Assembly: GCA_900471925.1 (NCBI GenBank)
Contig: UCGV01000024.1
Span: 1 to 64,000 of the forward strand
Length of the DNA stretch: 64,000 nucleotides
Origin: Hyphomicrobiales bacterium
GTDB taxonomy: Bacteria > Pseudomonadota > Alphaproteobacteria > Rhizobiales > Rhizobiaceae
Direction: 5' to 3'
The position numbers and the translations under genes are program-made. The notes beneath the pieces were generated by a model. That model did not search any database. It was not told the DNA's origin and was given only the letters and a program-made list of their open reading frames with translations. Shown one piece after another: positions 1 through 64,000 of the stretch (position 1 is its first letter; each line of letters starts with the position of its first letter).

Positions 1-1061
1 CCTAATAGTGACGCTAGAGATGACAGGCTCACGATCAATCGTGCGCCGTTGGCCAGAAGGACCTGCTGGCCGCCGAAACCGATACCGAGCATCAGCGGAT
101 AAATCAGCAGCATCGCCTCGCTGTCGGCCGCAACCACCAGGCTCAGCGTCAGGAAGGTGATCGCAGCGGCAATGGCGGCGAGCAGCATTACACGGTTCGG
201 GCCCCAGAGGTCGCAGAGCCAGCCGGAGATCAGACGCCAGAGGAAAACCACGAGGCCGGCAACGGCAGCAAGCCATACAGCGGCTTCTTCGCCGATATCG
301 CGTTCGTCGAAGAGGGCGATCTGCTGCGTCAGGAGGCCATGATAGACCGCCGAGCCGCAGAAATAGCTGATGATGAGAGCGGCGAGAATATAAAAGGGTA
401 GTGCCGGGAGGCCTGACTTGCTGGTCGTTGCCTTCGGGGCAGGTCTGACCCGATCGAGCACGAAGAGGTGCAGCGGTACGCTGACGACGGCGATGACCAC
501 GCCGAGCGCAAGGTATGCGCCACGCCAGCCGAAGGCTTCTATGACCCAATGGATCATGGGGATGCCGAGGAAAGCGGCGAGACCTGAGCCAGCGTCTGCG
601 ACGGACATGGCAGTGGCCGGACGCTGCCTGAAGCGGCCGGCCAGCACGGCGAAGATGGCGTATGAACTGGTGCAATGCGTGCCGAGACCGGCGAGTACAC
701 CGAAGATCAGCCAGAACTGCGTGAGGCTGTGGACTGTCGCGGTCAGCGCATAGGCGATACCGAGCAGCAGTGCGGCACCTGCAAGCAGGATGCGACTGTC
801 ATATCGGCCGAGCAGGCGGCCGAAGAAGGGGGCGGTTACCGCGTTGACGAGAGCGAAGACGCCGTAAGCGCCGGAGATTGCGCCGCGCGACCAGTGAAAC
901 TCGCTCTCGAGTGCCACAAGAAAGAGGCCGAAGGAACTCCAGACCAGCCCGGAGACGATCATCAGGAGGAATGCGGCGGCGAGGCGTATCCGCTTCGCCA
1001 ACCGCACTTGCGCCCTGCGCGCGGAGACCTCCATCCGGCGCGATGTCCAGGTCGCATCCAT
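1..1061 (-). CDS. MFS transporter (C-terminus cut off by window edge)
   Basis: The minus strand is open from an ATG at 1061 to the window edge, about 353 codons with no stop. The translation is highly hydrophobic with many predicted membrane helices, and has the major-facilitator layout: a helix after a short basic N-terminus (AAFLLMIVSG), a Gly/Arg loop after helix 2 (FFGRLLGRYD) resembling motif A, and a long central loop before the second half. It begins 4 nt after the stop of the enolase-superfamily gene, so it is probably the last gene of the ABC-transporter operon and translationally coupled. Substrate unknown; the oxalate/formate-antiporter-like or monocarboxylate branch is plausible. 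The start is uncertain because the Shine-Dalgarno-like GAGAGG abuts this ATG, and an in-frame ATG lies downstream near 1034. Confidence 0.8.
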   Translation of the reverse strand, partial: MDATWTSRRMEVSARRAQVRLAKRIRLAAAFLLMIVSGLVWSSFGLFLVALESEFHWSRGAISGAYGVFALVNAVTAPFFGRLLGRYDSRILLAGAALLLGIAYALTATVHSLTQFWLIFGVLAGLGTHCTSSYAIFAVLAGRFRQRPATAMSVADAGSGLAAFLGIPMIHWVIEAFGWRGAYLALGVVIAVVSVPLHLFVLDRVRPAPKATTSKSGLPALPFYILAALIISYFCGSAVYHGLLTQQIALFDERDIGEEAAVWLAAVAGLVVFLWRLISGWLCDLWGPNRVMLLAAIAAAITFLTLSLVVAADSEAMLLIYPLMLGIGFGGQQVLLANGARLIVSLSSLASLL

Positions 1062-1065
1062 CCTC

Positions 1066-2172
1066 TCAGTTGACCCGGTAGCGGGAGACCATGTCCCAGT
1101 TCAATTCGACGCCGAAGCCCGGGTCTTGCGGAACCTGGATAATGCCGTTCTTCGGGTTCGGACGATTGGCGATGAGGCCGGCCCAGATGGGGTCACGGGC
1201 CGGCTCGAAGCATTCGACGCAGACACCGTTCGGGATCGCGGCGATCATGTGCATGGCGATCTGCGACTCTTCATGATGCCCGACACGCAGGTCGTAAAGT
1301 GCGCACATGGCGGCGGCGCGGCGCCATTCGGTGATGCCGCCGGCCTCTGAGGCGTCGAAGTTGACGATATCGACGGCATCGGCGGCGATCAGACGGCGGA
1401 CGCCGGCGGCACTGACCTCACTTTGTCCGGCATCGACAGGAATGGAGGTCGCCCGGCGGACCTGCGCCATCATGCGTGCATCATCGTACCAATGGCAAGG
1501 TTCCTCGAACCAGGCGATGTTGTATTTCTCGATGAGGCGCGCGAATTTGATTGCCTCGGCGACCGGCCAGCCTCTGTTGGCATCGACCGCGATCCAGAAA
1601 TCGTCACCTGCACCCTTTCGTGCTGCCTCGACACGCTTGGCGTCTTCTTCGGCCGTAAGACCGCCGACCTTGACCTTGCAGCCGGCGAGACCAGCTTCAC
1701 GCAGACGCTCCATTTCCTTGCCGAGATCGGAGAGCGTCTTTCCCTCTTCGTAATAGCCGCCAATGCAGATGATCGGGATTTCCTGACGATAGCCGCCGAG
1801 CAGGCGGCAGACATTGACGCCCGTCGCCTTGCCGATCAGATCCCAGATGGCGCTGTCCATGCAGGCGATCGCTTCCATGACCAGTTTGCGATCGCGGTTC
1901 CACTCTGCCGCCTTGAACATCTTCTGCCACAGACGCTCGATGGCGAAGATATCCTCGCCGATCAGCATGGGAACGAGTTCCTTTTCGATGATTTGAACGA
2001 CGTCACGCATATGGTCGCGATTGTCGCCATTGTAGATCTCGCTGATCAGGCCGCTTTCGGTCTCCATGCGGGTGATGATGGTGCAACGTTTGGTGACGTT
2101 GTATTTGCTGCCGCCGAAATTGCGGGCGAGCGGGATCTCGACGGCGATGACCGTCACGTTCTTGATCTTCAT
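1066..2172 (-). CDS. Mandelate racemase/muconate lactonizing enzyme family protein (enolase superfamily)
   Basis: 368 aa starting MKIKNVTVIAVE, with GGAGGACATT just before the ATG. Seen: the N-terminal capping domain, then a (beta/alpha)7 barrel with K166-V-K168 on strand 2, metal ligands D197 (AVDANR), E223/E224 (WFEEP) and E252 (GQSE), D273 (NFDASEAGG) on strand 6 and H299/H300 (RVGHHEES) on strand 7. Both the Lys base and the Asp-His dyad are present, as in the mandelate racemase subgroup, so it should abstract a proton alpha to a carboxylate and then racemise or dehydrate. It sits between the ABC permease and an MFS gene, so its substrate is probably what the transporter brings in. Exact substrate unknown; an acid sugar or an amino acid derivative are both possible. 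Confidence 0.88.
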   Translation of the reverse strand: MKIKNVTVIAVEIPLARNFGGSKYNVTKRCTIITRMETESGLISEIYNGDNRDHMRDVVQIIEKELVPMLIGEDIFAIERLWQKMFKAAEWNRDRKLVMEAIACMDSAIWDLIGKATGVNVCRLLGGYRQEIPIICIGGYYEEGKTLSDLGKEMERLREAGLAGCKVKVGGLTAEEDAKRVEAARKGAGDDFWIAVDANRGWPVAEAIKFARLIEKYNIAWFEEPCHWYDDARMMAQVRRATSIPVDAGQSEVSAAGVRRLIAADAVDIVNFDASEAGGITEWRRAAAMCALYDLRVGHHEESQIAMHMIAAIPNGVCVECFEPARDPIWAGLIANRPNPKNGIIQVPQDPGFGVELNWDMVSRYRVN

Positions 2173-2197
2173 AATGTCCTCCGGATGTCTGAAGAGG

Positions 2198-3091
2198 TTA
2201 TTCGCCCTTGCTGCCGCCCTCAGAGAGGCCGACGACGAGTTTGCGCTGGACGAGAAGGTAGAAAAGGATGACCGGTATGGTGACGAGCACCGCGCCTGCG
2301 AGCAGCATGCCCCAGGAGTAGATGTTGTCCTGGCCGATCCACGTCGCGAGCCCCAATGGCAGCGTCTTGTTCGTTTCCGAAGAGACGAACACCAGAGCGA
2401 AAAGAAACTCGTTCCATGCGTGATTGAAGCTGAAGACGCCAACCGAAACGATGCCCGGCAAGGCAAGAGGCACGGTGACGCGCATCATAGCGCCAAGCCG
2501 CGTACAGCCGTCGATCATGGCACTTTCTTCAAGGCTCACAGGAATGGCATTGAAGTAGGAGCGCATGAACCACAGCGCGAGCGGCAGGGTGAAGGCCGTG
2601 TTGGCGATGATCAGCGAGATCAGCGTATCGGCCATGCCGAGCTTGACCACATAGATATAGAGCGGCAGCACGATCAGCACTTCCGGCAGCATGTAGCAGA
2701 CCAGAGTCGCATTCGAGAAAGCCACAATGCCGAAGAACTTGAAGCGGCTGAGGCTGTAGGCGCCGAGCCCGCCAACGATCAGCGACAGGAAGGTCGAACC
2801 GAAGGCGACGATCAGGCTGTTGGCGAAGTAGGTCAGGAAGTTCGTCTGAATGAAGAGATCCCGATAGTTCTGCAGCGTCCACTGGTTGGGCAGGAAGGTC
2901 GGCGGTGTGGAGTAAAGTTCGCTACCCGGCTTGAAGGAGCAGATCAGCATCCAGAAGAGCGGAAAGCCGACGACGCTGACGGCAGCAAAGACCAGCAGAT
3001 AGAGCATGATCCTCGATGCCAGATAGTGGACGTCGGCGATCTCGCGATTGCGCGGCAACGAAGTCGGAATGCTTGGCGCGATGGCGGTCAT
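2198..3091 (-). CDS. Carbohydrate ABC transporter permease, MalG/UgpE type
   Basis: 297 aa with about six membrane helices. The cytoplasmic EAA loop is recognisable (EESAMIDGCTRLGAMMRVTVPL), the site that docks the ATPase. The N-terminus starts MTAIAPSIPTSLPRNREI, and the ATG overlaps the stop of the preceding permease as ATGA (3088-3091), so the two are translationally coupled. It forms the second membrane subunit of the CUT1-type importer encoded by 3088-8000. It is followed 25 nt later by the enolase-superfamily enzyme. The family usually carries sugars or glycerol-phosphate-like solutes; here the neighbouring enzymes hint at a carboxylated solute. Confidence 0.92.
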   Translation of the reverse strand: MTAIAPSIPTSLPRNREIADVHYLASRIMLYLLVFAAVSVVGFPLFWMLICSFKPGSELYSTPPTFLPNQWTLQNYRDLFIQTNFLTYFANSLIVAFGSTFLSLIVGGLGAYSLSRFKFFGIVAFSNATLVCYMLPEVLIVLPLYIYVVKLGMADTLISLIIANTAFTLPLALWFMRSYFNAIPVSLEESAMIDGCTRLGAMMRVTVPLALPGIVSVGVFSFNHAWNEFLFALVFVSSETNKTLPLGLATWIGQDNIYSWGMLLAGAVLVTIPVILFYLLVQRKLVVGLSEGGSKGE

Positions 3092-3984
3092 TGGCGTGCC
3101 TCCGCTCTCTTGATGAAGACGAAATAAATGGCAAGCAGGACGCAGAGGATGGCGAGTGCGACGATCGCGATCGCCGCGGCGCGGCCGAATTCGAAATCCG
3201 AGAAGGCCTTGAGATAGACGAGGATCGGCAGGGTCGTTGTCGCATCCAGCGGCCCTCCGCCCGTCATCAGGTAGATGATCTCGAACTTGTTGAAGGACCA
3301 GATGGTGCGCAGCAGTGAGGTCAGCAGGAAGACCGGCATGACATAGGGCAAAGTAATGCGCCAAAACTGCTGGAAGTCGGAGGCGCCGTCGATCTTGGCA
3401 GCCTCATATTGCTCCTGCGGAATGGATTGTAGGATGCCGAGGATGGCGATGACGGCGAAGGGAAAGAATTTCCAGACGCCGACCATGATGACGGACACCA
3501 TCGCCAATCCCTGGCTGTTCAGCCAGAGCAGCGGCTGGCTGATGAGGCCGATATCGATGAGGCCGGCATTGATGATGCCGACGATATCATGCAGCATGTA
3601 GCGCCAGGTCAGGACCGCCACGACAGTCGGCACCAGATAGGGCGCCAAGATGACGGCGCGGGCCGCACCTCGGAACCTGAAGCTCTTGTTGAGCAGCAGC
3701 GCAAAGCCAAGGCCGAGCAGCATTTCCAGCGCCACACTGCCGAAGACCCAGACGAAGGTGTTCCAGAGCGCGGTGTAGAAGGTGGGTTCGGTGAAAACCC
3801 AGATGAAGTTTTCCAATCCGATGAAGGGACCGCTGGTATCGCCCATGCCGACATCCTGCGTCGCCGTCACGAAAACGGTGATGGTCGGTACGCCGGCCAG
3901 AAGCAACAGAAGGAATGCGCTGGGCGCGAGGGTGGCATAGGCCAGCAGCCGGTCGCCGGCGAGAGCCGTGTTGCGCTCAGCCAT
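3088..3984 (-). CDS. Carbohydrate ABC transporter permease, MalF/UgpA type
   Basis: 298 aa, start MAERNTALAGDRLL behind AAGGAGGACGGCCA. About six membrane helices and an EAA loop (EQYEAAKIDGASDFQQFWRITLPYVMP) identify a CUT1 permease. The start overlaps the end of the ATPase gene by 8 nt and its stop overlaps the next permease by 4 nt, so the ATPase and both permeases form one tightly packed unit. A longer upstream reading is open but covers the ATPase coding sequence and lacks a ribosome site. Confidence 0.92.
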   Translation of the reverse strand: MAERNTALAGDRLLAYATLAPSAFLLLLLAGVPTITVFVTATQDVGMGDTSGPFIGLENFIWVFTEPTFYTALWNTFVWVFGSVALEMLLGLGFALLLNKSFRFRGAARAVILAPYLVPTVVAVLTWRYMLHDIVGIINAGLIDIGLISQPLLWLNSQGLAMVSVIMVGVWKFFPFAVIAILGILQSIPQEQYEAAKIDGASDFQQFWRITLPYVMPVFLLTSLLRTIWSFNKFEIIYLMTGGGPLDATTTLPILVYLKAFSDFEFGRAAAIAIVALAILCVLLAIYFVFIKRAEARQ

Positions 3985-5032
3985 TGGCCGTCCTCCTTGC
4001 TCCCATGGGCTCGGTAACGATCGCCTTGCCGCTTGCGGTATCGAAGCGTCGAAGCTCACTATTGGCAACGGCAAAATGCACTTCGGTATTGAGAACCGGG
4101 CTGTAGTGAACGCTTGAGGGAATACGGGCGATGACGGGCGTTTCCGGAAGATTGCCCGAGACCGTGCCGTAGAGCAGACGGTCACCACCCAGATATTCGA
4201 CGCGATGGATATTGAAGGTGATGTTCGTGACCGGGATGTTTTCGGCGAAGCTCGCCTTCGGCAGGAAGTTTTCCGGGCGGAAGCCGAGGGTCACGTCGCC
4301 CATTACGACGAGGTTCATCGGTGGTGAACCCATGAAGGTCGCGACGAACGTATCGGCAGGATTGAGATAGATCTCTTCCGGCGTGCCGATCTGGCGGACG
4401 GAACCCGCCTGCATGACGACGATGCGATCGCCGAGACCCATGGCCTCCACCTGGTCGTGCGTCACATAAATGGAGGTGACGCCGACACGATCCTGGAATT
4501 GCCGCAGCTCTTCACGGGCAGAGTGGCGAAGCTTCGCGTCGAGGTTCGACAGCGGCTCATCAAGCAGGAAGACATCGGGATCGCGCACCAGCGAGCGGGC
4601 AAGGGCGGTGCGTTGGCGCTCGCCGCCGGACATCTGCCGCGGCTTGCGTTTCAGCATGCGGGTGAGGCCGACGAGTTCGGCTGCCCATTTGACCTTGTCG
4701 TCGGTCGCCTTCTTGTCGGCGCCGCGTACGCGCAGCGGAAAGGCGATGTTCTCGTAGACGGTCAGATGCGGGTAGAGCGCGTAGTTCTGGAAGACCATGG
4801 CAATGTTGCGGTCCTTCGGCTGCAGGCGGGTCGCCTTTCTGTCACCGATGAAGACATCGCCATAAGTTGGCAGTTCCAGACCCGCGATCATGCGCAGAAG
4901 CGTGCTCTTGCCGCAGCCGGAAGGACCAAGAAGCACGAGGAACTCGCCATCATTCACCGTCAGACTGACGTCCGAAACAGCCGTGTGATCCGTGAAGATC
5001 TTGCTGATTTGATTGATTTCAACTCGTGCCAT
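3977..5032 (-). CDS. ABC transporter ATP-binding protein, UgpC/MalK type
   Basis: 351 aa from MARVEINQISKIF (AGAGAAAG ribosome site); an ATG 15 nt upstream is an alternative. Walker A (GPSGCGKST), Q-loop (VFQNYALYPHLT), signature (MSGGERQRTALARS), Walker B (VFLLDEPLSNLDAKL) and H-loop (YVTHDQVEAM) are all intact, followed by a C-terminal TOBE/OB-fold regulatory domain (about residues 230-351) typical of CUT1 ATPases. It energises import by the two following permeases. The gene starts inside the last codons of the lyase gene (14-nt overlap), which ties the lyase to the transporter. Confidence 0.93.
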   Translation of the reverse strand: MARVEINQISKIFTDHTAVSDVSLTVNDGEFLVLLGPSGCGKSTLLRMIAGLELPTYGDVFIGDRKATRLQPKDRNIAMVFQNYALYPHLTVYENIAFPLRVRGADKKATDDKVKWAAELVGLTRMLKRKPRQMSGGERQRTALARSLVRDPDVFLLDEPLSNLDAKLRHSAREELRQFQDRVGVTSIYVTHDQVEAMGLGDRIVVMQAGSVRQIGTPEEIYLNPADTFVATFMGSPPMNLVVMGDVTLGFRPENFLPKASFAENIPVTNITFNIHRVEYLGGDRLLYGTVSGNLPETPVIARIPSSVHYSPVLNTEVHFAVANSELRRFDTASGKAIVTEPMGARRTANG

Positions 5033-6596
5033 GACTTTCTCTCGCAATCGGTGACGGGCTCTGCAAACCAGCGTCGCTGATGATCCGGCGCGACTGTTCC
5101 ATGAGGGTATGATCGGCGTTGGCGAGGCGGGTTCTGATCTCCACGATGCCTGCCAGGTCGGTTTCGAGGCTTGTATTCCGGCGGGCGATCATCTCGGCCA
5201 TGCGCACCGGTGCCGGGCCGCCGGTGACGGTGCGGCTCTTCAGGTTTTCCGAGGGGTTGAGTGCCCGGATCACCGCATCTTCGGAAATGCCGAGCGGATG
5301 GCCGAAGAGGGCCTGCGACGCTTCGTCGAGATCGGCCGAGGTGATGTCCATCGCGGTATGATGCGCCTCGATGGTCTCGCGGACAACACGACCGACGATA
5401 TTGTGAGCCATGCGAAATGACATCCCGGCCTCGCGGACGATGATATCGGCAAGCTCGGTCGCCGTGCCGAAACCGACCTCTGCCAGATGCAGCATCATTT
5501 CCGGCTTGACGGTCAGCGTGCGGATCGCGCCTTCGAAGACGATGACGGCGCGGGTGGCGCGTTCCATCATGTCCATGGCGGGGGCATTACCGGCGGAAAC
5601 GCCGTCATTGACGTCTGCCAGCGCCGTGTTCTTGGATGCGGCGAGAACCATGCTGAGGTTACCGACGGCCATGGCGGCGACCGCTTTCACATGCTCCATC
5701 GCCTGCGGGTTCTTCTTTTGCGGCATGATGCTGGAGACGCTGGAATAGGCGTCGTCGAGTTCCAGCATGCCGAATTCCATTGTGTTCCAGCTCTGGATAT
5801 CGGTGGCGAGGCGGGAAACCCCCGTCATCAAAACCGCGAGTGCGGCGGATGCTTCGTGCAGATCGTCGCGGATGGAAACGCCGTCATAGCCGACCTCCAC
5901 CAATCGCGCGAAGCCGAGAAGGCGAGCCGTCATTTCCCGGTCGATCGGGAAGCCCGTGGTCGACAAGGCACCGGAACCGAGCGGGCTGCGGTCGCAGCTG
6001 CCGAGCGCATGGATGAGCCGACCGTAATCGCGTTCCACCAAATCGGCAGCGGCGAGCAGGTAATAACCGAATGAGATCGGCTGGGCGTGCTGCGTATGGG
6101 TATAGCCCGGCATGACCGTCTCGATATGTTTTTCCGAGAGATCGAGCAGTGTGCGGCGAAGTTTGCCGACAACATCAAGCAGGCTCAAAAGCTGGGAACG
6201 CAAAGCGAGCCGCCAGGACGTGGTGTGCAGGTCGTTACGGCTGCGGCCGGTATGAAGACGGCCGCCGGTCTCAGGGCCGAGCTTCTCGACGATATAGCGC
6301 TCGATGTAGGAATAGAGGTCTTCCTGCTGATAATCGATGGTCAGGGTCTTGACGCCATCCTGCTGCAGATCGGTCAGCACGACCAGGATGCGGGCAATAT
6401 CTTCACGGCTGACAATGCCGCATTCGGCAAGCATGACGGCATGGGCGATGTGGATGCGCATTTCCGGCTCGAACTGAAACCGAATCCCGGCCGCGACGGC
6501 GGGGCCGAAATAGGAATCCACCATGGCCTGCGCTGGAGGCGACTTGACGCGTTCGCGTAGCGATACGACCGGAGCCGCCGGCTGTTCCTCTGACAT
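5019..6596 (-). CDS. Argininosuccinate lyase-like C-N lyase, probably not housekeeping ArgH
   Basis: 525 aa member of the aspartase/fumarase superfamily. Seen: HTGRSRND (residues 115-122), PGYTHTQHAQP with the likely catalytic H167, and the mobile loop SSIMPQKKNP with the likely catalytic Ser near 288-289. These support a lyase that eliminates fumarate from an N-substituted aspartate. The segment after the loop, where classical ArgH has YN-K/R-D-x-Q-E-D-K, reads NTALADVNDGVS (323-334), and the protein is about 60 residues longer than typical ArgH (about 460). It lies inside an ABC operon between the solute-binding protein and the ATPase, not beside arginine genes. The family includes EDDS lyase, a catabolic enzyme often annotated as ArgH; a comparable job is my inference. 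The start follows TTCTCCTGG read in reverse (CCAGGAGAA). Confidence 0.82.
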   Translation of the reverse strand: MSEEQPAAPVVSLRERVKSPPAQAMVDSYFGPAVAAGIRFQFEPEMRIHIAHAVMLAECGIVSREDIARILVVLTDLQQDGVKTLTIDYQQEDLYSYIERYIVEKLGPETGGRLHTGRSRNDLHTTSWRLALRSQLLSLLDVVGKLRRTLLDLSEKHIETVMPGYTHTQHAQPISFGYYLLAAADLVERDYGRLIHALGSCDRSPLGSGALSTTGFPIDREMTARLLGFARLVEVGYDGVSIRDDLHEASAALAVLMTGVSRLATDIQSWNTMEFGMLELDDAYSSVSSIMPQKKNPQAMEHVKAVAAMAVGNLSMVLAASKNTALADVNDGVSAGNAPAMDMMERATRAVIVFEGAIRTLTVKPEMMLHLAEVGFGTATELADIIVREAGMSFRMAHNIVGRVVRETIEAHHTAMDITSADLDEASQALFGHPLGISEDAVIRALNPSENLKSRTVTGGPAPVRMAEMIARRNTSLETDLAGIVEIRTRLANADHTLMEQSRRIISDAGLQSPSPIARESHGTS

Positions 6597-6616
6597 ATTA
6601 TTCTCCTGGAAAATGG

Positions 6617-6641
6617 AGTCCGCGCGCTGTGCACGCGGACT
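6617..6641 (-). terminator. Intercistronic hairpin after the solute-binding protein gene
   Basis: AGTCCGCG (6617-6624) and CGCGGACT (6634-6641) form an 8-bp stem with a 9-nt loop in the gap between the solute-binding protein stop and the lyase start. There is no long U-run, so a partial terminator or mRNA-stabilising hairpin that keeps binding-protein levels high is more likely than a full stop. Confidence 0.55.
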
Positions 6642-6656
6642 TTGCTAAGCTTGGGA

Positions 6657-8000
6657 CTATTTCTTCTTCTTGAGATCGTCCACGATGGCCTGCATACGCT
6701 CCTGGCCCCAGGCGGCGGCCTTTGCCGGGTCTTCACCCTGGAGAACGACGCGCTGGACGACCTGGGCCGGAATGTCGCGCGCGACGATCGAGCCGATATA
6801 CGGATTGATCACGCCGGAGCGGATCACCTTGCCGTCCTTGAACTGAGCACCCGCCTCGGATTCGAAGTCGAGCGAATTGGAGGTGTCGAATGAGATGCGG
6901 GAAATATCCTCGCGGCCGCTGAGGCTTGCCGTGGCACCTGCCTTGATGACTTCTTCCTGAACGTCCTTCAGCGGTGGGATGAGATGCGGATGAACGGTCA
7001 GCGAGAAGTCCCTGAGCCGGTCGCCCGTCACAATGAACTTCAGGAACTTGCGGGCTGCATCGATGTTCTTTGCACCGACGGCTTCGGAAGATAGGGCGAA
7101 ACTGTTGGAGTTGACGAATTTCACAGGTACGCCGCTGGGGCCAAGCGGGATATCGCCGGCGCTGGTGTTCTTGAAGAGATCAGGCGTGTTGAGTGCGGCG
7201 TTGGCGATCAGGCGCGGCGCATAGATATCGATACCGATCTTGCCCGTCAGGTAGACATTGATCATGTCACCATAGGAATAGGAGCCGATGCCCTGTGGTG
7301 AAAATTTCGCGATCTGCTGCAGGAAGGTCAGTGCCTTGACTGTGCCCGGATTGTTGAAGGTGACGTTCAGGTCCTTGTCGAAATAGGTACCGCCGGCACC
7401 CCAGATCATCTGCGACAGAAAAATGCCGGTCATGCGGTTCTTGCCGGCCGGGAACATGAAGCCGAAATTGCCGTCGGCCGTCAGTGCCTTGGCATCGGCA
7501 AGCAGATCGTCCCAGGTCTTCGGCGTGGCAATGCCCTTGGCCTTCAGCAGGTCATCGCGCTGCCAGAGCACCCCGTAATTACCAAGCGTGTAGGGGACAT
7601 CGAAGACCTTGCCTTCGACCGGTACCAGAGAGCCCGGGACGTAGTCGTCGCGGCCGATCTCGCTGACCATGTCGTCGAGGGGGACAAGATAGCCCTTGCG
7701 GGCGAATTCAAAGCGCTCTTCCGGAAGGATCTTGAAGATTTCCGGCATGGTCTTGGTGTTGATGGAAGCAAGCACCTTCTGCAGTCGGCCGTCGGTGCTG
7801 ACGGCTTCCATCTCGATTTTGATGTCGGGGTTCTGCGCCTCGAATTCCTTGATCGCCTTGTTGAAGAATTCGATGCTCGGCGGGTCGGTTTCGTTGTGAA
7901 GAAAGCGGACAACCTGAGTCTCTGCCCATGCAGCGCTCGACATCAAAAGCGCGGCCAACCCACTTCCTATAGATAAATACATGCGTGTTCTGGCAAACAT
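6657..8000 (-). CDS. ABC transporter extracellular solute-binding protein, family 1
   Basis: 447 aa. The start MFARTRMYLSIGSGLAALL follows GGGAGGAGAGTGGCA. A Sec signal peptide ends near AWA-ET (about residue 26). The body has the family-1 sugar-binding pattern: VVRFLHNETDPPSIEFFNKAIKEF at the N-terminus, a KTWDDLLADAKAL segment, and a C-terminal basic tail. It should capture the solute in the periplasm for the ATPase/permease set downstream. It is the first gene of the minus-strand operon and is divergent from the LysR gene, which probably controls it. Ligand not deducible. Confidence 0.9.
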   Translation of the reverse strand: MFARTRMYLSIGSGLAALLMSSAAWAETQVVRFLHNETDPPSIEFFNKAIKEFEAQNPDIKIEMEAVSTDGRLQKVLASINTKTMPEIFKILPEERFEFARKGYLVPLDDMVSEIGRDDYVPGSLVPVEGKVFDVPYTLGNYGVLWQRDDLLKAKGIATPKTWDDLLADAKALTADGNFGFMFPAGKNRMTGIFLSQMIWGAGGTYFDKDLNVTFNNPGTVKALTFLQQIAKFSPQGIGSYSYGDMINVYLTGKIGIDIYAPRLIANAALNTPDLFKNTSAGDIPLGPSGVPVKFVNSNSFALSSEAVGAKNIDAARKFLKFIVTGDRLRDFSLTVHPHLIPPLKDVQEEVIKAGATASLSGREDISRISFDTSNSLDFESEAGAQFKDGKVIRSGVINPYIGSIVARDIPAQVVQRVVLQGEDPAKAAAWGQERMQAIVDDLKKKK

Positions 8001-8157
8001 TGCCACTCTCCTCCCGTGAAATACTTGTAGCAGCACAACCTGCTCTTTCGGGCAGGCCTCCTCCGTGCGTAAACAAGAGGTTAATCTGCCTTCTTGCCAT
8101 TCGTCCACTACATGTTACCTATATCGGATATTCATTTTCCGGATGGGAGGACGGCCA
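8001..8157. promoter_or_regulatory. Divergent promoter region between solute-binding protein and LysR genes
   Basis: This 157-nt gap must hold both promoters. It contains a short dyad ATATC-G-GATAT (8121-8131) within a T-N11-A context (TACCTATATCGGATA), the form LysR-type regulators usually bind. The assignment rests on position and pattern only. Confidence 0.4.
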
Positions 8158-9111
8158 ATGGAGCTTGCGGATCTCAGGATATTCGTGCGCGCCGCGGAGC
8201 TTGGCAGCTTCAGCAAGGCGGCCGTCACGACAGGGCTTGCACAGCCGACGGTCAGCCGCGTCATCGGCGATCTGGAGGCGGAGTGGGATGGTCCGTTGTT
8301 TTATCGAACAGGGCGCGGAGTAACGCTTTCGGAGCTCGGCGAGGAGGCGCTGACCAAGGCCCGGTTCCTGCTGCGCGAGGCGGACCAGGCGGCCGAAGAT
8401 CTCAAGGCTTTCAGTCGTTTGCCGAGCGGTGTCGTCTCCATCGGCCTGCCGACCTCTATTGTGGAGCCGGCCATTCCGCGTCTCGTCAACGAGCTGCGTG
8501 CCGAGTTACCGGGTATCCGCCTGCAGGTCTATGAAGGCTTCAGCGATCAGATCGAGCGCTGGCTGGCAGAGGGTACGATCGATATCGGCGCCTACAGCAA
8601 ATATCGCGAAGGACCGCTGAGCCGGAATTCATTGCTTCTGGAATCCCAGCTGGTGATTGCCGGTCCGCGAGAGGGATGGAGCCTGCCGCCGGAAATCGAT
8701 TTCGCACGGCTTTCCGAATTCGATCTGGTTCTGCCAGCCCGCACCAACGGCCTGCGTATCATGGTGGATTCCGTTGCACGGCGCATGAGGGTACCGCTCA
8801 ATATCATCGCCGACGTCGATTCCACTGTCGGCCAGAAGGCGATGGCAGCGCATTGCGGTTGCTATATGGTCAAGGCACCGCACACGATCGCGGATGAGAC
8901 GCGCCAGGGGATGTTCGCCAGCAGCGTGATCCGAAATCCGTTCATCACCCGACACGTCACCCTCGTAACCGGGCATCAACGGCCACTCAGCCGCGCCAGC
9001 CGTGAAGTGATATTCCGACTCACAGAAATATTGCGCAAGCTTTCCGTGGCGCCCGCACCAAATCAGTCCAACAACACTGTCAGCTCGGCTGGTGTTATCG
9101 CAGCTCAATGA
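8158..9111 (+). CDS. LysR family transcriptional regulator
   Basis: 317 aa. The N-terminal winged helix is clear (MELADLRIFVRAAELGSFSKAAVTTGLAQPTVSRVIGDLEAEW, split here only by the usual helix breaks), followed by a LysR substrate-binding domain (about residues 90-300). The start follows GGGAGGACGGCCA. It is divergent from the ABC/lyase operon, the standard layout for a LysR activator of an adjacent catabolic operon; the inducer would be the imported compound or a product of the lyase or racemase. Confidence 0.92.
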   Translation: MELADLRIFVRAAELGSFSKAAVTTGLAQPTVSRVIGDLEAEWDGPLFYRTGRGVTLSELGEEALTKARFLLREADQAAEDLKAFSRLPSGVVSIGLPTSIVEPAIPRLVNELRAELPGIRLQVYEGFSDQIERWLAEGTIDIGAYSKYREGPLSRNSLLLESQLVIAGPREGWSLPPEIDFARLSEFDLVLPARTNGLRIMVDSVARRMRVPLNIIADVDSTVGQKAMAAHCGCYMVKAPHTIADETRQGMFASSVIRNPFITRHVTLVTGHQRPLSRASREVIFRLTEILRKLSVAPAPNQSNNTVSSAGVIAAQ

Positions 9112-9352
9112 ATGTGACGCCAAAAACTGGCATTGTCAGCTGATGTTTTGCCCCCTCGTAAGCATAGTGGGCTAATCCTTCTGCGGCTATTCAACTCTAC
9201 TATCAAAAAACCGAACGTGCTAAAGTAATTTCCCGCGAGGCTTTAAGTTTCTGCGTGCGGAATTCTATCGGTCATTCGAATTTTGCTGCCTCGTTCGGTC
9301 GGAATATTTCCTTTCATGCCATAAAGCGATGAACTCTCGAGGGAGGGGAAAA

Positions 9353-10141
9353 ATGCCCAAAAGTGCATCTTCTCGACCGGCAATATGGCGCCGGGAGCGC
9401 CGGGTGCCGTTCTGGCTATCGATATCAAGTCTCTTCTGCGCTGCCAGTCTGTTTACCGGGATCGCAGTGGCGCAGGCGCCTACCGAGGAGCAGAAAAGCG
9501 CGGTCAGATCGGCTTGCCGGTCGGACTTCATCGCGCAATGTTCAGGAGTGCAGCCGGGCGGCATGGAGGCGTTGAACTGCCTGCAGCAGCATGATTCCAC
9601 TCTTTCTCCCGCCTGCCGCAAGGCAGTATCGGCAATCACCGCCAAGCCGAAATCGACCTCCGCCGAACCGGCGCAGACAGCACCTGTCACCACGGGGGCG
9701 ACGACGCCGGCGCCGGCGGCCGGTACTCAGGCGGCAGCGCAACCGAGCGAGGCACAGCGCGAGGCGGTCAAGTCGGCCTGCCGATCGGATTTCATGGCGC
9801 AATGCTCTGGCGTGACACCCGGCGGCGCAGCCGCACTTTCCTGCCTGCAGCAACATAATGCAAAGCTATCGGCGCCATGCCAGCAGGCAGTTGCGGCGAT
9901 TGGGGCTGCGGGCGCCAGTGTGCCGGCAGCAGGTGCCGCGCCCGCTGCAACGCCGCCGGCCGCCATGCCTGTCTTCTCGCCGCGCGAGGAAGCGATGATC
10001 GTGCGCGAGACCTGCGGGCGGGACTTCCGGGCCTTTTGCCGGATGGTGCCGATCGGCGGCGGGCGGGTCATTTCGTGCCTGCGGGATAATCTGCAGCGCG
10101 TATCGCCTGCCTGTCATAGGGTGTTGACCTCGGGGCTTTAG
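9353..10141 (+). CDS. Exported protein with three cysteine-rich repeats
   Basis: 262 aa from MPKSASSRPAIWRR (GGGAGGGGAAAA before the ATG); an ATG at 9329 is in frame but lacks such a site. A signal or anchor helix (WLSISSLFCAASLFTGIAVAQA) is followed by three copies of a roughly 40-residue unit with the pattern C-x3-F-x3-C...GG...C-L...SPAC, the first two almost identical (CRSDFIAQCSG / CRSDFMAQCSG) and the third diverged (CGRDFRAFCRM). Ala/Pro/Thr-rich linkers separate them. This resembles the short cysteine-rich repeat family also seen in Golgi glycoprotein 1. Four Cys per repeat suggest disulfides in the periplasm. Function unknown. Confidence 0.8.
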   Translation: MPKSASSRPAIWRRERRVPFWLSISSLFCAASLFTGIAVAQAPTEEQKSAVRSACRSDFIAQCSGVQPGGMEALNCLQQHDSTLSPACRKAVSAITAKPKSTSAEPAQTAPVTTGATTPAPAAGTQAAAQPSEAQREAVKSACRSDFMAQCSGVTPGGAAALSCLQQHNAKLSAPCQQAVAAIGAAGASVPAAGAAPAATPPAAMPVFSPREEAMIVRETCGRDFRAFCRMVPIGGGRVISCLRDNLQRVSPACHRVLTSGL

Positions 10142-10295
10142 CGACTTCCCAACTCACTTCCGTTTTCGTGAGGAATGCCTGAACTGTCGGGCATTCGCCA
10201 GACGATCCCATAGGGCCGTCCCGCTGCCATCGTGGGACGATTCAAAATTTCCGCAACCGATGAATTCAATGACGACCAAATGAAAGGCAGTTGCC
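10142..10295 (+). other. Gap with a short inverted repeat
   Basis: CGTCCC (10217-10222) and GGGACG (10234-10239) could form a small hairpin downstream of the cysteine-rich gene. No clear U-run follows, so a terminator role is tentative. The remainder would hold the promoter of the DUF2092 gene. Confidence 0.35.
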
Positions 10296-11084
10296 ATGTC
10301 ATCGACTTCTCATCTATCGCGATTGAAACGAGTTATTGCCTGCGGCGCTGTTGCCGTGGGTCTCGTCCTGCCGAGTCATGCCTGGGCGGATGACGCCAAA
10401 GAGCTTCTGAAGGCCATGTCCGATTTTCTGGTGGCGCAGAAGACGATATCCTTCAACTATCAATCTTCACTCGAGGCGGTAACGCCTGATTTCGAGAAGC
10501 TGCAATTTGTCAGTTCAGGCACGGCCAATATCACCCGGCCCGACAAGTTGAGAGTGACGAGAACCGGCGGCTTTGCCGATGTCGATGTCAGTTTCGACGG
10601 TTCGACGCTGACGGTGCATGGCAAGAACCTTGATGCCTATGCAAAGATCCCCGGCAAGGGATCGCTCGACGATCTGATCGACCGGCTTGCGGATGCGGGC
10701 GTCGAGGCGCCGGGCGCCGATCTTCTGTCTGATCATGTCTACGATATCCTGATGACCGACGTGACCGAGGCCAAGCACATTTCCAGCGCCTTCGTGGATG
10801 GCGTGGAATGCGCCTATCTGACCTTCCGCACGCCGGAACTCGACTGGCAGATCTGGATACAGACGGGACCGCAGCCGATACCGCGGCGCTATGTGATCAC
10901 CAGCAAACACGTTGTCCAGGCGCCGCAATATACGCTTGAGATCAGCGATTTCAAAAGCGGGGCGGATGTGGCTGCCACCTCCTACAACATCGAGATCCCG
11001 GCCAATGCCAAGACCGTGGATCTGAGCGAACTGCAATCGATCGACGAGTTGCCGGCACCGGCTGTTACAGGAGATATGCAATGA
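10296..11084 (+). CDS. DUF2092 family periplasmic protein
   Basis: 262 aa with an N-terminal signal peptide ending near SHAWA-DD (about residue 31). The body matches the DUF2092 pattern I recall: an amphipathic start (KELLKAMSDFLVAQKTISFNYQ), VTRTGGFADVDVSFDGSTLTVHGKNLDAYAKI strands, and IWIQTGPQPIPRRYVITSK, resembling LolA/outer-membrane-lipoprotein-sorting-like folds. Biochemical role unknown. Its stop overlaps the next gene by 4 nt (ATGA), so the two are probably co-translated and functionally linked. Confidence 0.8.
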   Translation: MSSTSHLSRLKRVIACGAVAVGLVLPSHAWADDAKELLKAMSDFLVAQKTISFNYQSSLEAVTPDFEKLQFVSSGTANITRPDKLRVTRTGGFADVDVSFDGSTLTVHGKNLDAYAKIPGKGSLDDLIDRLADAGVEAPGADLLSDHVYDILMTDVTEAKHISSAFVDGVECAYLTFRTPELDWQIWIQTGPQPIPRRYVITSKHVVQAPQYTLEISDFKSGADVAATSYNIEIPANAKTVDLSELQSIDELPAPAVTGDMQ

Positions 11085-11410
11085 CCCGCAGCAAACTCTT
11101 CTTCGCCCTCTGCCTTGCCGGCGTGATGACATTTACCGATTTTCGTCTGGAGACGAACGGTCTGCTACCGGTTTCGATCGGCTTTGCCACGCCGGCGGGG
11201 GCCGTTATCGGCCGGCCACTGACGCCACTCTCTTATGCCGGCGTCGCCCGCCGGACGACGCGCCGGGTTGTCCGGCGAACGGCGACAACGATTGCCGTTC
11301 TGCCGGCCGGATGCATCTATGGCCCCTATTATGGCGGTTACTATTATCGCTGCGGGGGCCTTTATTATGCCAAGAGCGGTGGGGTCTATGTGCAGGTGAT
11401 CGTGGAATAG
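11081..11410 (+). CDS. Small exported protein with Tyr/Gly-rich C-terminus
   Basis: 109 aa. It has an N-terminal hydrophobic segment, a basic stretch (ARRTTRRVVRRT), and a C-terminal half dominated by Tyr and Gly with two cysteines (GCIYGPYYGGYYYRCGG). It starts within the stop of the DUF2092 gene, which argues that it is real despite its size. I do not recognise a family with certainty. The pattern suggests a small surface or periplasmic protein that partners with the DUF2092 product. Confidence 0.7.
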   Translation: MTRSKLFFALCLAGVMTFTDFRLETNGLLPVSIGFATPAGAVIGRPLTPLSYAGVARRTTRRVVRRTATTIAVLPAGCIYGPYYGGYYYRCGGLYYAKSGGVYVQVIVE

Positions 11411-11426
11411 GCGCTGGCAGAGGAGC

Positions 11427-11455
11427 GAGCATTTCCTCGGGTCGCGGAGATGCTC
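11427..11455. terminator. Bidirectional hairpin between convergent genes
   Basis: GAGCATTTCC (11427-11436) pairs with GGAGATGCTC (11446-11455), a 10-bp stem with one wobble and a 9-nt loop, between the end of the plus-strand small protein and the end of the minus-strand RND gene. Position between convergent stops suggests a shared terminator, though a strong U-run is absent. Confidence 0.5.
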
Positions 11456-11471
11456 GGCTGCCGGACGTCGC

Positions 11472-14400
11472 TTATTGCGCCTTTATCTCGGCCTCTGCAA
11501 TTGCAGGGGCCCTGCTGCGACGCTTTCTGAACTCCTCGAAGCGCTGCAGGACAACGTAGAAAGAGGGGACGAAGAGCACCGCGAGGCAGGTCGATGCGAT
11601 CATGCCGCTGAAGACCGATATGCCGATCGATTTGCGGGCGGATGCGCCGGCCCCGGTTGCCAGCACGAGCGGCAGCACGCCGAGAATGAAGGCGAAGGAT
11701 GTCATGAGGATCGGGCGGAAACGCAGGCGGGCTGCTTCGACGGCAGCCGTCAGGATCTCCATGCCTTCCTCGCGCTTTTCACGGGCATATTCCACGATCA
11801 GGATGGCATTCTTTGAAGCCAGTGCGATCAGCAGGATCAGTCCGATCTGCGTGTAGAGATTGTTGGCGACGCCCGCCGCCATCAGCGCTCCGACCGTGCC
11901 GAGCAAGGCGAGGGGAACAGCCAGCAGCACGGCAAGAGGCAGGATCCAGCTTTCATATTGACCCGCAAGCACGAAATACACGAGCAGCATGCCGAGCGCG
12001 AAGATGTAGTAGATTTGCCCGCCGACGGCTTTTTCCTGATAGGAGAGCGCCGTCCACTCATAGCCCGTGCCTATTGGCAAGGTCTGGTCGGCGATCTGCT
12101 CCATGACGTCGAGCGCCTGGCCGGAGCTGAAGCCGGTGGCAGGTCCACCGACGATGGTTGCGGATGGATAGAGATTGTAAAGACTGATCAGCGAGGGACC
12201 CTGCATCGGCTTGATATCGACGACGGTTCCGAGCGGCACCATCGTGCCGTCCCCAGCCTTGACCTTCAGATTGCGGATATCGTCAGGGCTGACGCGGAAT
12301 TCCGGGGACGCCTGGGCATAGACCTGGAATGTGCGGCCAAACTTGTTGAACTGCGTCACATAGCTCGATCCGACATAGCCCGACAGCGCCGAGAAAACCT
12401 GGCCAACGGTAACGCCCAACGTTTCGGCCTTGATGCGATCGACCACGACTTCAAGCTGCGGCACGTTCGAGCGGAAGGAGGTGCTCAACCTTTGCAGCGA
12501 TGATTGTGCCTCACCATTCTTCACGATCGTGTCGGTGAGGGCCTGCAGCATCGCATAGTCTGAAGCGCCGTTCTTGAGTTCCACCTGCATGGTGAAGCCA
12601 CTGGCATTGCCGACGCCCTGAATTGGGGGCGGCACGATCACGAGCGTCTTGGCAGACAATATGCTTTGTAGCGCGCCATTCAGGTGCTCGTAGATGGAGA
12701 GGAGATCCTGTCCTTTTTCCTTGAGCCTTTCGTCCCAGTCCTTCAGCACGACATAGGCGACGCCGGCATTTTGCAGGCTGGCATTGTTGTCGAGAATGGA
12801 TATGCCGCTGATCGTCAAAACCTGATCGACGCCCGGCGTCGTCTGGGCGATCTTGCCGACTTCGGCCATGACGGCGTCGGTGCGTTCCTTGGACGCTCCA
12901 TCAGGCAGTTGCGCGCCGATCAACACGTAGCCCTGATCCTCGATCGGCAGGAAGGCGGTCGGCACGCGCGTCAACCCCCACACGGCGAGCCCCATCAAAG
13001 CGAGTGCCAGGATGACCATGGCAGCCGCGTGACGTGTCATTGAGCCAATCAGTCCGACATAATGGTGCTCGCACCAGTCGTAGACCTTGTTGAAGCCGCG
13101 ATAGATGAAGTTCCGCTGTTCAGGAGGCACCGGCGTGCGCAGCCAGAGGGCGCATTGCGTCGGTTTCAGCGTCACGGCGTTGATGGCGCTGATCAGCGCC
13201 GTCGCGGCGATGACGAGCGCGAACTGCCGATAAAGCTGGCCCGTGAGGCCCGGCAGGAAGGCGGCGGGAATGAAGACTGCCATCAGCACCAGCGTGATGC
13301 CGATCACGGGGCCGAGCAGTTCCTCCATTGCCTTTTCGGCGGCCTTGCGGCCGGACATGCCGGCTTCGATATGTCTCGCAACACCCTCGACGATGACGAT
13401 CGCGTCGTCGACGACGATGCCGATGGCGAGAACGATCGCAAACAGGGTGGAGAGGTTGACGGTAAAACCCATGGCCGCCATTGCGGCAAAGGCGCCGATG
13501 ATGGTGACGGGGACTGTCGTCGCCGGCACGAGCATGGCTCGCCAATCCTGCAGAAACAGAAGGATGACGATGAGAACGAGAACACCTGCCTCTATCAGCG
13601 TGACGTAGACTTCATTGATCGAGGCCTTGACGAATTTCGTCGTGTCGAAGGGCAGATGATATTCGAGGCCCGGCGGGAAGGCCTTGGCCAGTTCCGCCAT
13701 CTTCACATCGACTGCCTGGGCCACAACAATGGCGTTTGCTTCCGGCAATTGGGAGATCCCGATGCCGGCCGCCGGTCGGCCATTCTGCATGAAAGTCTGG
13801 CTATAGGTCTGTGCACCCAGTTCGACTCGGCCGATATCGCGAACCCGCGTCACGCGGCCGCCATCCGCGCCATCGACCTTGACGATGATATTCTCGTAAT
13901 CGACGGCATCGTTGAGCCGGCCATTGATGTTGATCGTGTACTGGAAAGTCTGTCCGGCCGGAACCGGCGGAATGCCGACCTGTCCTGCCGTGACTTCCTG
14001 GCTCTGCTGCTGCACGACATTGACGACATCCTGCGGTGTCAGCCCGCGTGCCTGCAGGAGGTTCGGATCCATCCAGATGCGCATCGCATACTGGCCGGCG
14101 CCGAAGACGCTGACATTGCCGACGCCGGGCAGGCGGGCAAGCTCGTTCTGCAGGTTGATGACGGCGTAATTGGAGAGGAACAGGCTGTCGTAACGACTGT
14201 CAGGCGAAGTCAGGGTGACGAAACCGAGGATCGCAGTCGATTTCTTCTGGGTGGTGACGCCCTGGATCTGCACCGATTGCGGAAGCGACGACATGGCGAT
14301 CGCAACTCGGTTCTGCACCAGAACCTGAGCCTGATCCGGATCCGTGCCGATGGCGAAGGTCACGGTCAGTGAATAGGTGCCGTCGCTGGCGCTTGTGGAC

Positions 14401-14639
14401 TGCATGTAGAGCATGTCCTGTACGCCGTTGACCTGCTGCTCGATCGGTAATGCGACCGTATCGACGAGCGTCTTGGCACTGGCGCCCGGGAAGCGGGTCG
14501 TCACCTGCACGGTCGGCGGAACGACATTTGGATATTGCGCGATCGGCAGTTGGAAGAGAGCCACCGCGCCGATGAGAACAAAGACCAATGCCAGAACATT
14601 GGCGAGCACCGGCCGTTCGATGAAGAAGCGCGAGATCAT
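11472..14639 (-). CDS. RND multidrug efflux transporter, HAE1/AcrB type
   Basis: 1055 aa, the usual HAE1 length. The start [28 protein letters not shown] is the standard first helix, preceded by AAGGACAGCAGC. Other hallmarks are the periplasmic porter start ([28 protein letters not shown]), the helix-4 segment with paired Asp residues ([23 protein letters not shown]) that carries protons, [19 protein letters not shown], and a second repeat starting [13 protein letters not shown]. It should export drugs or other amphiphiles using the proton gradient, with the adaptor encoded just upstream. No outer-membrane channel gene lies beside it, so a shared TolC-like protein is expected. Confidence 0.95.
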
Positions 14640-14681
14640 GCTGCTGTCCTTGGACGTTCAGATGAGGCGTAGTGGCGGAAA

Positions 14682-15881
14682 TTACTGCGTCTTCGTCGTG
14701 GCCTTTGCGTCGGCTCCGGCGTCGGCCGGCTGTGGTTTCATGTCGATTTTCTCAGGTGCGACCGGGCTGCCGGGGATTGCCTGCTGGATGCCCTGGACGA
14801 CGACCCAATCGGCGGGATCGAGGCCGGATTCAATGACGCGGAGCGCGCCTTCGCGCTGGCCGGTCTTGACCTGCTTTTGCTCGATCGTATCGTCCTTGCC
14901 GAGCACGAGCAGGTAGCTGCCGAGCTGGTTTGTGGCGATGGCGTCATCGCGCACGAGCAGGGCCTTTTCATCTTGGCCGATCGGTACACGAACGCGCACG
15001 AAGAGGCCGGGCAGCATGGCCTTGTCGTCGTTTTCGAAAAGAGCTCGGACCTGCAGCGTGCCGGTCGAGGCATCGAGCTGCGGCGATACATAGTCGAGAT
15101 GGCCCTTGTGGGGATAACCGTCCTCGGATTGCAGGCCAAGCTCTGCAGGAATGCTTGGCAGGTCGGTCTGCTTGAAGGTCCGTCCCTGTTTCCTCAGCAT
15201 GTCCTTGATCAACAGAACCTGGGATTCGCTGACATTGAAATAGGCGTAGATCGGATCTGTCTGGACGATACTCGCAAGCTTGGTCGGGCCGGAGACGCCG
15301 ACAAGTGTGCCGATATCGACGAGGTGATTGGTCACCGTGCCGTCGAAGGGGGCAAGCACTTCGGTATAGCCGAGATTGATCGTGGCAAGTTCGACATTGG
15401 CCTGCGCGTTGAGGATTTGCGCATTGGCTTCGTCAAGCGTTGCCCTGGCGCTGTCGAGGGCCGTCTGCGTGGTAACCTGCTGCTTCTGCAGATTGAGCTG
15501 GCGGTTATATTCCTGCTGGGCGCCAACCTGTGAGGCTTGCTGCGATGCGAGCGACGCCTTTGCCTGATCGAGTTGCGCCTCATAGGTGTCGCGCTCGATA
15601 CCGAAGAGCTTGGCGCCCTTTGTTACCGTCGTGCCATCCTGATAATCTATCGACCGAAGATAGCCCTGAACGCGCGCCTCGATATCGACCGTGTTCAACG
15701 GTGCGGTATTGCCGGTCAGATCGAAATAGAGTGTCACCGGTTGCTGTATCGGCTGAGCAATGCGAACGGCCGGCGGCGGCGGTGGAACGTAGGTATTGCT
15801 GCTTCCGTCACAGGCGGCAAGCGCTGCCATGCCGGTGAATGCTACAAAAATCTGCAGGCCCCGATGCAATCCCTCACGCAT
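14682..15881 (-). CDS. RND efflux periplasmic adaptor (membrane fusion protein), lipoprotein
   Basis: 399 aa from MREGLHRGLQIFVAF; an ATG 21 nt upstream (15902) is an alternative. A lipobox (ALAAC) ends the signal, followed by a proline-rich linker, a biotinyl-lipoyl-like half (DIEARVQGYLRSIDYQDGTTVTKG), a long coiled-coil hairpin rich in Gln/Ala (about residues 95-165), the second lipoyl half (VLAPFDGTVTNHLVDIGTLV) and beta-barrel domains. It bridges the RND pump to an outer-membrane channel. The pump gene follows 42 nt later, forming a two-gene operon with no regulator next to it. Confidence 0.93.
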   Translation of the reverse strand: MREGLHRGLQIFVAFTGMAALAACDGSSNTYVPPPPPAVRIAQPIQQPVTLYFDLTGNTAPLNTVDIEARVQGYLRSIDYQDGTTVTKGAKLFGIERDTYEAQLDQAKASLASQQASQVGAQQEYNRQLNLQKQQVTTQTALDSARATLDEANAQILNAQANVELATINLGYTEVLAPFDGTVTNHLVDIGTLVGVSGPTKLASIVQTDPIYAYFNVSESQVLLIKDMLRKQGRTFKQTDLPSIPAELGLQSEDGYPHKGHLDYVSPQLDASTGTLQVRALFENDDKAMLPGLFVRVRVPIGQDEKALLVRDDAIATNQLGSYLLVLGKDDTIEQKQVKTGQREGALRVIESGLDPADWVVVQGIQQAIPGSPVAPEKIDMKPQPADAGADAKATTKTQ

Positions 15882-16083
15882 TCTTGCTGCCCCGATGATC
15901 ACTATGTCCCGGTCTCATGCGTGCCTTGGCGGTGCCCCTCGGGAGCACCGGATATTTCAGGCATGGGTTACTATGTCGCGGGATTGGCCGAAATTGCAAG
16001 AGTTCCCGGCACGCAATTTAGCTGTGCCTAAACGATTGTTTGCCGCAACGCCCGGTGATGGCTCGGCCTGCCTGGTTTTCCAC

Positions 16084-17217
16084 TTATTGCTGAGTAATCA
16101 GCAGCACATAGGCCACGAACAGCACTAGGTGGACGGCCCCCTGCATCAGGTTGGTGCGCCCGCTCTGAAAGGTGATGATGCTGACGGCGAGCGTCAGCAC
16201 GAACATGACCAGATACGGGCCTTGTAGGCCCAGGGTGACCGGATGCCCGAAAAGGCGGCTGATGGCCAACATGGCCGGAACCGTGAGGCCGATGGTCGAC
16301 AGGACCGAGCCGAGGAAGATGTTGATGGCGCGCTGGAGATGGTTGGCAACGGAGGCGCGCACGGCGCTGATCGCCTCAGGTGTTGCGACGAGCACCGCCA
16401 TGATTACCCCGCCGAAGGCTGCCGGTGCATGCAGGGTTTCGATGATGTAGTCGATCGGCCGGGCAAGGTGCTCGACCAGAAAAACGACCGGCCCCATGTA
16501 GACGAGCAGAAGTATCGCATGATGCCAGACGGGCCGGTGGTGGCGTCTCGGGACGATATGCTGTTCGTGATGGTCCTCGTCTTCGGCGAAGTAGCGCTGA
16601 TGACGGCCGGCCTGCAGCAGGAGGAAGATGCTGTAGAGACCGATCGAGACGATGCCGAGGAACATCTGCCGTGCCGCCGAGGGATGTGGTCCATCCGGGC
16701 CGGCCAGGAATGTCGGCATGACGAGGCTGAGCGTTGCGAGTGGCACGATGACGCCGAGATAGGCGTTGGCGCCATGCAGGTTGTGCTGCTGATCCGGCCG
16801 ACGCCATGCGCCAAGCAGCAGTGACAATCCCACCATGCCGTTCAGGATGATCATGACCACGGCAAAGAGCGTGTCGCGTGCGAGCGTCGGATTGTTTTCG
16901 CCATGCAGCATGACGGCCGAGATCGCCATGACTTCAATCGATGTGATCGCCAGTGTCAGGATCAGCGTTCCGTAGGGTTCGCGCAGCTGTTCTGCCAGAT
17001 GATCGGCATGCCGAACGACCGACAGGGCTGAGCCCAGCACAACGGCGAAAAGCCAGAGGAAAATGATGATAAACCAGAAGGGCTGGGAAAGCTGCGCGAA
17101 GATCGGTTCGGAGAAAACCAGGAAAATCAGGCTGGTCGCGATACTGACGCCAAGGAACCATTCTTCGCGTATCACGCCTGACATGCCGGTCGTGCGCAAG
17201 ATGGAGCTGTCAGTCAT
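16084..17217 (-). CDS. CaCA-family calcium/proton antiporter, ChaA-like
   Basis: 377 aa from MTDSSILRTTGMSGVI; a GTG three codons upstream is also open. There are about eleven membrane helices and two alpha-repeat motifs carrying the acidic residues needed for exchange: EPYGTLILTLAITSIEVMAIS (about residues 80-100) and VATPEAISAVRASVANHLQRAINIFLGS in the second half. A cytoplasmic His-rich, acidic loop (HQRYFAEDEDHHEQH) lies between, as in ChaA proteins, and may sense cations. It should move Ca2+ (or Na+/K+) out against H+. Monocistronic by position; regulation not visible. Confidence 0.88.
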   Translation of the reverse strand: MTDSSILRTTGMSGVIREEWFLGVSIATSLIFLVFSEPIFAQLSQPFWFIIIFLWLFAVVLGSALSVVRHADHLAEQLREPYGTLILTLAITSIEVMAISAVMLHGENNPTLARDTLFAVVMIILNGMVGLSLLLGAWRRPDQQHNLHGANAYLGVIVPLATLSLVMPTFLAGPDGPHPSAARQMFLGIVSIGLYSIFLLLQAGRHQRYFAEDEDHHEQHIVPRRHHRPVWHHAILLLVYMGPVVFLVEHLARPIDYIIETLHAPAAFGGVIMAVLVATPEAISAVRASVANHLQRAINIFLGSVLSTIGLTVPAMLAISRLFGHPVTLGLQGPYLVMFVLTLAVSIITFQSGRTNLMQGAVHLVLFVAYVLLITQQ

Positions 17218-17342
17218 GGAGACCACCGCCGGTCACGGAACACCATTGCATCACGACCACGATCGCTGCCATTTTTCCCCTCCGAGATCCCCTGCCGTCA
17301 GGGCAAACCGAGTTGCGGTTTGACGGCGACCTGGAGCGATTG

Positions 17343-17389
17343 TCTCACGCAGAGGGGCGTTTCGCCTATCTAAAAATGGTCGCGTGAGA
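17343..17389. repeat. Inverted repeat downstream of the ribbon-helix-helix gene
   Basis: TCTCACGC (17343-17350) and GCGTGAGA (17382-17389) form an 8-bp outer stem, with a smaller GGGGCG/CGCC stem nested inside. It lies just after the ribbon-helix-helix stop and upstream of the antiporter start. It may be a terminator or structured leader; there is no decisive U-run. Confidence 0.35.
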
Positions 17390-17401
17390 TCCCGGCTATG
17401 T

Positions 17402-17752
17402 TCAATGATATTTCCTCTTCTCCCGGCCCAGAATTTCAGGTGCATCAAGGCCGGCGATCGGCCTCGACACGTCGGCAGGGATGTCGCCCGTAAGCTGGAG
17501 ATCCAGGTAGCGGGCACAGCAGACGCGGAGGAACGAGGTGAAATTGCCGAGGTCGTGACCGGCATCGATCGACTCGTGGTGCAGCTTTGTGATCAGCTGG
17601 ACCACGTTCATGCCGTCGCGCTGCGCAATTTCTTCGAGTTTCGACCAGAAGAAATTCTCCAGACGCACACTGGTGACCATGCCGTCGATACGTAGCGACC
17701 GGGTGGTGCTTTCCCAGAGCCGGGCATCGGCCTTGATGAACAGTTCACACAT
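17402..17752 (-). CDS. Ribbon-helix-helix domain protein
   Basis: 116 aa from MCELFIKADARLWES, behind GGCGGGAGGAACGAA. The pattern SLRIDGMVTSVRLENFFWSKLEEIAQRDGMNVVQLITKLHHE is a ribbon strand (TSVRLE) followed by two helices, matching the RHH_4-type domain in alphaproteobacteria. DNA binding is likely but unproven; some members are small regulators without a known partner. It follows the DJ-1/PfpI gene by 22 nt and probably ends the aldehyde-handling operon. Confidence 0.75.
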   Translation of the reverse strand: MCELFIKADARLWESTTRSLRIDGMVTSVRLENFFWSKLEEIAQRDGMNVVQLITKLHHESIDAGHDLGNFTSFLRVCCARYLDLQLTGDIPADVSRPIAGLDAPEILGREKRKYH

Positions 17753-17774
17753 TTCGTTCCTCCCGCCATTCGGT

Positions 17775-18371
17775 TCAGGCGGCGTTGGTCTCCAGGACCG
17801 TTGCCGCATCCAGAACCGTCATGAACTGGCGCAGCCACGAGGGATGGGCCGGCCATGCCGGTGCGGTGACGAGATTGCCGTCGGAAACGGCATCGCTGAT
17901 GGCGATGTCGGCATAGATGCCGCCGGCGAGCTCGACTTCCGGGCGGCAGGCGGGATAGGCCGAGCAGGTGCGGCCCTTGAGCACGCCTGCAGCGGTCAGA
18001 AGCTGGGCGCCGTGGCAGATCGCGGCCACCGGCTTGTTGGCATCGAAGAAATGCCTCACAGCCTTGATGACATCGGGGTTCAGGCGCAGATATTCCGGCG
18101 CGCGACCGCCCGGAATGACCAGAGCATCGTAATCTTCGGCGCGCACGCTCTCGAACGTCGCGTTGAGCGCGAAATTGTGGCCACGCTTTTCCGAATAGGT
18201 CTGGTCGCCCTCGAAATCGTGGATGGCGGTGGCGACCGTCTGTCCGGCAGTCTTGCCGGGGCAGACGGCATGGACCGTATAGCCGCAGGCAAGCAGCGTC
18301 TGAAACGGCACCATGGTTTCGTAATCTTCAGTGAAATCGCCTGTGATCATCAGGATCTTGGATGCTGGCAT
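17775..18371 (-). CDS. DJ-1/PfpI family protein
   Basis: 198 aa from [18 protein letters not shown], with CGGGAGGAAGAA before the ATG. Seen: the Rossmann-like start, a conserved acidic residue in DFTEDYE, the strand [14 protein letters not shown], and the nucleophile elbow [10 protein letters not shown] with the reactive Cys, as in PfpI/YhbO proteins. Members act on glyoxal-type adducts or as chaperones; some are peptidase-like. Its place beside an aldehyde dehydrogenase and DUF779 suggests reactive-carbonyl defence. Confidence 0.88.
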
Positions 18372-18458
18372 TTCTTCCTCCCGTAAAAACCAACAGATGG
18401 ACTTTAACAAAGGATCGCGGGCCGCGGGTACTAAGGGAATACTACACGAGCTTCCAAT

Positions 18459-18854
18459 TCAGATCGTCTCGCGCGCCCTCACATCGGGAATGGCGCAGGC
18501 CTCGCCGCCGCCGAACATGCGCGAGCGTGTGAGGAAGCGTTTCTCTCGGCCGTTATCGAGCGAAAACATACCGCCGCGGCCGGGCACGACATCGATGATG
18601 AGCTGCGTGTGTTTCCAGGCCTCGAACTGGCTGGCGCTGATATAGACAGGCACGCCGCCGATCTCTCCGAGCTTCACATCCAGATCGCCGACAATGAAAT
18701 CGTCCGTCGGGTAGCACATGGGCGACGAGCCGTCGCAGCAGCCGCCGGACTGGTGGAAGAGGATATCGGGATAATCCTGCTGGATTTCCTTGATGAGGTC
18801 GAGCGCTGCATCGGTTGCGAGCACGCGCGGTTCGCCATTGATCGTCTGTTCCAT
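18459..18854 (-). CDS. DUF779 domain-containing protein
   Basis: 131 aa from MEQTINGEPRVLATDAALDLI. The cysteine-rich motif HQSGGCCDGSSPMCYP (about residues 34-49) and the later ISASQFEAWKHTQLIIDVVPGRGGMFSL are typical of DUF779. These proteins are commonly encoded next to acetaldehyde-type aldehyde dehydrogenases, as here (dehydrogenase 74 nt upstream, same strand). The Cys cluster may bind a metal. Molecular function unknown. Confidence 0.85.
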   Translation of the reverse strand: MEQTINGEPRVLATDAALDLIKEIQQDYPDILFHQSGGCCDGSSPMCYPTDDFIVGDLDVKLGEIGGVPVYISASQFEAWKHTQLIIDVVPGRGGMFSLDNGREKRFLTRSRMFGGGEACAIPDVRARETI

Positions 18855-18876
18855 TGATTGCCTCCTCCAAGACAAT

Positions 18877-18902
18877 GCCTCCTCCCCGTGAGGGGAAGAG
18901 GC
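18877..18902 (-). terminator. Intercistronic hairpin between aldehyde dehydrogenase and DUF779
   Basis: GCCTCCTCCCC pairs with GGGGAAGAGGC across a 4-nt loop (GTGA on the plus strand), an 11-bp stem with one wobble. Read on the transcribed strand it is followed by mixed sequence rather than U, so it may lower downstream expression or protect the upstream mRNA rather than end transcription. Confidence 0.5.
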
Positions 18903-18928
18903 CTGATAATAGCATAGCCAGCCGCTTC

Positions 18929-20437
<1,509 letters not shown>

Positions 20438-20541
20438 GTCATCCTCCCTTGATGAACAGGTTCCGGATCGAACCATAGCAGGAAATCTGTGTCGCTTTCG
20501 TCAGGGGGAACAGAGTGGCTTGCCAATACCGCAGCGCACAG

Positions 20542-20559
20542 TGTCGCAGAGTTGCGACA
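20542..20559. promoter_or_regulatory. Palindromic operator upstream of the aldehyde dehydrogenase
   Basis: TGTCGCA-GAGT-TGCGACA is a perfect 7-bp dyad with a 4-nt spacer, about 105 nt before the dehydrogenase start. A near copy precedes the AcoR-like regulator (21674-21691), which makes it the best candidate binding site for that protein. Confidence 0.7.
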
Positions 20560-20605
20560 GGTTCTGACAGTACCACGAAAACGTGATTGAACCTTTCGGC
20601 TGGCC

Positions 20606-21565
20606 TCAGTGGAGGTCGAGCTTCTTCATCTTCCGGTGCAGCGTGGCGCGGCTGATGCCGAGGGCGGCGGCGGCCTGGGAGACATTGCCGTGGGTGCGCG
20701 ACAGCGCACGCAGAAGTGCTGCCTTCTCGGCTTCGGCCATTTCCTCTTCCTGTGAAACGCGGCCTTCATGCAGTGCATCGGAGGCAGGTAGGCCGGCGGC
20801 GATGCGCAGATCATCGAGCTTGAGGGCGATGCGGGCAGCGCGCGTGGCGCCGAGCACGAGGTCATGCCGATCGACGGCGAGCAGCGCGTTTGCGGAATTG
20901 GCGCCGGCCGGCACCATGACGAAGCGGGCGCCGGCAAAGGCCGAGCGGAACAGATTGAGCTCGATGCGCATAGCCGCATCGCGCACGGCCTGCGAGAGAA
21001 TGGAGAGCGTCATTTCGTTGACGTCGTCGCGGCACGTGGAGATATCAAGTGCTGCGGTCAGCAGGCCACGATGATCGCGGATTGGCGCGGTGGTGCAGCT
21101 GAGCTTGATATTGGAGCAATAGAAATGCTGGTCGCGGAAGACGGCAACGGAGCGGTCGTCGGCAAGGGCGGTGCCGATGCCGTTTGTGCCGATGCTGGCC
21201 TCGGTCCAGACAGAGCCGGTCCACAGACCGAGATCGTGGAATTCCTTGTCATTGCCGGCCGCCCCCCGGCGTTCCAGCGCAATGCCGTTGCGGTCGGTCA
21301 GAAGCAGGCAGCAGCCGGCCTTGCCGACCGTTGCAAAGAGACGGTCGAGTTCTTCGCGGGCGTCGGCGATCAATTGTTCGGATTGCTCCCGCGCCAGGCC
21401 GAATTCCTGCTCGGTGAGGCGCAGGGGCGCGCGCTTATCCTCCGGCGCCAGCCGGTACATCGTCATGCAGCGGCGCCAGGAGGCCACGATTGGAGAGCTG
21501 GCCGCAGCGGAATTCTGCTGGGCGGACGTGTAGACGTGTTCCGCATGCGCGGATTGTTCGTGCAT
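20606..21565 (-). CDS. AcoR-like GAF/Fis regulator lacking the AAA+ domain
   Basis: 319 aa from MHEQSAHAEHVYTSAQQ (GGGAGGAGCCTCG before the ATG). The N-terminal part matches the AcoR sensor: SWRRCMTMYRLAP, a GAF domain (LFATVGKAGCCLLLTDRNGIAL ... GLWTGSVWTEASIGTNGIGTAL), and HFYCSNIKLSCTTAPI. The C-terminus is a Fis-type helix-turn-helix (RALSRTHGNVSQAAAALGISRATLHRKM, about residues 282-312). The sigma-54 activating AAA+ module (GAFTGA loop, Walker motifs) that should sit between them is absent; only about 60 residues join the halves. It is therefore expected to work with a sigma-70 promoter. It lies upstream of the aldehyde dehydrogenase on the same strand. Confidence 0.85.
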   Translation of the reverse strand: MHEQSAHAEHVYTSAQQNSAAASSPIVASWRRCMTMYRLAPEDKRAPLRLTEQEFGLAREQSEQLIADAREELDRLFATVGKAGCCLLLTDRNGIALERRGAAGNDKEFHDLGLWTGSVWTEASIGTNGIGTALADDRSVAVFRDQHFYCSNIKLSCTTAPIRDHRGLLTAALDISTCRDDVNEMTLSILSQAVRDAAMRIELNLFRSAFAGARFVMVPAGANSANALLAVDRHDLVLGATRAARIALKLDDLRIAAGLPASDALHEGRVSQEEEMAEAEKAALLRALSRTHGNVSQAAAALGISRATLHRKMKKLDLH

Positions 21566-21980
21566 CGAGGCTCCTCCCACGGAACTTGCGCATATTCTGA
21601 TGTAAATACGGCAGCTTTGCAATCAGGCCGGAATGACAGGGGATTGAATGGACGGAAATTGCGTGGCCGCGAGTGTCGCATTTCTGAGACAGTTGTATCC
21701 GGCGCCTCGAGATCACGCTCGCGATAATATGACCGGCCTTCCGCTTGCCCGGCCCTGCTTTGCCGCATAGCGTCGTATTTCGATGGATATAACGATCCAA
21801 GGCCGGCGCCATTTCACGTTTGCGTGTTTCCGCCGGTGCTCGCGTAACAAAACGCTGGATGGCTCCGTAATTTCCAGCGTGGGCAAAAAAGATCGGCGTG
21901 GCGGGAATAAAGCCGAGCGATCGTTGTCTACCGAATGAAAGTGCCTGTCGCAGACGCTGAAGACATAGGAGAGCAACGCG
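21566..21980. promoter_or_regulatory. Divergent intergenic region with second TGTCGCA palindrome
   Basis: This 415-nt gap separates the AcoR-like gene and msrB. It contains TGTCGCA-TTTC-TGAGACA (21674-21691), one mismatch from the dyad before the dehydrogenase, suggesting autoregulation. Further right, CGCTGGA and TCCAGCG (about 21862-21886) could form a hairpin of unknown role. AGGAGAGCAACG is the msrB ribosome site. I see no gene in the gap. Confidence 0.55.
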
Positions 21981-22469
21981 ATGCTGAACAGACGATTGCT
22001 GCTGACCACTACCGGACTTGGCGCCTTTGCCCTGCGCTTCGGTTTCGGCAGCCGTGCCATGGCGGAAGAGACATTCGCCGTTACGCACAGCGACGATGAG
22101 TGGAAGAAGCTCCTGACGGCGGATCAATATTCGGTGCTGCGGCAGGAGGGAACGGAGTATCCGTTCACCAGCCCGCTGTTGCACGAAGAGCGCAAGGGCA
22201 ATTTTGCCTGCGCCGGCTGTGATCAGGAGGCTTTTTCCTCGACCACGAAATTCGATAGCGGAACGGGCTGGCCGAGCTTCTGGGCGCCGCTCGACGACAA
22301 GGTCGTCGGCACGACGCGCGACACGACCTTCGGCATGTTCCGCGATGCCGTGCATTGCGGGCGCTGCGGCGGGCATCTCGGGCACGTTTTCAATGACGGA
22401 CCGAAGCCGACCGGGTTGCGCTACTGCATGAACGGCGTGGCCATGACATTCCACCCGGCCTCTGCCTGA
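21981..22469 (+). CDS. msrB: Peptide-methionine (R)-S-oxide reductase MsrB, exported form
   Basis: 162 aa. The N-terminus MLNRRLLLTTTGLGAFALRF is a signal peptide with paired Arg (Tat-like) and a likely cleavage at AMA-EE. The MsrB domain has both zinc CxxC pairs (C77/C80 and C126/C129), the motif GTGWPSFW, and the catalytic Cys in RYCMN (C149). It reduces methionine-R-sulfoxide in proteins, here in the periplasm. dipZ follows 16 nt later; its thioredoxin-like domain is the obvious source of electrons. Confidence 0.92.
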   Translation: MLNRRLLLTTTGLGAFALRFGFGSRAMAEETFAVTHSDDEWKKLLTADQYSVLRQEGTEYPFTSPLLHEERKGNFACAGCDQEAFSSTTKFDSGTGWPSFWAPLDDKVVGTTRDTTFGMFRDAVHCGRCGGHLGHVFNDGPKPTGLRYCMNGVAMTFHPASA

Positions 22470-22485
22470 TAGACGGAATATATCG

Positions 22486-24357
22486 ATGCTTCTCTTCGTC
22501 CTTGCCTATCTCGGCGGGGTGCTGACGATCGTCAGCCCCTGCATCCTGCCGGTGCTGCCCTTCGTCTTTGCGCGGGCAGGCCAGCCCTTCATGCGCAGTA
22601 CATTGCCGATGCTCGTCGGCATGGCGGCGACATTTGCCGGCGTCGCGACACTGGCGGCTGTCGGCGGCGGCTGGGCGGTGCAGGCTAATGAATATGGCCG
22701 TTATGCCGCCATCGCGCTGCTCGCGATTTTCGGCATCATCCTGCTGTTCCCGTCGCTGTCGGATTATCTGACGCGACCGCTCGTTTCGCTTGGCGCGCGG
22801 CTGTCGCAGTCGGCTGACAAGAGCACGCGCGGCGGCGGCTCGGCGATTGCCGCCTCGCTGCTGCTCGGCGTTGCGACCGGCCTGCTCTGGGCGCCCTGCG
22901 CCGGACCGGTTCTCGGGCTCATCCTTACAGGCGCAGCGCTTCAGGGCGCGAATGTCGGCACGACGCTGTTGTTGCTTGCCTATGCGCTCGGTGCCGCAAC
23001 CTCGCTGGCGCTGGCTCTTCTTATCGGTGGCAAAGTCTACCAGACGATGAAGCGGTCTCTCGGCGTCGGCGAATGGCTGCGGCGCGGTGTCGGCGTCGCA
23101 GTTCTTGTCGCGGTCGTTGCGATTGCACTTGGACTCGATACCGGCTTCCTGACACAGGCTTCGCTTGCCAGCACCAATGTTCTGGAACAGGGACTGGTCG
23201 ATCGGTTCCATCCGCAGCAGCAGACGGCCGACAATGCCGGAGGCTCCATGAAGTCGGTTGTCATGCCGGCTGGTGGCGGCGGCTCGATGGCGATGAGCGG
23301 CAACAACCAGATGATGATGGCCGGCAATCCTGCTGCCATGAGCGGCAATAGCATGATGATGGCGATGAAGCCCAAAGGCGCTGCCGAACAGCTGCCCGTA
23401 GAGGGCCAGATGCCGCCGCTTGACGGCGCGGTGCAGTGGTTGAATTCAGGGCCACTGACGGCCGAGCAGCTGAAGGGCAAGGTCGTACTTGTCGATTTCT
23501 GGACCTATTCCTGCATCAACTGCCTGCGTGCGATCCCCTACGTCGAAGCCTGGGCTGAGAAATACAAGGATCAGGGTCTCGTCGTCATCGGGGTGCATTC
23601 CCCGGAATTCGCCTTCGAGAAGAACGTCGACAATGTGAAAAAGGCGATTTCCGATCTCGGCATTACCTATCCGGTCGCCGTCGACAACGACTATGCGATC
23701 TGGCGTGCCTTCGACAATGAATATTGGCCGGCGCATTATTTCATCGATGCGAAGGGGCAGATACGCCACCATCATTTCGGTGAAGGCGATTACGACCAGT
23801 CCGAACGGGTAATCCAGCAGTTGCTGGCCGAAGCCGGCAAGAGCAACGTTTCCAGCGATATCGTCGACGTCAAGGCGACCGGTGCCGAAGCTGCTTCCGA
23901 TACGGCCAATGTGCAGTCCCCGGAAACCTATGTCGGCTACTCCCGTTCGCAGAACTTCGTCGACGACAAGGGCACGGTCAACGACGCAGCGCACGACTAT
24001 GCCGCTGCGACGCCCAAACTCAACGAATGGGGGCTGACTGGTAACTGGACAGTCGGCCCGGAGGAGGCTTCGCTGAACGCTTCCGGCGGCAGCATCTACT
24101 ATCGATTCCATGCCCGCGATCTGCATCTGGTTCTCGGACCTAGTGCGGATGGAAAGCCGGTGCGCTTCAAGGTGACGGTGGACGGCAAGGCGCCGAGCGA
24201 TGGTCACGGGGTGGATACGGATGCCGACGGCAATGGCACGGTGACGGGGCAACGGCTCTATCAACTGGTGCGCGAAGCCGGACCGGTCGGTGATCACACG
24301 TTCGAGATTCATTTCCTCGATCCCGGCGTGCAGGCTTTCGCCTTCACCTTCGGCTAA
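22486..24357 (+). CDS. dipZ: DipZ: CcdA-like membrane domain fused to thioredoxin-like domain
   Basis: 623 aa. Residues 1-240 form a CcdA/DsbD-type membrane domain with the redox cysteines C19 (SPCILP) and C138 (WAPCAGP). Residues 255-294 form a linker with 12 Met in 40 residues. A thioredoxin-like domain follows with SCINC (C343/C346) in the TlpA/ResA style (VDFWTYSCINCLRAIPYVEAW), then a C-terminal beta-rich DipZ domain ending QAFAFTFG. It should carry reducing power from cytoplasmic thioredoxin across the membrane to periplasmic partners, most likely MsrB encoded next door. The 3' end overlaps the convergent flavoprotein gene by 14 nt. Confidence 0.9.
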   Translation: MLLFVLAYLGGVLTIVSPCILPVLPFVFARAGQPFMRSTLPMLVGMAATFAGVATLAAVGGGWAVQANEYGRYAAIALLAIFGIILLFPSLSDYLTRPLVSLGARLSQSADKSTRGGGSAIAASLLLGVATGLLWAPCAGPVLGLILTGAALQGANVGTTLLLLAYALGAATSLALALLIGGKVYQTMKRSLGVGEWLRRGVGVAVLVAVVAIALGLDTGFLTQASLASTNVLEQGLVDRFHPQQQTADNAGGSMKSVVMPAGGGGSMAMSGNNQMMMAGNPAAMSGNSMMMAMKPKGAAEQLPVEGQMPPLDGAVQWLNSGPLTAEQLKGKVVLVDFWTYSCINCLRAIPYVEAWAEKYKDQGLVVIGVHSPEFAFEKNVDNVKKAISDLGITYPVAVDNDYAIWRAFDNEYWPAHYFIDAKGQIRHHHFGEGDYDQSERVIQQLLAEAGKSNVSSDIVDVKATGAEAASDTANVQSPETYVGYSRSQNFVDDKGTVNDAAHDYAAATPKLNEWGLTGNWTVGPEEASLNASGGSIYYRFHARDLHLVLGPSADGKPVRFKVTVDGKAPSDGHGVDTDADGNGTVTGQRLYQLVREAGPVGDHTFEIHFLDPGVQAFAFTFG

Positions 24358-25555
24358 GCCAGCCCTCGACGCCTTTCGCCGCGGCGCGGCCCGTGGCGAA
24401 ACAGGCGGTCAGCAGATAGCCGCCTGTCGGCGCTTCCCAATCCAGCATCTCTCCGGCTGCAAAAGTGCCGGGGAGATGTTTCAGCATATAGGTCTCGCCG
24501 ATTTCACTGAAGGCGATGCCGCCAGCGGAGGATATGGCCTCGGCGATGGGTCGCGGGCGCAGCAGCGGGATCGGCAAGGACTTGATGGTTGCGGCGAGTT
24601 CGTGCGGATCGTTACGGTCAGCTTCCGATCCCAACTCGCGCAGAAGTGCGGCCTTCACGCCATCGAGCCCGGCGCCCTTGCGTAGGCGGTTGGAGAAGCT
24701 CTTCTTGGCATCTTGCCGCGCGAGATCGCGAGACAGCCGATCCAGTGCACGGCCGGGGGCAAGGTCGATTTCGAGCACTGCGCTGCCATGCTGCAGCAGG
24801 TCGTCACGCAAAGCGGCAGAATGCGCATAGACGAGGCTGCCTTCGATACCGTGTTTGCTGATGACGAACTCGCCCGGAAACGTCCCTGCGCTTGATGTCG
24901 CCGTCACGGATTTCAGCGGCTCTCCAGCAAAACGATCGCGGAAGAGATCACTCCAGGCGACATCGAAGCCGCAATTGGCGGGCTGGAACGGCGCAGTTTC
25001 TATGCCGCGTTCGGAGAGCAATGGCGCCCAACCGGCATCCGAGCCGAGGCGCGGATAGCTGGCGCCGCCGAGGGCGAGTAGAGTTGCATCGCAGGCAACG
25101 GTCTTGCGACCGTCGGGCGTTTCGAAAACGTGGCCGTCGTCTGCAAAGCCGATCCAGCGATGGCGTGTGAAGAAGCTGACGCCGTGGGCTTCCAGCCGGG
25201 CGAGCCAGGCACGCAGCAGGGGCGAGGCTTTCATCACGTTCGGAAAGACCCGACCGGAAGAGCCGACGAAGGTTTCGGTGCCGAGGTCCGCCGCCCAGGC
25301 GCGGATATCGGTCGGGGTGAAGGCATCGAGGGCGGCGCGCAGCCGCGGATTGGCCTTGCCGAAGCGGGTGGCGAAGTGCTGGTAATCTTCGGAATGGGTG
25401 ATGTTGAGGCCGGACTTGCCGGCGAGCAGGAACTTGCGGGCGAAAGTCGGCATCGCGTCATAGACGCAAACGGCATGGCCGCTTGCCGACAGCACTTCAG
25501 CTGCCGAAAGGCCGGCGGGGCCGCCGCCGATGATCGCGATCGTCTTCTGTTTCAT
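24344..25555 (-). CDS. NAD(P)/FAD-dependent oxidoreductase, TIGR03862/BaiN-like flavoprotein
   Basis: 403 aa. The dinucleotide fold IAIIGGGPAGLSAAEVL starts at residue 7, followed by MPTFARKFLLAGKSGLNITHSED, the hallmark of the HI0933/BaiN family, and a C-terminal FAD-contacting segment (SAGGIAFSEIGETYMLKHLPGTFAAGEMLDWEAPTGGYLLTACFATGR). TIGR03862 is my subfamily guess. The reaction is unknown for most members. Ribosome site AAGAAGGCGCT. Convergent with dipZ and monocistronic by position. Confidence 0.88.
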   Translation of the reverse strand: MKQKTIAIIGGGPAGLSAAEVLSASGHAVCVYDAMPTFARKFLLAGKSGLNITHSEDYQHFATRFGKANPRLRAALDAFTPTDIRAWAADLGTETFVGSSGRVFPNVMKASPLLRAWLARLEAHGVSFFTRHRWIGFADDGHVFETPDGRKTVACDATLLALGGASYPRLGSDAGWAPLLSERGIETAPFQPANCGFDVAWSDLFRDRFAGEPLKSVTATSSAGTFPGEFVISKHGIEGSLVYAHSAALRDDLLQHGSAVLEIDLAPGRALDRLSRDLARQDAKKSFSNRLRKGAGLDGVKAALLRELGSEADRNDPHELAATIKSLPIPLLRPRPIAEAISSAGGIAFSEIGETYMLKHLPGTFAAGEMLDWEAPTGGYLLTACFATGRAAAKGVEGWLSRR

Positions 25556-25594
25556 AGCGCCTTCTTGGCGCGGGCATTCAGTAAGCGCAAGTCG

Positions 25595-26017
25595 TCAGTG
25601 ATGCGGATGCACGCACTTGCCGTGATCGGCCAGCACTTCGATAACCCGGCATTGATCGACGCGGCCATGGCCGCATCCTTCGACCATCTGTTCCAGTTCG
25701 GCCTTCAGGGCGTTGAGGCTGCGAATACGCTGCTCGACTTCGATGAGCCGCGCCTTGGCGATGGCATCGGCGGATGCGCAGGACTGGTGCGGGTCGTCCT
25801 GCAGGTGCAGCAGGGTGCGGATCGCCTCGATCTCGAAGCCGAGTTCGCGGGCGTGGCGGATGAAGGCGAGGCGGTTGAGGTCCGATGGCTCGTAGGAGCG
25901 TTGATTGCCCTCGCTCCGGCTTGGCGCAGATAACAGGCCGATGCCTTCATAATAGCGGATCGTCGGCACCTTGACGCCGCTCTGGCGGGCGGCTTCACCG
26001 ATGGTGATCTTTTTCAT
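25595..26017 (-). CDS. MerR family heavy-metal-responsive regulator, ZntR/CadR type
   Basis: 140 aa. The N-terminal MerR helix-turn-helix (MKKITIGEAARQSGVKVPTIRYYEGIGLL) leads to a coiled dimer helix and a metal site. Cysteines C80 (HQSC), C115 (EGCGH), C123 (DQCRV) and C135, with a His-rich tail (CVHPHH), match the Zn/Cd/Pb group rather than CueR. It is divergent from the zntA-like ATPase, and the shared gap has a MerR-type promoter with a 19-nt spacer. It should repress without metal and twist the promoter active with Zn2+, Cd2+ or Pb2+. Confidence 0.93.
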   Translation of the reverse strand: MKKITIGEAARQSGVKVPTIRYYEGIGLLSAPSRSEGNQRSYEPSDLNRLAFIRHARELGFEIEAIRTLLHLQDDPHQSCASADAIAKARLIEVEQRIRSLNALKAELEQMVEGCGHGRVDQCRVIEVLADHGKCVHPHH

Positions 26018-26027
26018 GATTTTCCTC

Positions 26028-26058
26028 TTGCACCTCTAGTCGCTAGAGGATGTAGGAA
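26028..26058 (+). promoter_or_regulatory. MerR-type promoter of the zntA-like gene
   Basis: TTGCAC (26028-26033) and TAGGAA (26053-26058) are separated by 19 nt, the over-long spacing MerR regulators correct. Between them lies the perfect dyad CCTCTAG-TCG-CTAGAGG (26033-26049). Confidence 0.85.
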
Positions 26059-26088
26059 CGATACTGCCTACAAGCAAGGATCGAAATC

Positions 26089-28368
<2,280 letters not shown>

Positions 28369-28396
28369 AGATTTCTTTATATCATCTTGACGTTCC

Positions 28397-28424
28397 GATG
28401 CGGCGGGTGCATTCTCGCCGCATC
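28397..28424 (+). terminator. GC-rich hairpin after zntA
   Basis: GATGCGGCG (28397-28405) pairs with CGCCGCATC (28416-28424), a perfect 9-bp stem with a 10-nt loop. It lies between the zntA stop and the riboswitch. No U-run follows; it may end zntA transcription or belong to the metE leader. Confidence 0.5.
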
Positions 28425-28627
28425 GTGGTTCTCGGGATCTGATAATCCTGAGCTAAGAGGGAATTCGGTGCGGCCATGCCAAGACCGAAGCTGCCCCCGC
28501 AACTGTAAGCGGATAGACACTGTCCTTCGACGTCACTGGGAAGACGCCTGGGAAGACCGGATGGTGTTGACGACCCGCAAGCCAGGAGACCTGCCGCGAT
28601 AGATAACGTCCACGGGCGGGGTGTCCC
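28425..28627 (+). ncRNA. Cobalamin riboswitch upstream of metE
   Basis: The leader contains the conserved cobalamin-aptamer blocks in order: a purine-rich GAGGGAATTCGGTG, the core CTGCCCCCGCAACTG (B12-box region and loop 5), and AGCCAGGAGACCTGCC. It is followed by GTCCACGGGCGGGGTGTCC (28608-28626), whose G-rich loop can pair with loop 5 to form the kissing interaction. Adenosylcobalamin binding should shut off metE, which is not needed when B12-dependent MetH can work. Boundaries are approximate. Confidence 0.92.
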
Positions 28628-28657
28628 GGTGTGCCGCTTTGCGCGAAACGGCACACC
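28628..28657 (+). promoter_or_regulatory. Hairpin in the metE leader
   Basis: GGTGTGCCG (28628-28636) pairs with CGGCACACC (28649-28657), a 9-bp stem with a 12-nt loop directly after the aptamer. It may be part of the expression platform. There is no U-run, which favours control of translation over termination. Confidence 0.5.
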
Positions 28658-28720
28658 TGTGGCCGCACCTCGTCGATGCGTTGCGCCTGAGCCTTGCCCA
28701 TAACCTTCGGGGTAAGGAAA

Positions 28721-31045
28721 ATGACCATCAAGACTGCAAATCTCGGCTTTCCCAGGATCGGAAAGCATCGCGGACTCAAATTCGCACTGGAAAGCTATTG
28801 GGCCGGCAAATCCGATGCCGGTGCGCTTCTCGATGTTGCGAAGCGGCTGCGGGCAGAAAATTGGGCCCTGCAGAGAGAGAAGGGGATAGACGTCATCCCC
28901 TCCAATGATTTCTCGCTCTACGACCATGTGCTCGATACCGCAGTCATGGTCGGTGCCATTCCTTCGGCCTATGGCTGGAAGGGCGGGCCTGTGGCGCTCG
29001 ACACCTATTTTGCCATGGCGCGCGGTTCGACCGGCGATGAGGAGCATGCCGATTGCGGCCACCAGCACCATCACGGGCATGGCGTGCCGGCATTGGAAAT
29101 GACGAAGTGGTTCGATACGAACTATCACTACATGGTGCCGGTACTCGGCCCCGATCAGTCTTTCTCGCTGACCGCCAATAAGGCACTCGATGCTTTCATC
29201 GAGGCGAAGACGCTCGGTATCCACACGCGGCCGGTCATCCTCGGGCCGGTGACCTTCCTGAAGCTCGCCAAGGGAACGGAGCAGGGTTCTGCGCCAATCG
29301 GCCTGCTGGAACGGCTGTTGCCCGTATATGCGAAGGTGCTCGCCGAACTCAGTGCCGCTGGTGCCGATTGGGTGCAGATCGACGAGCCCTGCCTGGTGCT
29401 CGATCTCTCGGCAGAAGAGCAGGCGGCATTGGATCATGCCTACCGCGCGCTGCATGAACTCATTCCGAACCTGAAGATCATGCTCGCCACCTATTTCGGC
29501 GAGATCGGCGATAATCTGCCGACGGCGCTTGCGCTACCGGTCGCAGGTCTGCATGTCGATCTCGTTCGTGCCCCACAGCAGATCGAGGCTCTTCTCAAGG
29601 TGTCCTCCGACTTGACTTTGTCGTTGGGTGTCATTGACGGGCGCAACATCTGGAGGGCGGATCTTGCCGCGATCTTGAAAAGGATCGAACCGCTGGTCCA
29701 GCATTTCGGTGCAGACCGGCTGCAGATTGCGCCATCGTGCTCGCTACTGCATGTGCCTATCGACCTGGAACTAGAGACCGGGCTGGACGACGAGCTGAGG
29801 TCGTGGCTCGCTTTCGCCACCCAGAAACTGGATGAGCTTGCCACGCTTGGTCATGCTGGCAAGGCAACGGAGTTGATCGAGGCCGCATCACGGGCCGTTG
29901 CTTCGCGCGCTGCATCTCCTCGTGTGCACGACCTGAACGTCAGGCAGCGGGTCGGTACGATCGATGAGGTGATGAAGACGCGCGGCAGTGCCTTTTCCGA
30001 ACGGGCCGGCCTGCAGGAACGCAAGCTTCGCTTGCCGCTCTTCCCGACGACCACGATCGGCTCTTTCCCGCAGACATCAGATGTGCGCAAGTCCCGTTCG
30101 AGCTTCGCCAAGGGCGCGATCAGCGCGGCGGAATACGATGCCTTCCTGAAAAAGGAGACGGAAGCGGCGATCCGCTGGCAGGAGGAAATCGGCCTCGACG
30201 TGCTCGTTCACGGCGAGTTCGAGCGCAATGACATGGTGCAGTATTTTGGCGAGCAGCTTTCCGGCTTCGCCTTCACCCAACATGCGTGGGTGCAGAGCTA
30301 TGGCTCGCGCTATGTCCGCCCACCCATCATCTTCGGCGACGTGTCCCGGCCGAAGCCGATGACGGTTGAGTGGTGGTGCTATGCTCAGTCGCTGACGGAA
30401 AAGCCGGTCAAGAGCATGCTGACCGGTCCGGTGACCATTCTCAACTGGTCTTTCGTGCGTGACGATCTCTCGCGGGCCGATGTCAGCCGGCAGATCGCGC
30501 TGGCGATCCGCGACGAGGTGGGCGATCTCGAAAAGGCCGGTGCGGCGATGATCCAGATTGACGAGGCGGCCCTGCGCGAAGGTTTGCCGCTGCGCAAGGC
30601 CGACTGGAAGACCTATCTCGACTGGGCTGTCGAGAGTTTCTGCCTATGCGCCTCCGGGGTGGCGGACGAAACGCAGATCCATACGCATATGTGCTATTCG
30701 GAGTTCAACCAGATCATCGATGCCATCGCGGCGATGGATGCCGATGTGATCTCGATCGAGACCTCACGGTCGAAGATGGAACTGCTGGAAGTCTTCCGCG
30801 GCTACAAATATCCAAACGAGATTGGGCCTGGCGTCTATGACATCCATTCGCCGCGTGTCCCCTCTGTCGCAGAGATGACCGAGCTTCTGACGCTGGCGCG
30901 TGAGCGTCTGACGGACGGGCAGCTGTGGATCAATCCGGATTGCGGATTGAAGACGCGCAAATGGGAAGAGGTTCGCCCGGCACTCGTCAACATGGTGGCG
31001 GCTGCCCGTTTGTTGCGCGGTGATGCAGCAGCGACACGCGCTTGA
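28721..31045 (+). CDS. metE: Cobalamin-independent methionine synthase MetE
   Basis: 774 aa from MTIKTANLGFPRIGKHRGLK (GGTAAGGAAA before the ATG), close to the usual 755-770. It has both MetE barrels: the N-terminal folate-polyglutamate part (EMTKWFDTNYHYMVP) and the catalytic C-terminal part (TTTIGSFPQTSDVR ... VQYFGEQLSGFAFT ... HTHMCYSEF with zinc ligands His and Cys ... WINPDCGLKTR with the last Cys). It transfers a methyl group from 5-methyl-THF-triglutamate to homocysteine. An unusual His-rich insertion sits at residues 109-120. The cobalamin riboswitch upstream controls it. Confidence 0.96.
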   Translation: MTIKTANLGFPRIGKHRGLKFALESYWAGKSDAGALLDVAKRLRAENWALQREKGIDVIPSNDFSLYDHVLDTAVMVGAIPSAYGWKGGPVALDTYFAMARGSTGDEEHADCGHQHHHGHGVPALEMTKWFDTNYHYMVPVLGPDQSFSLTANKALDAFIEAKTLGIHTRPVILGPVTFLKLAKGTEQGSAPIGLLERLLPVYAKVLAELSAAGADWVQIDEPCLVLDLSAEEQAALDHAYRALHELIPNLKIMLATYFGEIGDNLPTALALPVAGLHVDLVRAPQQIEALLKVSSDLTLSLGVIDGRNIWRADLAAILKRIEPLVQHFGADRLQIAPSCSLLHVPIDLELETGLDDELRSWLAFATQKLDELATLGHAGKATELIEAASRAVASRAASPRVHDLNVRQRVGTIDEVMKTRGSAFSERAGLQERKLRLPLFPTTTIGSFPQTSDVRKSRSSFAKGAISAAEYDAFLKKETEAAIRWQEEIGLDVLVHGEFERNDMVQYFGEQLSGFAFTQHAWVQSYGSRYVRPPIIFGDVSRPKPMTVEWWCYAQSLTEKPVKSMLTGPVTILNWSFVRDDLSRADVSRQIALAIRDEVGDLEKAGAAMIQIDEAALREGLPLRKADWKTYLDWAVESFCLCASGVADETQIHTHMCYSEFNQIIDAIAAMDADVISIETSRSKMELLEVFRGYKYPNEIGPGVYDIHSPRVPSVAEMTELLTLARERLTDGQLWINPDCGLKTRKWEEVRPALVNMVAAARLLRGDAAATRA

Positions 31046-31064
31046 GCGCCTAATCGATTCCCGA

Positions 31065-31087
31065 AGAGCCGGCTATATGCCGGCTCT
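31065..31087 (+). terminator. Hairpin downstream of metE
   Basis: AGAGCCGGC (31065-31073) and GCCGGCTCT (31079-31087) form a 9-bp stem with a TATAT loop, 19 nt after the metE stop. The following sequence is C-rich rather than U-rich, so termination may need Rho. Confidence 0.6.
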
Positions 31088-31198
31088 CCCCCTGGCTGCC
31101 TTCTCCACAGCCTGCTTCCTTTAAGCATCGATTAACCACGATTTTCACAGGAATGCAGCGATTTCAAACATTCCGTAACGCGATGCACAAACCATCCG

Positions 31199-31235
31199 TT
31201 GACGCAAACTGGGATTTGCGTACTATATCTAGTGT
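31199..31235 (+). promoter_or_regulatory. nrdHIEF promoter with NrdR-box-like sequence
   Basis: TTGACG (31199-31204) is a -35-like element. GTACTATATCTAGTGT (31220-31235) agrees with the NrdR consensus ACACTATATATAGTGT at 13 of 16 positions as I recall it, and covers the -10 region (TACTAT or ACTATA). NrdR-nucleotide repression here would act before the riboswitch, which begins a few bases downstream. I did not see a clear second box. Confidence 0.7.
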
Positions 31236-31236
31236 T

Positions 31237-31462
31237 CAAGGTTCCTTCGATTCGTGAGGATCGCGGGCTAAGACGGGAATACGGTGCGCTTTGCCATGAT
31301 GGCAAAACAAAGCCGGAGCTGCCCCCGCAACTGTGAGCGGCGAGCAACTGTCCGATTTCAGGTCACTGATGCATGACGCTTTGGGAAGGCTGGGGGCAGG
31401 GTGCTTCGACCCGCGAGCCAGGAGACCTGCCTTGAACTATATGTCCACGGGCGGGGTGTCCG
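31237..31462 (+). ncRNA. Cobalamin riboswitch upstream of nrdHIEF
   Basis: Same blocks as the metE switch: GACGGGAATACGGTG, CTGCCCCCGCAACTG, and GAGCCAGGAGACCTGCC, then a copy of GTCCACGGGCGGGGTGTCC (31443-31461) identical to the metE leader. The central stem region is longer than in the metE copy. B12 should switch off this B12-independent ribonucleotide reductase, which implies a B12-dependent class II enzyme elsewhere in the genome. Confidence 0.92.
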
Positions 31463-31708
31463 GAAGGTCGCGTATAGGTGAGGCGGATCAAATCCGCATC
31501 TGTTGCGCTGCCCCGAACGTCCGCATGAGAACTTCGGGGTTGAAGTCATGTCGAGAATATCAAAGCCGCTGCCCGCGCAAATCCCGCGAGGGATAGAATC
31601 CGGCGTGTAAACGCCAACCTTGCCAGATCAATATCAAGCATTGCCTCGGACGCCGCATGGCGCCCGATCCCTGTACCGCGTCCGAAATTCATTGACATCA
31701 CGAGGAAC
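31463..31708 (+). other. Long structured leader between riboswitch and nrdH
   Basis: This 246-nt stretch has no gene. It contains several small dyads: GCGGAT-CAA-ATCCGC near 31481, CCCCGAA with TTCGGGG (about 31512-31540), and GGCGT-GTAA-ACGCC (31602-31615). They may form the expression platform, an attenuator or an unrelated RNA. Confidence 0.45.
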
Positions 31709-31933
31709 ATGATGAGCGTTACCGTTTACAGCAAGCCTGCCTGCGTTCAGTGCACAGCCACCTACCGCGCCCTCGACCGTCTGGGCGTAGATTATCAGAT
31801 CGTCGATATTTCCGAGGATGCCGACGCGCTCGACCGCGTTCGCGGCATGGGCTACATGCAGGTTCCGGTCGTCGTTGCCGGCGAGAACCATTGGGCGGGC
31901 TTCCGTCCCGACATGATCAGCGCGCTCTCCTGA
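31709..31933 (+). CDS. nrdH: NrdH glutaredoxin-like electron donor
   Basis: 74 aa with the NrdH active site CVQC (C12/C15) and the tail WAGFRPDMI typical of the family. It accepts electrons from thioredoxin reductase and reduces the class Ib ribonucleotide reductase. First gene of nrdHIEF; GAGGAAC precedes two adjacent ATG codons (31709 and 31712), either of which may be used. nrdI follows after 13 nt. Confidence 0.95.
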
Positions 31934-31946
31934 TCGGAGAAGAACG

Positions 31947-32354
31947 GTGGGCCTGATCGTCTATTATTCCAGCCGGTCCGAGAATACCCATCGTTTCGTC
32001 GAGAAGCTGGGACTGCGCGCGGCGCGCATTCCCCTCGGCGCTGAAGACCTCCACATTCGCGAACCCTATGTGCTGATCTCGCCCACCTATTGCGGTGACG
32101 GTGGACCAGGGATCGTGAAGGGAGCCGTGCCCAAGCAGGTGATCCGTTTCCTCAACGATGCGGAAAACCGCTCCAACATCCGCGGCGTCATTGCTGCGGG
32201 AAACAGCAATTTCGGCGAGACCTACGGGCTTGCCGGCGACGTGATCTCGCAGAAGTGCCAGGTGCCGTACCTTTATCGGTTCGAGCTTCTGGGAACTGCC
32301 GAGGATGTCGCCAATGTCAAAGACGGGATGGGACGATTTTGGACACGGCAGTGA
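31947..32354 (+). CDS. nrdI: NrdI flavodoxin-like protein
   Basis: 135 aa from a GTG (GGAGAAGAACG ribosome site). The flavin-binding pattern [19 protein letters not shown] and [27 protein letters not shown], then [22 protein letters not shown], identifies NrdI. It supplies oxidant to assemble the dimanganese-tyrosyl radical cofactor of NrdF. Its end overlaps the start of nrdE. Confidence 0.95.
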
Positions 32355-34507
32355 TCGAACGGGCGGCGAAGGCGCCGGAGACGAAGGTAGCGGAAGTGAC
32401 GCTCGACTACCATGCGCTGAACGCGATGCTGAACCTCTATGACGACGAGGGGAAGATTCAGCTCGACAAGGACCGCATGGCGGCCAAGCAGTATTTCCTG
32501 CAGCACGTAAACCAGAACACGGTGTTTTTCCATAACCTTAGGGAAAAGCTCGATTATCTGGTGACCGAAGGCTATTACGAGCAGGAAGTGCTCGACCAGT
32601 ATTCCTTCAATTTCGTCCGCGATCTGTTCGATCACGCCTATGCCAAGAAGTTCCGCTTCCCGACCTTTCTCGGCGCTTTCAAATATTACACCAGCTACAC
32701 GCTGAAGACCTTTGACGGAAAGCGCTATCTGGAGCGCTACGAAGACCGCATCTGCATGGTGGCGCTGGCGCTGGCGCGCGGCGACGAGGCGCTTGCCCGC
32801 GATATGGTCGATGAGATCATTTCCGGCCGTTTCCAGCCGGCGACGCCGACCTTCCTCAATGCCAGCAAGAAGCAGCGCGGTGAACTTGTTTCCTGCTTCC
32901 TGTTGCGCATCGAAGACAATATGGAATCGATCGCGCGCGGCATCAATTCGGCGCTGCAGCTTTCCAAGCGTGGCGGCGGCGTTGCGCTGTCGCTGACGAA
33001 CCTGCGTGAAGCCGGCGCACCGATCAAGCAGATCGAAAACCAGTCCTCCGGCGTCATCCCGGTCATGAAGCTGCTCGAAGACAGTTTCTCCTATGCCAAC
33101 CAGCTTGGCGCGCGACAGGGTGCGGGTGCGGTCTATCTCAATGCGCACCATCCTGACATCATGCGCTTCCTCGATACCAAGCGCGAGAATGCCGACGAGA
33201 AGATCCGCATCAAGACGCTGTCGCTCGGCGTCGTCGTGCCCGACATCACCTTCGAACTCGCCAAGAACAACGAGGATATGTACCTGTTCTCGCCCTATGA
33301 CGTGGAGCGGGTCTACGGCGTGCCCTTCACCGAAATCTCGGTGACGGAGAAGTACCGCGAGATGGTGGCTGACAGCCGCATCAAGAAGAAGAAGATCAAG
33401 GCGCGCGAATTTTTCCAGGTGATCGCCGAGATCCAGTTCGAGAGCGGTTATCCCTACATCATGTTCGAGGACACGGTGAACCGGGCAAACCCGATCGCGG
33501 GCCGCATCACCATGAGCAATCTCTGCTCTGAGATCCTGCAGGTGAGCGAAGCCAGCGAATACAATGACGACCTGTCCTACAAGCACATGGGCAAGGACAT
33601 TTCCTGCAATCTCGGCTCGCTGAACATCGCCATGACGATGGATTCGTCCGATTTCGGCAAGACGATCGAAACGTCGGTGCGGGCACTGACGGCCGTCTCC
33701 GACATGAGCCATATCGCTTCGGTGCCCTCAATCGAGAAGGGCAATGACGACAGCCACGCGATCGGCCTGGGACAGATGAACCTGCATGGCTACCTCGCCC
33801 GCGAGCGTATCCATTACGGTTCGGAAGAGGGCGTCGATTTCACCAATATCTATTTCTACACGGTGACCTATCACGCGATTCGCGCCTCCAACCGCCTGGC
33901 GGTCGAGCGTGGCTCGAGCTTCAAGGGCTTCGAGAATTCGAAATATGCCTCGGGCGAATATTTCGACAAATATACGGATCAGGAATGGAAGCCGGCGACC
34001 GAAAAGGTTCAGTCGCTATTCGATGATGCCGGCATTCATATCCCGACACAGGAAGACTGGCTGGAACTGAAGAAGGCCGTGATGGCTTCGGGTCTTTATA
34101 ACCAGAACCTGCAGGCCGTGCCGCCGACAGGCTCGATCTCGTACATCAACCACTCGACCTCCTCGATCCATCCGATCGTCTCGAAGATCGAGATCCGCAA
34201 GGAAGGCAAGATCGGCCGCGTCTATTATCCGGCGCCGTTCATGACCAACGACAATCTCGATTACTATCAGGATGCCTACGAGATCGGGCCTGACAAGATC
34301 ATCGACACCTATGCTGCCGCCACCCAGCATGTCGATCAGGGCCTGTCGCTGACGCTGTTCTTCCGCGATACGGCAACGACGCGCGACATCAATCGCGCCC
34401 AGATCAATGCCTGGAAGAAGGGCATCAAGACAATCTACTACATCCGCCTTCGCCAGATGGCGCTGTCCGGCACCGAGGTGCAGGGCTGCGTTTCCTGCAC
34501 GCTCTAA
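32339..34507 (+). CDS. nrdE: Class Ib ribonucleotide reductase, alpha subunit NrdE
   Basis: About 722 aa if read from TTG at 32339; GTG at 32351, overlapping the nrdI stop as GTGA, would give 718 aa. There is no ATG near the expected N-terminus, so a non-ATG start is needed. The catalytic body includes [83 protein letters not shown], the finger-loop region and the [15 protein letters not shown] segment, and ends GCVSCTL with the C-terminal Cys pair that NrdH reduces. It reduces ribonucleoside diphosphates without B12. The start choice is uncertain. Confidence 0.94.
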
Positions 34508-34511
34508 CTGA

Positions 34512-35498
<987 letters not shown>

Positions 35499-35602
35499 GG
35501 TTTAACTTTACGAAGCCCCTTACTATCCGACCCGCTATCGCCCACATTCAACGCCAAGCAGAGATTCTGTAGTCGTTTGATGTAGCGTAGCGGGAGTTTT
35601 CG

Positions 35603-36829
35603 ATGAAATCCTCTTTGAACAAGGCTGAGCCGGCCGATGTAGCGATCGAAGGCGTTTGGCCGATCCGCAGAAGACGGATTCTCGACTGGCTGGTGAACGA
35701 GACGCGCGGCGAGCGGTTCATCGACAATATCCTGATGGAAATGTGCGAGAGGCTTTTGGCCGTCGGCGTACCGGTGACGCGTTCCAGCTTGCATTTCCGC
35801 ACAAATCACCCGCAGTGGATCGGCGCCCGCATTCTCTGGGCGGAGGGCATGAAAGAGGCAAAGATAAACACCTTTGCCTATGGCGTGGAAAACACGCCGC
35901 AGTTTCTGAACAGCCCGGTCAACGAGATCCATAGCGGCGCCAATGAGGTACGGAAAAACCTCGAAGACGCGACAGAGGACTACTCCTATCCTCTGTATCA
36001 CGAGCTGCGCGACGAGGGTTATTCGGAATATATCGCCTGGCCGATCGATCACACGTTCGACAAGCGACACATCGTCACCTTCTCAACCAACAGGCCCGGC
36101 GGCTTTACCGGCGATCACATCGATTTCCTTCGTGACCTTTTGCCGGCCCTCACTCTCGTCAGCGAAATCAGGCTGAAGAACATCATGGCGCGTACGCTGC
36201 TGCAGACCTATGTGGGCCCGCATGCCAGCGAGCAGATCCTGTCGGGTGTGACGACGCGCGGCAGTGGCGCGACTGTTGGCGCTGCAATCATGATCTGCGA
36301 CCTGCGTGACTTTACGGCGATTTCCGATCTCTGGCCGCGCGACGATGTCATCCATCTGCTCAATGACTATTTCGACGCCATGTCCGATCCGATCGAGCGG
36401 CATGGCGGCGAAATCCTGAAATTCATGGGTGACGGATTGCTGGCGATCTTCCCGCTCAGCAAGCCTTCCGCCTGCCACGATCTGCTGACGGCGATCCGTG
36501 AAGGGCAGGAAGCCATGGCCAAGCTTAACGAGGAGCATCAGCGCATGGGACGCGATCCCTTGCGCTACGGGGTCGGCGTGCATGTCGGCGACGTGATGTA
36601 CGGCAATATCGGCTCGCGCCGGCGGCTGGATTTCACGGTCATCGGCCCTGCTGTCAATGTTGCCTCGCGGCTCGAAAGCCTGACCAAGGAGGTGAAGCGG
36701 CCGGTACTCCTGTCGCGTGCTTTCGTGGAAATGGCGACCTGCAGGGAAGAGATGGACGATCTCGGCAGCTTCCCGCTTCGCGGGCTCGGAGAGCCAGTCG
36801 ATGTCTTCGCTTTTCGCGATGCCAAATAG
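35603..36829 (+). CDS. Class III adenylate cyclase with GAF-like N-terminal domain
   Basis: 408 aa. Residues 1-200 form an alpha/beta sensor-like domain also found in rhizobial cyclases. The catalytic domain (about 215-405) has metal Asp in ICDLRDFTAISD, adenine-contacting Lys and second metal Asp in GEILKFMGDGLLAIF, and the Asn-Arg transition-state pair in DFTVIGPAVNVASRLE. All residues needed for ATP cyclisation look intact. It makes cAMP in response to an unknown signal. Ribosome site AGCGGGAGTTTTCG. It is not in an operon with nrdF. Confidence 0.9.
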   Translation: MKSSLNKAEPADVAIEGVWPIRRRRILDWLVNETRGERFIDNILMEMCERLLAVGVPVTRSSLHFRTNHPQWIGARILWAEGMKEAKINTFAYGVENTPQFLNSPVNEIHSGANEVRKNLEDATEDYSYPLYHELRDEGYSEYIAWPIDHTFDKRHIVTFSTNRPGGFTGDHIDFLRDLLPALTLVSEIRLKNIMARTLLQTYVGPHASEQILSGVTTRGSGATVGAAIMICDLRDFTAISDLWPRDDVIHLLNDYFDAMSDPIERHGGEILKFMGDGLLAIFPLSKPSACHDLLTAIREGQEAMAKLNEEHQRMGRDPLRYGVGVHVGDVMYGNIGSRRRLDFTVIGPAVNVASRLESLTKEVKRPVLLSRAFVEMATCREEMDDLGSFPLRGLGEPVDVFAFRDAK

Positions 36830-36834
36830 ACAAT

Positions 36835-36882
36835 CCTGAAGAAGATCAGGCCTGAAGAAGATCAGGCCTGAGGAAGATCAGG
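36835..36882. repeat. Three tandem 16-bp units overlapping the end of the lacI-type gene
   Basis: CCTGAAGAAGATCAGG at 36835-36850 is repeated exactly at 36851-36866 and with one A-to-G change at 36867-36882. Each unit has CCTGA/TCAGG inverted ends. The third unit contains the stop codon of the LacI gene (36878-36880), and the repeat starts a few bases after the cyclase stop, between convergent genes. Confidence 0.9.
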
Positions 36883-37939
36883 CGACAGGGAAATTGATCT
36901 GCGGCGGCAAGAGCAGGGTCTCGTTGTCTGCTGCGGGATTGGCGATGCGGTGAAGCAGCATCTGGCCCAGATGTTCGCCGGCCTCGACGAGATCCTCATA
37001 GATGGTCTCGATCTTCGGCTGAAGATGCGTGAGGAGATGCGAGGTCTCCTTGGCGACGATGTCGTAGTCCTGAGCGAGAACACGACCGGCATCGCTCATG
37101 GCGGTCATGAGCGCGAGCGCGGAAACTTCGCCCGGACAGACGAAGCCGTCGGGAACATCAGGTGCTGCGGCGCGGGCGCGAAAGAAATCCCTGAGTTCGT
37201 TGGCCGGTGAATCGAGCGTGACCGTTTCTGGTATCTCGTAGGCAACGCCTGCCTCGCGCACGGCAGTCATGAAGCCATGAAGAATGTGCTGGCTGAAGGT
37301 CAGCCGTTTCGGCGGCATGACGACTGTGACCCGCTTCCGTCCCTTGGCGATCAGGCGCCGCGTCGCTTCGTAGGCGAAGGCATAGTTGTCGTAATCGACA
37401 TAGGGGTGCGGCGTCGAAAATTCGGTGCGGCCGTGGGAGACGAAGGGAAAGCCCACTTCCTGCAGCATCCGCACCCGCGCATCGAAAGGCTCGGTGCGCG
37501 TGAAGATCAGGCCGTCGGCGAAATTGTTGCGGACGATATATTCCGCCGCTTCGAGATCGGTCGTCGACAGGAAGTTCGGGGCGACGACGAGGTGGTAGGA
37601 GGTTTCCTTCAGCACCTTGGCGATGCCGTACATGATGGCAGTGCCGAAACCGACGACTTCCTGATGCGGATCGAGAAGAATGCTGATGACATTGGTGCGA
37701 CCGGTCTTCAGGCGCTGTGCTGCGCGGTCTGGCAGGTAGCCGATCTCACGGGCGATGCGGTGGACGCGTTCGCGGGTTTCGGCCGATATTTGCGGCGCGT
37801 CGCTGAGCGCGCGCGAAACAGTCGTCACTGCGAGGCCGGTCAAGGTCGCGATGGTGCGCAATGTCGGCTTGCCGCGCTTTTGCGCACCATCCGGATTTTC
37901 ACCGCGTTGCAGTTGGGACGATTCGGTCACTGAGGACAT
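36878..37939 (-). CDS. LacI family transcriptional regulator
   Basis: 353 aa from MSSVTESSQLQRGENPDG. The helix-turn-helix (PTLRTIATLTGLAVTTVSRALSDAPQISAETRERVHRIAREIGYLPDRAAQ) is followed by a periplasmic-binding-protein-like ligand domain. It resembles AglR-type regulators of alpha-glucoside uptake in rhizobia as I recall them, but the neighbouring transporter is of the glucose/mannose type. It is divergent from that transporter, which has a LacI-style operator (38113-38130) over its promoter. Confidence 0.92.
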   Translation of the reverse strand: MSSVTESSQLQRGENPDGAQKRGKPTLRTIATLTGLAVTTVSRALSDAPQISAETRERVHRIAREIGYLPDRAAQRLKTGRTNVISILLDPHQEVVGFGTAIMYGIAKVLKETSYHLVVAPNFLSTTDLEAAEYIVRNNFADGLIFTRTEPFDARVRMLQEVGFPFVSHGRTEFSTPHPYVDYDNYAFAYEATRRLIAKGRKRVTVVMPPKRLTFSQHILHGFMTAVREAGVAYEIPETVTLDSPANELRDFFRARAAAPDVPDGFVCPGEVSALALMTAMSDAGRVLAQDYDIVAKETSHLLTHLQPKIETIYEDLVEAGEHLGQMLLHRIANPAADNETLLLPPQINFPVA

Positions 37940-38239
37940 TCCGTGCTGGATCGCGGCCACCATAACACGATGCAACCTGCATGCAATCAATCAATGCAAA
38001 CGATTTAAATTTTTACGATTTCTTAGGTGCTCTCGAAAAAATGAATAAATTCAATGGATGTGTGGATCAGGATATTTTTCTCGGGAGTCGAGGAAGGACT
38101 TGACGCGGCTTCATTTATAACGTTTTAAATTGTCAACCGCGCTGGGAGGTGCGGTGGGGTGTTTGACCGCTTTTGCCGCGGAAAACATCGGGGCGGCTGA
38201 GGTGGGTCTCGCTGCCCTTTCACGAACGGGAGGATATTC
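37940..38239 (+). promoter_or_regulatory. Promoter and LacI-type operator of the glucose-type transporter
   Basis: TTGACG (38100-38105) is a likely -35. An AT-rich imperfect palindrome with central CG, ATTTATAACGTTTTAAAT (38113-38130; 8 of 9 pairs), overlaps the -10 region (TTTTAA/TTTAAA). That geometry suits repression by the divergent LacI protein. GGGAGGATATTC before 38240 is the ribosome site. The rest of the gap is AT-rich with no gene. Confidence 0.7.
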
Positions 38240-39499
38240 ATGCGCAAGTTTTTGAGCTCGGCAGCCCTTGCTGTCGTGATGATGGCTGGCTTCGGCAGCG
38301 CACACGCAGCCGACGTCAAGGAAGTCCAGATGCTGCACTGGTGGACGTCTGGCGGCGAAGCTGCCGCACTGAACGTCCTCAAGGGCGACCTCGCGAAGGA
38401 AGGTTATGCCTGGAAAGACGTTCCGGTTGCTGGCGGTGGCGGCGATGCCGCAATGACCGCGCTGAAGGCGATGGTTGCTGCCGGCACCTACCCGACCGCT
38501 TCGCAGATGCTCGGCTACACCGTGCTCGATTATGCCCAGGCCGGCGTCATGGGCGACCTGACCGAGACGGCGAAGAAGGAAGGCTGGGACAAGTCCGTTC
38601 CGGCAGCACTGCAGAAGTTCTCCGTCTATGACGGCAAGTGGGTCGCAGCACCTGTCAACGTCCACTCCGTCAACTGGCTGTGGATCAACAAGGCCGTCAT
38701 GGACAAGATCGGCGGCACGCAGCCGAAGACCTTCGACGACCTGATCGCCCTCCTCGACAAGGCGAAGGCAGCAGGCGTCATCCCGCTCGCACTCGGCGGT
38801 CAGAACTGGCAGGAAGCCACGATGTTCGACTCCATCGTGCTCTCGACCGGTGGTCCGGAATTCTACAAGAAGGCTTTCAACGACCTCGACGAGGCTTCGC
38901 TGAAGTCCGACACGATGAAGAAGTCCTTCGATAACCTCGCCAAGATCATCCAGTATGTCGATCCGAACTTCTCGGGCCGCGACTGGAACCTGGCAACCGC
39001 CATGGTCATCAAGGGTGATGCTCTGGTGCAGGTCATGGGTGACTGGGCGAAGGGCGAATTCGTCGCCGCCAAGAAGACCCCTGATACCGACTTCCTGTGC
39101 TACCGCTTCCCGGGCACCGACGGCAGCGTGATCTACAACTCCGACATGTTCGGCATGTTCAACGTTCCGGATGATCGCAAGGCCGCTCAGGTGGCACTCG
39201 CCACGGCAACGCTGTCGAAGAGCTTCCAGTCCGCCTTCAACGTCGTCAAGGGTTCGGTTCCGGCCCGCACCGACGTTCCGGATACGGCTTTCGACGCTTG
39301 CGGCAAGAAGGGCATTGCCGATCTGAAGCACGCCAACGAAGGCGGCACGCTGTTCGGCTCGCTGGCGCAGGGCTATGGCGCTCCTCCGGCGATCGCCAAC
39401 GCCTATAAGGACGTGGTCTCGAAGTTCGTTCACGGTCAGATCAAGACCTCCGACGAAGCTGTCACCCAGCTCGTTCAGGCTATCGACGACGCCCGTTAA
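38240..39499 (+). CDS. ABC transporter sugar-binding protein, glucose/mannose (GtsA-like) type
   Basis: 419 aa with a signal peptide ending AHA-AD (about residue 23). The mature start VQMLHWWTSGGEAAALNVLKGDLAKEGYAWKDVPVAGGGGDAAM matches the glucose/mannose-binding family (GtsA-like) rather than maltose or trehalose proteins. Expected to bind a monosaccharide such as glucose in the periplasm. First gene of a four-gene transporter operon; a strong hairpin follows it. Confidence 0.9.
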   Translation: MRKFLSSAALAVVMMAGFGSAHAADVKEVQMLHWWTSGGEAAALNVLKGDLAKEGYAWKDVPVAGGGGDAAMTALKAMVAAGTYPTASQMLGYTVLDYAQAGVMGDLTETAKKEGWDKSVPAALQKFSVYDGKWVAAPVNVHSVNWLWINKAVMDKIGGTQPKTFDDLIALLDKAKAAGVIPLALGGQNWQEATMFDSIVLSTGGPEFYKKAFNDLDEASLKSDTMKKSFDNLAKIIQYVDPNFSGRDWNLATAMVIKGDALVQVMGDWAKGEFVAAKKTPDTDFLCYRFPGTDGSVIYNSDMFGMFNVPDDRKAAQVALATATLSKSFQSAFNVVKGSVPARTDVPDTAFDACGKKGIADLKHANEGGTLFGSLAQGYGAPPAIANAYKDVVSKFVHGQIKTSDEAVTQLVQAIDDAR

Positions 39500-39515
39500 T
39501 CCTTCCATCGATCAA

Positions 39516-39544
39516 GGCTTTCCCGCGCTTCTTGCGGGAAAGCC
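39516..39544 (+). terminator. Strong hairpin after the binding-protein gene
   Basis: GGCTTTCCCGC (39516-39526) and GCGGGAAAGCC (39534-39544) form an 11-bp stem with a 7-nt loop. Lack of a U-run suggests partial termination or 3'-end protection that favours the binding protein over the permeases. Confidence 0.65.
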
Positions 39545-39577
39545 ACAGCCCCTGCGGTGCAGGGAGGAGATGATCTC

Positions 39578-40531
39578 ATGAGTACAGTTGCGACCACGGA
39601 TCCGGTGCTGACGTCGAAATCTTCCACCCGCACGTCCATTCGAGGCCGGCTGCAGGATGCGCTGCCGAAGATCGTGCTGGCGCCGAGTTTTCTCATCACC
39701 ATCATCTTCGTCTATGGCTTCATTGTCTGGACGGCCTATCTCTCCTTCACCAATTCCAAGACCTTCCCGTCCTATGCGCTGACGGGCACGCGCGCCTACG
39801 AGCGGCTGTGGCGCTGGACCTTCGAGAGCGATCCGCCGTCCTCGTGGTACACGTCGATCACCAATATGGGGATCTTCGGCTTCCTCTATATTTTCATCTG
39901 CCTCGGGCTTGGCCTGCTGCTGGCGATTCTTCTCGACCAGAAGATCCGCGGCGAGGGTGTGCTGCGGCCGATCTTCCTCTATCCGATGGCGCTGTCCTTC
40001 ATCGTCACGGGCGTTGCCTGGAAGTGGTTTCTCGATCCGGGTCTCGGGCTCGAGCAGACGCTGCACCATTTCGGCTGGACGAGCTTCCATTTCGACTGGA
40101 TCAAGAACAAGGACTTTGTGATCTACACTGTCGTCATCGCCGGTGTCTGGCAGGCCTCCGGCTTCGTCATGGCGATGTTCCTTGCCGGCCTGCGCGGTAT
40201 CGACGGCGAGATCATGAAGGCGGCGCAGATCGACGGTGCCTCGCCCTTCCAGATGTACCGCCGGATCATCATTCCTCTGCTGCGACCGATCTTCCTGTCG
40301 GCCTTCATCGTGCTCGCCCATATGGCGATCAAGTCCTACGACCTCGTGGTGGCGCTGACATCAGGCGGCCCCGGCGGCTCGGCCTGGCTGCCGTCCAACT
40401 TCATGTACGAATATACGTTCAAGCGGAATGAAATGGCTGTCGGCTCCGCCAGCGCCATCATCATGCTGATGACCATCTCGGCGATCATCGTTCCCTATCT
40501 CTATTCCGAACTGAGGGAGAAGGCGCGATGA
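39578..40531 (+). CDS. Sugar ABC transporter permease, GtsB-like
   Basis: 317 aa from MSTVATTDPVLTSKSS (AGGGAGGAGATGATCTC before the ATG); an upstream in-frame GTG at 39557 lacks a ribosome site. It has six membrane helices and an EAA loop (DGEIMKAAQIDGASPFQMYRRIIIPLLRP). The segment TSGGPGGSAWLPSNFMYEYTF is typical of glucose-type permeases. Overlaps the next permease by 4 nt (ATGA). Confidence 0.93.
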   Translation: MSTVATTDPVLTSKSSTRTSIRGRLQDALPKIVLAPSFLITIIFVYGFIVWTAYLSFTNSKTFPSYALTGTRAYERLWRWTFESDPPSSWYTSITNMGIFGFLYIFICLGLGLLLAILLDQKIRGEGVLRPIFLYPMALSFIVTGVAWKWFLDPGLGLEQTLHHFGWTSFHFDWIKNKDFVIYTVVIAGVWQASGFVMAMFLAGLRGIDGEIMKAAQIDGASPFQMYRRIIIPLLRPIFLSAFIVLAHMAIKSYDLVVALTSGGPGGSAWLPSNFMYEYTFKRNEMAVGSASAIIMLMTISAIIVPYLYSELREKAR

Positions 40532-41475
40532 GCAGCATTACCTCTTTCGAGATCGCAACTTCGCATGGTGGCAATAGCGGCCGGTGGATCGGCCGCGTCA
40601 TCATCTACGGCCTGCTGCTGATCTTTGCCGTTCTCTATCTGATGCCGCTCTTCGTCATGCTGACGACGTCGTTCAAGACGATGGACGAGATTCAGAACGG
40701 CAACATGCTGGCGCTGCCGCAATCGCCGACGCTCGATCCCTGGTTCAAGGCCTGGGGCGAGACCTGCGTCGGCCTCACCTGCGCCGGCATCAAGGGCTAT
40801 TTTTGGAACTCAATCAAGATGGTCGTGCCGGCGGTGGCAATCTCGACCATCATGGGTGCGCTCAATGGCTACGTGCTGACCAAGTGGCGCTTTCCGGGCC
40901 ACACGCTGGTCTTCGGGCTGATGCTCTTTGCCTGCTTCATCCCGTTCCAGTCGGTACTGCTACCGATGGCAACCATTCTCGGTTTTCTCGGCCGTTTCGG
41001 CACGACGCTGCAGAATGCCACGGGCTTCAATTTCGGCTTCGGCAATCCGACCGTGAACCTGGTCTTCGTCCACGTGGTCTACGGCCTCGGCTTCACGACG
41101 CTGTTTTTCCGCAATTTCTACGAGGCTTTCCCGACGGAACTGGTGAAGGCGGCGCAGGTGGATGGCGCAAGCTTCTTCCAGATCTTCCGCCGCATCATGC
41201 TGCCGAATTCGCTGCCGATCATCGTGGTCACGGTCATCTACCAGTTCACCAATATCTGGAACGACTTCCTCTTCGCCTCGGCCTATGCCGGCACGGGCGA
41301 GTCCATGCCGATGACGGTGGCGCTGAACAACGTCGTCAATACCTCGACCGGCGTGGTCGAATACAATGTCAACATGGCTGCGGCGATGATCGCGGCCGTT
41401 CCTACGCTCATCGTCTATATCCTCGCCGGCCGCTATTTCGTGCGCGGTCTGATGGCGGGCGCCGTCAAAGGGTGA
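40528..41475 (+). CDS. Sugar ABC transporter permease, GtsC-like
   Basis: 315 aa with six helices. The loop after helix 1 contains CVGLTCAGIKGYFWNSI, a cysteine-bearing segment characteristic of the glucose/mannose branch, and the EAA loop reads PTELVKAAQVDGASFFQIFRRIMLP. Forms the channel with the 39578 gene product. The ATPase starts 3 nt after its stop. Confidence 0.93.
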   Translation: MSSITSFEIATSHGGNSGRWIGRVIIYGLLLIFAVLYLMPLFVMLTTSFKTMDEIQNGNMLALPQSPTLDPWFKAWGETCVGLTCAGIKGYFWNSIKMVVPAVAISTIMGALNGYVLTKWRFPGHTLVFGLMLFACFIPFQSVLLPMATILGFLGRFGTTLQNATGFNFGFGNPTVNLVFVHVVYGLGFTTLFFRNFYEAFPTELVKAAQVDGASFFQIFRRIMLPNSLPIIVVTVIYQFTNIWNDFLFASAYAGTGESMPMTVALNNVVNTSTGVVEYNVNMAAAMIAAVPTLIVYILAGRYFVRGLMAGAVKG

Positions 41476-41478
41476 TCC

Positions 41479-42594
41479 ATGGCTTTCCTTGAAATTTCCG
41501 GTCTCAAGAAGCGCTTCGGCGCCGTCGATATTCTCAAGGGGATCGATCTGGAACTCGAAAAGGGCGGCTTCCTGGTGCTGGTCGGCCCGTCCGGCTGTGG
41601 CAAGTCCACGCTGCTCAACACGATTGCCGGGCTTGAGGCGATCACTTCGGGTGAAATCCGCATCGATGGTCGGTCGATCAACGATCTGCATCCGTCCAAG
41701 CGCGATATCGCCATGGTGTTCCAGAGCTATGCGCTCTATCCGAACATGACGGTCGCCGGCAACATCGCCTTCGGCATGGAAATCCGCGGCGTGCCGAAGG
41801 ACGAGCGTGAGAAGGCGATCAAGCAGGTCTCCGACATGCTGCAGATCGGCCATCTGTTGGACCGCAAGCCGTCGCAGCTTTCCGGCGGCCAGCGCCAGCG
41901 CGTGGCGATGGGCCGTGCGCTGGTGCGCAATCCGCAGGTCTTCCTGTTCGACGAGCCGCTCTCCAACCTCGATGCGAAGTTGCGCGTCGACATGCGCACG
42001 GAAATCAAGCGCCTGCACCAGCGCATGGGCACGACGATCGTCTACGTCACGCATGACCAGATCGAGGCGATGACGCTGGCGACCAAGATCGCTGTGCTGA
42101 AGGATGGTGTGCTGCAGCAGTTCGGAACGCCGGCCGAGATCTATAATAGCCCGGCCAATATTTTCGTGGCGGACTTCATGGGGTCGCCGGCGATGAACCT
42201 GCTCAATGCTACCGTCGAGAACGGTGCCAGCGGCCTGCAGGTGTCACTCGAGCGGCCGAATAGCGAGCCGCTGAAACTGCCCGTCAACGCCGGCAATAAC
42301 AGCCTGACCGGCTATGCCGGTAAGCAGGTGATCTTCGGCATTCGTCCCGAGGCTTTGACGGATCCTGACGGTGCCGACCGCAAGGCCAAGTCCGTCGTTC
42401 ACGGCGATTGCGCCATCGAGGTCGTTGAACCGGCTGGCTCCGACACGTTTGCCGTCACAAAGCTCGGCGGCAAGTCGGTTGTTGCACGTCTCGGCGCCGA
42501 TACCGATATCCTGCCCGGCCAGAACACCCGCCTTGCCTTCAATCTCGACAAGGCGGTGTTCTTCGATCCGACGAGCCAGCTCAGGATCGCTTAG
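41479..42594 (+). CDS. Sugar ABC transporter ATP-binding protein, UgpC/MalK type
   Basis: 371 aa with intact Walker A (GPSGCGKST), signature (LSGGQRQRVAMGR), Walker B (VFLFDEPLSNLDAKL), H-loop (YVTHDQIEAM) and a C-terminal TOBE domain (about residues 235-371). Powers the glucose-type importer. Last gene of the operon; converges on the GH2 gene with a 26-nt gap. Confidence 0.94.
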   Translation: MAFLEISGLKKRFGAVDILKGIDLELEKGGFLVLVGPSGCGKSTLLNTIAGLEAITSGEIRIDGRSINDLHPSKRDIAMVFQSYALYPNMTVAGNIAFGMEIRGVPKDEREKAIKQVSDMLQIGHLLDRKPSQLSGGQRQRVAMGRALVRNPQVFLFDEPLSNLDAKLRVDMRTEIKRLHQRMGTTIVYVTHDQIEAMTLATKIAVLKDGVLQQFGTPAEIYNSPANIFVADFMGSPAMNLLNATVENGASGLQVSLERPNSEPLKLPVNAGNNSLTGYAGKQVIFGIRPEALTDPDGADRKAKSVVHGDCAIEVVEPAGSDTFAVTKLGGKSVVARLGADTDILPGQNTRLAFNLDKAVFFDPTSQLRIA

Positions 42595-42620
42595 TCAGCG
42601 AAACTATTCCCTGGTGGCCG

Positions 42621-44864
42621 TCAGACGGCCGCCAGTGAGATCGTGACCGGTGCGAAGTGGTTCGAGACCGCTTCCACCGTGATTTCGCCCGTCAGACCTG
42701 ACGCCTCCAGCCAGAAACCGGCCGTTCCGCCCTGCAAGGGTACGGCCGCCGGGCCCACGATCTTGGCCGGGCCGTGGACGTTCAGCGTCACGACATCGTT
42801 CAGGAAGGGCAGGCGCTGGCCGCGCTGATCGAGCGCGCGGATGATGACACGCGTCGTGTCGCGCTCGCGGGCCTTCAGCGTGGTGTGGTCAGGTGCGACC
42901 TCCAGTGCCGCCGGCAGCGGATCGGCGGCAAGCGTCAGGCTGGTGACCGGCTCGCCATTGATGAAGCCGGTGAATTCGCCGTCGATCCATTCCAGCCCCC
43001 AACGGCCGAGTTCGTCCTGGGTGAAGTGGCGGTGATCGAGCACGACGGGCGGATGCGGAAGGTGCGGATAGTTTTCGTAGTCCGGGCCGATGCGCTTGGT
43101 GAGCGAGCCGTATTTCAGCTCCACCTCGTCGCAATTGGTAAGGATGATCAGCGGCAGCACGCCGCCGATGCTGCGTTCACCGCGCGCCCAGAAAGTGACC
43201 GGCTTCATGATGATCTCATCCGAAGGGTCGCACTGGCTGGCATAGACATAGGCCGCGAATTTCGGCTCGCGGAACATGTCCATGACGCCGTGGTAGCAGA
43301 TGCGGTCGCCGGAGCCGAAATCCTTGTGCGTGTTGTAGTCGAACATGCACCAGCCGATGGCGCCCGAAATATCCGGATCGCCATAGGCGGCGTTCAGCAC
43401 CTCCAGATGGCGGCGCACATGCTCGGCCTGGCGCTGTTCGGCATCATACATCTTGGTCGGATGCATGTGGCCGTTGAACTCGGTGATGATGTAGGGGACC
43501 TTGTTCGGCAGGCCGGTATTTTCCTGCTGGCTGCGTAGCGCGGTGCGCGGGCGGTTGGCGCCCGGCAGTTCCTCGTTGCCGAGGATGAAGTCGTTCATCG
43601 TGTAGACGTCTTCGAGAAGCTCGCTTTCCGTCAGGTAGCGAACGCCGCCGGTCTGGCGGGTGGAATCGAGTTCATGCGCCAGGCGATTGGTCTCGGTGTA
43701 GAAATCGTGGCTGTCGAGCGATTCATTGATGCGCACGCCCCAGATGATGATCGACGGATGGTTCCAGTCACGCTCGATCATGCGGCGCACGTTCTCGATC
43801 GATTCCCTCTGCCAGTCGAGATCGCCGATATGTTGCCAGCCGGGGATTTCCTCGAAAACCAGCAGGCCGATGCGGTCGCACTGGTCGAGGAACCATTTCG
43901 ACTGCGGATAGTGCGAGGTGCGTACGATATTGCACTTCAGTACCGTCTTCATGATGTCGGCGTCGCGCTCCTGCGCGGAACGGCCGGCGGCATAACCGAC
44001 ATAGGGATAGGCCTGATGGCGGTTGAGGCCCTGCAGCTTCACGGGGCGGCCGTTCAGCAGGAAACCTTCCGGTGTGAACTTGGCGGTACGGAAGCCGAAA
44101 TTGCCGGTGGTTCTGTCGGCGCCATGTTCCGTCTTCAGTTCGACGGAGGCTTCATAGAGCGCCGGGTTGGACAGATCCCAGAGTTCGATGTCAGTCAGGC
44201 CGCCGAAGGAGAGCGTCGTGTTGGTACCGATCGTCTCGCCGGCCGCGCTCGCCAGAATGTTGCCATGAGCGTCTCTCAGCGAGCCGGTGACGGTCGCCGT
44301 ATAGGCGAGGCCTTGCGGGTTGGCGATATCAACGCGTACCGACACCGACTTCCTGTCGGAGAGGACGTCCTGCGTCTCGATCTTGATGTTACGGATCGAA
44401 ACCTTGTCGGTGACCTTCAGCCAGACGTCACGATAGATGCCGGCATAGGTGAGATAGTCGATGCGGCCGCCGAAGGGCGGGATGGCAGGGTTTTCGCTGC
44501 CGTCAATCTTGACGGTGATCAGGTTGTCGCCCTTGATGAGCTTGCCGGTGAGGCGGGCTTCGAACGGCGTGTAGCCGTCCTTGTGGGCGATGATCTCTTC
44601 GCCGTTCAGATAGACGACATTGTCGGCCATGGCGCCGTCGAAGAGGATGGAAACTTCGCGGCCTTCGAATTCCGGCAGCCAGCGCAGCACCTTCTGATAG
44701 GTGAAGGCGCGCTGATAGCGCTTCTCGTCGAAATAATTGAAGGGCAGCTCGACGGCCGTGTGCGGCAGGTGGACCATATCGGCGCCATCGAAGGCCTCCG
44801 TAAGGTTCTGGCCGAAGCCTTCGTGGAAGCTCCAGGATTCGTTCAAGGAAACGACAGAGCGCAT
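42621..44864 (-). CDS. Glycoside hydrolase family 2 (beta-galactosidase/beta-glucuronidase-like)
   Basis: 747 aa from MRSVVSLNESWSFHEGF (AGGGAGAATGAA before the ATG). N-terminal jelly-roll (SILFDGAMADNVVYLNGEEIIAHKDGYTPFEARLTG), immunoglobulin-like and TIM-barrel domains follow the GH2 order. Acid/base Glu381 lies in WGVRINESLD and nucleophile Glu462 in IITEFNGHMHP. It lacks a signal peptide, so it should cleave imported beta-glycosides in the cytoplasm; beta-galactosides are most likely, glucuronides possible. It follows the LacI gene on the same strand by about 106 nt. Confidence 0.9.
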   Translation of the reverse strand: MRSVVSLNESWSFHEGFGQNLTEAFDGADMVHLPHTAVELPFNYFDEKRYQRAFTYQKVLRWLPEFEGREVSILFDGAMADNVVYLNGEEIIAHKDGYTPFEARLTGKLIKGDNLITVKIDGSENPAIPPFGGRIDYLTYAGIYRDVWLKVTDKVSIRNIKIETQDVLSDRKSVSVRVDIANPQGLAYTATVTGSLRDAHGNILASAAGETIGTNTTLSFGGLTDIELWDLSNPALYEASVELKTEHGADRTTGNFGFRTAKFTPEGFLLNGRPVKLQGLNRHQAYPYVGYAAGRSAQERDADIMKTVLKCNIVRTSHYPQSKWFLDQCDRIGLLVFEEIPGWQHIGDLDWQRESIENVRRMIERDWNHPSIIIWGVRINESLDSHDFYTETNRLAHELDSTRQTGGVRYLTESELLEDVYTMNDFILGNEELPGANRPRTALRSQQENTGLPNKVPYIITEFNGHMHPTKMYDAEQRQAEHVRRHLEVLNAAYGDPDISGAIGWCMFDYNTHKDFGSGDRICYHGVMDMFREPKFAAYVYASQCDPSDEIIMKPVTFWARGERSIGGVLPLIILTNCDEVELKYGSLTKRIGPDYENYPHLPHPPVVLDHRHFTQDELGRWGLEWIDGEFTGFINGEPVTSLTLAADPLPAALEVAPDHTTLKARERDTTRVIIRALDQRGQRLPFLNDVVTLNVHGPAKIVGPAAVPLQGGTAGFWLEASGLTGEITVEAVSNHFAPVTISLAAV

Positions 44865-44970
44865 TTCATTCTCCCTGACAGGCGGCAAGGGAGAGGTGGC
44901 GCCATGCGGCGGCGCGGGAAAGGGTAGTCATCGGTAATCCTCCTCGATGCGAATGACTGGAACCGCCCCC

Positions 44971-45969
44971 TCAGGCGGTCGAGCCCCAGCGGGGCGTGCA
45001 GGCAAGCGTGATGCTGTGCGGGCCTTCGTCGCCGGCCTCGTGGCGTTCGATCACTTCGACGACAGCGTCCATGAAGGCGGCGTGGTCGAGGCTCAGCGTT
45101 GTCAGGTCGTTGCAGTCCCAGGCGGCCATGGCGATACCGTCCTGGCCGACAATGGCGATATCGTCAGGCGTGTTCTTGCCGAGCACGCGCCGCGCAGCAT
45201 CACGTGCGCCGATCGCCATCACATCGTTGCCGCAGATGATGGCGTCGACCTTGGAGCGGTGCAACAACAACACGGCTTCCTTGAAGCCGGAATCATAGGA
45301 ATAATCGCCGAAGGCTTCGGCCTCGAAGGCAAGGCCGTGACGGGCGAGCGCATCGGCGAACCATTTGCGGCGCAGCTTGTCGATCCAGCTCGATTTGGTG
45401 CCGGAGAGGTAGGCGAAACGCTTTTTGCCGTCGCCGACGATCTTGTCGATGATTTCGCCAGCGCCGACCGCGCCATCGATACGGATGTTGGAAACATCCT
45501 CGTTCTCAAGCGGCTCGAAGGAAACGATGATCGGCCGCGTCGTATGGAAGATATCGACCGCATCCTGCATAGATACCATGTCGGAGAAGATGACGACGTG
45601 ATCCACCTGATAGGTCGAGGCGAGCCGCATCAACTGGAGGCGGTCGGAATGATCGGCGCAGCAGAGCAGGATCGGCAGGAGTTGGCGGGCCTGCAGGCGG
45701 TGGACGAGGAGCTGTTGCTCCTCGGCTTCGCAAGGGTTGCCGATGGCGTTGACGACAAGGGCGACGAGGCGCGAACGCTGGTTGTTCAGCGATCGCGCGA
45801 TCGCATTCGGCTGATATCCATATTCACGGGCAACGGCGAGGATACGGTCGCGCGTGGCGCTGCCGATCCTGGAATCCGGCGAGAAAGCCCTGGAAATCGT
45901 CGCGGAGGATACGCCGGCGAGTTTTGCCAGTTCCTTCGAGGTGATCCGCCGTCTGTTCGTTCCGCTCAT
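44971..45969 (-). CDS. LacI family transcriptional regulator
   Basis: 332 aa from MSGTNRRRITSKELAKLAGVSSATISRAFSPDSRIG. Helix-turn-helix is canonical, then the ligand domain (IGNPCEAEEQQLLVHRLQA ... VGQDGIAMAAWDCNDLTTLSLDH). It begins 10 nt after the stop of the Gfo/Idh/MocA gene, and the GH2 gene follows. A LacI-type operator (47006-47023) lies in the divergent gap upstream of this operon, so autoregulation plus control of the ABC operon is likely. Confidence 0.92.
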   Translation of the reverse strand: MSGTNRRRITSKELAKLAGVSSATISRAFSPDSRIGSATRDRILAVAREYGYQPNAIARSLNNQRSRLVALVVNAIGNPCEAEEQQLLVHRLQARQLLPILLCCADHSDRLQLMRLASTYQVDHVVIFSDMVSMQDAVDIFHTTRPIIVSFEPLENEDVSNIRIDGAVGAGEIIDKIVGDGKKRFAYLSGTKSSWIDKLRRKWFADALARHGLAFEAEAFGDYSYDSGFKEAVLLLHRSKVDAIICGNDVMAIGARDAARRVLGKNTPDDIAIVGQDGIAMAAWDCNDLTTLSLDHAAFMDAVVEVIERHEAGDEGPHSITLACTPRWGSTA

Positions 45970-45979
45970 TATTTTGCGC

Positions 45980-46984
45980 CTATCCGGCAATCCTGACGGG
46001 GGTGCCGTCGGCTGCCGCAGATTCCTTGATTGCATCCCAGAGCCTAGCGAATCTGAGACCCATTTCAACGGAGCCGGAGTTTTCCATCGTTCCGGCGCGG
46101 ATGGCGAGGAAATTCTTCATCGGATTGCCTAGAATCTCGGCCTCTTCACGCGGCTCGTTGGTTCTGCCGACACTGATTTCGCGCCAGCCGCCCCAGGCGT
46201 CGATGCGCACGATCGCCTTGGAATAGAAGAAGGTGATGTAGGAGGCGCAGCCGGGAGGGCCTTCGCCGGCGGCCGTCAGCGTTGCGAGCGCACCGTTTTT
46301 CAGGCGGGCGGAAACGGCGGTGGCGATATCCACCTTCTTGCCGTGGTTGTTCATATAGGCGGAAACGCTGTCGAAATCGGAATTGGCAAGCAGGCAGACG
46401 GTGTTCATCATGTGCGCGCCGGTATCGAACATGAAGCCGCCACCGGAGATCTCCGGCTGCTGCTTCCAGTGGCCCTCATAGTTCGACGCCCAGCTTTCCC
46501 AGATCATGCCGGAGATGGCGATGAGTTCGCCGAATTCGCCTGAGAGAGCCCGCTTGCGGGTGTCGAGCACAAGCGGTGAAAGCCCACCTTGGAACGCGGT
46601 GACGATGGTGACGCCACTCTTTTTCTGCGCCGCAATCAGGGTCTCGGCCTCGGCAACTGTTGTCACCATCGGCTTTTCTAGGAAGAGATCGAGGCCGGCT
46701 TCGGCAACGGCCGTCGCCTGTTCGGCATGGGAAGCGTGAGGGGTGGAGACATAGATGATGTCGAGTTCGCCGCGGCACTCAGCCAACAGATCCCGGTAAT
46801 CGGCAAAGCTCTTCGGCTCGGGCGCACCGACCGCCGTGCAGACGTCGGTGAGGCGTTTGCGGGAGGCTTCGCTGGTGTCGGCGAGAGCCACGAATTCAAT
46901 TTCCGGCATCTTCGCCCAGCTCTGAGCATATTCAGCCGCTTTCAAGCCGGCGCCGATGACGCCGAGGCGCAATTTCTGAGACAT
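45980..46984 (-). CDS. Gfo/Idh/MocA family sugar dehydrogenase, ThuB-like by context
   Basis: 334 aa. The N-terminal Rossmann domain reads LRLGVIGAGLKAAEYAQSWA, with EKPMVTT (Lys of the EKP catalytic motif) near residue 109, and the C-terminal domain has GGGFMFDTGAHMMNTVCLL with the catalytic Asp/His. Such enzymes oxidise sugars at C3 or similar positions with NAD(P). It is divergent from a CUT1 transporter whose operon ends in ThuA; in rhizobial trehalose operons a Gfo/Idh/MocA protein (ThuB) pairs with ThuA. A parallel role is inference. Ribosome site GGGAGGATTTCG. Confidence 0.9.
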   Translation of the reverse strand: MSQKLRLGVIGAGLKAAEYAQSWAKMPEIEFVALADTSEASRKRLTDVCTAVGAPEPKSFADYRDLLAECRGELDIIYVSTPHASHAEQATAVAEAGLDLFLEKPMVTTVAEAETLIAAQKKSGVTIVTAFQGGLSPLVLDTRKRALSGEFGELIAISGMIWESWASNYEGHWKQQPEISGGGFMFDTGAHMMNTVCLLANSDFDSVSAYMNNHGKKVDIATAVSARLKNGALATLTAAGEGPPGCASYITFFYSKAIVRIDAWGGWREISVGRTNEPREEAEILGNPMKNFLAIRAGTMENSGSVEMGLRFARLWDAIKESAAADGTPVRIAG

Positions 46985-47005
46985 CGAAATCCTCCCTGAT
47001 ATCGT

Positions 47006-47023
47006 TGTGCAAACGATTACACA
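47006..47023. promoter_or_regulatory. LacI-type operator in the divergent gap
   Basis: TGTGCAAACGATTACACA is an 18-bp dyad with central CG (7 of 9 pairs match), fitting the LacI family form, placed 22 nt upstream of the dehydrogenase start. A second half-site ACAAACGAT overlaps to the right. A possible promoter of the ABC operon, TTGTCA-N17-ACATTT, lies at about 47107-47135. Confidence 0.7.
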
Positions 47024-47186
47024 AACGATACATCCGATGCAAGTTATAAATAAACTAGTAAAATCAAATGGATAATTTTATGGCGACTGATGGTTTAAAA
47101 ATCATCTTGTCAGCATTCAGAATGCGTGTACATTTTCCTCACCGGTGCTGGAGGGCGCCGTGTCTCTAAAAAAGGGAGGACTTCCG

Positions 47187-48479
47187 TTGAAGAAGACGGT
47201 TATCGGTGGCCTGTGCGCCATCCTGCTCAGCGCGGTTTCGACGCTGGCCCATGCTGAAACAATTCGTATCGCCAATCATGGTCAGGCCGGCATCGACGCG
47301 ATGAAGTCGACCGTCGAGCGGATCGAGAAAAAATATGGCGTGACGGTCGAGGTCGTCGAATACCCGGCGCCGGACAAGGACTATCTCACCAAGCTTCTGA
47401 CCGAGCTCGGCGCCGGCAATGCGCCCGACCTCTTCTCCATACCGACGACGGCTGCCGTTGCCGACATGGTGGAGGCCGGCTACCTCGCGCCTGTCACCGC
47501 TGAATTCAAGGCCTGGGACGGCTACGCCAACTTCTATGACGTCGCCAAGCAGCTCGCCGTCAGCCCTGACGGTGAAACCTACGTGATGCCGTTCATGCTC
47601 GGCATCCAGGAAATCTATTACCGCAAGGACGTTCTCGAAAAGGCCGGCATCTCCACGGAGCAGCCGAAGACCTGGCAGGAGCTGCTGGATCGCGCGGCTG
47701 AAGTGAAGCAGAAGACCGGCTCTTACGGCCTGCTCTTCCCGGCCGGCGTTTCCTGGGGCAGCGGTGCCTTCGACGAAGGCTTCCAGCACCTGCTCGTCGG
47801 TTCCAAGACGCCGCAGCTCGTCGATGCCGATGGGAAGCTCGACCTGAACGGCGAAGGCGTGAAGGATGTCTTCAACGTCTACAAGACGCTGATCGACAAG
47901 GATCTGATGCCGGTTCAGCCGCTGCTCGGACCCGAGCCCTGGGTCGTGCCGAAGTATGAAATGTTCCCGTCCGGCAAGCTTGCAGCCACAACATGCGGCT
48001 CCTGGTGCTACATTTTCGACTGGGGTCGCGAAAGCAAGAACCCGATCCCTGACGTGACCAAGATCGTCGGCACCTGGACCGTTCCGGGCCAGAGCGGCGG
48101 CCAGTATGTTCTTGCCAACCTCGCTGCTCCGTGGGCCGTCAACTCCAAGTCCGCCAATGTGGAACTTGCCAAGAAGGCGCTGATGGAAATCGGCTCGGTC
48201 GAAACGCAGGTTTCCTATGCTGCCCGCATCGGTAACATCCCCGCCAGCAAGGACGCGGCCAAGGATCCGGAATTCCAGAAGCTGACGGAACTCGTTCCGG
48301 TCCATGCTGCTGCTGGAAACGGTGTGTTCCTGAAACAGGCTTCCGGCTTCGGTACGGTTGCCGAAGGTGTGGCTCGTGCCACCGAAGCCCTGCTGCGCAA
48401 GGAAACCGATGCAGCCGGCGCCCAGAAGATCCTTGTCGATTACGTCAAGGAAACGCTCGGCGACGACGTGGTCAAGTAA
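47187..48479 (+). CDS. ABC transporter sugar-binding protein, family 1
   Basis: 430 aa if the TTG at 47187 is the start; AAGGGAGGACTTCCG sits just ahead of it, while an upstream GTG (47145) has no ribosome site. LKKTVIGGLCAILLSAVSTLAHA forms the signal peptide (cleaved at AHA-ET). The mature protein has the family-1 pattern (IRIANHGQAGIDAMKSTVERIEKKYGVTVEVVEYPAPDKDYLTKLLTELGAGNAPDLFSIPT). Ligand unknown; context suggests a glycoside. Begins the operon that ends with ThuA. Confidence 0.9.
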   Translation: MKKTVIGGLCAILLSAVSTLAHAETIRIANHGQAGIDAMKSTVERIEKKYGVTVEVVEYPAPDKDYLTKLLTELGAGNAPDLFSIPTTAAVADMVEAGYLAPVTAEFKAWDGYANFYDVAKQLAVSPDGETYVMPFMLGIQEIYYRKDVLEKAGISTEQPKTWQELLDRAAEVKQKTGSYGLLFPAGVSWGSGAFDEGFQHLLVGSKTPQLVDADGKLDLNGEGVKDVFNVYKTLIDKDLMPVQPLLGPEPWVVPKYEMFPSGKLAATTCGSWCYIFDWGRESKNPIPDVTKIVGTWTVPGQSGGQYVLANLAAPWAVNSKSANVELAKKALMEIGSVETQVSYAARIGNIPASKDAAKDPEFQKLTELVPVHAAAGNGVFLKQASGFGTVAEGVARATEALLRKETDAAGAQKILVDYVKETLGDDVVK

Positions 48480-48512
48480 GCCACCGATATCTTTCCTCCC
48501 GCCCAAGACGGG

Positions 48513-48534
48513 GACGCGGCATTCTCGCCGCGTC
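48513..48534 (+). terminator. Hairpin after the second sugar-binding protein gene
   Basis: GACGCGGC (48513-48520) and GCCGCGTC (48527-48534) form an 8-bp stem with a 6-nt loop between binding protein and permease. It is the third such hairpin in this window and probably tunes subunit ratio. Confidence 0.6.
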
Positions 48535-48568
48535 TTCCCGGTTTCATTCGATAAGGTTGTGAGCTTCA

Positions 48569-49456
48569 ATGGCCCGAAACTCTCATGAAAAGCGAACCGA
48601 GCGCCAACTCCTGCTGGTTCTGCTGCCGTCGCTGATCCTGCTTCTGGCCTTTGTGATCTATCCCGCCCTCTATTCCGTCTACCTGAGCTTCACCAACGAG
48701 GCGCTGACAGGGGCTGCGGCCCTGCGGCCGCGTTTGGTCGGCATCCGCAACTACACGCGTCTGCTCAACGATGCGAAATTCTGGAATTCGCTGTTCGTCA
48801 CCTTCGTCTTCGTCATGGGCTCGGCCGTCATCGGGCAGTTCGTGCTCGGGCTGGTCTCAGCGATGGCGCTGCGCCGGCCGATCCGTTTCCGGCGGTTCTT
48901 CTCCTCGATCATCCTGCTGCCGAATGCCGCTCCCGAGGTCGTTGCCGGCTTCATGTGGATTTCGATGCTAGCCGGCGGCGAACATGCCACATTGTCTCGT
49001 ATCGTCGCCTTCTTCGGCGTCAATCCTGCAGACTGGCTGAACGCCTTTCCGCTGTCGATGATCATCATCGTCAATACCTGGCGCGGTATCGCTACGGCGA
49101 TGATCCTGCTGACGGCGGGCTTGAGCACTATTCCGTCCGAAATCTACGAGGCGGCGCGCATGGATGGCGCGACACCCTCACAGATGTTCCGCCGCATCAC
49201 CCTGCCGCTGATGATGCCGACGATCCTGCTCTACATGCTGATCTCGGCCGTTTCCACCATCGCCGTCTTCGGCCTCGTCTACGCGCTGACGCGCGGCGGA
49301 CCGGGCGGAGCGACGGAGGTCGTCAGCATTTACATCTATAACCAGTCATTTACGGCCTTCCAGCTCGGTTACGGTGCTGCGGTCGCGGTCGTCACGCTCA
49401 TCATCTCGCTGATCCTCGGCATCGGCTATGTGCGGGCCATGAAAGTGGAGGTCTGA
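48569..49456 (+). CDS. Sugar ABC transporter permease, MalF type
   Basis: 295 aa with six helices (first: LLLVLLPSLILLLAFVIYPALYSVYLSFTN) and an EAA loop (IPSEIYEAARMDGATPSQMFRRITLPLMMP). Membrane subunit of the importer headed by the 47187 binding protein. The next permease starts 1 nt after its stop. Confidence 0.93.
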   Translation: MARNSHEKRTERQLLLVLLPSLILLLAFVIYPALYSVYLSFTNEALTGAAALRPRLVGIRNYTRLLNDAKFWNSLFVTFVFVMGSAVIGQFVLGLVSAMALRRPIRFRRFFSSIILLPNAAPEVVAGFMWISMLAGGEHATLSRIVAFFGVNPADWLNAFPLSMIIIVNTWRGIATAMILLTAGLSTIPSEIYEAARMDGATPSQMFRRITLPLMMPTILLYMLISAVSTIAVFGLVYALTRGGPGGATEVVSIYIYNQSFTAFQLGYGAAVAVVTLIISLILGIGYVRAMKVEV

Positions 49457-49457
49457 C

Positions 49458-50369
49458 ATGGCCGTTGTTTCCCCGAGCGAAGGCGCCAACAAGACCCGCT
49501 CCGACCTGCTTGCCTATGCAACGCTGTCGATCATCTCGATCTTCTGCGCCGTACCCTTCTTCTGGGTGCTGCTCGCCTCCTTCGACGGCAATGCGCAGCT
49601 TTTCCTGCACTGGCCGGAACAGTGGACGCTCGCAAATTACGTTCGCGTCTTCACCAAGGAAGACGGGGCGAAATGGCTGTTCAATTCGCTCTTCGTTGTC
49701 GGCGGCGCCACGCTTATCGTCATGGTTCTGGCAGGGCTCGGCGGCTATGCGCTGTCGCGCACGCGGGCCTGGTGGAAGCTGCCCTTTCTCTACGCGATCC
49801 TGCTCATCCGCGTGCTGCCGCCGACGGCCCTCGTCGTGCCGCTCTACAAGTTCCTGCTGACGCTGAACAATGCGGAAGGCGCGATCCTCAGGCCGATCTT
49901 CGGCAGCTATGCCCGCGATATCATGCGCTGGACCGGATTCATCGACGGCTATCTCGGCATCATGCTGGTGCTTGCCACCATGCAGCTGCCGCTCGGGCTC
50001 TGGATCATGAAGACCTTCTTCGACGGCCTGCCGCGCGATTATGAGGAAGCGGCGGTCATGGACGGGGCGACGATGATGCAGCGCATTCGCCGCGTGCTGA
50101 TCCCGCTTGCCATGCCTGGGCTTGCGGCTGCCGGTCTCTTCGCCTTCATGTCGGCCTGGGGCGATTTCCTGCTACCGCTGATCTTCCTGTCGTCGCCGGA
50201 GCTGCAGACGCTGCCGCTCGGTCTCTTCCGCGCCTTCCTGCGCATCAACGAGATCGATTACGGCCTGCTGACGGCTCTCGCCTTCATTTACCTGCTGCCT
50301 GCCGTCGTCGCCTTCGGCTTTGCGCGGCGCTTCCTCGTCCAGACCTTCGCGGGCGGTGTGAAGGGCTGA
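49458..50369 (+). CDS. Sugar ABC transporter permease, MalG type
   Basis: 303 aa from MAVVSPSEGANKTRSDLL (GGAGGTCTGAC before the ATG). Six helices; EAA loop LPRDYEEAAVMDGATMMQRIRRVLIPLAMPG. Ends AGGVKG as in many CUT1 MalG-like subunits. Partner of the 48569 permease. Confidence 0.93.
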   Translation: MAVVSPSEGANKTRSDLLAYATLSIISIFCAVPFFWVLLASFDGNAQLFLHWPEQWTLANYVRVFTKEDGAKWLFNSLFVVGGATLIVMVLAGLGGYALSRTRAWWKLPFLYAILLIRVLPPTALVVPLYKFLLTLNNAEGAILRPIFGSYARDIMRWTGFIDGYLGIMLVLATMQLPLGLWIMKTFFDGLPRDYEEAAVMDGATMMQRIRRVLIPLAMPGLAAAGLFAFMSAWGDFLLPLIFLSSPELQTLPLGLFRAFLRINEIDYGLLTALAFIYLLPAVVAFGFARRFLVQTFAGGVKG

Positions 50370-50388
50370 GATCAAGAAAGAGAAACGA

Positions 50389-51471
50389 ATGATCAATCTC
50401 AGAAACGTTCGCAAATATTACGGCGCGCTCGAAGTCATCAAGGGCGTCGATATCACGGTGGAAGACGGCGAATTCGCCGTGTTCGTCGGCCCGTCCGGCT
50501 GCGGCAAGTCCACGCTGCTACGCATGATCGCCGGTCTTGAGGGTATCGACGAGGGCGATCTGGTGCTGAACGGCCAGCGCATCAACGACGTGCCGCCGGA
50601 TAAACGCGGCATCGCCATGGTGTTCCAGTCCTATGCGCTCTATCCGCATATGACGGTCGCGGAGAATATCGGTTTCTCGCTGAGCCTGAAGAAGGTGCCG
50701 GAAGCCGAAATCAAGAAGCAGGTGGAAGGCGTCGCCGAGATCCTGCAGCTGACCGACTATCTCAACCGCAAGCCGGCAGCGCTTTCCGGCGGCCAGCGCC
50801 AGCGCGTGGCGATCGGCCGTGCGATCATCAAGAAGCCGTCGCTGATCCTGTTCGACGAGCCGCTTTCGAACCTCGATTCGGCCCTGCGCGTGCAGATGCG
50901 CGCGGAGCTACAGCGCCTGCATCGCGAGCTGAAGGCGACCGTCGTCTATGTCACGCATGACCAGGTTGAGGCGATGACGATGGCCGATCGCATCGTCGTG
51001 CTGAACAAGGGTGTCGTTGCCCAGCAGGGCGCGCCGATGGAGCTCTATCACCAGCCGGAAAACGAGTTCGTCGCGACTTTCATCGGCTCGCCGAAGATGA
51101 ATGTACTGCCGATGACGGCCACACGCCGGGATGCCGGCAAGGTGCATCTGGAAAGCCCGCTCGGCCTTGCGATCGACCTCTCGGATGCCAATGGCGCCGT
51201 GCCGCAGGGCGAGGCGAAGCTTGGTATCCGCCCGGAGCATCTGAAGCTTGCGCCGCAAGGGCAGGGCGATTTCTCGGCCGAGGTCGTCATCGTCGAGCGT
51301 CTTGGCGTCGAGACCTATCTGACGGTCGGTTCGCAGCAGCAGCCGATCGTCGTGCGCACGGAGGGCGACATGACTATCCGTCCCGGCGATCGCGTGTCGC
51401 TGACGGCGGAGCGCGCCGGTTGCCATCTGTTTGATTCCGCCGGCCGGGTCATCCGTTCGGCAACCGCTTGA
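50389..51471 (+). CDS. Sugar ABC transporter ATP-binding protein, UgpC/MalK type
   Basis: 360 aa with Walker A (GPSGCGKST), signature (LSGGQRQRVAIGRAI), Walker B (LILFDEPLSNLDSAL), H-loop (YVTHDQVEAM) and a TOBE region in the last 120 residues. Fourth gene of the importer operon; ThuA follows after 49 nt. Confidence 0.94.
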   Translation: MINLRNVRKYYGALEVIKGVDITVEDGEFAVFVGPSGCGKSTLLRMIAGLEGIDEGDLVLNGQRINDVPPDKRGIAMVFQSYALYPHMTVAENIGFSLSLKKVPEAEIKKQVEGVAEILQLTDYLNRKPAALSGGQRQRVAIGRAIIKKPSLILFDEPLSNLDSALRVQMRAELQRLHRELKATVVYVTHDQVEAMTMADRIVVLNKGVVAQQGAPMELYHQPENEFVATFIGSPKMNVLPMTATRRDAGKVHLESPLGLAIDLSDANGAVPQGEAKLGIRPEHLKLAPQGQGDFSAEVVIVERLGVETYLTVGSQQQPIVVRTEGDMTIRPGDRVSLTAERAGCHLFDSAGRVIRSATA

Positions 51472-51520
51472 ACTATTAGGGCTTGAAACACATCGAGGCC
51501 CCAGAACATCGAGGAATAGC

Positions 51521-52270
51521 ATGACAATCAAGGTCACGATCTGGAACGAAGGACGCCACGAGCAGGTCCATAAAGAAGTTCAGGATATCTATCCCGACCG
51601 TATCGACGGTGCGATCGCCGCCGGTATCGCCCACCCCGATTTCGAGATTCGCCGCGGCACGCTCGATGATCCGGATGAGGGCTTGCCGGATTCCGTGCTC
51701 AACGATACCGACGTGCTGCTCTGGTGGGGTCATATGGCGCATGAAGAGGTCAGCGACGGGCTGATCGACCGCGTGCAGCAGCGGGTGCTGAAGGGCATGG
51801 GCCTGCTGGTGCTCCATTCCGGCCATCATTCCAAGCTCTTCCGCCGGCTGATGGGCACTAATGCCAACCTTTCCTGGCGCGAAACGCCTGAAGGTGATCT
51901 GGAGCGCGTCTGGGTAGTCAATCCCTCGCATCCGATCGCCGAAGGTCTGCCGCCCTATTTCGAGGTCAATGCCTCGGAAATGTATGGCGAACCCTTCGAT
52001 ATTCCGCAGCCGGACGAACTGGTATTCATCTCGTGGTATTCCGGTGGCGAAGTGTTCCGCAGCGGCTGCACCTTCCAGCGCGGCCGCGGGCGCATCTTCT
52101 TCTTCAGCCCCGGTCACGAGACCTATCCGATTTATCACGACAAGACCGTGCACAAGGTCATTTCGAACGGCATCCGCTGGGCGCAGCAGAAGCATACCGA
52201 TGGTCGCATCCTCGAAAACTGGCACCGCAAGGAGCCGCTCCACGGCCGGCCCGATAAAGCCAAGGCTTGA
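51521..52270 (+). CDS. thuA: ThuA-like protein (glutamine-amidotransferase-like fold)
   Basis: 249 aa from MTIKVTIWNEGRHEQVHKEVQDIYPD. The motifs IWNEGRHE, VLLWWGHMAHEEV, GLLVLHSGHHSKLFRRLMGT and FFFSPGHETYPIYHD mark ThuA of the trehalose-utilisation operons. ThuA proteins adopt a class I amidotransferase-like fold without the usual Cys nucleophile and are linked to 3-keto-disaccharide metabolism. It ends the importer operon; a Gfo/Idh/MocA dehydrogenase is divergent at the other end. Whether the substrate is trehalose or another glycoside is not clear; the GH2 enzyme nearby favours a beta-glycoside. Confidence 0.88.
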   Translation: MTIKVTIWNEGRHEQVHKEVQDIYPDRIDGAIAAGIAHPDFEIRRGTLDDPDEGLPDSVLNDTDVLLWWGHMAHEEVSDGLIDRVQQRVLKGMGLLVLHSGHHSKLFRRLMGTNANLSWRETPEGDLERVWVVNPSHPIAEGLPPYFEVNASEMYGEPFDIPQPDELVFISWYSGGEVFRSGCTFQRGRGRIFFFSPGHETYPIYHDKTVHKVISNGIRWAQQKHTDGRILENWHRKEPLHGRPDKAKA

Positions 52271-52348
52271 AGCGCGTTACCGCGCTTCAGTTCTTCTTTT
52301 TCGCATGTCGTTATCGCAAAACCGCTGCACACTTTTGCGCGACATGCG
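52268..52348. repeat. Composite palindromic element with terminator
   Basis: Two hairpins in tandem. The first, TGAAGCGCG-TTAC-CGCGCTTCA (52268-52289), overlaps the thuA stop and is followed by a T-rich run: a Rho-independent terminator. The second joins CGCATGTCG (52302-52310) to CGACATGCG (52340-52348) with an inner CGCAAAA/TTTTGCG stem. I recall very similar sequence dispersed in Rhizobium and Agrobacterium genomes, so this is probably a REP-like element, but that memory is not checked. Confidence 0.75.
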
Positions 52349-52421
52349 TAGCACTTCCTCCCGTGGGGGCTGGGGCCATGATGACCCTGGCTTCCGCGGG
52401 CGGTAAAGGATGGAGGAGAGA

Positions 52422-52703
52422 ATGCAGACTGTTTCGATGAAGGCGGATGGTGGTGCCTTTCTCAGCAAGGCATTCTGGGTTTCCATCCATCGCGATCTGC
52501 CGCAGCGGCTTGATGCTCTGGCGCGGCTCGCGGCCGAGCGGCCCGATATTTTCGCTTTCGAAAGCAGCCAGAAGATCGCCGAGCGCTGCAATGTCTCGCA
52601 GACCAGCGTCATACGCTTTGCGCATCATCTCGGCTTTGACGGTTTTGCCGAGATGAAGCAGGTTTTCCAGCAGGGGCTCAGGACGGCTGCCAGAGAACGA
52701 TAG
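52422..52703 (+). CDS. Orphan RpiR-type helix-turn-helix domain
   Basis: 93 aa from MQTVSMKADGGAFL (GGATGGAGGAGAGA before the ATG; an ATG 12 nt upstream is less well placed). The segment PQRLDALARLAAERPDIFAFESSQKIAERCNVSQTSVIRFAHHLGFDGFAEMKQVFQ is the RpiR/HTH_6 DNA-binding domain. The SIS sugar-phosphate domain that normally follows (about 170 residues) is missing: the frame stops shortly after, and the SMP-30 gene converges 3 nt later. Either a functional mini-regulator or a remnant; the clean stop and ribosome site favour the former. Confidence 0.75.
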   Translation: MQTVSMKADGGAFLSKAFWVSIHRDLPQRLDALARLAAERPDIFAFESSQKIAERCNVSQTSVIRFAHHLGFDGFAEMKQVFQQGLRTAARER

Positions 52704-52705
52704 GC

Positions 52706-53617
52706 TTACGGGTACTGCGCGCCGTTCGTCGTCGTATAGATCGAATAGAGCGATTGCGTCGCGGTGATGAAGAGGCGGTTCTTCTTTGGGCCGCCGAAGG
52801 TGATGTTGGAGACGGTCTGCGGCACCTTGATCTTGCCGATCAGCGTTCCATCAGGGGCAAAGCAGTGCACGCCGTCCGCCGCGCTCGTCCAGAGATTTCC
52901 CGCGACATCGAAACGGAAACCATCCGGCACGCCGCTGTCGATCGAGCAGAAATAGCGGCTGTTCGTCAGCTTGCGGCTATCCACGACATCGAAAACGCGG
53001 ATATGGCGGGGAACCTCGTGATTGGAGGAGCCGGAATCGGCGATGAAGAGCTGTCGCTCGTCGGGTGAGAAGGCCAGTCCGTTCGGCTGGATGAAATCGG
53101 TGACAACGGCTTCGATTTCGCCGGTCGCGGCATCGATGCGATAGACGTTGCGGGTTTCCTGCTCTTCCGCAGACTTGTGGCCTTCGTAATCCGACATGAT
53201 GCCGTAGCTCGGGTCGGTAAACCAGATCGAACCATCCGACTTGACGACGACGTCGTTCGGCGAGTTCAGCCGCTTGCCCTCATAGCTGTCGGCGAGCACG
53301 GTGATGCGGCCATCCGGCTCGGTGCGGGTGACGCGACGCCCGCCATGTTCGCAGGAAACGAGCCGGCCCTGCCGGTCGCGGGTATTGCCGTTGACGTAAT
53401 TGGATGGCGAACGGAAGACGGAGACCGAGCCATCCGGTACCCAGCGCATCAGCCGCTCGTTCGGAATATCGCTCCAGATCAGGCAGTTGAGATCGGAAAA
53501 CCAGACTGGTCCTTCGGCCCAGCGACAGCCTGTGTAAAGTTCTTCCAGTACAGCGCTGCCGGCGATCAGTGCGCCGAACCGTTCGTCCCTGATGTCGTAA
53601 AGTTCGCTTCCAGCCAT
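52706..53617 (-). CDS. SMP-30/gluconolactonase family protein
   Basis: 303 aa beta-propeller enzyme. Metal-ligand motifs: E35 (WAEGPVW), an Asn in SPNDVVV (about 117), and DGFRFDVAGNLW. It likely hydrolyses a sugar lactone in the cytoplasm (no signal peptide). Last gene of a three-gene operon after PhyH and SDR; a dehydrogenase followed by a lactonase is a common oxidative sugar route. Ribosome site GGGAGGAATCGGGC. Confidence 0.9.
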   Translation of the reverse strand: MAGSELYDIRDERFGALIAGSAVLEELYTGCRWAEGPVWFSDLNCLIWSDIPNERLMRWVPDGSVSVFRSPSNYVNGNTRDRQGRLVSCEHGGRRVTRTEPDGRITVLADSYEGKRLNSPNDVVVKSDGSIWFTDPSYGIMSDYEGHKSAEEQETRNVYRIDAATGEIEAVVTDFIQPNGLAFSPDERQLFIADSGSSNHEVPRHIRVFDVVDSRKLTNSRYFCSIDSGVPDGFRFDVAGNLWTSAADGVHCFAPDGTLIGKIKVPQTVSNITFGGPKKNRLFITATQSLYSIYTTTNGAQYP

Positions 53618-53724
53618 GCCCGATTCCTCCCAGATCGATATCGTTTCTTCGTAGCGGGAAACGGTTAAACCTGCCAGAGCCCGGAGACGAAAAGCGCCGG
53701 GCTCTGGAGCTTCAAAATGGAATT

Positions 53725-54546
53725 TCAGAGCGCCGCGACTGGATGCGGCGAGCCGTCATAGGCGCCCCAGATCGACTGGTCGAAGCAGATGACTGAGCCG
53801 GTCATGAGGCCGGATTCAGCCGATGAGAGATAGGCGCAGGCGCGGGCCACCTCTTCCGGATCGACCAGCCGACCGAAAGGCTGGCTGGCGGCCGCCTTGG
53901 CGAGCCAGTCATCGTCGGCCTTGTGAAATTCCCGCTGGATGCGGTCTTCGCCTTCGGAGGCCATCCAGCCGATATTGAGGCCATTGACGCGGATGCGGTT
54001 ACGCAGAAGGGCATAGGCCGTGTTCTTGGTCAGCGTTTCCAAGGCACCCTTGGAGGCGCAATAGGCGGCGATGAAGGGCTGGCCGGCCTTGGCGGACATG
54101 GAGCCGATATTGACGATGGTGCCCTCGATCTTTTCGCGGCGCATGACCTTGACCGCTTCCTGCATCAGGAAGAAGGGGGCGCGAACGTTAATCGCGAACA
54201 TGGCGTCGAAGAGTTCGGGGCTGGTATCGAGGATGGTGCCGCGGTCGGTGATGGCGGCGGCATTGACCAGCGCATCGACGCGGCCGAAGGTCTGGTCGCA
54301 GACATGGACGACATTTTGCGCATCTTCCACCTTGCCGAGATCGGCCTTGACGTAGACGACCTTGGCACCGGTCTTTGACGAGATATCCTCGGCCTTTGCC
54401 TTGCCCTTGGCCTCGTTGCGGCCGCAGATGACGATGCCCTTGGCGCCGCGCTCGGCAAAGAGGCGGGCGATGGTGGCGCCGAGGCCCTGTGTGCCGCCGG
54501 TGACGATGGCGATCTTACCGTCGAGGCGGGCATGATCTGTACTCAT
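53725..54546 (-). CDS. SDR family oxidoreductase
   Basis: 273 aa classical short-chain dehydrogenase. Cofactor motif VTGGTQGLG near residue 15, NAAAITDRG, catalytic Ser in [10 protein letters not shown] and Tyr-x3-Lys in AAYCASKGA. Reduces or oxidises a hydroxyl with NAD(P). It lies between PhyH (upstream) and SMP-30 (downstream); the three probably act on one compound. Ribosome site AGGAGGAGAAGACAT. Confidence 0.92.
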
Positions 54547-54629
54547 ATGTCTTCTCCTCCTGATGATACGCGAATGGCCCCTCGCCGGGAGCGAGGGGCT
54601 TTAAGATGATTGTCGTGCAAGGCGAAGCG

Positions 54630-55817
54630 TCAGCTCAGCTTCCTAGCTGCCTGCTCGACAAGAGCTTTGGTGAAGGTATCGTCGCTCCAGTTTTCGGCGA
54701 GCGCCTCATACATGAGCTGCGCCTGGGTCTTCGGCGCGAGGCCGCCGAGCGGCGGGTCGCGGTCGAGATTGGTCGGGAAGGAATAGCCTTCGGCGCAGGA
54801 GGCGATGGCATTGGCGATCTCGCTGGCAGAGAGCGTATTCTTCAGTTCCTTGAGGGCGGGGAAGAGTTTTGCGCTCATGTGCTCGCGGTTGACCGTTTCC
54901 ATCGCCCGGCCGAAAGCCGAGGAGACCTGCAGCAGGTTCGCCACGCGCTTGATATCTTTCGAGCGGTTGGTGCCGGCGGCGTGGAAGAGGGCGGGGTTGA
55001 AGAAGACGACATCGCCTTTTTCCAGCGGCAGCTGGATATGGTGCTGCTCGAAGTAATCCTTGAATTCCTGGCGCTTGAGGGCGAGGTAGCCCGGCTCATA
55101 GGTCTGGCTGTGCGGCAGGAACAGCGTCGGTCCGCTTTCGAGCGGCATGTCGCAATGGGCGACCGCTCCCTGCAGGGTCAGCACCTGCGAGAGGCGGTGA
55201 ACATGGGCGGGGAATTGCTCGATGACCTTGGAGGACTGAAAGCCGAGGTGATAGTCGCGGTGGGCCGATTGCGCTGCACCGCCGGGGTTCACACGGTTGA
55301 CCTGCGCCGTCATCTGGTAATGCGGGCCGAGCCACGCTTCGCTTGCGAGCGCCACGATGGCATTGCCGTAGTAGCGGGCGAAATTTTCCGGATCGGCAAG
55401 GCAGTGTTTTTCCAGCGAGTTCCAGATGCGGTCATTGGCGCCCGGCTTGGCGAAATGGTCGCCGCCGCCGGTCGAGGTGCGGTGCTGCTCCTCGATGATC
55501 TCGTCGAAGATCGTGCTCGCCCGGTCGATGATGCCGGTGTCTTCATAGGCATGCTTGAAGACGACGACGCCGGGGCCGATGCCGAAGGCTTCCGAGATTT
55601 CGGCGAGAATGGCGCGGCGGCCTTCCGGCGTCGATGCCGCTCCGATCACCGTGCGGCTGTCATAGATCAGCACGTTCCTCTCGACGGCTGAGGCCGTGGG
55701 ATAATCTGCAAGGGCCGTGACTTTTTCGGCAAGCGCGCGGAAATCGTTGAGATCGCAGGCATCTTCGGTGAGCCAGACGCGGTCGGCGCGCAGTTTCTGC
55801 TGGTTGTCTGATTTCAT
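54630..55817 (-). CDS. Phytanoyl-CoA dioxygenase (PhyH) family protein
   Basis: 395 aa from MKSDNQQKLRADRVWLTED (GGAGGAGCACCCG region before the ATG). The iron-binding facial triad appears as H-x-D in SAHRDYH and the distal His in FNPALFHAAGTNRS, whose Arg would hold 2-oxoglutarate. It is a probable Fe(II)/2-oxoglutarate hydroxylase of a small molecule. First gene of an operon with SDR and SMP-30, divergent from a LacI regulator. Substrate unknown; longer than ectoine hydroxylase (about 300). Confidence 0.85.
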   Translation of the reverse strand: MKSDNQQKLRADRVWLTEDACDLNDFRALAEKVTALADYPTASAVERNVLIYDSRTVIGAASTPEGRRAILAEISEAFGIGPGVVVFKHAYEDTGIIDRASTIFDEIIEEQHRTSTGGGDHFAKPGANDRIWNSLEKHCLADPENFARYYGNAIVALASEAWLGPHYQMTAQVNRVNPGGAAQSAHRDYHLGFQSSKVIEQFPAHVHRLSQVLTLQGAVAHCDMPLESGPTLFLPHSQTYEPGYLALKRQEFKDYFEQHHIQLPLEKGDVVFFNPALFHAAGTNRSKDIKRVANLLQVSSAFGRAMETVNREHMSAKLFPALKELKNTLSASEIANAIASCAEGYSFPTNLDRDPPLGGLAPKTQAQLMYEALAENWSDDTFTKALVEQAARKLS

Positions 55818-55923
55818 CGGGTGCTCCTCCATGTCCGATGAAGGGACTATACGCCGGTGCGGGTGGTGATATAGATCAGGAATCCATCAAAAATCCATCA
55901 GAACGCTGGGGAATGACTGCGGC

Positions 55924-56946
55924 ATGGCCCATCCCTTTCTCGTCAAGGACATCGCTTTCCAGGCCGGACTCAGCACCGCGACTGTCGACCGGGTGCTGAA
56001 CGGCCGGCCCGGAGTCAGGCGACAGACGGAGATGCGGGTCAAGGCGGTGATCGCCGAGCTCGAGAAACAGTCGGGCGCCGATGTCGCGGGGCGCAAGCTG
56101 ACGATTGATATCGTCATGGAGACGCCCGACAGGTTCAGCACGGCGGTGCGGGCGGCCTTCGAAGCGGAGGTTGCAACCTTCCTGCCGACCGTCTTCCGCT
56201 GTCGATTTCATTTTGCCGAGGTCATGCGGGCGGTGGAGCTGGTGCAGCTTCTCGATCGTATCCGGCTGCGCGGCACGCATGGTATCGTGCTGAAGGCGCC
56301 CGATGTGCCCGACATCGTCGCGGCTGTCGCAAGGCTCGATGCCGCCGATATCCCGGTTGTCACCCTCGTCACCGATCTGCCGAATTCGGCGCGCTCAGCT
56401 TATGCCGGCGCCGATAATCGAGCGGCGGGCGAGACCGCGGCCTATCTCATCGGCCGGATGCTCGTGCCATCAGGCGGCAAGGCGCTGGTGACGCTGTCGA
56501 GCGGCCGGTTTCGCGGCGAGGAGGAGCGGGAGATCGGCTTTCGTCGGGTGATCCGCGCCCATTATCCGTCGATCGGTATTATCGAGGTCAGCGAGGGGCA
56601 TGGCACGGATGCCGCGACGGGTACGCTCGTTGCGGCGGCCCTTGCGGATGATCCTGGGATCAATGCCGTCTATTCGGTCGGCGGCGGCAACCGCGCGGCG
56701 CTGGCGGCCTTCGAGGCCGCGGGGCGGTCGGTCTCGGTTTTCGTGGCACATGATCTCGATGCGGATAACAGGGTGCTGCTTGCCGAACGGCGGATCGACT
56801 TCGTGCTGCATCACGATCTGAGAACGGATGCGCGTTCGGCCTTTCGTGCGATCATGGCGCGCGCCATTCCCGCCAGCCGAATGACGCCGGGCGCGTTTTC
56901 TGCCGTCGAAATCGTTACGCCCTACAATATGCCGGCACCGCAATGA
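55924..56946 (+). CDS. LacI family transcriptional regulator
   Basis: 340 aa. Start MAHPFLVKDIAFQAGLSTATVDRVLNGRPGVRRQTEMRV is a LacI helix-turn-helix (DR in place of SR). The ligand domain contains VVTLVTDLPNSARSAYAGADNRAAGETAAYLIGRML, resembling ribose-binding-type sensors. It is divergent from the PhyH-SDR-SMP30 operon across 106 nt and is the expected regulator; two direct ATCCATCA copies lie in that gap. Confidence 0.9.
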   Translation: MAHPFLVKDIAFQAGLSTATVDRVLNGRPGVRRQTEMRVKAVIAELEKQSGADVAGRKLTIDIVMETPDRFSTAVRAAFEAEVATFLPTVFRCRFHFAEVMRAVELVQLLDRIRLRGTHGIVLKAPDVPDIVAAVARLDAADIPVVTLVTDLPNSARSAYAGADNRAAGETAAYLIGRMLVPSGGKALVTLSSGRFRGEEEREIGFRRVIRAHYPSIGIIEVSEGHGTDAATGTLVAAALADDPGINAVYSVGGGNRAALAAFEAAGRSVSVFVAHDLDADNRVLLAERRIDFVLHHDLRTDARSAFRAIMARAIPASRMTPGAFSAVEIVTPYNMPAPQ

Positions 56947-57017
56947 TCCGTTCGCCTTGATTGTCTTTCCATCCGCTGCAGATTCACGCTACAGCTTACG
57001 GGTGGCGAGGAGCATGC

Positions 57018-58235
57018 ATGGACTATAGCGACGTCAGCACGATTGCAGCCTGGATAACCGAACAGGGCCTGAACGGCGTGTCCGAAGCGGACCTGCTGAT
57101 CGGCTTCTGCCAGGCTTGCCGCAAGGCCGGCATGCGGCTCGATCGGGCCATGGCGCTGATGGATACGCTTCATCCCGTCCATGAAGGCCGGGCTTTCCGC
57201 TGGGACAATACGGAGGATTTCGAGGGCGAGTTCGAATATGGCCCTTCGAGCGAAGGGCAGGGGCTCGATACCTGGCGCCGCTCGGCTTTCTACTATCTCT
57301 GGACGACAGGCAACAAGGAGGTGCGGCGAAGGATCGGCTTTGGCGATCCGACCGATTTCATCATGCTGGAGCCGATCCTTGCAATGGGCCATACGGACTA
57401 TGTCGCGATGGCACATCGCTTCGCGCCGGCCGGCACGATCGGCGAGATGGACTGCTTCTTCTCGCATTTTTCCACCAAGCACCCGGAAGGCTTTTCGGAG
57501 CAGGATCTCATTATCCTGCGCAAGCTCGTGCCGGTGTTGGGACTTGCGATCAAATGCGTGGCGCTTGCCCGTATCGCCCGCACGATCGCCGAGGTCTATC
57601 TCGGCGAGGATGCGGCTCATCAGGTGATGGACGGCAAGATCTCGCGCGGCAAGACCGAACGGATTTCGGCCGCACTCTGGTTTTCCGATCTTCTGAACTA
57701 CACCAAGATTTCGGATAATTCGGCGCCGGAAGAGATCATCCCGCTGCTCAACGAATATAGCGAGGTGGTGATTACGGCGATCCATGAGGCTGGCGGCAAT
57801 GTACTGAAGCTGATCGGTGACGGGGTGCTCGCCATCTTCAAGGGCAATGAGCCTGAGGAAAGCTGCGCAGCGGCGCTCCGGGCTGAGCGCCTGCTCCGGC
57901 AGAAACTTGCGGTGCTGAATGCAGCGCGCGAGGTGGATCGGCGGCCGACGACGGATGTCTATATCGGCCTGCATATCGGCGATGTCTTCTATGGCAATAT
58001 CGGCAGCCAGAACCGCCTCGATTTCACGGTCATCGGCCCGGCCGTCAACGAGGTGAGCCGGATCGCGTCGATCTGTCGGTCGGTTGATCTCAACGTGCTG
58101 ATGTCGTCGGATTTCGAAGCGGCAATCCCCGAGGCGGAGCGCAACGTTCTCGCCTGTATCGGCCGCTATGCGCTGCGCGGCGTCAAACGCCCGCAGTTGC
58201 TCTACACGCTGGAAAGCGCGCGGCTGAACGGCTAA
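57018..58235 (+). CDS. Class III adenylate cyclase with sensor-like N-terminal domain
   Basis: 405 aa from MDYSDVSTIAAWITEQGLNG. The N-terminal 200 residues resemble those of the cyclase at 35603 (both include a WxxGxR- or RxxRIGFGDPTDFIML-type core and FSHFSTKHPEGFSEQDLIILRKLVPVL). The catalytic domain has metal Asp in WFSDLLNYTKISD, Lys and Asp in NVLKLIGDGVLAIF, and Asn/Arg in DFTVIGPAVNEVSRI. Expected to make cAMP. It begins 71 nt after the LacI stop but is probably transcribed separately. Confidence 0.9.
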   Translation: MDYSDVSTIAAWITEQGLNGVSEADLLIGFCQACRKAGMRLDRAMALMDTLHPVHEGRAFRWDNTEDFEGEFEYGPSSEGQGLDTWRRSAFYYLWTTGNKEVRRRIGFGDPTDFIMLEPILAMGHTDYVAMAHRFAPAGTIGEMDCFFSHFSTKHPEGFSEQDLIILRKLVPVLGLAIKCVALARIARTIAEVYLGEDAAHQVMDGKISRGKTERISAALWFSDLLNYTKISDNSAPEEIIPLLNEYSEVVITAIHEAGGNVLKLIGDGVLAIFKGNEPEESCAAALRAERLLRQKLAVLNAAREVDRRPTTDVYIGLHIGDVFYGNIGSQNRLDFTVIGPAVNEVSRIASICRSVDLNVLMSSDFEAAIPEAERNVLACIGRYALRGVKRPQLLYTLESARLNG

Positions 58236-58263
58236 CCGCCAAGATCCATCAGCGTTCAGGGCC

Positions 58264-58400
58264 TGCATAGGCTGCAGGGAGCGCATAGGCAGTTTCCCGC
58301 CCTTTATAGAAAATGTCAGATGCATATATCTGTCAGATAAAAATCTGACACTTTCCGCATTAGTTAGGGAAAAGCCAATGCGATCCCTGCAGCCTATGCA
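58264..58400. repeat. 137-bp intergenic element with perfect 17-bp inverted ends
   Basis: TGCATAGGCTGCAGGGA (58264-58280) and its exact reverse complement TCCCTGCAGCCTATGCA (58384-58400) bound 103 nt containing a second perfect dyad, TGTCAGAT-AAAA-ATCTGACA (58331-58350), and another TGTCAGAT copy (58314-58321). It lies between convergent stops. It could be a small non-autonomous mobile element or a structured terminator. I see no clear target duplication. Confidence 0.7.
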
Positions 58401-58438
58401 TACAGCCGATACTTCGGTCGGCCGGAGGTGGACGTCAT

Positions 58439-59218
58439 TTAACGCAGCAATCCCTGTCCGCCGTCGATCCAGACGGGTGTGCCGGTGATATGCCGGGCAC
58501 GGTCGCAGGCAAGGAAGAGGATCGCTTCGGCAACATCGTTGCTCGACCCGGCCTTGCCGCCGGTGAGCGGGATTTCGCCTTCTGGCCAGATGACTGGCAC
58601 TGCAGTTTCTTCCGCGTGTCGTTTGGTGGTGTTGGCGGAAATGCTGGTTTCGATAGCGCCGGGGCAGACGGCGTTGACGCGGATGCCGTGTCTGCCGAGT
58701 TCCAGTGCCAGTTGCTGGACCATGGCGACCTGGCCGGCCTTGGTGGCGGTATAAGCGGTGGCGCCCGGCGTGGTAAAGGTACGCGTGCCGTTGATGGAGG
58801 AGACAACCACGATCGAACCACCGTTCATCTTCAGATAGGGCACGGTGAGATGCAGGGTCAGATAGGTGCCACGCAGGTTCACGGCCATGGTCTGATCCCA
58901 TTCGTCGGGTTTGAGATCGTCCATCGGCGCCCAGACGCCGTTGATGCCGGCATTGGCGACAACGATGTCGATGCCGCCGAGGCTGTTCGTCATCCTGTCG
59001 ATGGCTGCGCGCATCTGGGCCTCGTCGCTGGTGTCGGCTGTCAATTCGATCGACTGGCCGCCAGCCGCGACAATCTCCTTGCAGGTCTGCATTACCTCGC
59101 TTTCGGTGCGGCTCAGTACCGCCACCTTTGCGCCTTCGGCGGCGAGCTTCAGTGCGGTTGCCTTGCCGATGCCGGAGCCTGCGCCGGTCACCAATGCGAT
59201 CTTTCCCTGCAACTCCAT
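58439..59218 (-). CDS. SDR family oxidoreductase
   Basis: 259 aa classical SDR with VTGAGSGIGKATAL (residues 10-23), VANAGING, catalytic Ser in VVSSINGTRTF and Tyr-x3-Lys in TAYTATKAG. Oxidoreductase of unknown substrate; a sugar dehydrogenase is possible given the dgoD gene nearby. Ribosome site GAGGAGCGGCCG. The DoxX gene lies upstream on the same strand, 77 nt away. Confidence 0.92.
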   Translation of the reverse strand: MELQGKIALVTGAGSGIGKATALKLAAEGAKVAVLSRTESEVMQTCKEIVAAGGQSIELTADTSDEAQMRAAIDRMTNSLGGIDIVVANAGINGVWAPMDDLKPDEWDQTMAVNLRGTYLTLHLTVPYLKMNGGSIVVVSSINGTRTFTTPGATAYTATKAGQVAMVQQLALELGRHGIRVNAVCPGAIETSISANTTKRHAEETAVPVIWPEGEIPLTGGKAGSSNDVAEAILFLACDRARHITGTPVWIDGGQGLLR

Positions 59219-59295
59219 CGGCCGCTCCTCTTCGCGTTTGCCGGAAAGGCAATGAATGGAGCGGCTGTTGGTTCCGGCACGATCGGCCGACGAGA

Positions 59296-59691
59296 TTATT
59301 TCAGGAGACTATGGCGCAACGCCCATTTTTCCGGTCCGTGAACGGCGGCAAAGAGCAGGCCGGCCAGAAAGGTGAAGTGATCGACGAAGAAGCCGAATTC
59401 GGCCTGGTTCTGCTGCCAGAGCGATGGGCCGTGAAAGGAGAAGGCGAGGAAGATCACATAGATCCCGGCAAGCAGGCTCGCCTCGGTGAAGAAGGCTCCC
59501 ATAATAAAAGCAAGCGCTAGCGCGATCTCGAAGAACGCGGCGACCCAGGCAAGGAAGGTCGCAGCAGGGAAGCCTGCCGCGGTGATATAGGCTGCCGTCG
59601 CGCCGATATCGGCGAATTTGAAGCCGGCGGCCATGAAGAAGATGAAGCTGAAGATAATGCGGGCAATGAGAATTGCGATTGCTCTGGCCAT
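59296..59691 (-). CDS. DoxX family membrane protein
   Basis: 131 aa with four predicted helices; the core FIFFMAAGFKFADIGATAAYITAAGFPAATFLAWVAAFFEIALALAFIMG is the DoxX pattern. Members are linked to redox or detoxification complexes, without a firm reaction for this subgroup. Ribosome site AGGCGAGGAGGTTTCAA. Separated from dgoD by a terminator, so it has its own promoter. Confidence 0.85.
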   Translation of the reverse strand: MARAIAILIARIIFSFIFFMAAGFKFADIGATAAYITAAGFPAATFLAWVAAFFEIALALAFIMGAFFTEASLLAGIYVIFLAFSFHGPSLWQQNQAEFGFFVDHFTFLAGLLFAAVHGPEKWALRHSLLK

Positions 59692-59760
59692 TTGAAACCT
59701 CCTCGCCTTAAGCTTTCACTATGACGGATAGAGTGCCCGATATCCTACAGCAGCAATGAA

Positions 59761-59784
59761 AAAGGGCCGCTTTCGCGGCCCTTT
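59761..59784 (-). terminator. Rho-independent terminator of dgoD
   Basis: On the minus strand, AAAGGGCCGC-GAAA-GCGGCCCTTT is a 10-bp stem with a GNRA loop, followed by TTC and a T-rich tail, 3 nt after the dgoD stop. Confidence 0.85.
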
Positions 59785-59787
59785 CGC

Positions 59788-60936
59788 TTACCATTCGGCA
59801 AAGCTGCCATCTTCGTGGCGCCAGATCGGGTTGCGCCAGCGATGGCCTTCCTTTGCGCGTTCGATGACATAGGCTTCGTCCACTTCGACGCCGAGGCCAG
59901 GCCCCTGCGGAATGGAGACGAAACCGTCGGCATAGTGGAAGACTTCCTTGTTGGAGATGTAATCCAGGATGTCGTTGCCGGTGTTGTAGTGAATGCCGAG
60001 GCTCTGCTCCTGAATGAAGGCATTGTAGGAGACGGCGTCGAGCTGCAGGCAGGCGGCAAGCGCGATTGGGCCCAGCGGGCAATGCGGGGCAACCGCCACG
60101 TCATAGGCTTCTGCCATCGCGGCGATCTTGCGGCACTCGGTGATGCCGCCGGCATGGGAAAGATCCGGCTGGATGATGTCGACATAGCCGTCTGATAGGA
60201 CCGACTTGAAATCCCAACGCGAATAGAGCCGCTCGCCAAGCGCGATCGGCGTCGAGCAATGGTTGGCGATTTCCTTCAGGGTTTCGCGGTGCTCGGAGAG
60301 AACAGGTTCCTCGATGAACATCAGCTTGTAGGGCTCGAGTTCCTTGGCGAGCACCTTTGCCATCGGTTTATGAACGCGGCCGTGGAAATCGACGCCGATG
60401 CCGACATGCGGGCCGATCGCCTCGCGGATCGTTGCGATGGTTTCGACCGCCTTGTCGATCTTCTCGTTGGTATCGACAATCTGCATTTCCTCGCAGCCGT
60501 TGAGCTTGATCGCCTTGAAGCCGCGAGCCACGACATCCTTGGCGTTGCGGGCGACGTCGGAGGGGCGATCGCCGCCTATCCAGGAGTAGACCTTGATGCG
60601 ATCGCGCACCTGGCCGCCTAGCAGCGAATGGATCGGCTGGCCGAGTGCCTTGCCCTTGATGTCCCAGAGCGCCTGGTCGATGCCCGAGATTGCCGACATG
60701 TGGATAGCGCCGCCGCGATAGAAACCGCCACGATACATGACGGTCCAGTGGTCCTCGATCAGGAACGGATCCTTGCCGACGAGGTAATCGGCGAGTTCGT
60801 GGACGGCCGCCTCGACGGTCAACGCACGGCCTTCAACAACGGGCTCACCCCAGCCGACGATGCCTTCATCGGTTTCGATCTTCAGAAACAGCCAGCGCGG
60901 CGGGACGATGTAGGTGGTCAGTTTGGTAATCTTCAT
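59788..60936 (-). CDS. dgoD: D-galactonate dehydratase DgoD
   Basis: 382 aa, the same length as E. coli DgoD, and close to it throughout as I recall that sequence: [25 protein letters not shown] at the start, [25 protein letters not shown] with catalytic His, FIEEPVL and GERLYSR with metal ligands, [31 protein letters not shown] with the second catalytic His, and [16 protein letters not shown] at the end. It dehydrates D-galactonate to 2-keto-3-deoxygalactonate. The GntR regulator lies 69 nt upstream on the same strand. Confidence 0.95.
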
Positions 60937-61005
60937 GACGGTCGCACTTTCGTTTCGCTTCGTGTTTCGATCGGCGGCCAGAGGCGCCAATATTCAGTGA
61001 ACTCT

Positions 61006-61746
61006 TTATTTCGTTCTGCCGGCGGCGGTCAGATCGCGTTTGGCAAGATCGAGAATTCGGTTGACGCAGTCACGCGCACCCGCCGCATCCCGCAGCCGCA
61101 GGGCCTCGACCACCTTGCCATGCAAGGCGAGAGCTTCGCGGTGATCGGGCATGGCGACGTTCGAGGCATGCAGCGCAAATTTCAGGGCGGCATGGATGGC
61201 GACGGAGAGGCGATGGAAGATCTGATTGTGGCTCGCCTTTAGAAGCACGGTATGAAAGAGCAGGTCCGCCTCGGTGAAAGCCTCTGCATCGTTGCTTGCC
61301 GATTGCATCCGCTGCCACGCATCTTCGAGATCGGCGATCTCCTGTGCACTGGCGCGGCTCGCCGCATATTCGGCGGCCGCCGGCTCGATCGTCCGGCGGG
61401 CTTCGAGAATACTGGCCAGAAGATCGAAATCGCCAAGATGCGGCCCCATCCACTCCAGCACATCCTGATCGAGAATGTTCCACTCGTCCTTGCCGCAGAC
61501 GGTGGTGCCGATGCGTGGCCTGCCACGCACCAATCCTTTGGATTCAAGAACCTTCAGGGACTCGCGGATAACGGTGCGGCTGACGCCGTGGAGGTCGCAG
61601 AGATCGTTTTCGCGCGGCAGCAACGTGCCGGCAGGATAACGGTTGGCGCATATATCCCCGGCAATCGCCGCCGTGACGTTACGGCGGACACGCGGCCGGC
61701 GCTCGGGCGCCGCGGCTTTATCATCGCGTCTTGCTGCGGGCTGCAT
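61006..61746 (-). CDS. GntR/FadR-type regulator, DgoR-like
   Basis: 246 aa. The winged helix (NRYPAGTLLPRENDLCDLHGVSRTVIRESLKVLESKGLVRGRPRIGTTV) is followed by an FCD domain with His/Asp metal-site residues (EADLLFHTVLLKASHN ... HREALALHGKVVEAL). It is upstream of dgoD on the same strand, matching DgoR. It should bind the 13-bp inverted repeat at 61777-61815 and release in the presence of galactonate. Ribosome site GAGGAATTTCCA. Confidence 0.9.
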   Translation of the reverse strand: MQPAARRDDKAAAPERRPRVRRNVTAAIAGDICANRYPAGTLLPRENDLCDLHGVSRTVIRESLKVLESKGLVRGRPRIGTTVCGKDEWNILDQDVLEWMGPHLGDFDLLASILEARRTIEPAAAEYAASRASAQEIADLEDAWQRMQSASNDAEAFTEADLLFHTVLLKASHNQIFHRLSVAIHAALKFALHASNVAMPDHREALALHGKVVEALRLRDAAGARDCVNRILDLAKRDLTAAGRTK

Positions 61747-61776
61747 TGGAAATTCCTCGTGACCCGTCTTTTAGAG

Positions 61777-61815
61777 CAATCATCATACACAAGCAACCTT
61801 CTTGTATGATGATTG
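61777..61815. promoter_or_regulatory. Inverted repeat in the GntR/osmC divergent gap
   Basis: CAATCATCATACA (61777-61789) and its exact reverse complement TGTATGATGATTG (61803-61815) are separated by 13 nt. Each arm carries a TATGAT, which could serve as a -10 box in either direction. Best read as the DgoR-like operator; it might also affect osmC. Confidence 0.7.
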
Positions 61816-61934
61816 TCATTCAATCTTGTGTCGTCTTCTGCGGATAGAGGACTATATTGCCGGTCGGAGGGACGAGATGTCCTTCGCGGTGGAGCGGTAC
61901 AACGCTTCGAAATCAATCGAAACAGGAGGACGGC

Positions 61935-62366
61935 ATGCAGATCAATCGTACAGCTTCGGCCCAGTGGTCGGGTGGTCTCAAGGATGGCAAGGGCCAGATT
62001 TCGACCCAGAGCGGTGCACTCAGCAATTATCCCTATGGCTTCGCAAGCCGCTTCGAAGGCGTTGCCGGTACGAACCCGGAAGAGCTGATCGGCGCTGCCC
62101 ATGCAGGTTGCTTCACCATGGCGCTGTCGCTGATCCTTGGCGAAGCCGGCCTCAAGGCTGATCACATGGAAACCTCGGCCAAGGTGACGCTCGAAAGCGT
62201 CGAAGGTGGTTTTGCCATCACCGCCATCCACCTGTCGCTGTCGGGCAGCATTCCTGGCGCCGATCAGGCGAAATTCGAAGAGCTCGCCGGCATGGCAAAG
62301 GCCGGCTGCCCGGTTTCCAAGGCACTCTCCGCTGTTCCAATCACGCTCGACGTCAAGCTCGTCTGA
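61935..62366 (+). CDS. osmC: OsmC family peroxiredoxin
   Basis: 143 aa from MQINRTASAQWSGGLKDGKG (AGGAGGACGGC before the ATG). Active-site cysteines are in HAGCFTMAL (about residue 59) and AGCPVSKAL (about 125), with GTNPEELIGAAHAGC typical of OsmC. It reduces organic hydroperoxides with a thiol cofactor. Divergent from the GntR gene; a terminator follows. Confidence 0.93.
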   Translation: MQINRTASAQWSGGLKDGKGQISTQSGALSNYPYGFASRFEGVAGTNPEELIGAAHAGCFTMALSLILGEAGLKADHMETSAKVTLESVEGGFAITAIHLSLSGSIPGADQAKFEELAGMAKAGCPVSKALSAVPITLDVKLV

Positions 62367-62390
62367 TCCTTTACGCCTGTTTTCGTTCCG

Positions 62391-62427
62391 ATGCCGCAGC
62401 CTCCCAAGGCTGCGGCATTTTTGTTTG
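62391..62427 (+). terminator. Rho-independent terminator of osmC
   Basis: ATGCCGCAGCCT (62391-62402) pairs with AGGCTGCGGCAT (62407-62418), a 12-bp stem with a CCCA loop, directly followed by TTTTTGTTT. Confidence 0.92.
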
Positions 62428-62456
62428 CATCGCAAAATCATTGACAAGTGATGGAT

Positions 62457-62504
62457 GATATTTTACGACTGACGAAATTCGAATTTCGTCAGTCGTAAAA
62501 TATC
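62457..62504. promoter_or_regulatory. Perfect 48-bp palindrome upstream of the TetR gene
   Basis: The 24 bases 62457-62480 (starting GATATTTTACG) are the exact reverse complement of 62481-62504. It begins 11 nt after a TTGACA (62441-62446) and covers the expected -10 and start region, 13 nt before the TetR ATG. It is best explained as a TetR operator with two overlapping or adjacent dyads. Confidence 0.88.
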
Positions 62505-62517
62505 AGGCCTGAAACCC

Positions 62518-63126
62518 ATGAATGACATCGCGGAAAGCACGCTGGACGTCACAAGGCAGGAGAATATCACCCGCATTCTCGATGCGGCCGAGCGGCTTTT
62601 CCGCCACTACGGCTATTCGAAGACAACGGTTGCGGACGTTGCCCGCGATCTCGGCATGTCGCCCGCCAATATCTACCGCTTCTTCGCTTCCAAGGTGGAG
62701 ATCCATCAGGCTATCTGCGGTCGCATGCTGGCGGCCAGCCATAAGATGGCGGCCGACATCTGCAATCAGAAGATCAGTGCTTCCGACCGGCTGCGCCAGT
62801 TCGTTCGTAGTCAGTACCAGCTCACGGTCGATACGATGCTCGACCAGGAGAAGGTGCACGAAATGGTCATCGTCGCAATTGAGCGCGATTGGCACGTGAT
62901 CGAGAAACATATCGACGACATCAACGCAATGATCGCCGATGTCATCCGCGAAGGCATCGCTGCCGGCGAATTCGCCGAGCAGGATCCTGAGGTCGCCGCC
63001 CGCTGCTTCGGCGCGGCGACGGTCAATCTCTGCCATCCGCAGATGGTGGCCCAATGTCTTGCGAAGACGAACCGGGCAACCGTGGACGAGCTGATCGAAT
63101 TTTCGATCAGGGCACTGAAAAAATAA
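62518..63126 (+). CDS. TetR family transcriptional regulator
   Basis: 202 aa. Helix-turn-helix: ITRILDAAERLFRHYGYSKTTVADVARDLGMSPANIYRFFASKVEIHQAI (about 17-66). The C-terminal domain matches regulators of RND efflux in rhizobia. The RND adaptor gene follows 50 nt later on the same strand, so they probably form an operon. The ATG has no strong ribosome site, and the 48-bp palindrome lies just upstream, consistent with tight autorepression. Confidence 0.92.
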   Translation: MNDIAESTLDVTRQENITRILDAAERLFRHYGYSKTTVADVARDLGMSPANIYRFFASKVEIHQAICGRMLAASHKMAADICNQKISASDRLRQFVRSQYQLTVDTMLDQEKVHEMVIVAIERDWHVIEKHIDDINAMIADVIREGIAAGEFAEQDPEVAARCFGAATVNLCHPQMVAQCLAKTNRATVDELIEFSIRALKK

Positions 63127-63176
63127 GCGCGGCAACCACCGCCCGAGAAAACCCTAGATAATCAGGAGTGCGAAAG

Positions 63177-64000
63177 ATGTTTTCGCTCAAGGCCTTCCGC
63201 AACCGCATGCCTTCCGTCACGAGCCTCGCGCTTGTCGGCGCGGTCGGGCTCGGCGTTGCCGGCTGCACGGAAGAAAAGGCAGAGGTCAAGGAGGTCATCC
63301 GTCCGGTCAAGGTGGTCGAGATCGCCAAGGCCGGTGATGTCAGAACACTCGATTATTCCGGATCGGTCAGGGCACGCACGGAAATGAACCTCGGCTTCCG
63401 CGTCAACGGCAAGATCACCGAACGTCTCGTCGATATCGGCGAGCAGGTGAAGCCGGGAGACGTGCTCGCCCGGATCGACTCGACCGACTACCAGCTCGCG
63501 GTGAAGACCGCCGAAGCCAATCTCGCCGCCGCCGAAAAGGCCGTCGAGACTGCCGATCTCGTCAATCGCCGTGCCGAGCAGCTGTTCGACAAGAATGTCG
63601 CGCCGAAATCGCAGGTCGAACAGGCTTCGCTGAGCCACGATCAGGCCATTTCGAACCGTGATGCTGCCGCTTCTGCCCTCGATCAGGCGAAGAACCAGGT
63701 GAGCTACACCGAACTCAAGGCTGATCACAGCGGCATCGTGACCACCATCAATGCCGATGTCGGACAGGTCGTGGGGTCCGGCACGCCGGTCGTTGCCGTT
63801 GCCGTCGATGGCGAGAAGGAAGTGCAGATCGCCGTGCCGGAAAACGATATCGCCCAGTTCAAAACGGGCAAGACCGTCAAGGCGAGCTTCTGGTCCGATG
63901 ACAAGCTGGTGCTTGACGGTACCGTTCGCGAGGTTGCAGGCAGCGCCGACCAGCAGTCGCGCACTTTCGCGGTTCGTGTCAGCCTGCCAAACGATCCGCG
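63177..64000 (+). CDS. RND efflux periplasmic adaptor, lipoprotein (3' end beyond window)
   Basis: At least 274 residues are open to the window edge from the ATG at 63177 (AGGAGTGCGAAAG). A lipobox (GVAGC) ends the signal; then the strand RTLDYSGSVRARTEMNLGFRVNGKITERLVDIGEQVKPGDVLARID (lipoyl half), a coiled-coil hairpin (about residues 105-175), VSYTELKADHSGIVTTINADVGQVV (second half) and the start of the beta-barrel. It should partner an RND pump gene just outside the window. Probably controlled by the TetR protein upstream. Confidence 0.93.
   Translation, partial: MFSLKAFRNRMPSVTSLALVGAVGLGVAGCTEEKAEVKEVIRPVKVVEIAKAGDVRTLDYSGSVRARTEMNLGFRVNGKITERLVDIGEQVKPGDVLARIDSTDYQLAVKTAEANLAAAEKAVETADLVNRRAEQLFDKNVAPKSQVEQASLSHDQAISNRDAAASALDQAKNQVSYTELKADHSGIVTTINADVGQVVGSGTPVVAVAVDGEKEVQIAVPENDIAQFKTGKTVKASFWSDDKLVLDGTVREVAGSADQQSRTFAVRVSLPNDP

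Follow-up and report, generated by a model that had tools for sequence, protein, structure and literature searches.

The window, by which is meant the whole 64,000-nt stretch of DNA that was analysed, ends within an RND periplasmic adaptor gene that follows tetR on the plus strand; an AcrB-type pump gene follows the adaptor outside the window (G000:C46:64342-67491). The tetR ATG begins 12 nt past a long perfect palindrome, and osmC lies upstream of the palindrome on the same strand. Among the named loci (the best 80 of 275), the adaptor gene was downstream on the same strand in all 80, and osmC was upstream on the same strand, at a distance of at most 2 kb, in 67. The sequence-only reading had placed the palindrome at a TetR/RND promoter. 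The order of tetR, adaptor and pump fits this placement, the promoter itself being putative. A hairpin resembling a terminator, with a T tail, was located at 62390-62419 between osmC and the tetR promoter region (0.6 expected by chance). At 61777-61815, upstream of a minus-strand GntR/FCD regulator gene (61006-61746), the two arms of a perfect 13-nt inverted repeat (CAATCATCATACA / TGTATGATGATTG) flank a spacer of 13 nt; this repeat is perhaps the operator of that gene. Features of the palindrome region are collected in the table.

The domain search of the tetR product returned PF00440 (9.6e-15) and PF17935 (2.9e-32). The TetR model was mostly helical with a pLDDT of 82.9, and TetR-family regulators were the best PDB matches both by sequence and by fold, the DarR-DNA complex 8sva being among the fold matches listed. 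The product is thus, as predicted from its sequence and model, a TetR-family repressor with a DNA-binding domain and a helical ligand domain.

Features of the palindrome region (window positions; fractions of 129 refer to distinct regions retrieved by TetR protein)
Feature	Position	Strand	Basis
Perfect 50-bp palindrome	62456..62505		Symmetry check; single place in genome
Left outer arm, sequence-variable; complementary to the right one in several lineages	62456..62462		Relatives compared
Right outer arm	62499..62505		Relatives compared
Conserved putative operator core TTACGAnTGACGA-N10-TCGTCAnTCGTAA	62463..62498		Conservation among relatives
Half-site L1, TTACGA	62463..62468	+	Exact in 124/129
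Half-site L2, TGACGA	62470..62475	+	Exact in 119/129
Half-site R2 (TCGTCA on + strand)	62486..62491	-	Exact in 128/129
Half-site R1 (TCGTAA on + strand)	62493..62498	-	Exact in 121/129
Probable -35 element TTGACA	62441..62446	+	TTGAC at same distance in 129/129
Putative -10 element TACGAC in left arm, 17-bp spacer	62464..62469	+	Inferred from fixed spacing
tetR, TetR-family repressor (TetR_N + TetR_C_27), 202 aa	62518..63126	+	Domain search
RND periplasmic adaptor gene	63168..64000, continues beyond window end	+	Domain search

A perfect palindrome lacking a spacer had been described at 62457-62504. Both properties were confirmed, and the symmetry was found to extend 1 bp further on each side, to 50 bp centred between 62480 and 62481. 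Other perfect spacerless palindromes in the window reached 16 bp at most. When 100 windows of equal length were generated with a first-order Markov model, the longest palindrome in each ranged from 14 to 26 bp. The central 38 bp occurred at a single genomic site at up to 3 mismatches (7,160,538 bases, 64 contigs), as did the 36-bp core at the same threshold. A mobile or repeated element is ruled out by the single genomic place of palindrome and core. The identical 50 bp were present in Rhizobium sp. BK418 (L032) and BK316 (L037) with different flanks; because three assemblies share the sequence in differing surroundings, a private assembly error is unlikely. Runs of 2 or 5 N were present at the palindrome centre in 6 of 199 protein-retrieved locus rows, from five assemblies (L038, L039 on the contig of L007, L175, L177 and L183), as if assemblers had failed there. 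Given these N runs, such palindromes do seem to trouble assemblers.

Loci from relatives were oriented by tblastn. TetR was found in 245 of 247 loci; the two without TetR (L224 and L225) and six rows containing N were dropped. The resulting 172 distinct regions comprised 129 retrieved by TetR protein and 43 retrieved by a left-half pattern. This pattern required TTGAC and the left arm, so the 43 regions were preselected for both. The 172-region set was utilized for the tetR tree, compensating changes, core mismatches and the comparison of Thr49 with Pro49, and counts out of 129 refer to the protein-retrieved regions. Permutation of the outer arms was performed on an earlier set of 134 regions plus 45 left-half-pattern rows (179 in total). 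The tree was a quick one, built from tetR DNA and midpoint rooted, and includes L212, which carries an in-frame stop. Ancestral states were assigned with a simple one-rate model.

The core was present beside a TetR orthologue in 129/129 distinct N-free protein-retrieved regions, each of them retaining 22 or more of the 24 scored bases, and TetR identity was as low as 68%. Relatives therefore keep an inverted repeat beside the regulator gene, which supports the earlier suggestion that this is the probable operator of the adjacent TetR. Each core contains four copies of TNACGA, every one of them exact in 119-128 of the 129 regions, and all 13 arm pairs were symmetric in 96 of the 129. A TetR match was present in 119 of 120 genus genomes and in one there was none. 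The exact TTGAC plus left-arm pattern was found in 53 of 394 family genomes, two of the matches not being beside TetR. When 297 genomes of the order were searched for the full core at up to 1 mismatch, 8 contained it, all among the 13 from the family of the window; the other 5 of that family and all 284 sampled genomes of other families gave no match at this threshold. In Sinorhizobium meliloti (L252 5002-5071) the right distal half-site is degenerate and the remaining core is kept. Conservation of both arms, proposed earlier as a check, was thus observed for the core arms and not for the outer arms, which vary; perfection over the full 50 bp was confined to three regions.

In 129/129 regions the core was preceded by TTGAC at a distance of exactly 22 nt, and the intervening 17-nt stretch occurred in 103 versions. 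This fixed distance indicates that the promoter probably overlaps the operator. The putative -10 element is a poor match to consensus (3/6 positions) and a consensus promoter scan reported no promoter, so the assignment is one made from spacing. On the same spacing, transcription is expected to start at ∼62475-62477, near the palindrome centre. The overlap with the start site claimed in the sequence-only reading is accordingly favoured by the invariant TTGAC-to-core distance, but not by the consensus scan.

Half-sites within the core are separated by 7, 14, 21 and 28 bp. TetR-family sites are given as 22-32 bp for two dimers against 15-17 bp for one, the two-dimer sites being non-palindromic in several instances, and the recognition helices of CprB as 38 Å apart, in the available portion of one structural report (PMC4150764). 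Binding of two TetR dimers to the present core is plausible, since it carries four hexamer copies and published two-dimer sites are longer than those for one. With recognition helices 38 Å apart, no half-site pairing is an obvious fit for a single dimer. Which half-sites pair inside one dimer cannot be told from the sequence. The pair at core positions 7/30 was C:G in 102 of 172 regions. It was G:C in 26 of 46 regions with a Thr49 TetR (C:G in 10 of the 46) and in 2 of 126 with Pro49. In the TetR model the third helix, which is the recognition helix in the TetR family, starts at residue 49. The association between residue 49 and the 7/30 pair is suggestive only, as it rests on 4 tree changes, and when residue 49 and core position 7 were compared over independent pairs, the test was without power.

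The core was symmetric through its centre in 3 of 129 regions (the window, BK418 and BK316) and the centre was asymmetric in the remaining 126. In 90 of the 129 regions, contiguous pairing of the outer arms was limited to 0-1 nt, from which it follows that outer-arm symmetry is not required; as judged by these relatives, there is no conserved need for perfect 50-bp symmetry. The outer seven bases on each side are lineage-specific, yet fully paired in several lineages (for example TGATATT/AATATCA, TGATGGT/ACCATCA, TGATAGA/TCTATCA and TTTCGGT/ACCGAAA). The length of outer-arm extension was bimodal, being 0-4 nt in 105 regions, 5 nt in 2 and 7-9 nt in 22. L218 (G218) has 10 extra paired outer-arm bases, a sequence absent from the other distinct left arms listed.

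At least 5 contiguous paired outer-arm nucleotides were present in 39 of 179 regions, compared to a mean of 4.6 and a maximum of 11 after permutation of arms, a procedure that leaves shared ancestry in. De-duplicated versions, which remove shared ancestry partly, gave 12 of 114 distinct arm pairs (permuted mean 1.1, maximum 6) and, with each left arm used once, 9 of 59 (permuted mean 0.6, maximum 5). On the tetR tree, 20 compensating double changes were counted in the outer arms, against 1, 2 and 2 in controls with partners slid by 1-3 positions. A single arm type, TGATGGT/TGATGGA, is the starting point for ten of the 20, the L179 change among these involving an indel, and several others are on branches whose whole arms do not turn symmetric. 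Single changes that create symmetry were slightly in excess (fraction 0.43, slid controls 0.37, 0.30 and 0.36). Those that break symmetry numbered 129 (controls 73, 72 and 93), and double changes ending asymmetric were no rarer than in controls (21 versus 21, 12 and 22). Outer-arm wobble counts (GT/TG 162, AC/CA 60) were both below the permuted values of 217 and 87 and are hence uninformative. An inverted centre is one possible trace of template switching, and the base expected from inversion was carried by 0 of 172 regions. Intrastrand copying need not invert the spacer. The small excess of symmetry-creating changes, the number of symmetry-breaking ones, the undiminished asymmetric double changes, the absent inverted centre and the residual shared ancestry all tell against template switching.

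The palindrome is likely to be the autoregulatory operator of the tetR, adaptor and RND pump genes, an estimate that applies to the explanation as a whole. The repressor, probably as two dimers, would sit on the four TNACGA half-sites of the 36-bp core and would cover the -10 element and start region, so that RNA polymerase would be blocked. A ligand would free the repressor from the operator, and tetR, adaptor and pump would be transcribed as an operon. As the core is already a quasi-palindrome, a polymerase could copy one arm onto the other by template switching, which would lengthen and perfect the arms to the full 50-bp symmetry. The co-varying outer arms suggest such quasi-palindrome correction. 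We propose tentatively that operator palindromes may be self-rewriting mutational hot spots, in which the repressor keeps the core and repeated copying of the flanks in separate lineages yields complementary arms and, in the window as in BK418 and BK316, 50-bp perfection.

The same operator could instead be bound by one dimer that occupies just the inner palindrome TGACGA-N10-TCGTCA, and the outer hexamers would then have a role in the promoter or in weak contacts. Conservation is highest at R2, the half-site that is degenerate in S. meliloti is the right distal one, and in the left-half-pattern regions R2 was exact in 40 of 43 and R1 in 31, all of which would agree with a single dimer. The exactness of L1 and R1 in nearly all protein-retrieved regions, R1 having no evident promoter role, speaks against this reading, and we consider the single dimer unlikely. 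A leader RNA hairpin that blocks translation or provides an RNase III site is highly improbable. The palindrome is close ahead of the ATG and would fold if wholly transcribed, but transcription is expected to begin near its centre, and RNA from that point folds no better than shuffled sequences (z +1.4). Core mismatches in the 172 regions were without wobble bias (GT/TG 13, AC/CA 16), and Rfam yielded just four microRNA-precursor matches, far under gathering scores.

Selection might also maintain the outer-arm symmetry, either for pairing as a cruciform or for a longer footprint in an extended operator, with no copying involved. The excess of compensating double changes over slid controls would be expected from this, and a 90-base single strand of the palindrome region can fold (-24.9 kcal/mol, z -7.9). 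Against pairing stand the many relatives with next to no outer-arm pairing and the nearly universal asymmetry of the centre; the cruciform raised in the sequence-only reading is for the same reasons not supported as a conserved feature. With regard to a longer footprint, a protein, on general reasoning, reads a given sequence and not the symmetry of whatever sequence is present. Proteins do not read symmetry that lacks a fixed sequence, whereas arm copying would produce it, and maintenance by selection appears rather doubtful.

The explanation as an autoregulatory operator provides a specific putative operator sequence for the repressor of an efflux pump common to many Rhizobiaceae relatives, and with this sequence given, regulation and inducer are directly testable. 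The relatives form a natural series in which binding-site symmetry may come from selection or from copying errors in replication, two sources that are hard to separate. No description of this operator was found in the open literature among the matches listed. The operator is of a known kind, with testable evolutionary detail.

Two-dimer sites are reported for QacR (28 bp), CgmR (32 bp), Ms6564 (31 bp) and CprB (22 bp) in the available portion of PMC4150764, and DarR is described as binding as two dimers on overlapping palindromes in the corresponding portion of PMC10636190. As far as these texts extend, all five operators likewise exceed the length for one dimer; two-dimer binding is described for them and predicted for the present site. 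In contrast to these sites, the present operator has a 36-bp core with hexamers 7 bp apart within each arm and a 10-bp centre, and the symmetry in the window extends to 50 bp. FrrA of Bradyrhizobium, according to the accessible text of PMC4070704, is a flavonoid-responsive TetR regulator adjoining the RND pump FreCAB. It is also a rhizobial TetR beside an RND pump, and its structure 6g8g is among the 50 fold matches listed; the relationship is distant (22% identity). Template switching is stated to perfect quasi-palindromes in E. coli (PMC7202029, accessible text), and for RNA genes it is the suggested means by which stems arise and are kept (PMC8794818, accessible text). In both, as proposed here, an imperfect inverted repeat is made more perfect and both arms change, with the difference that template switching is here inferred from natural operator variation and not from a reporter.
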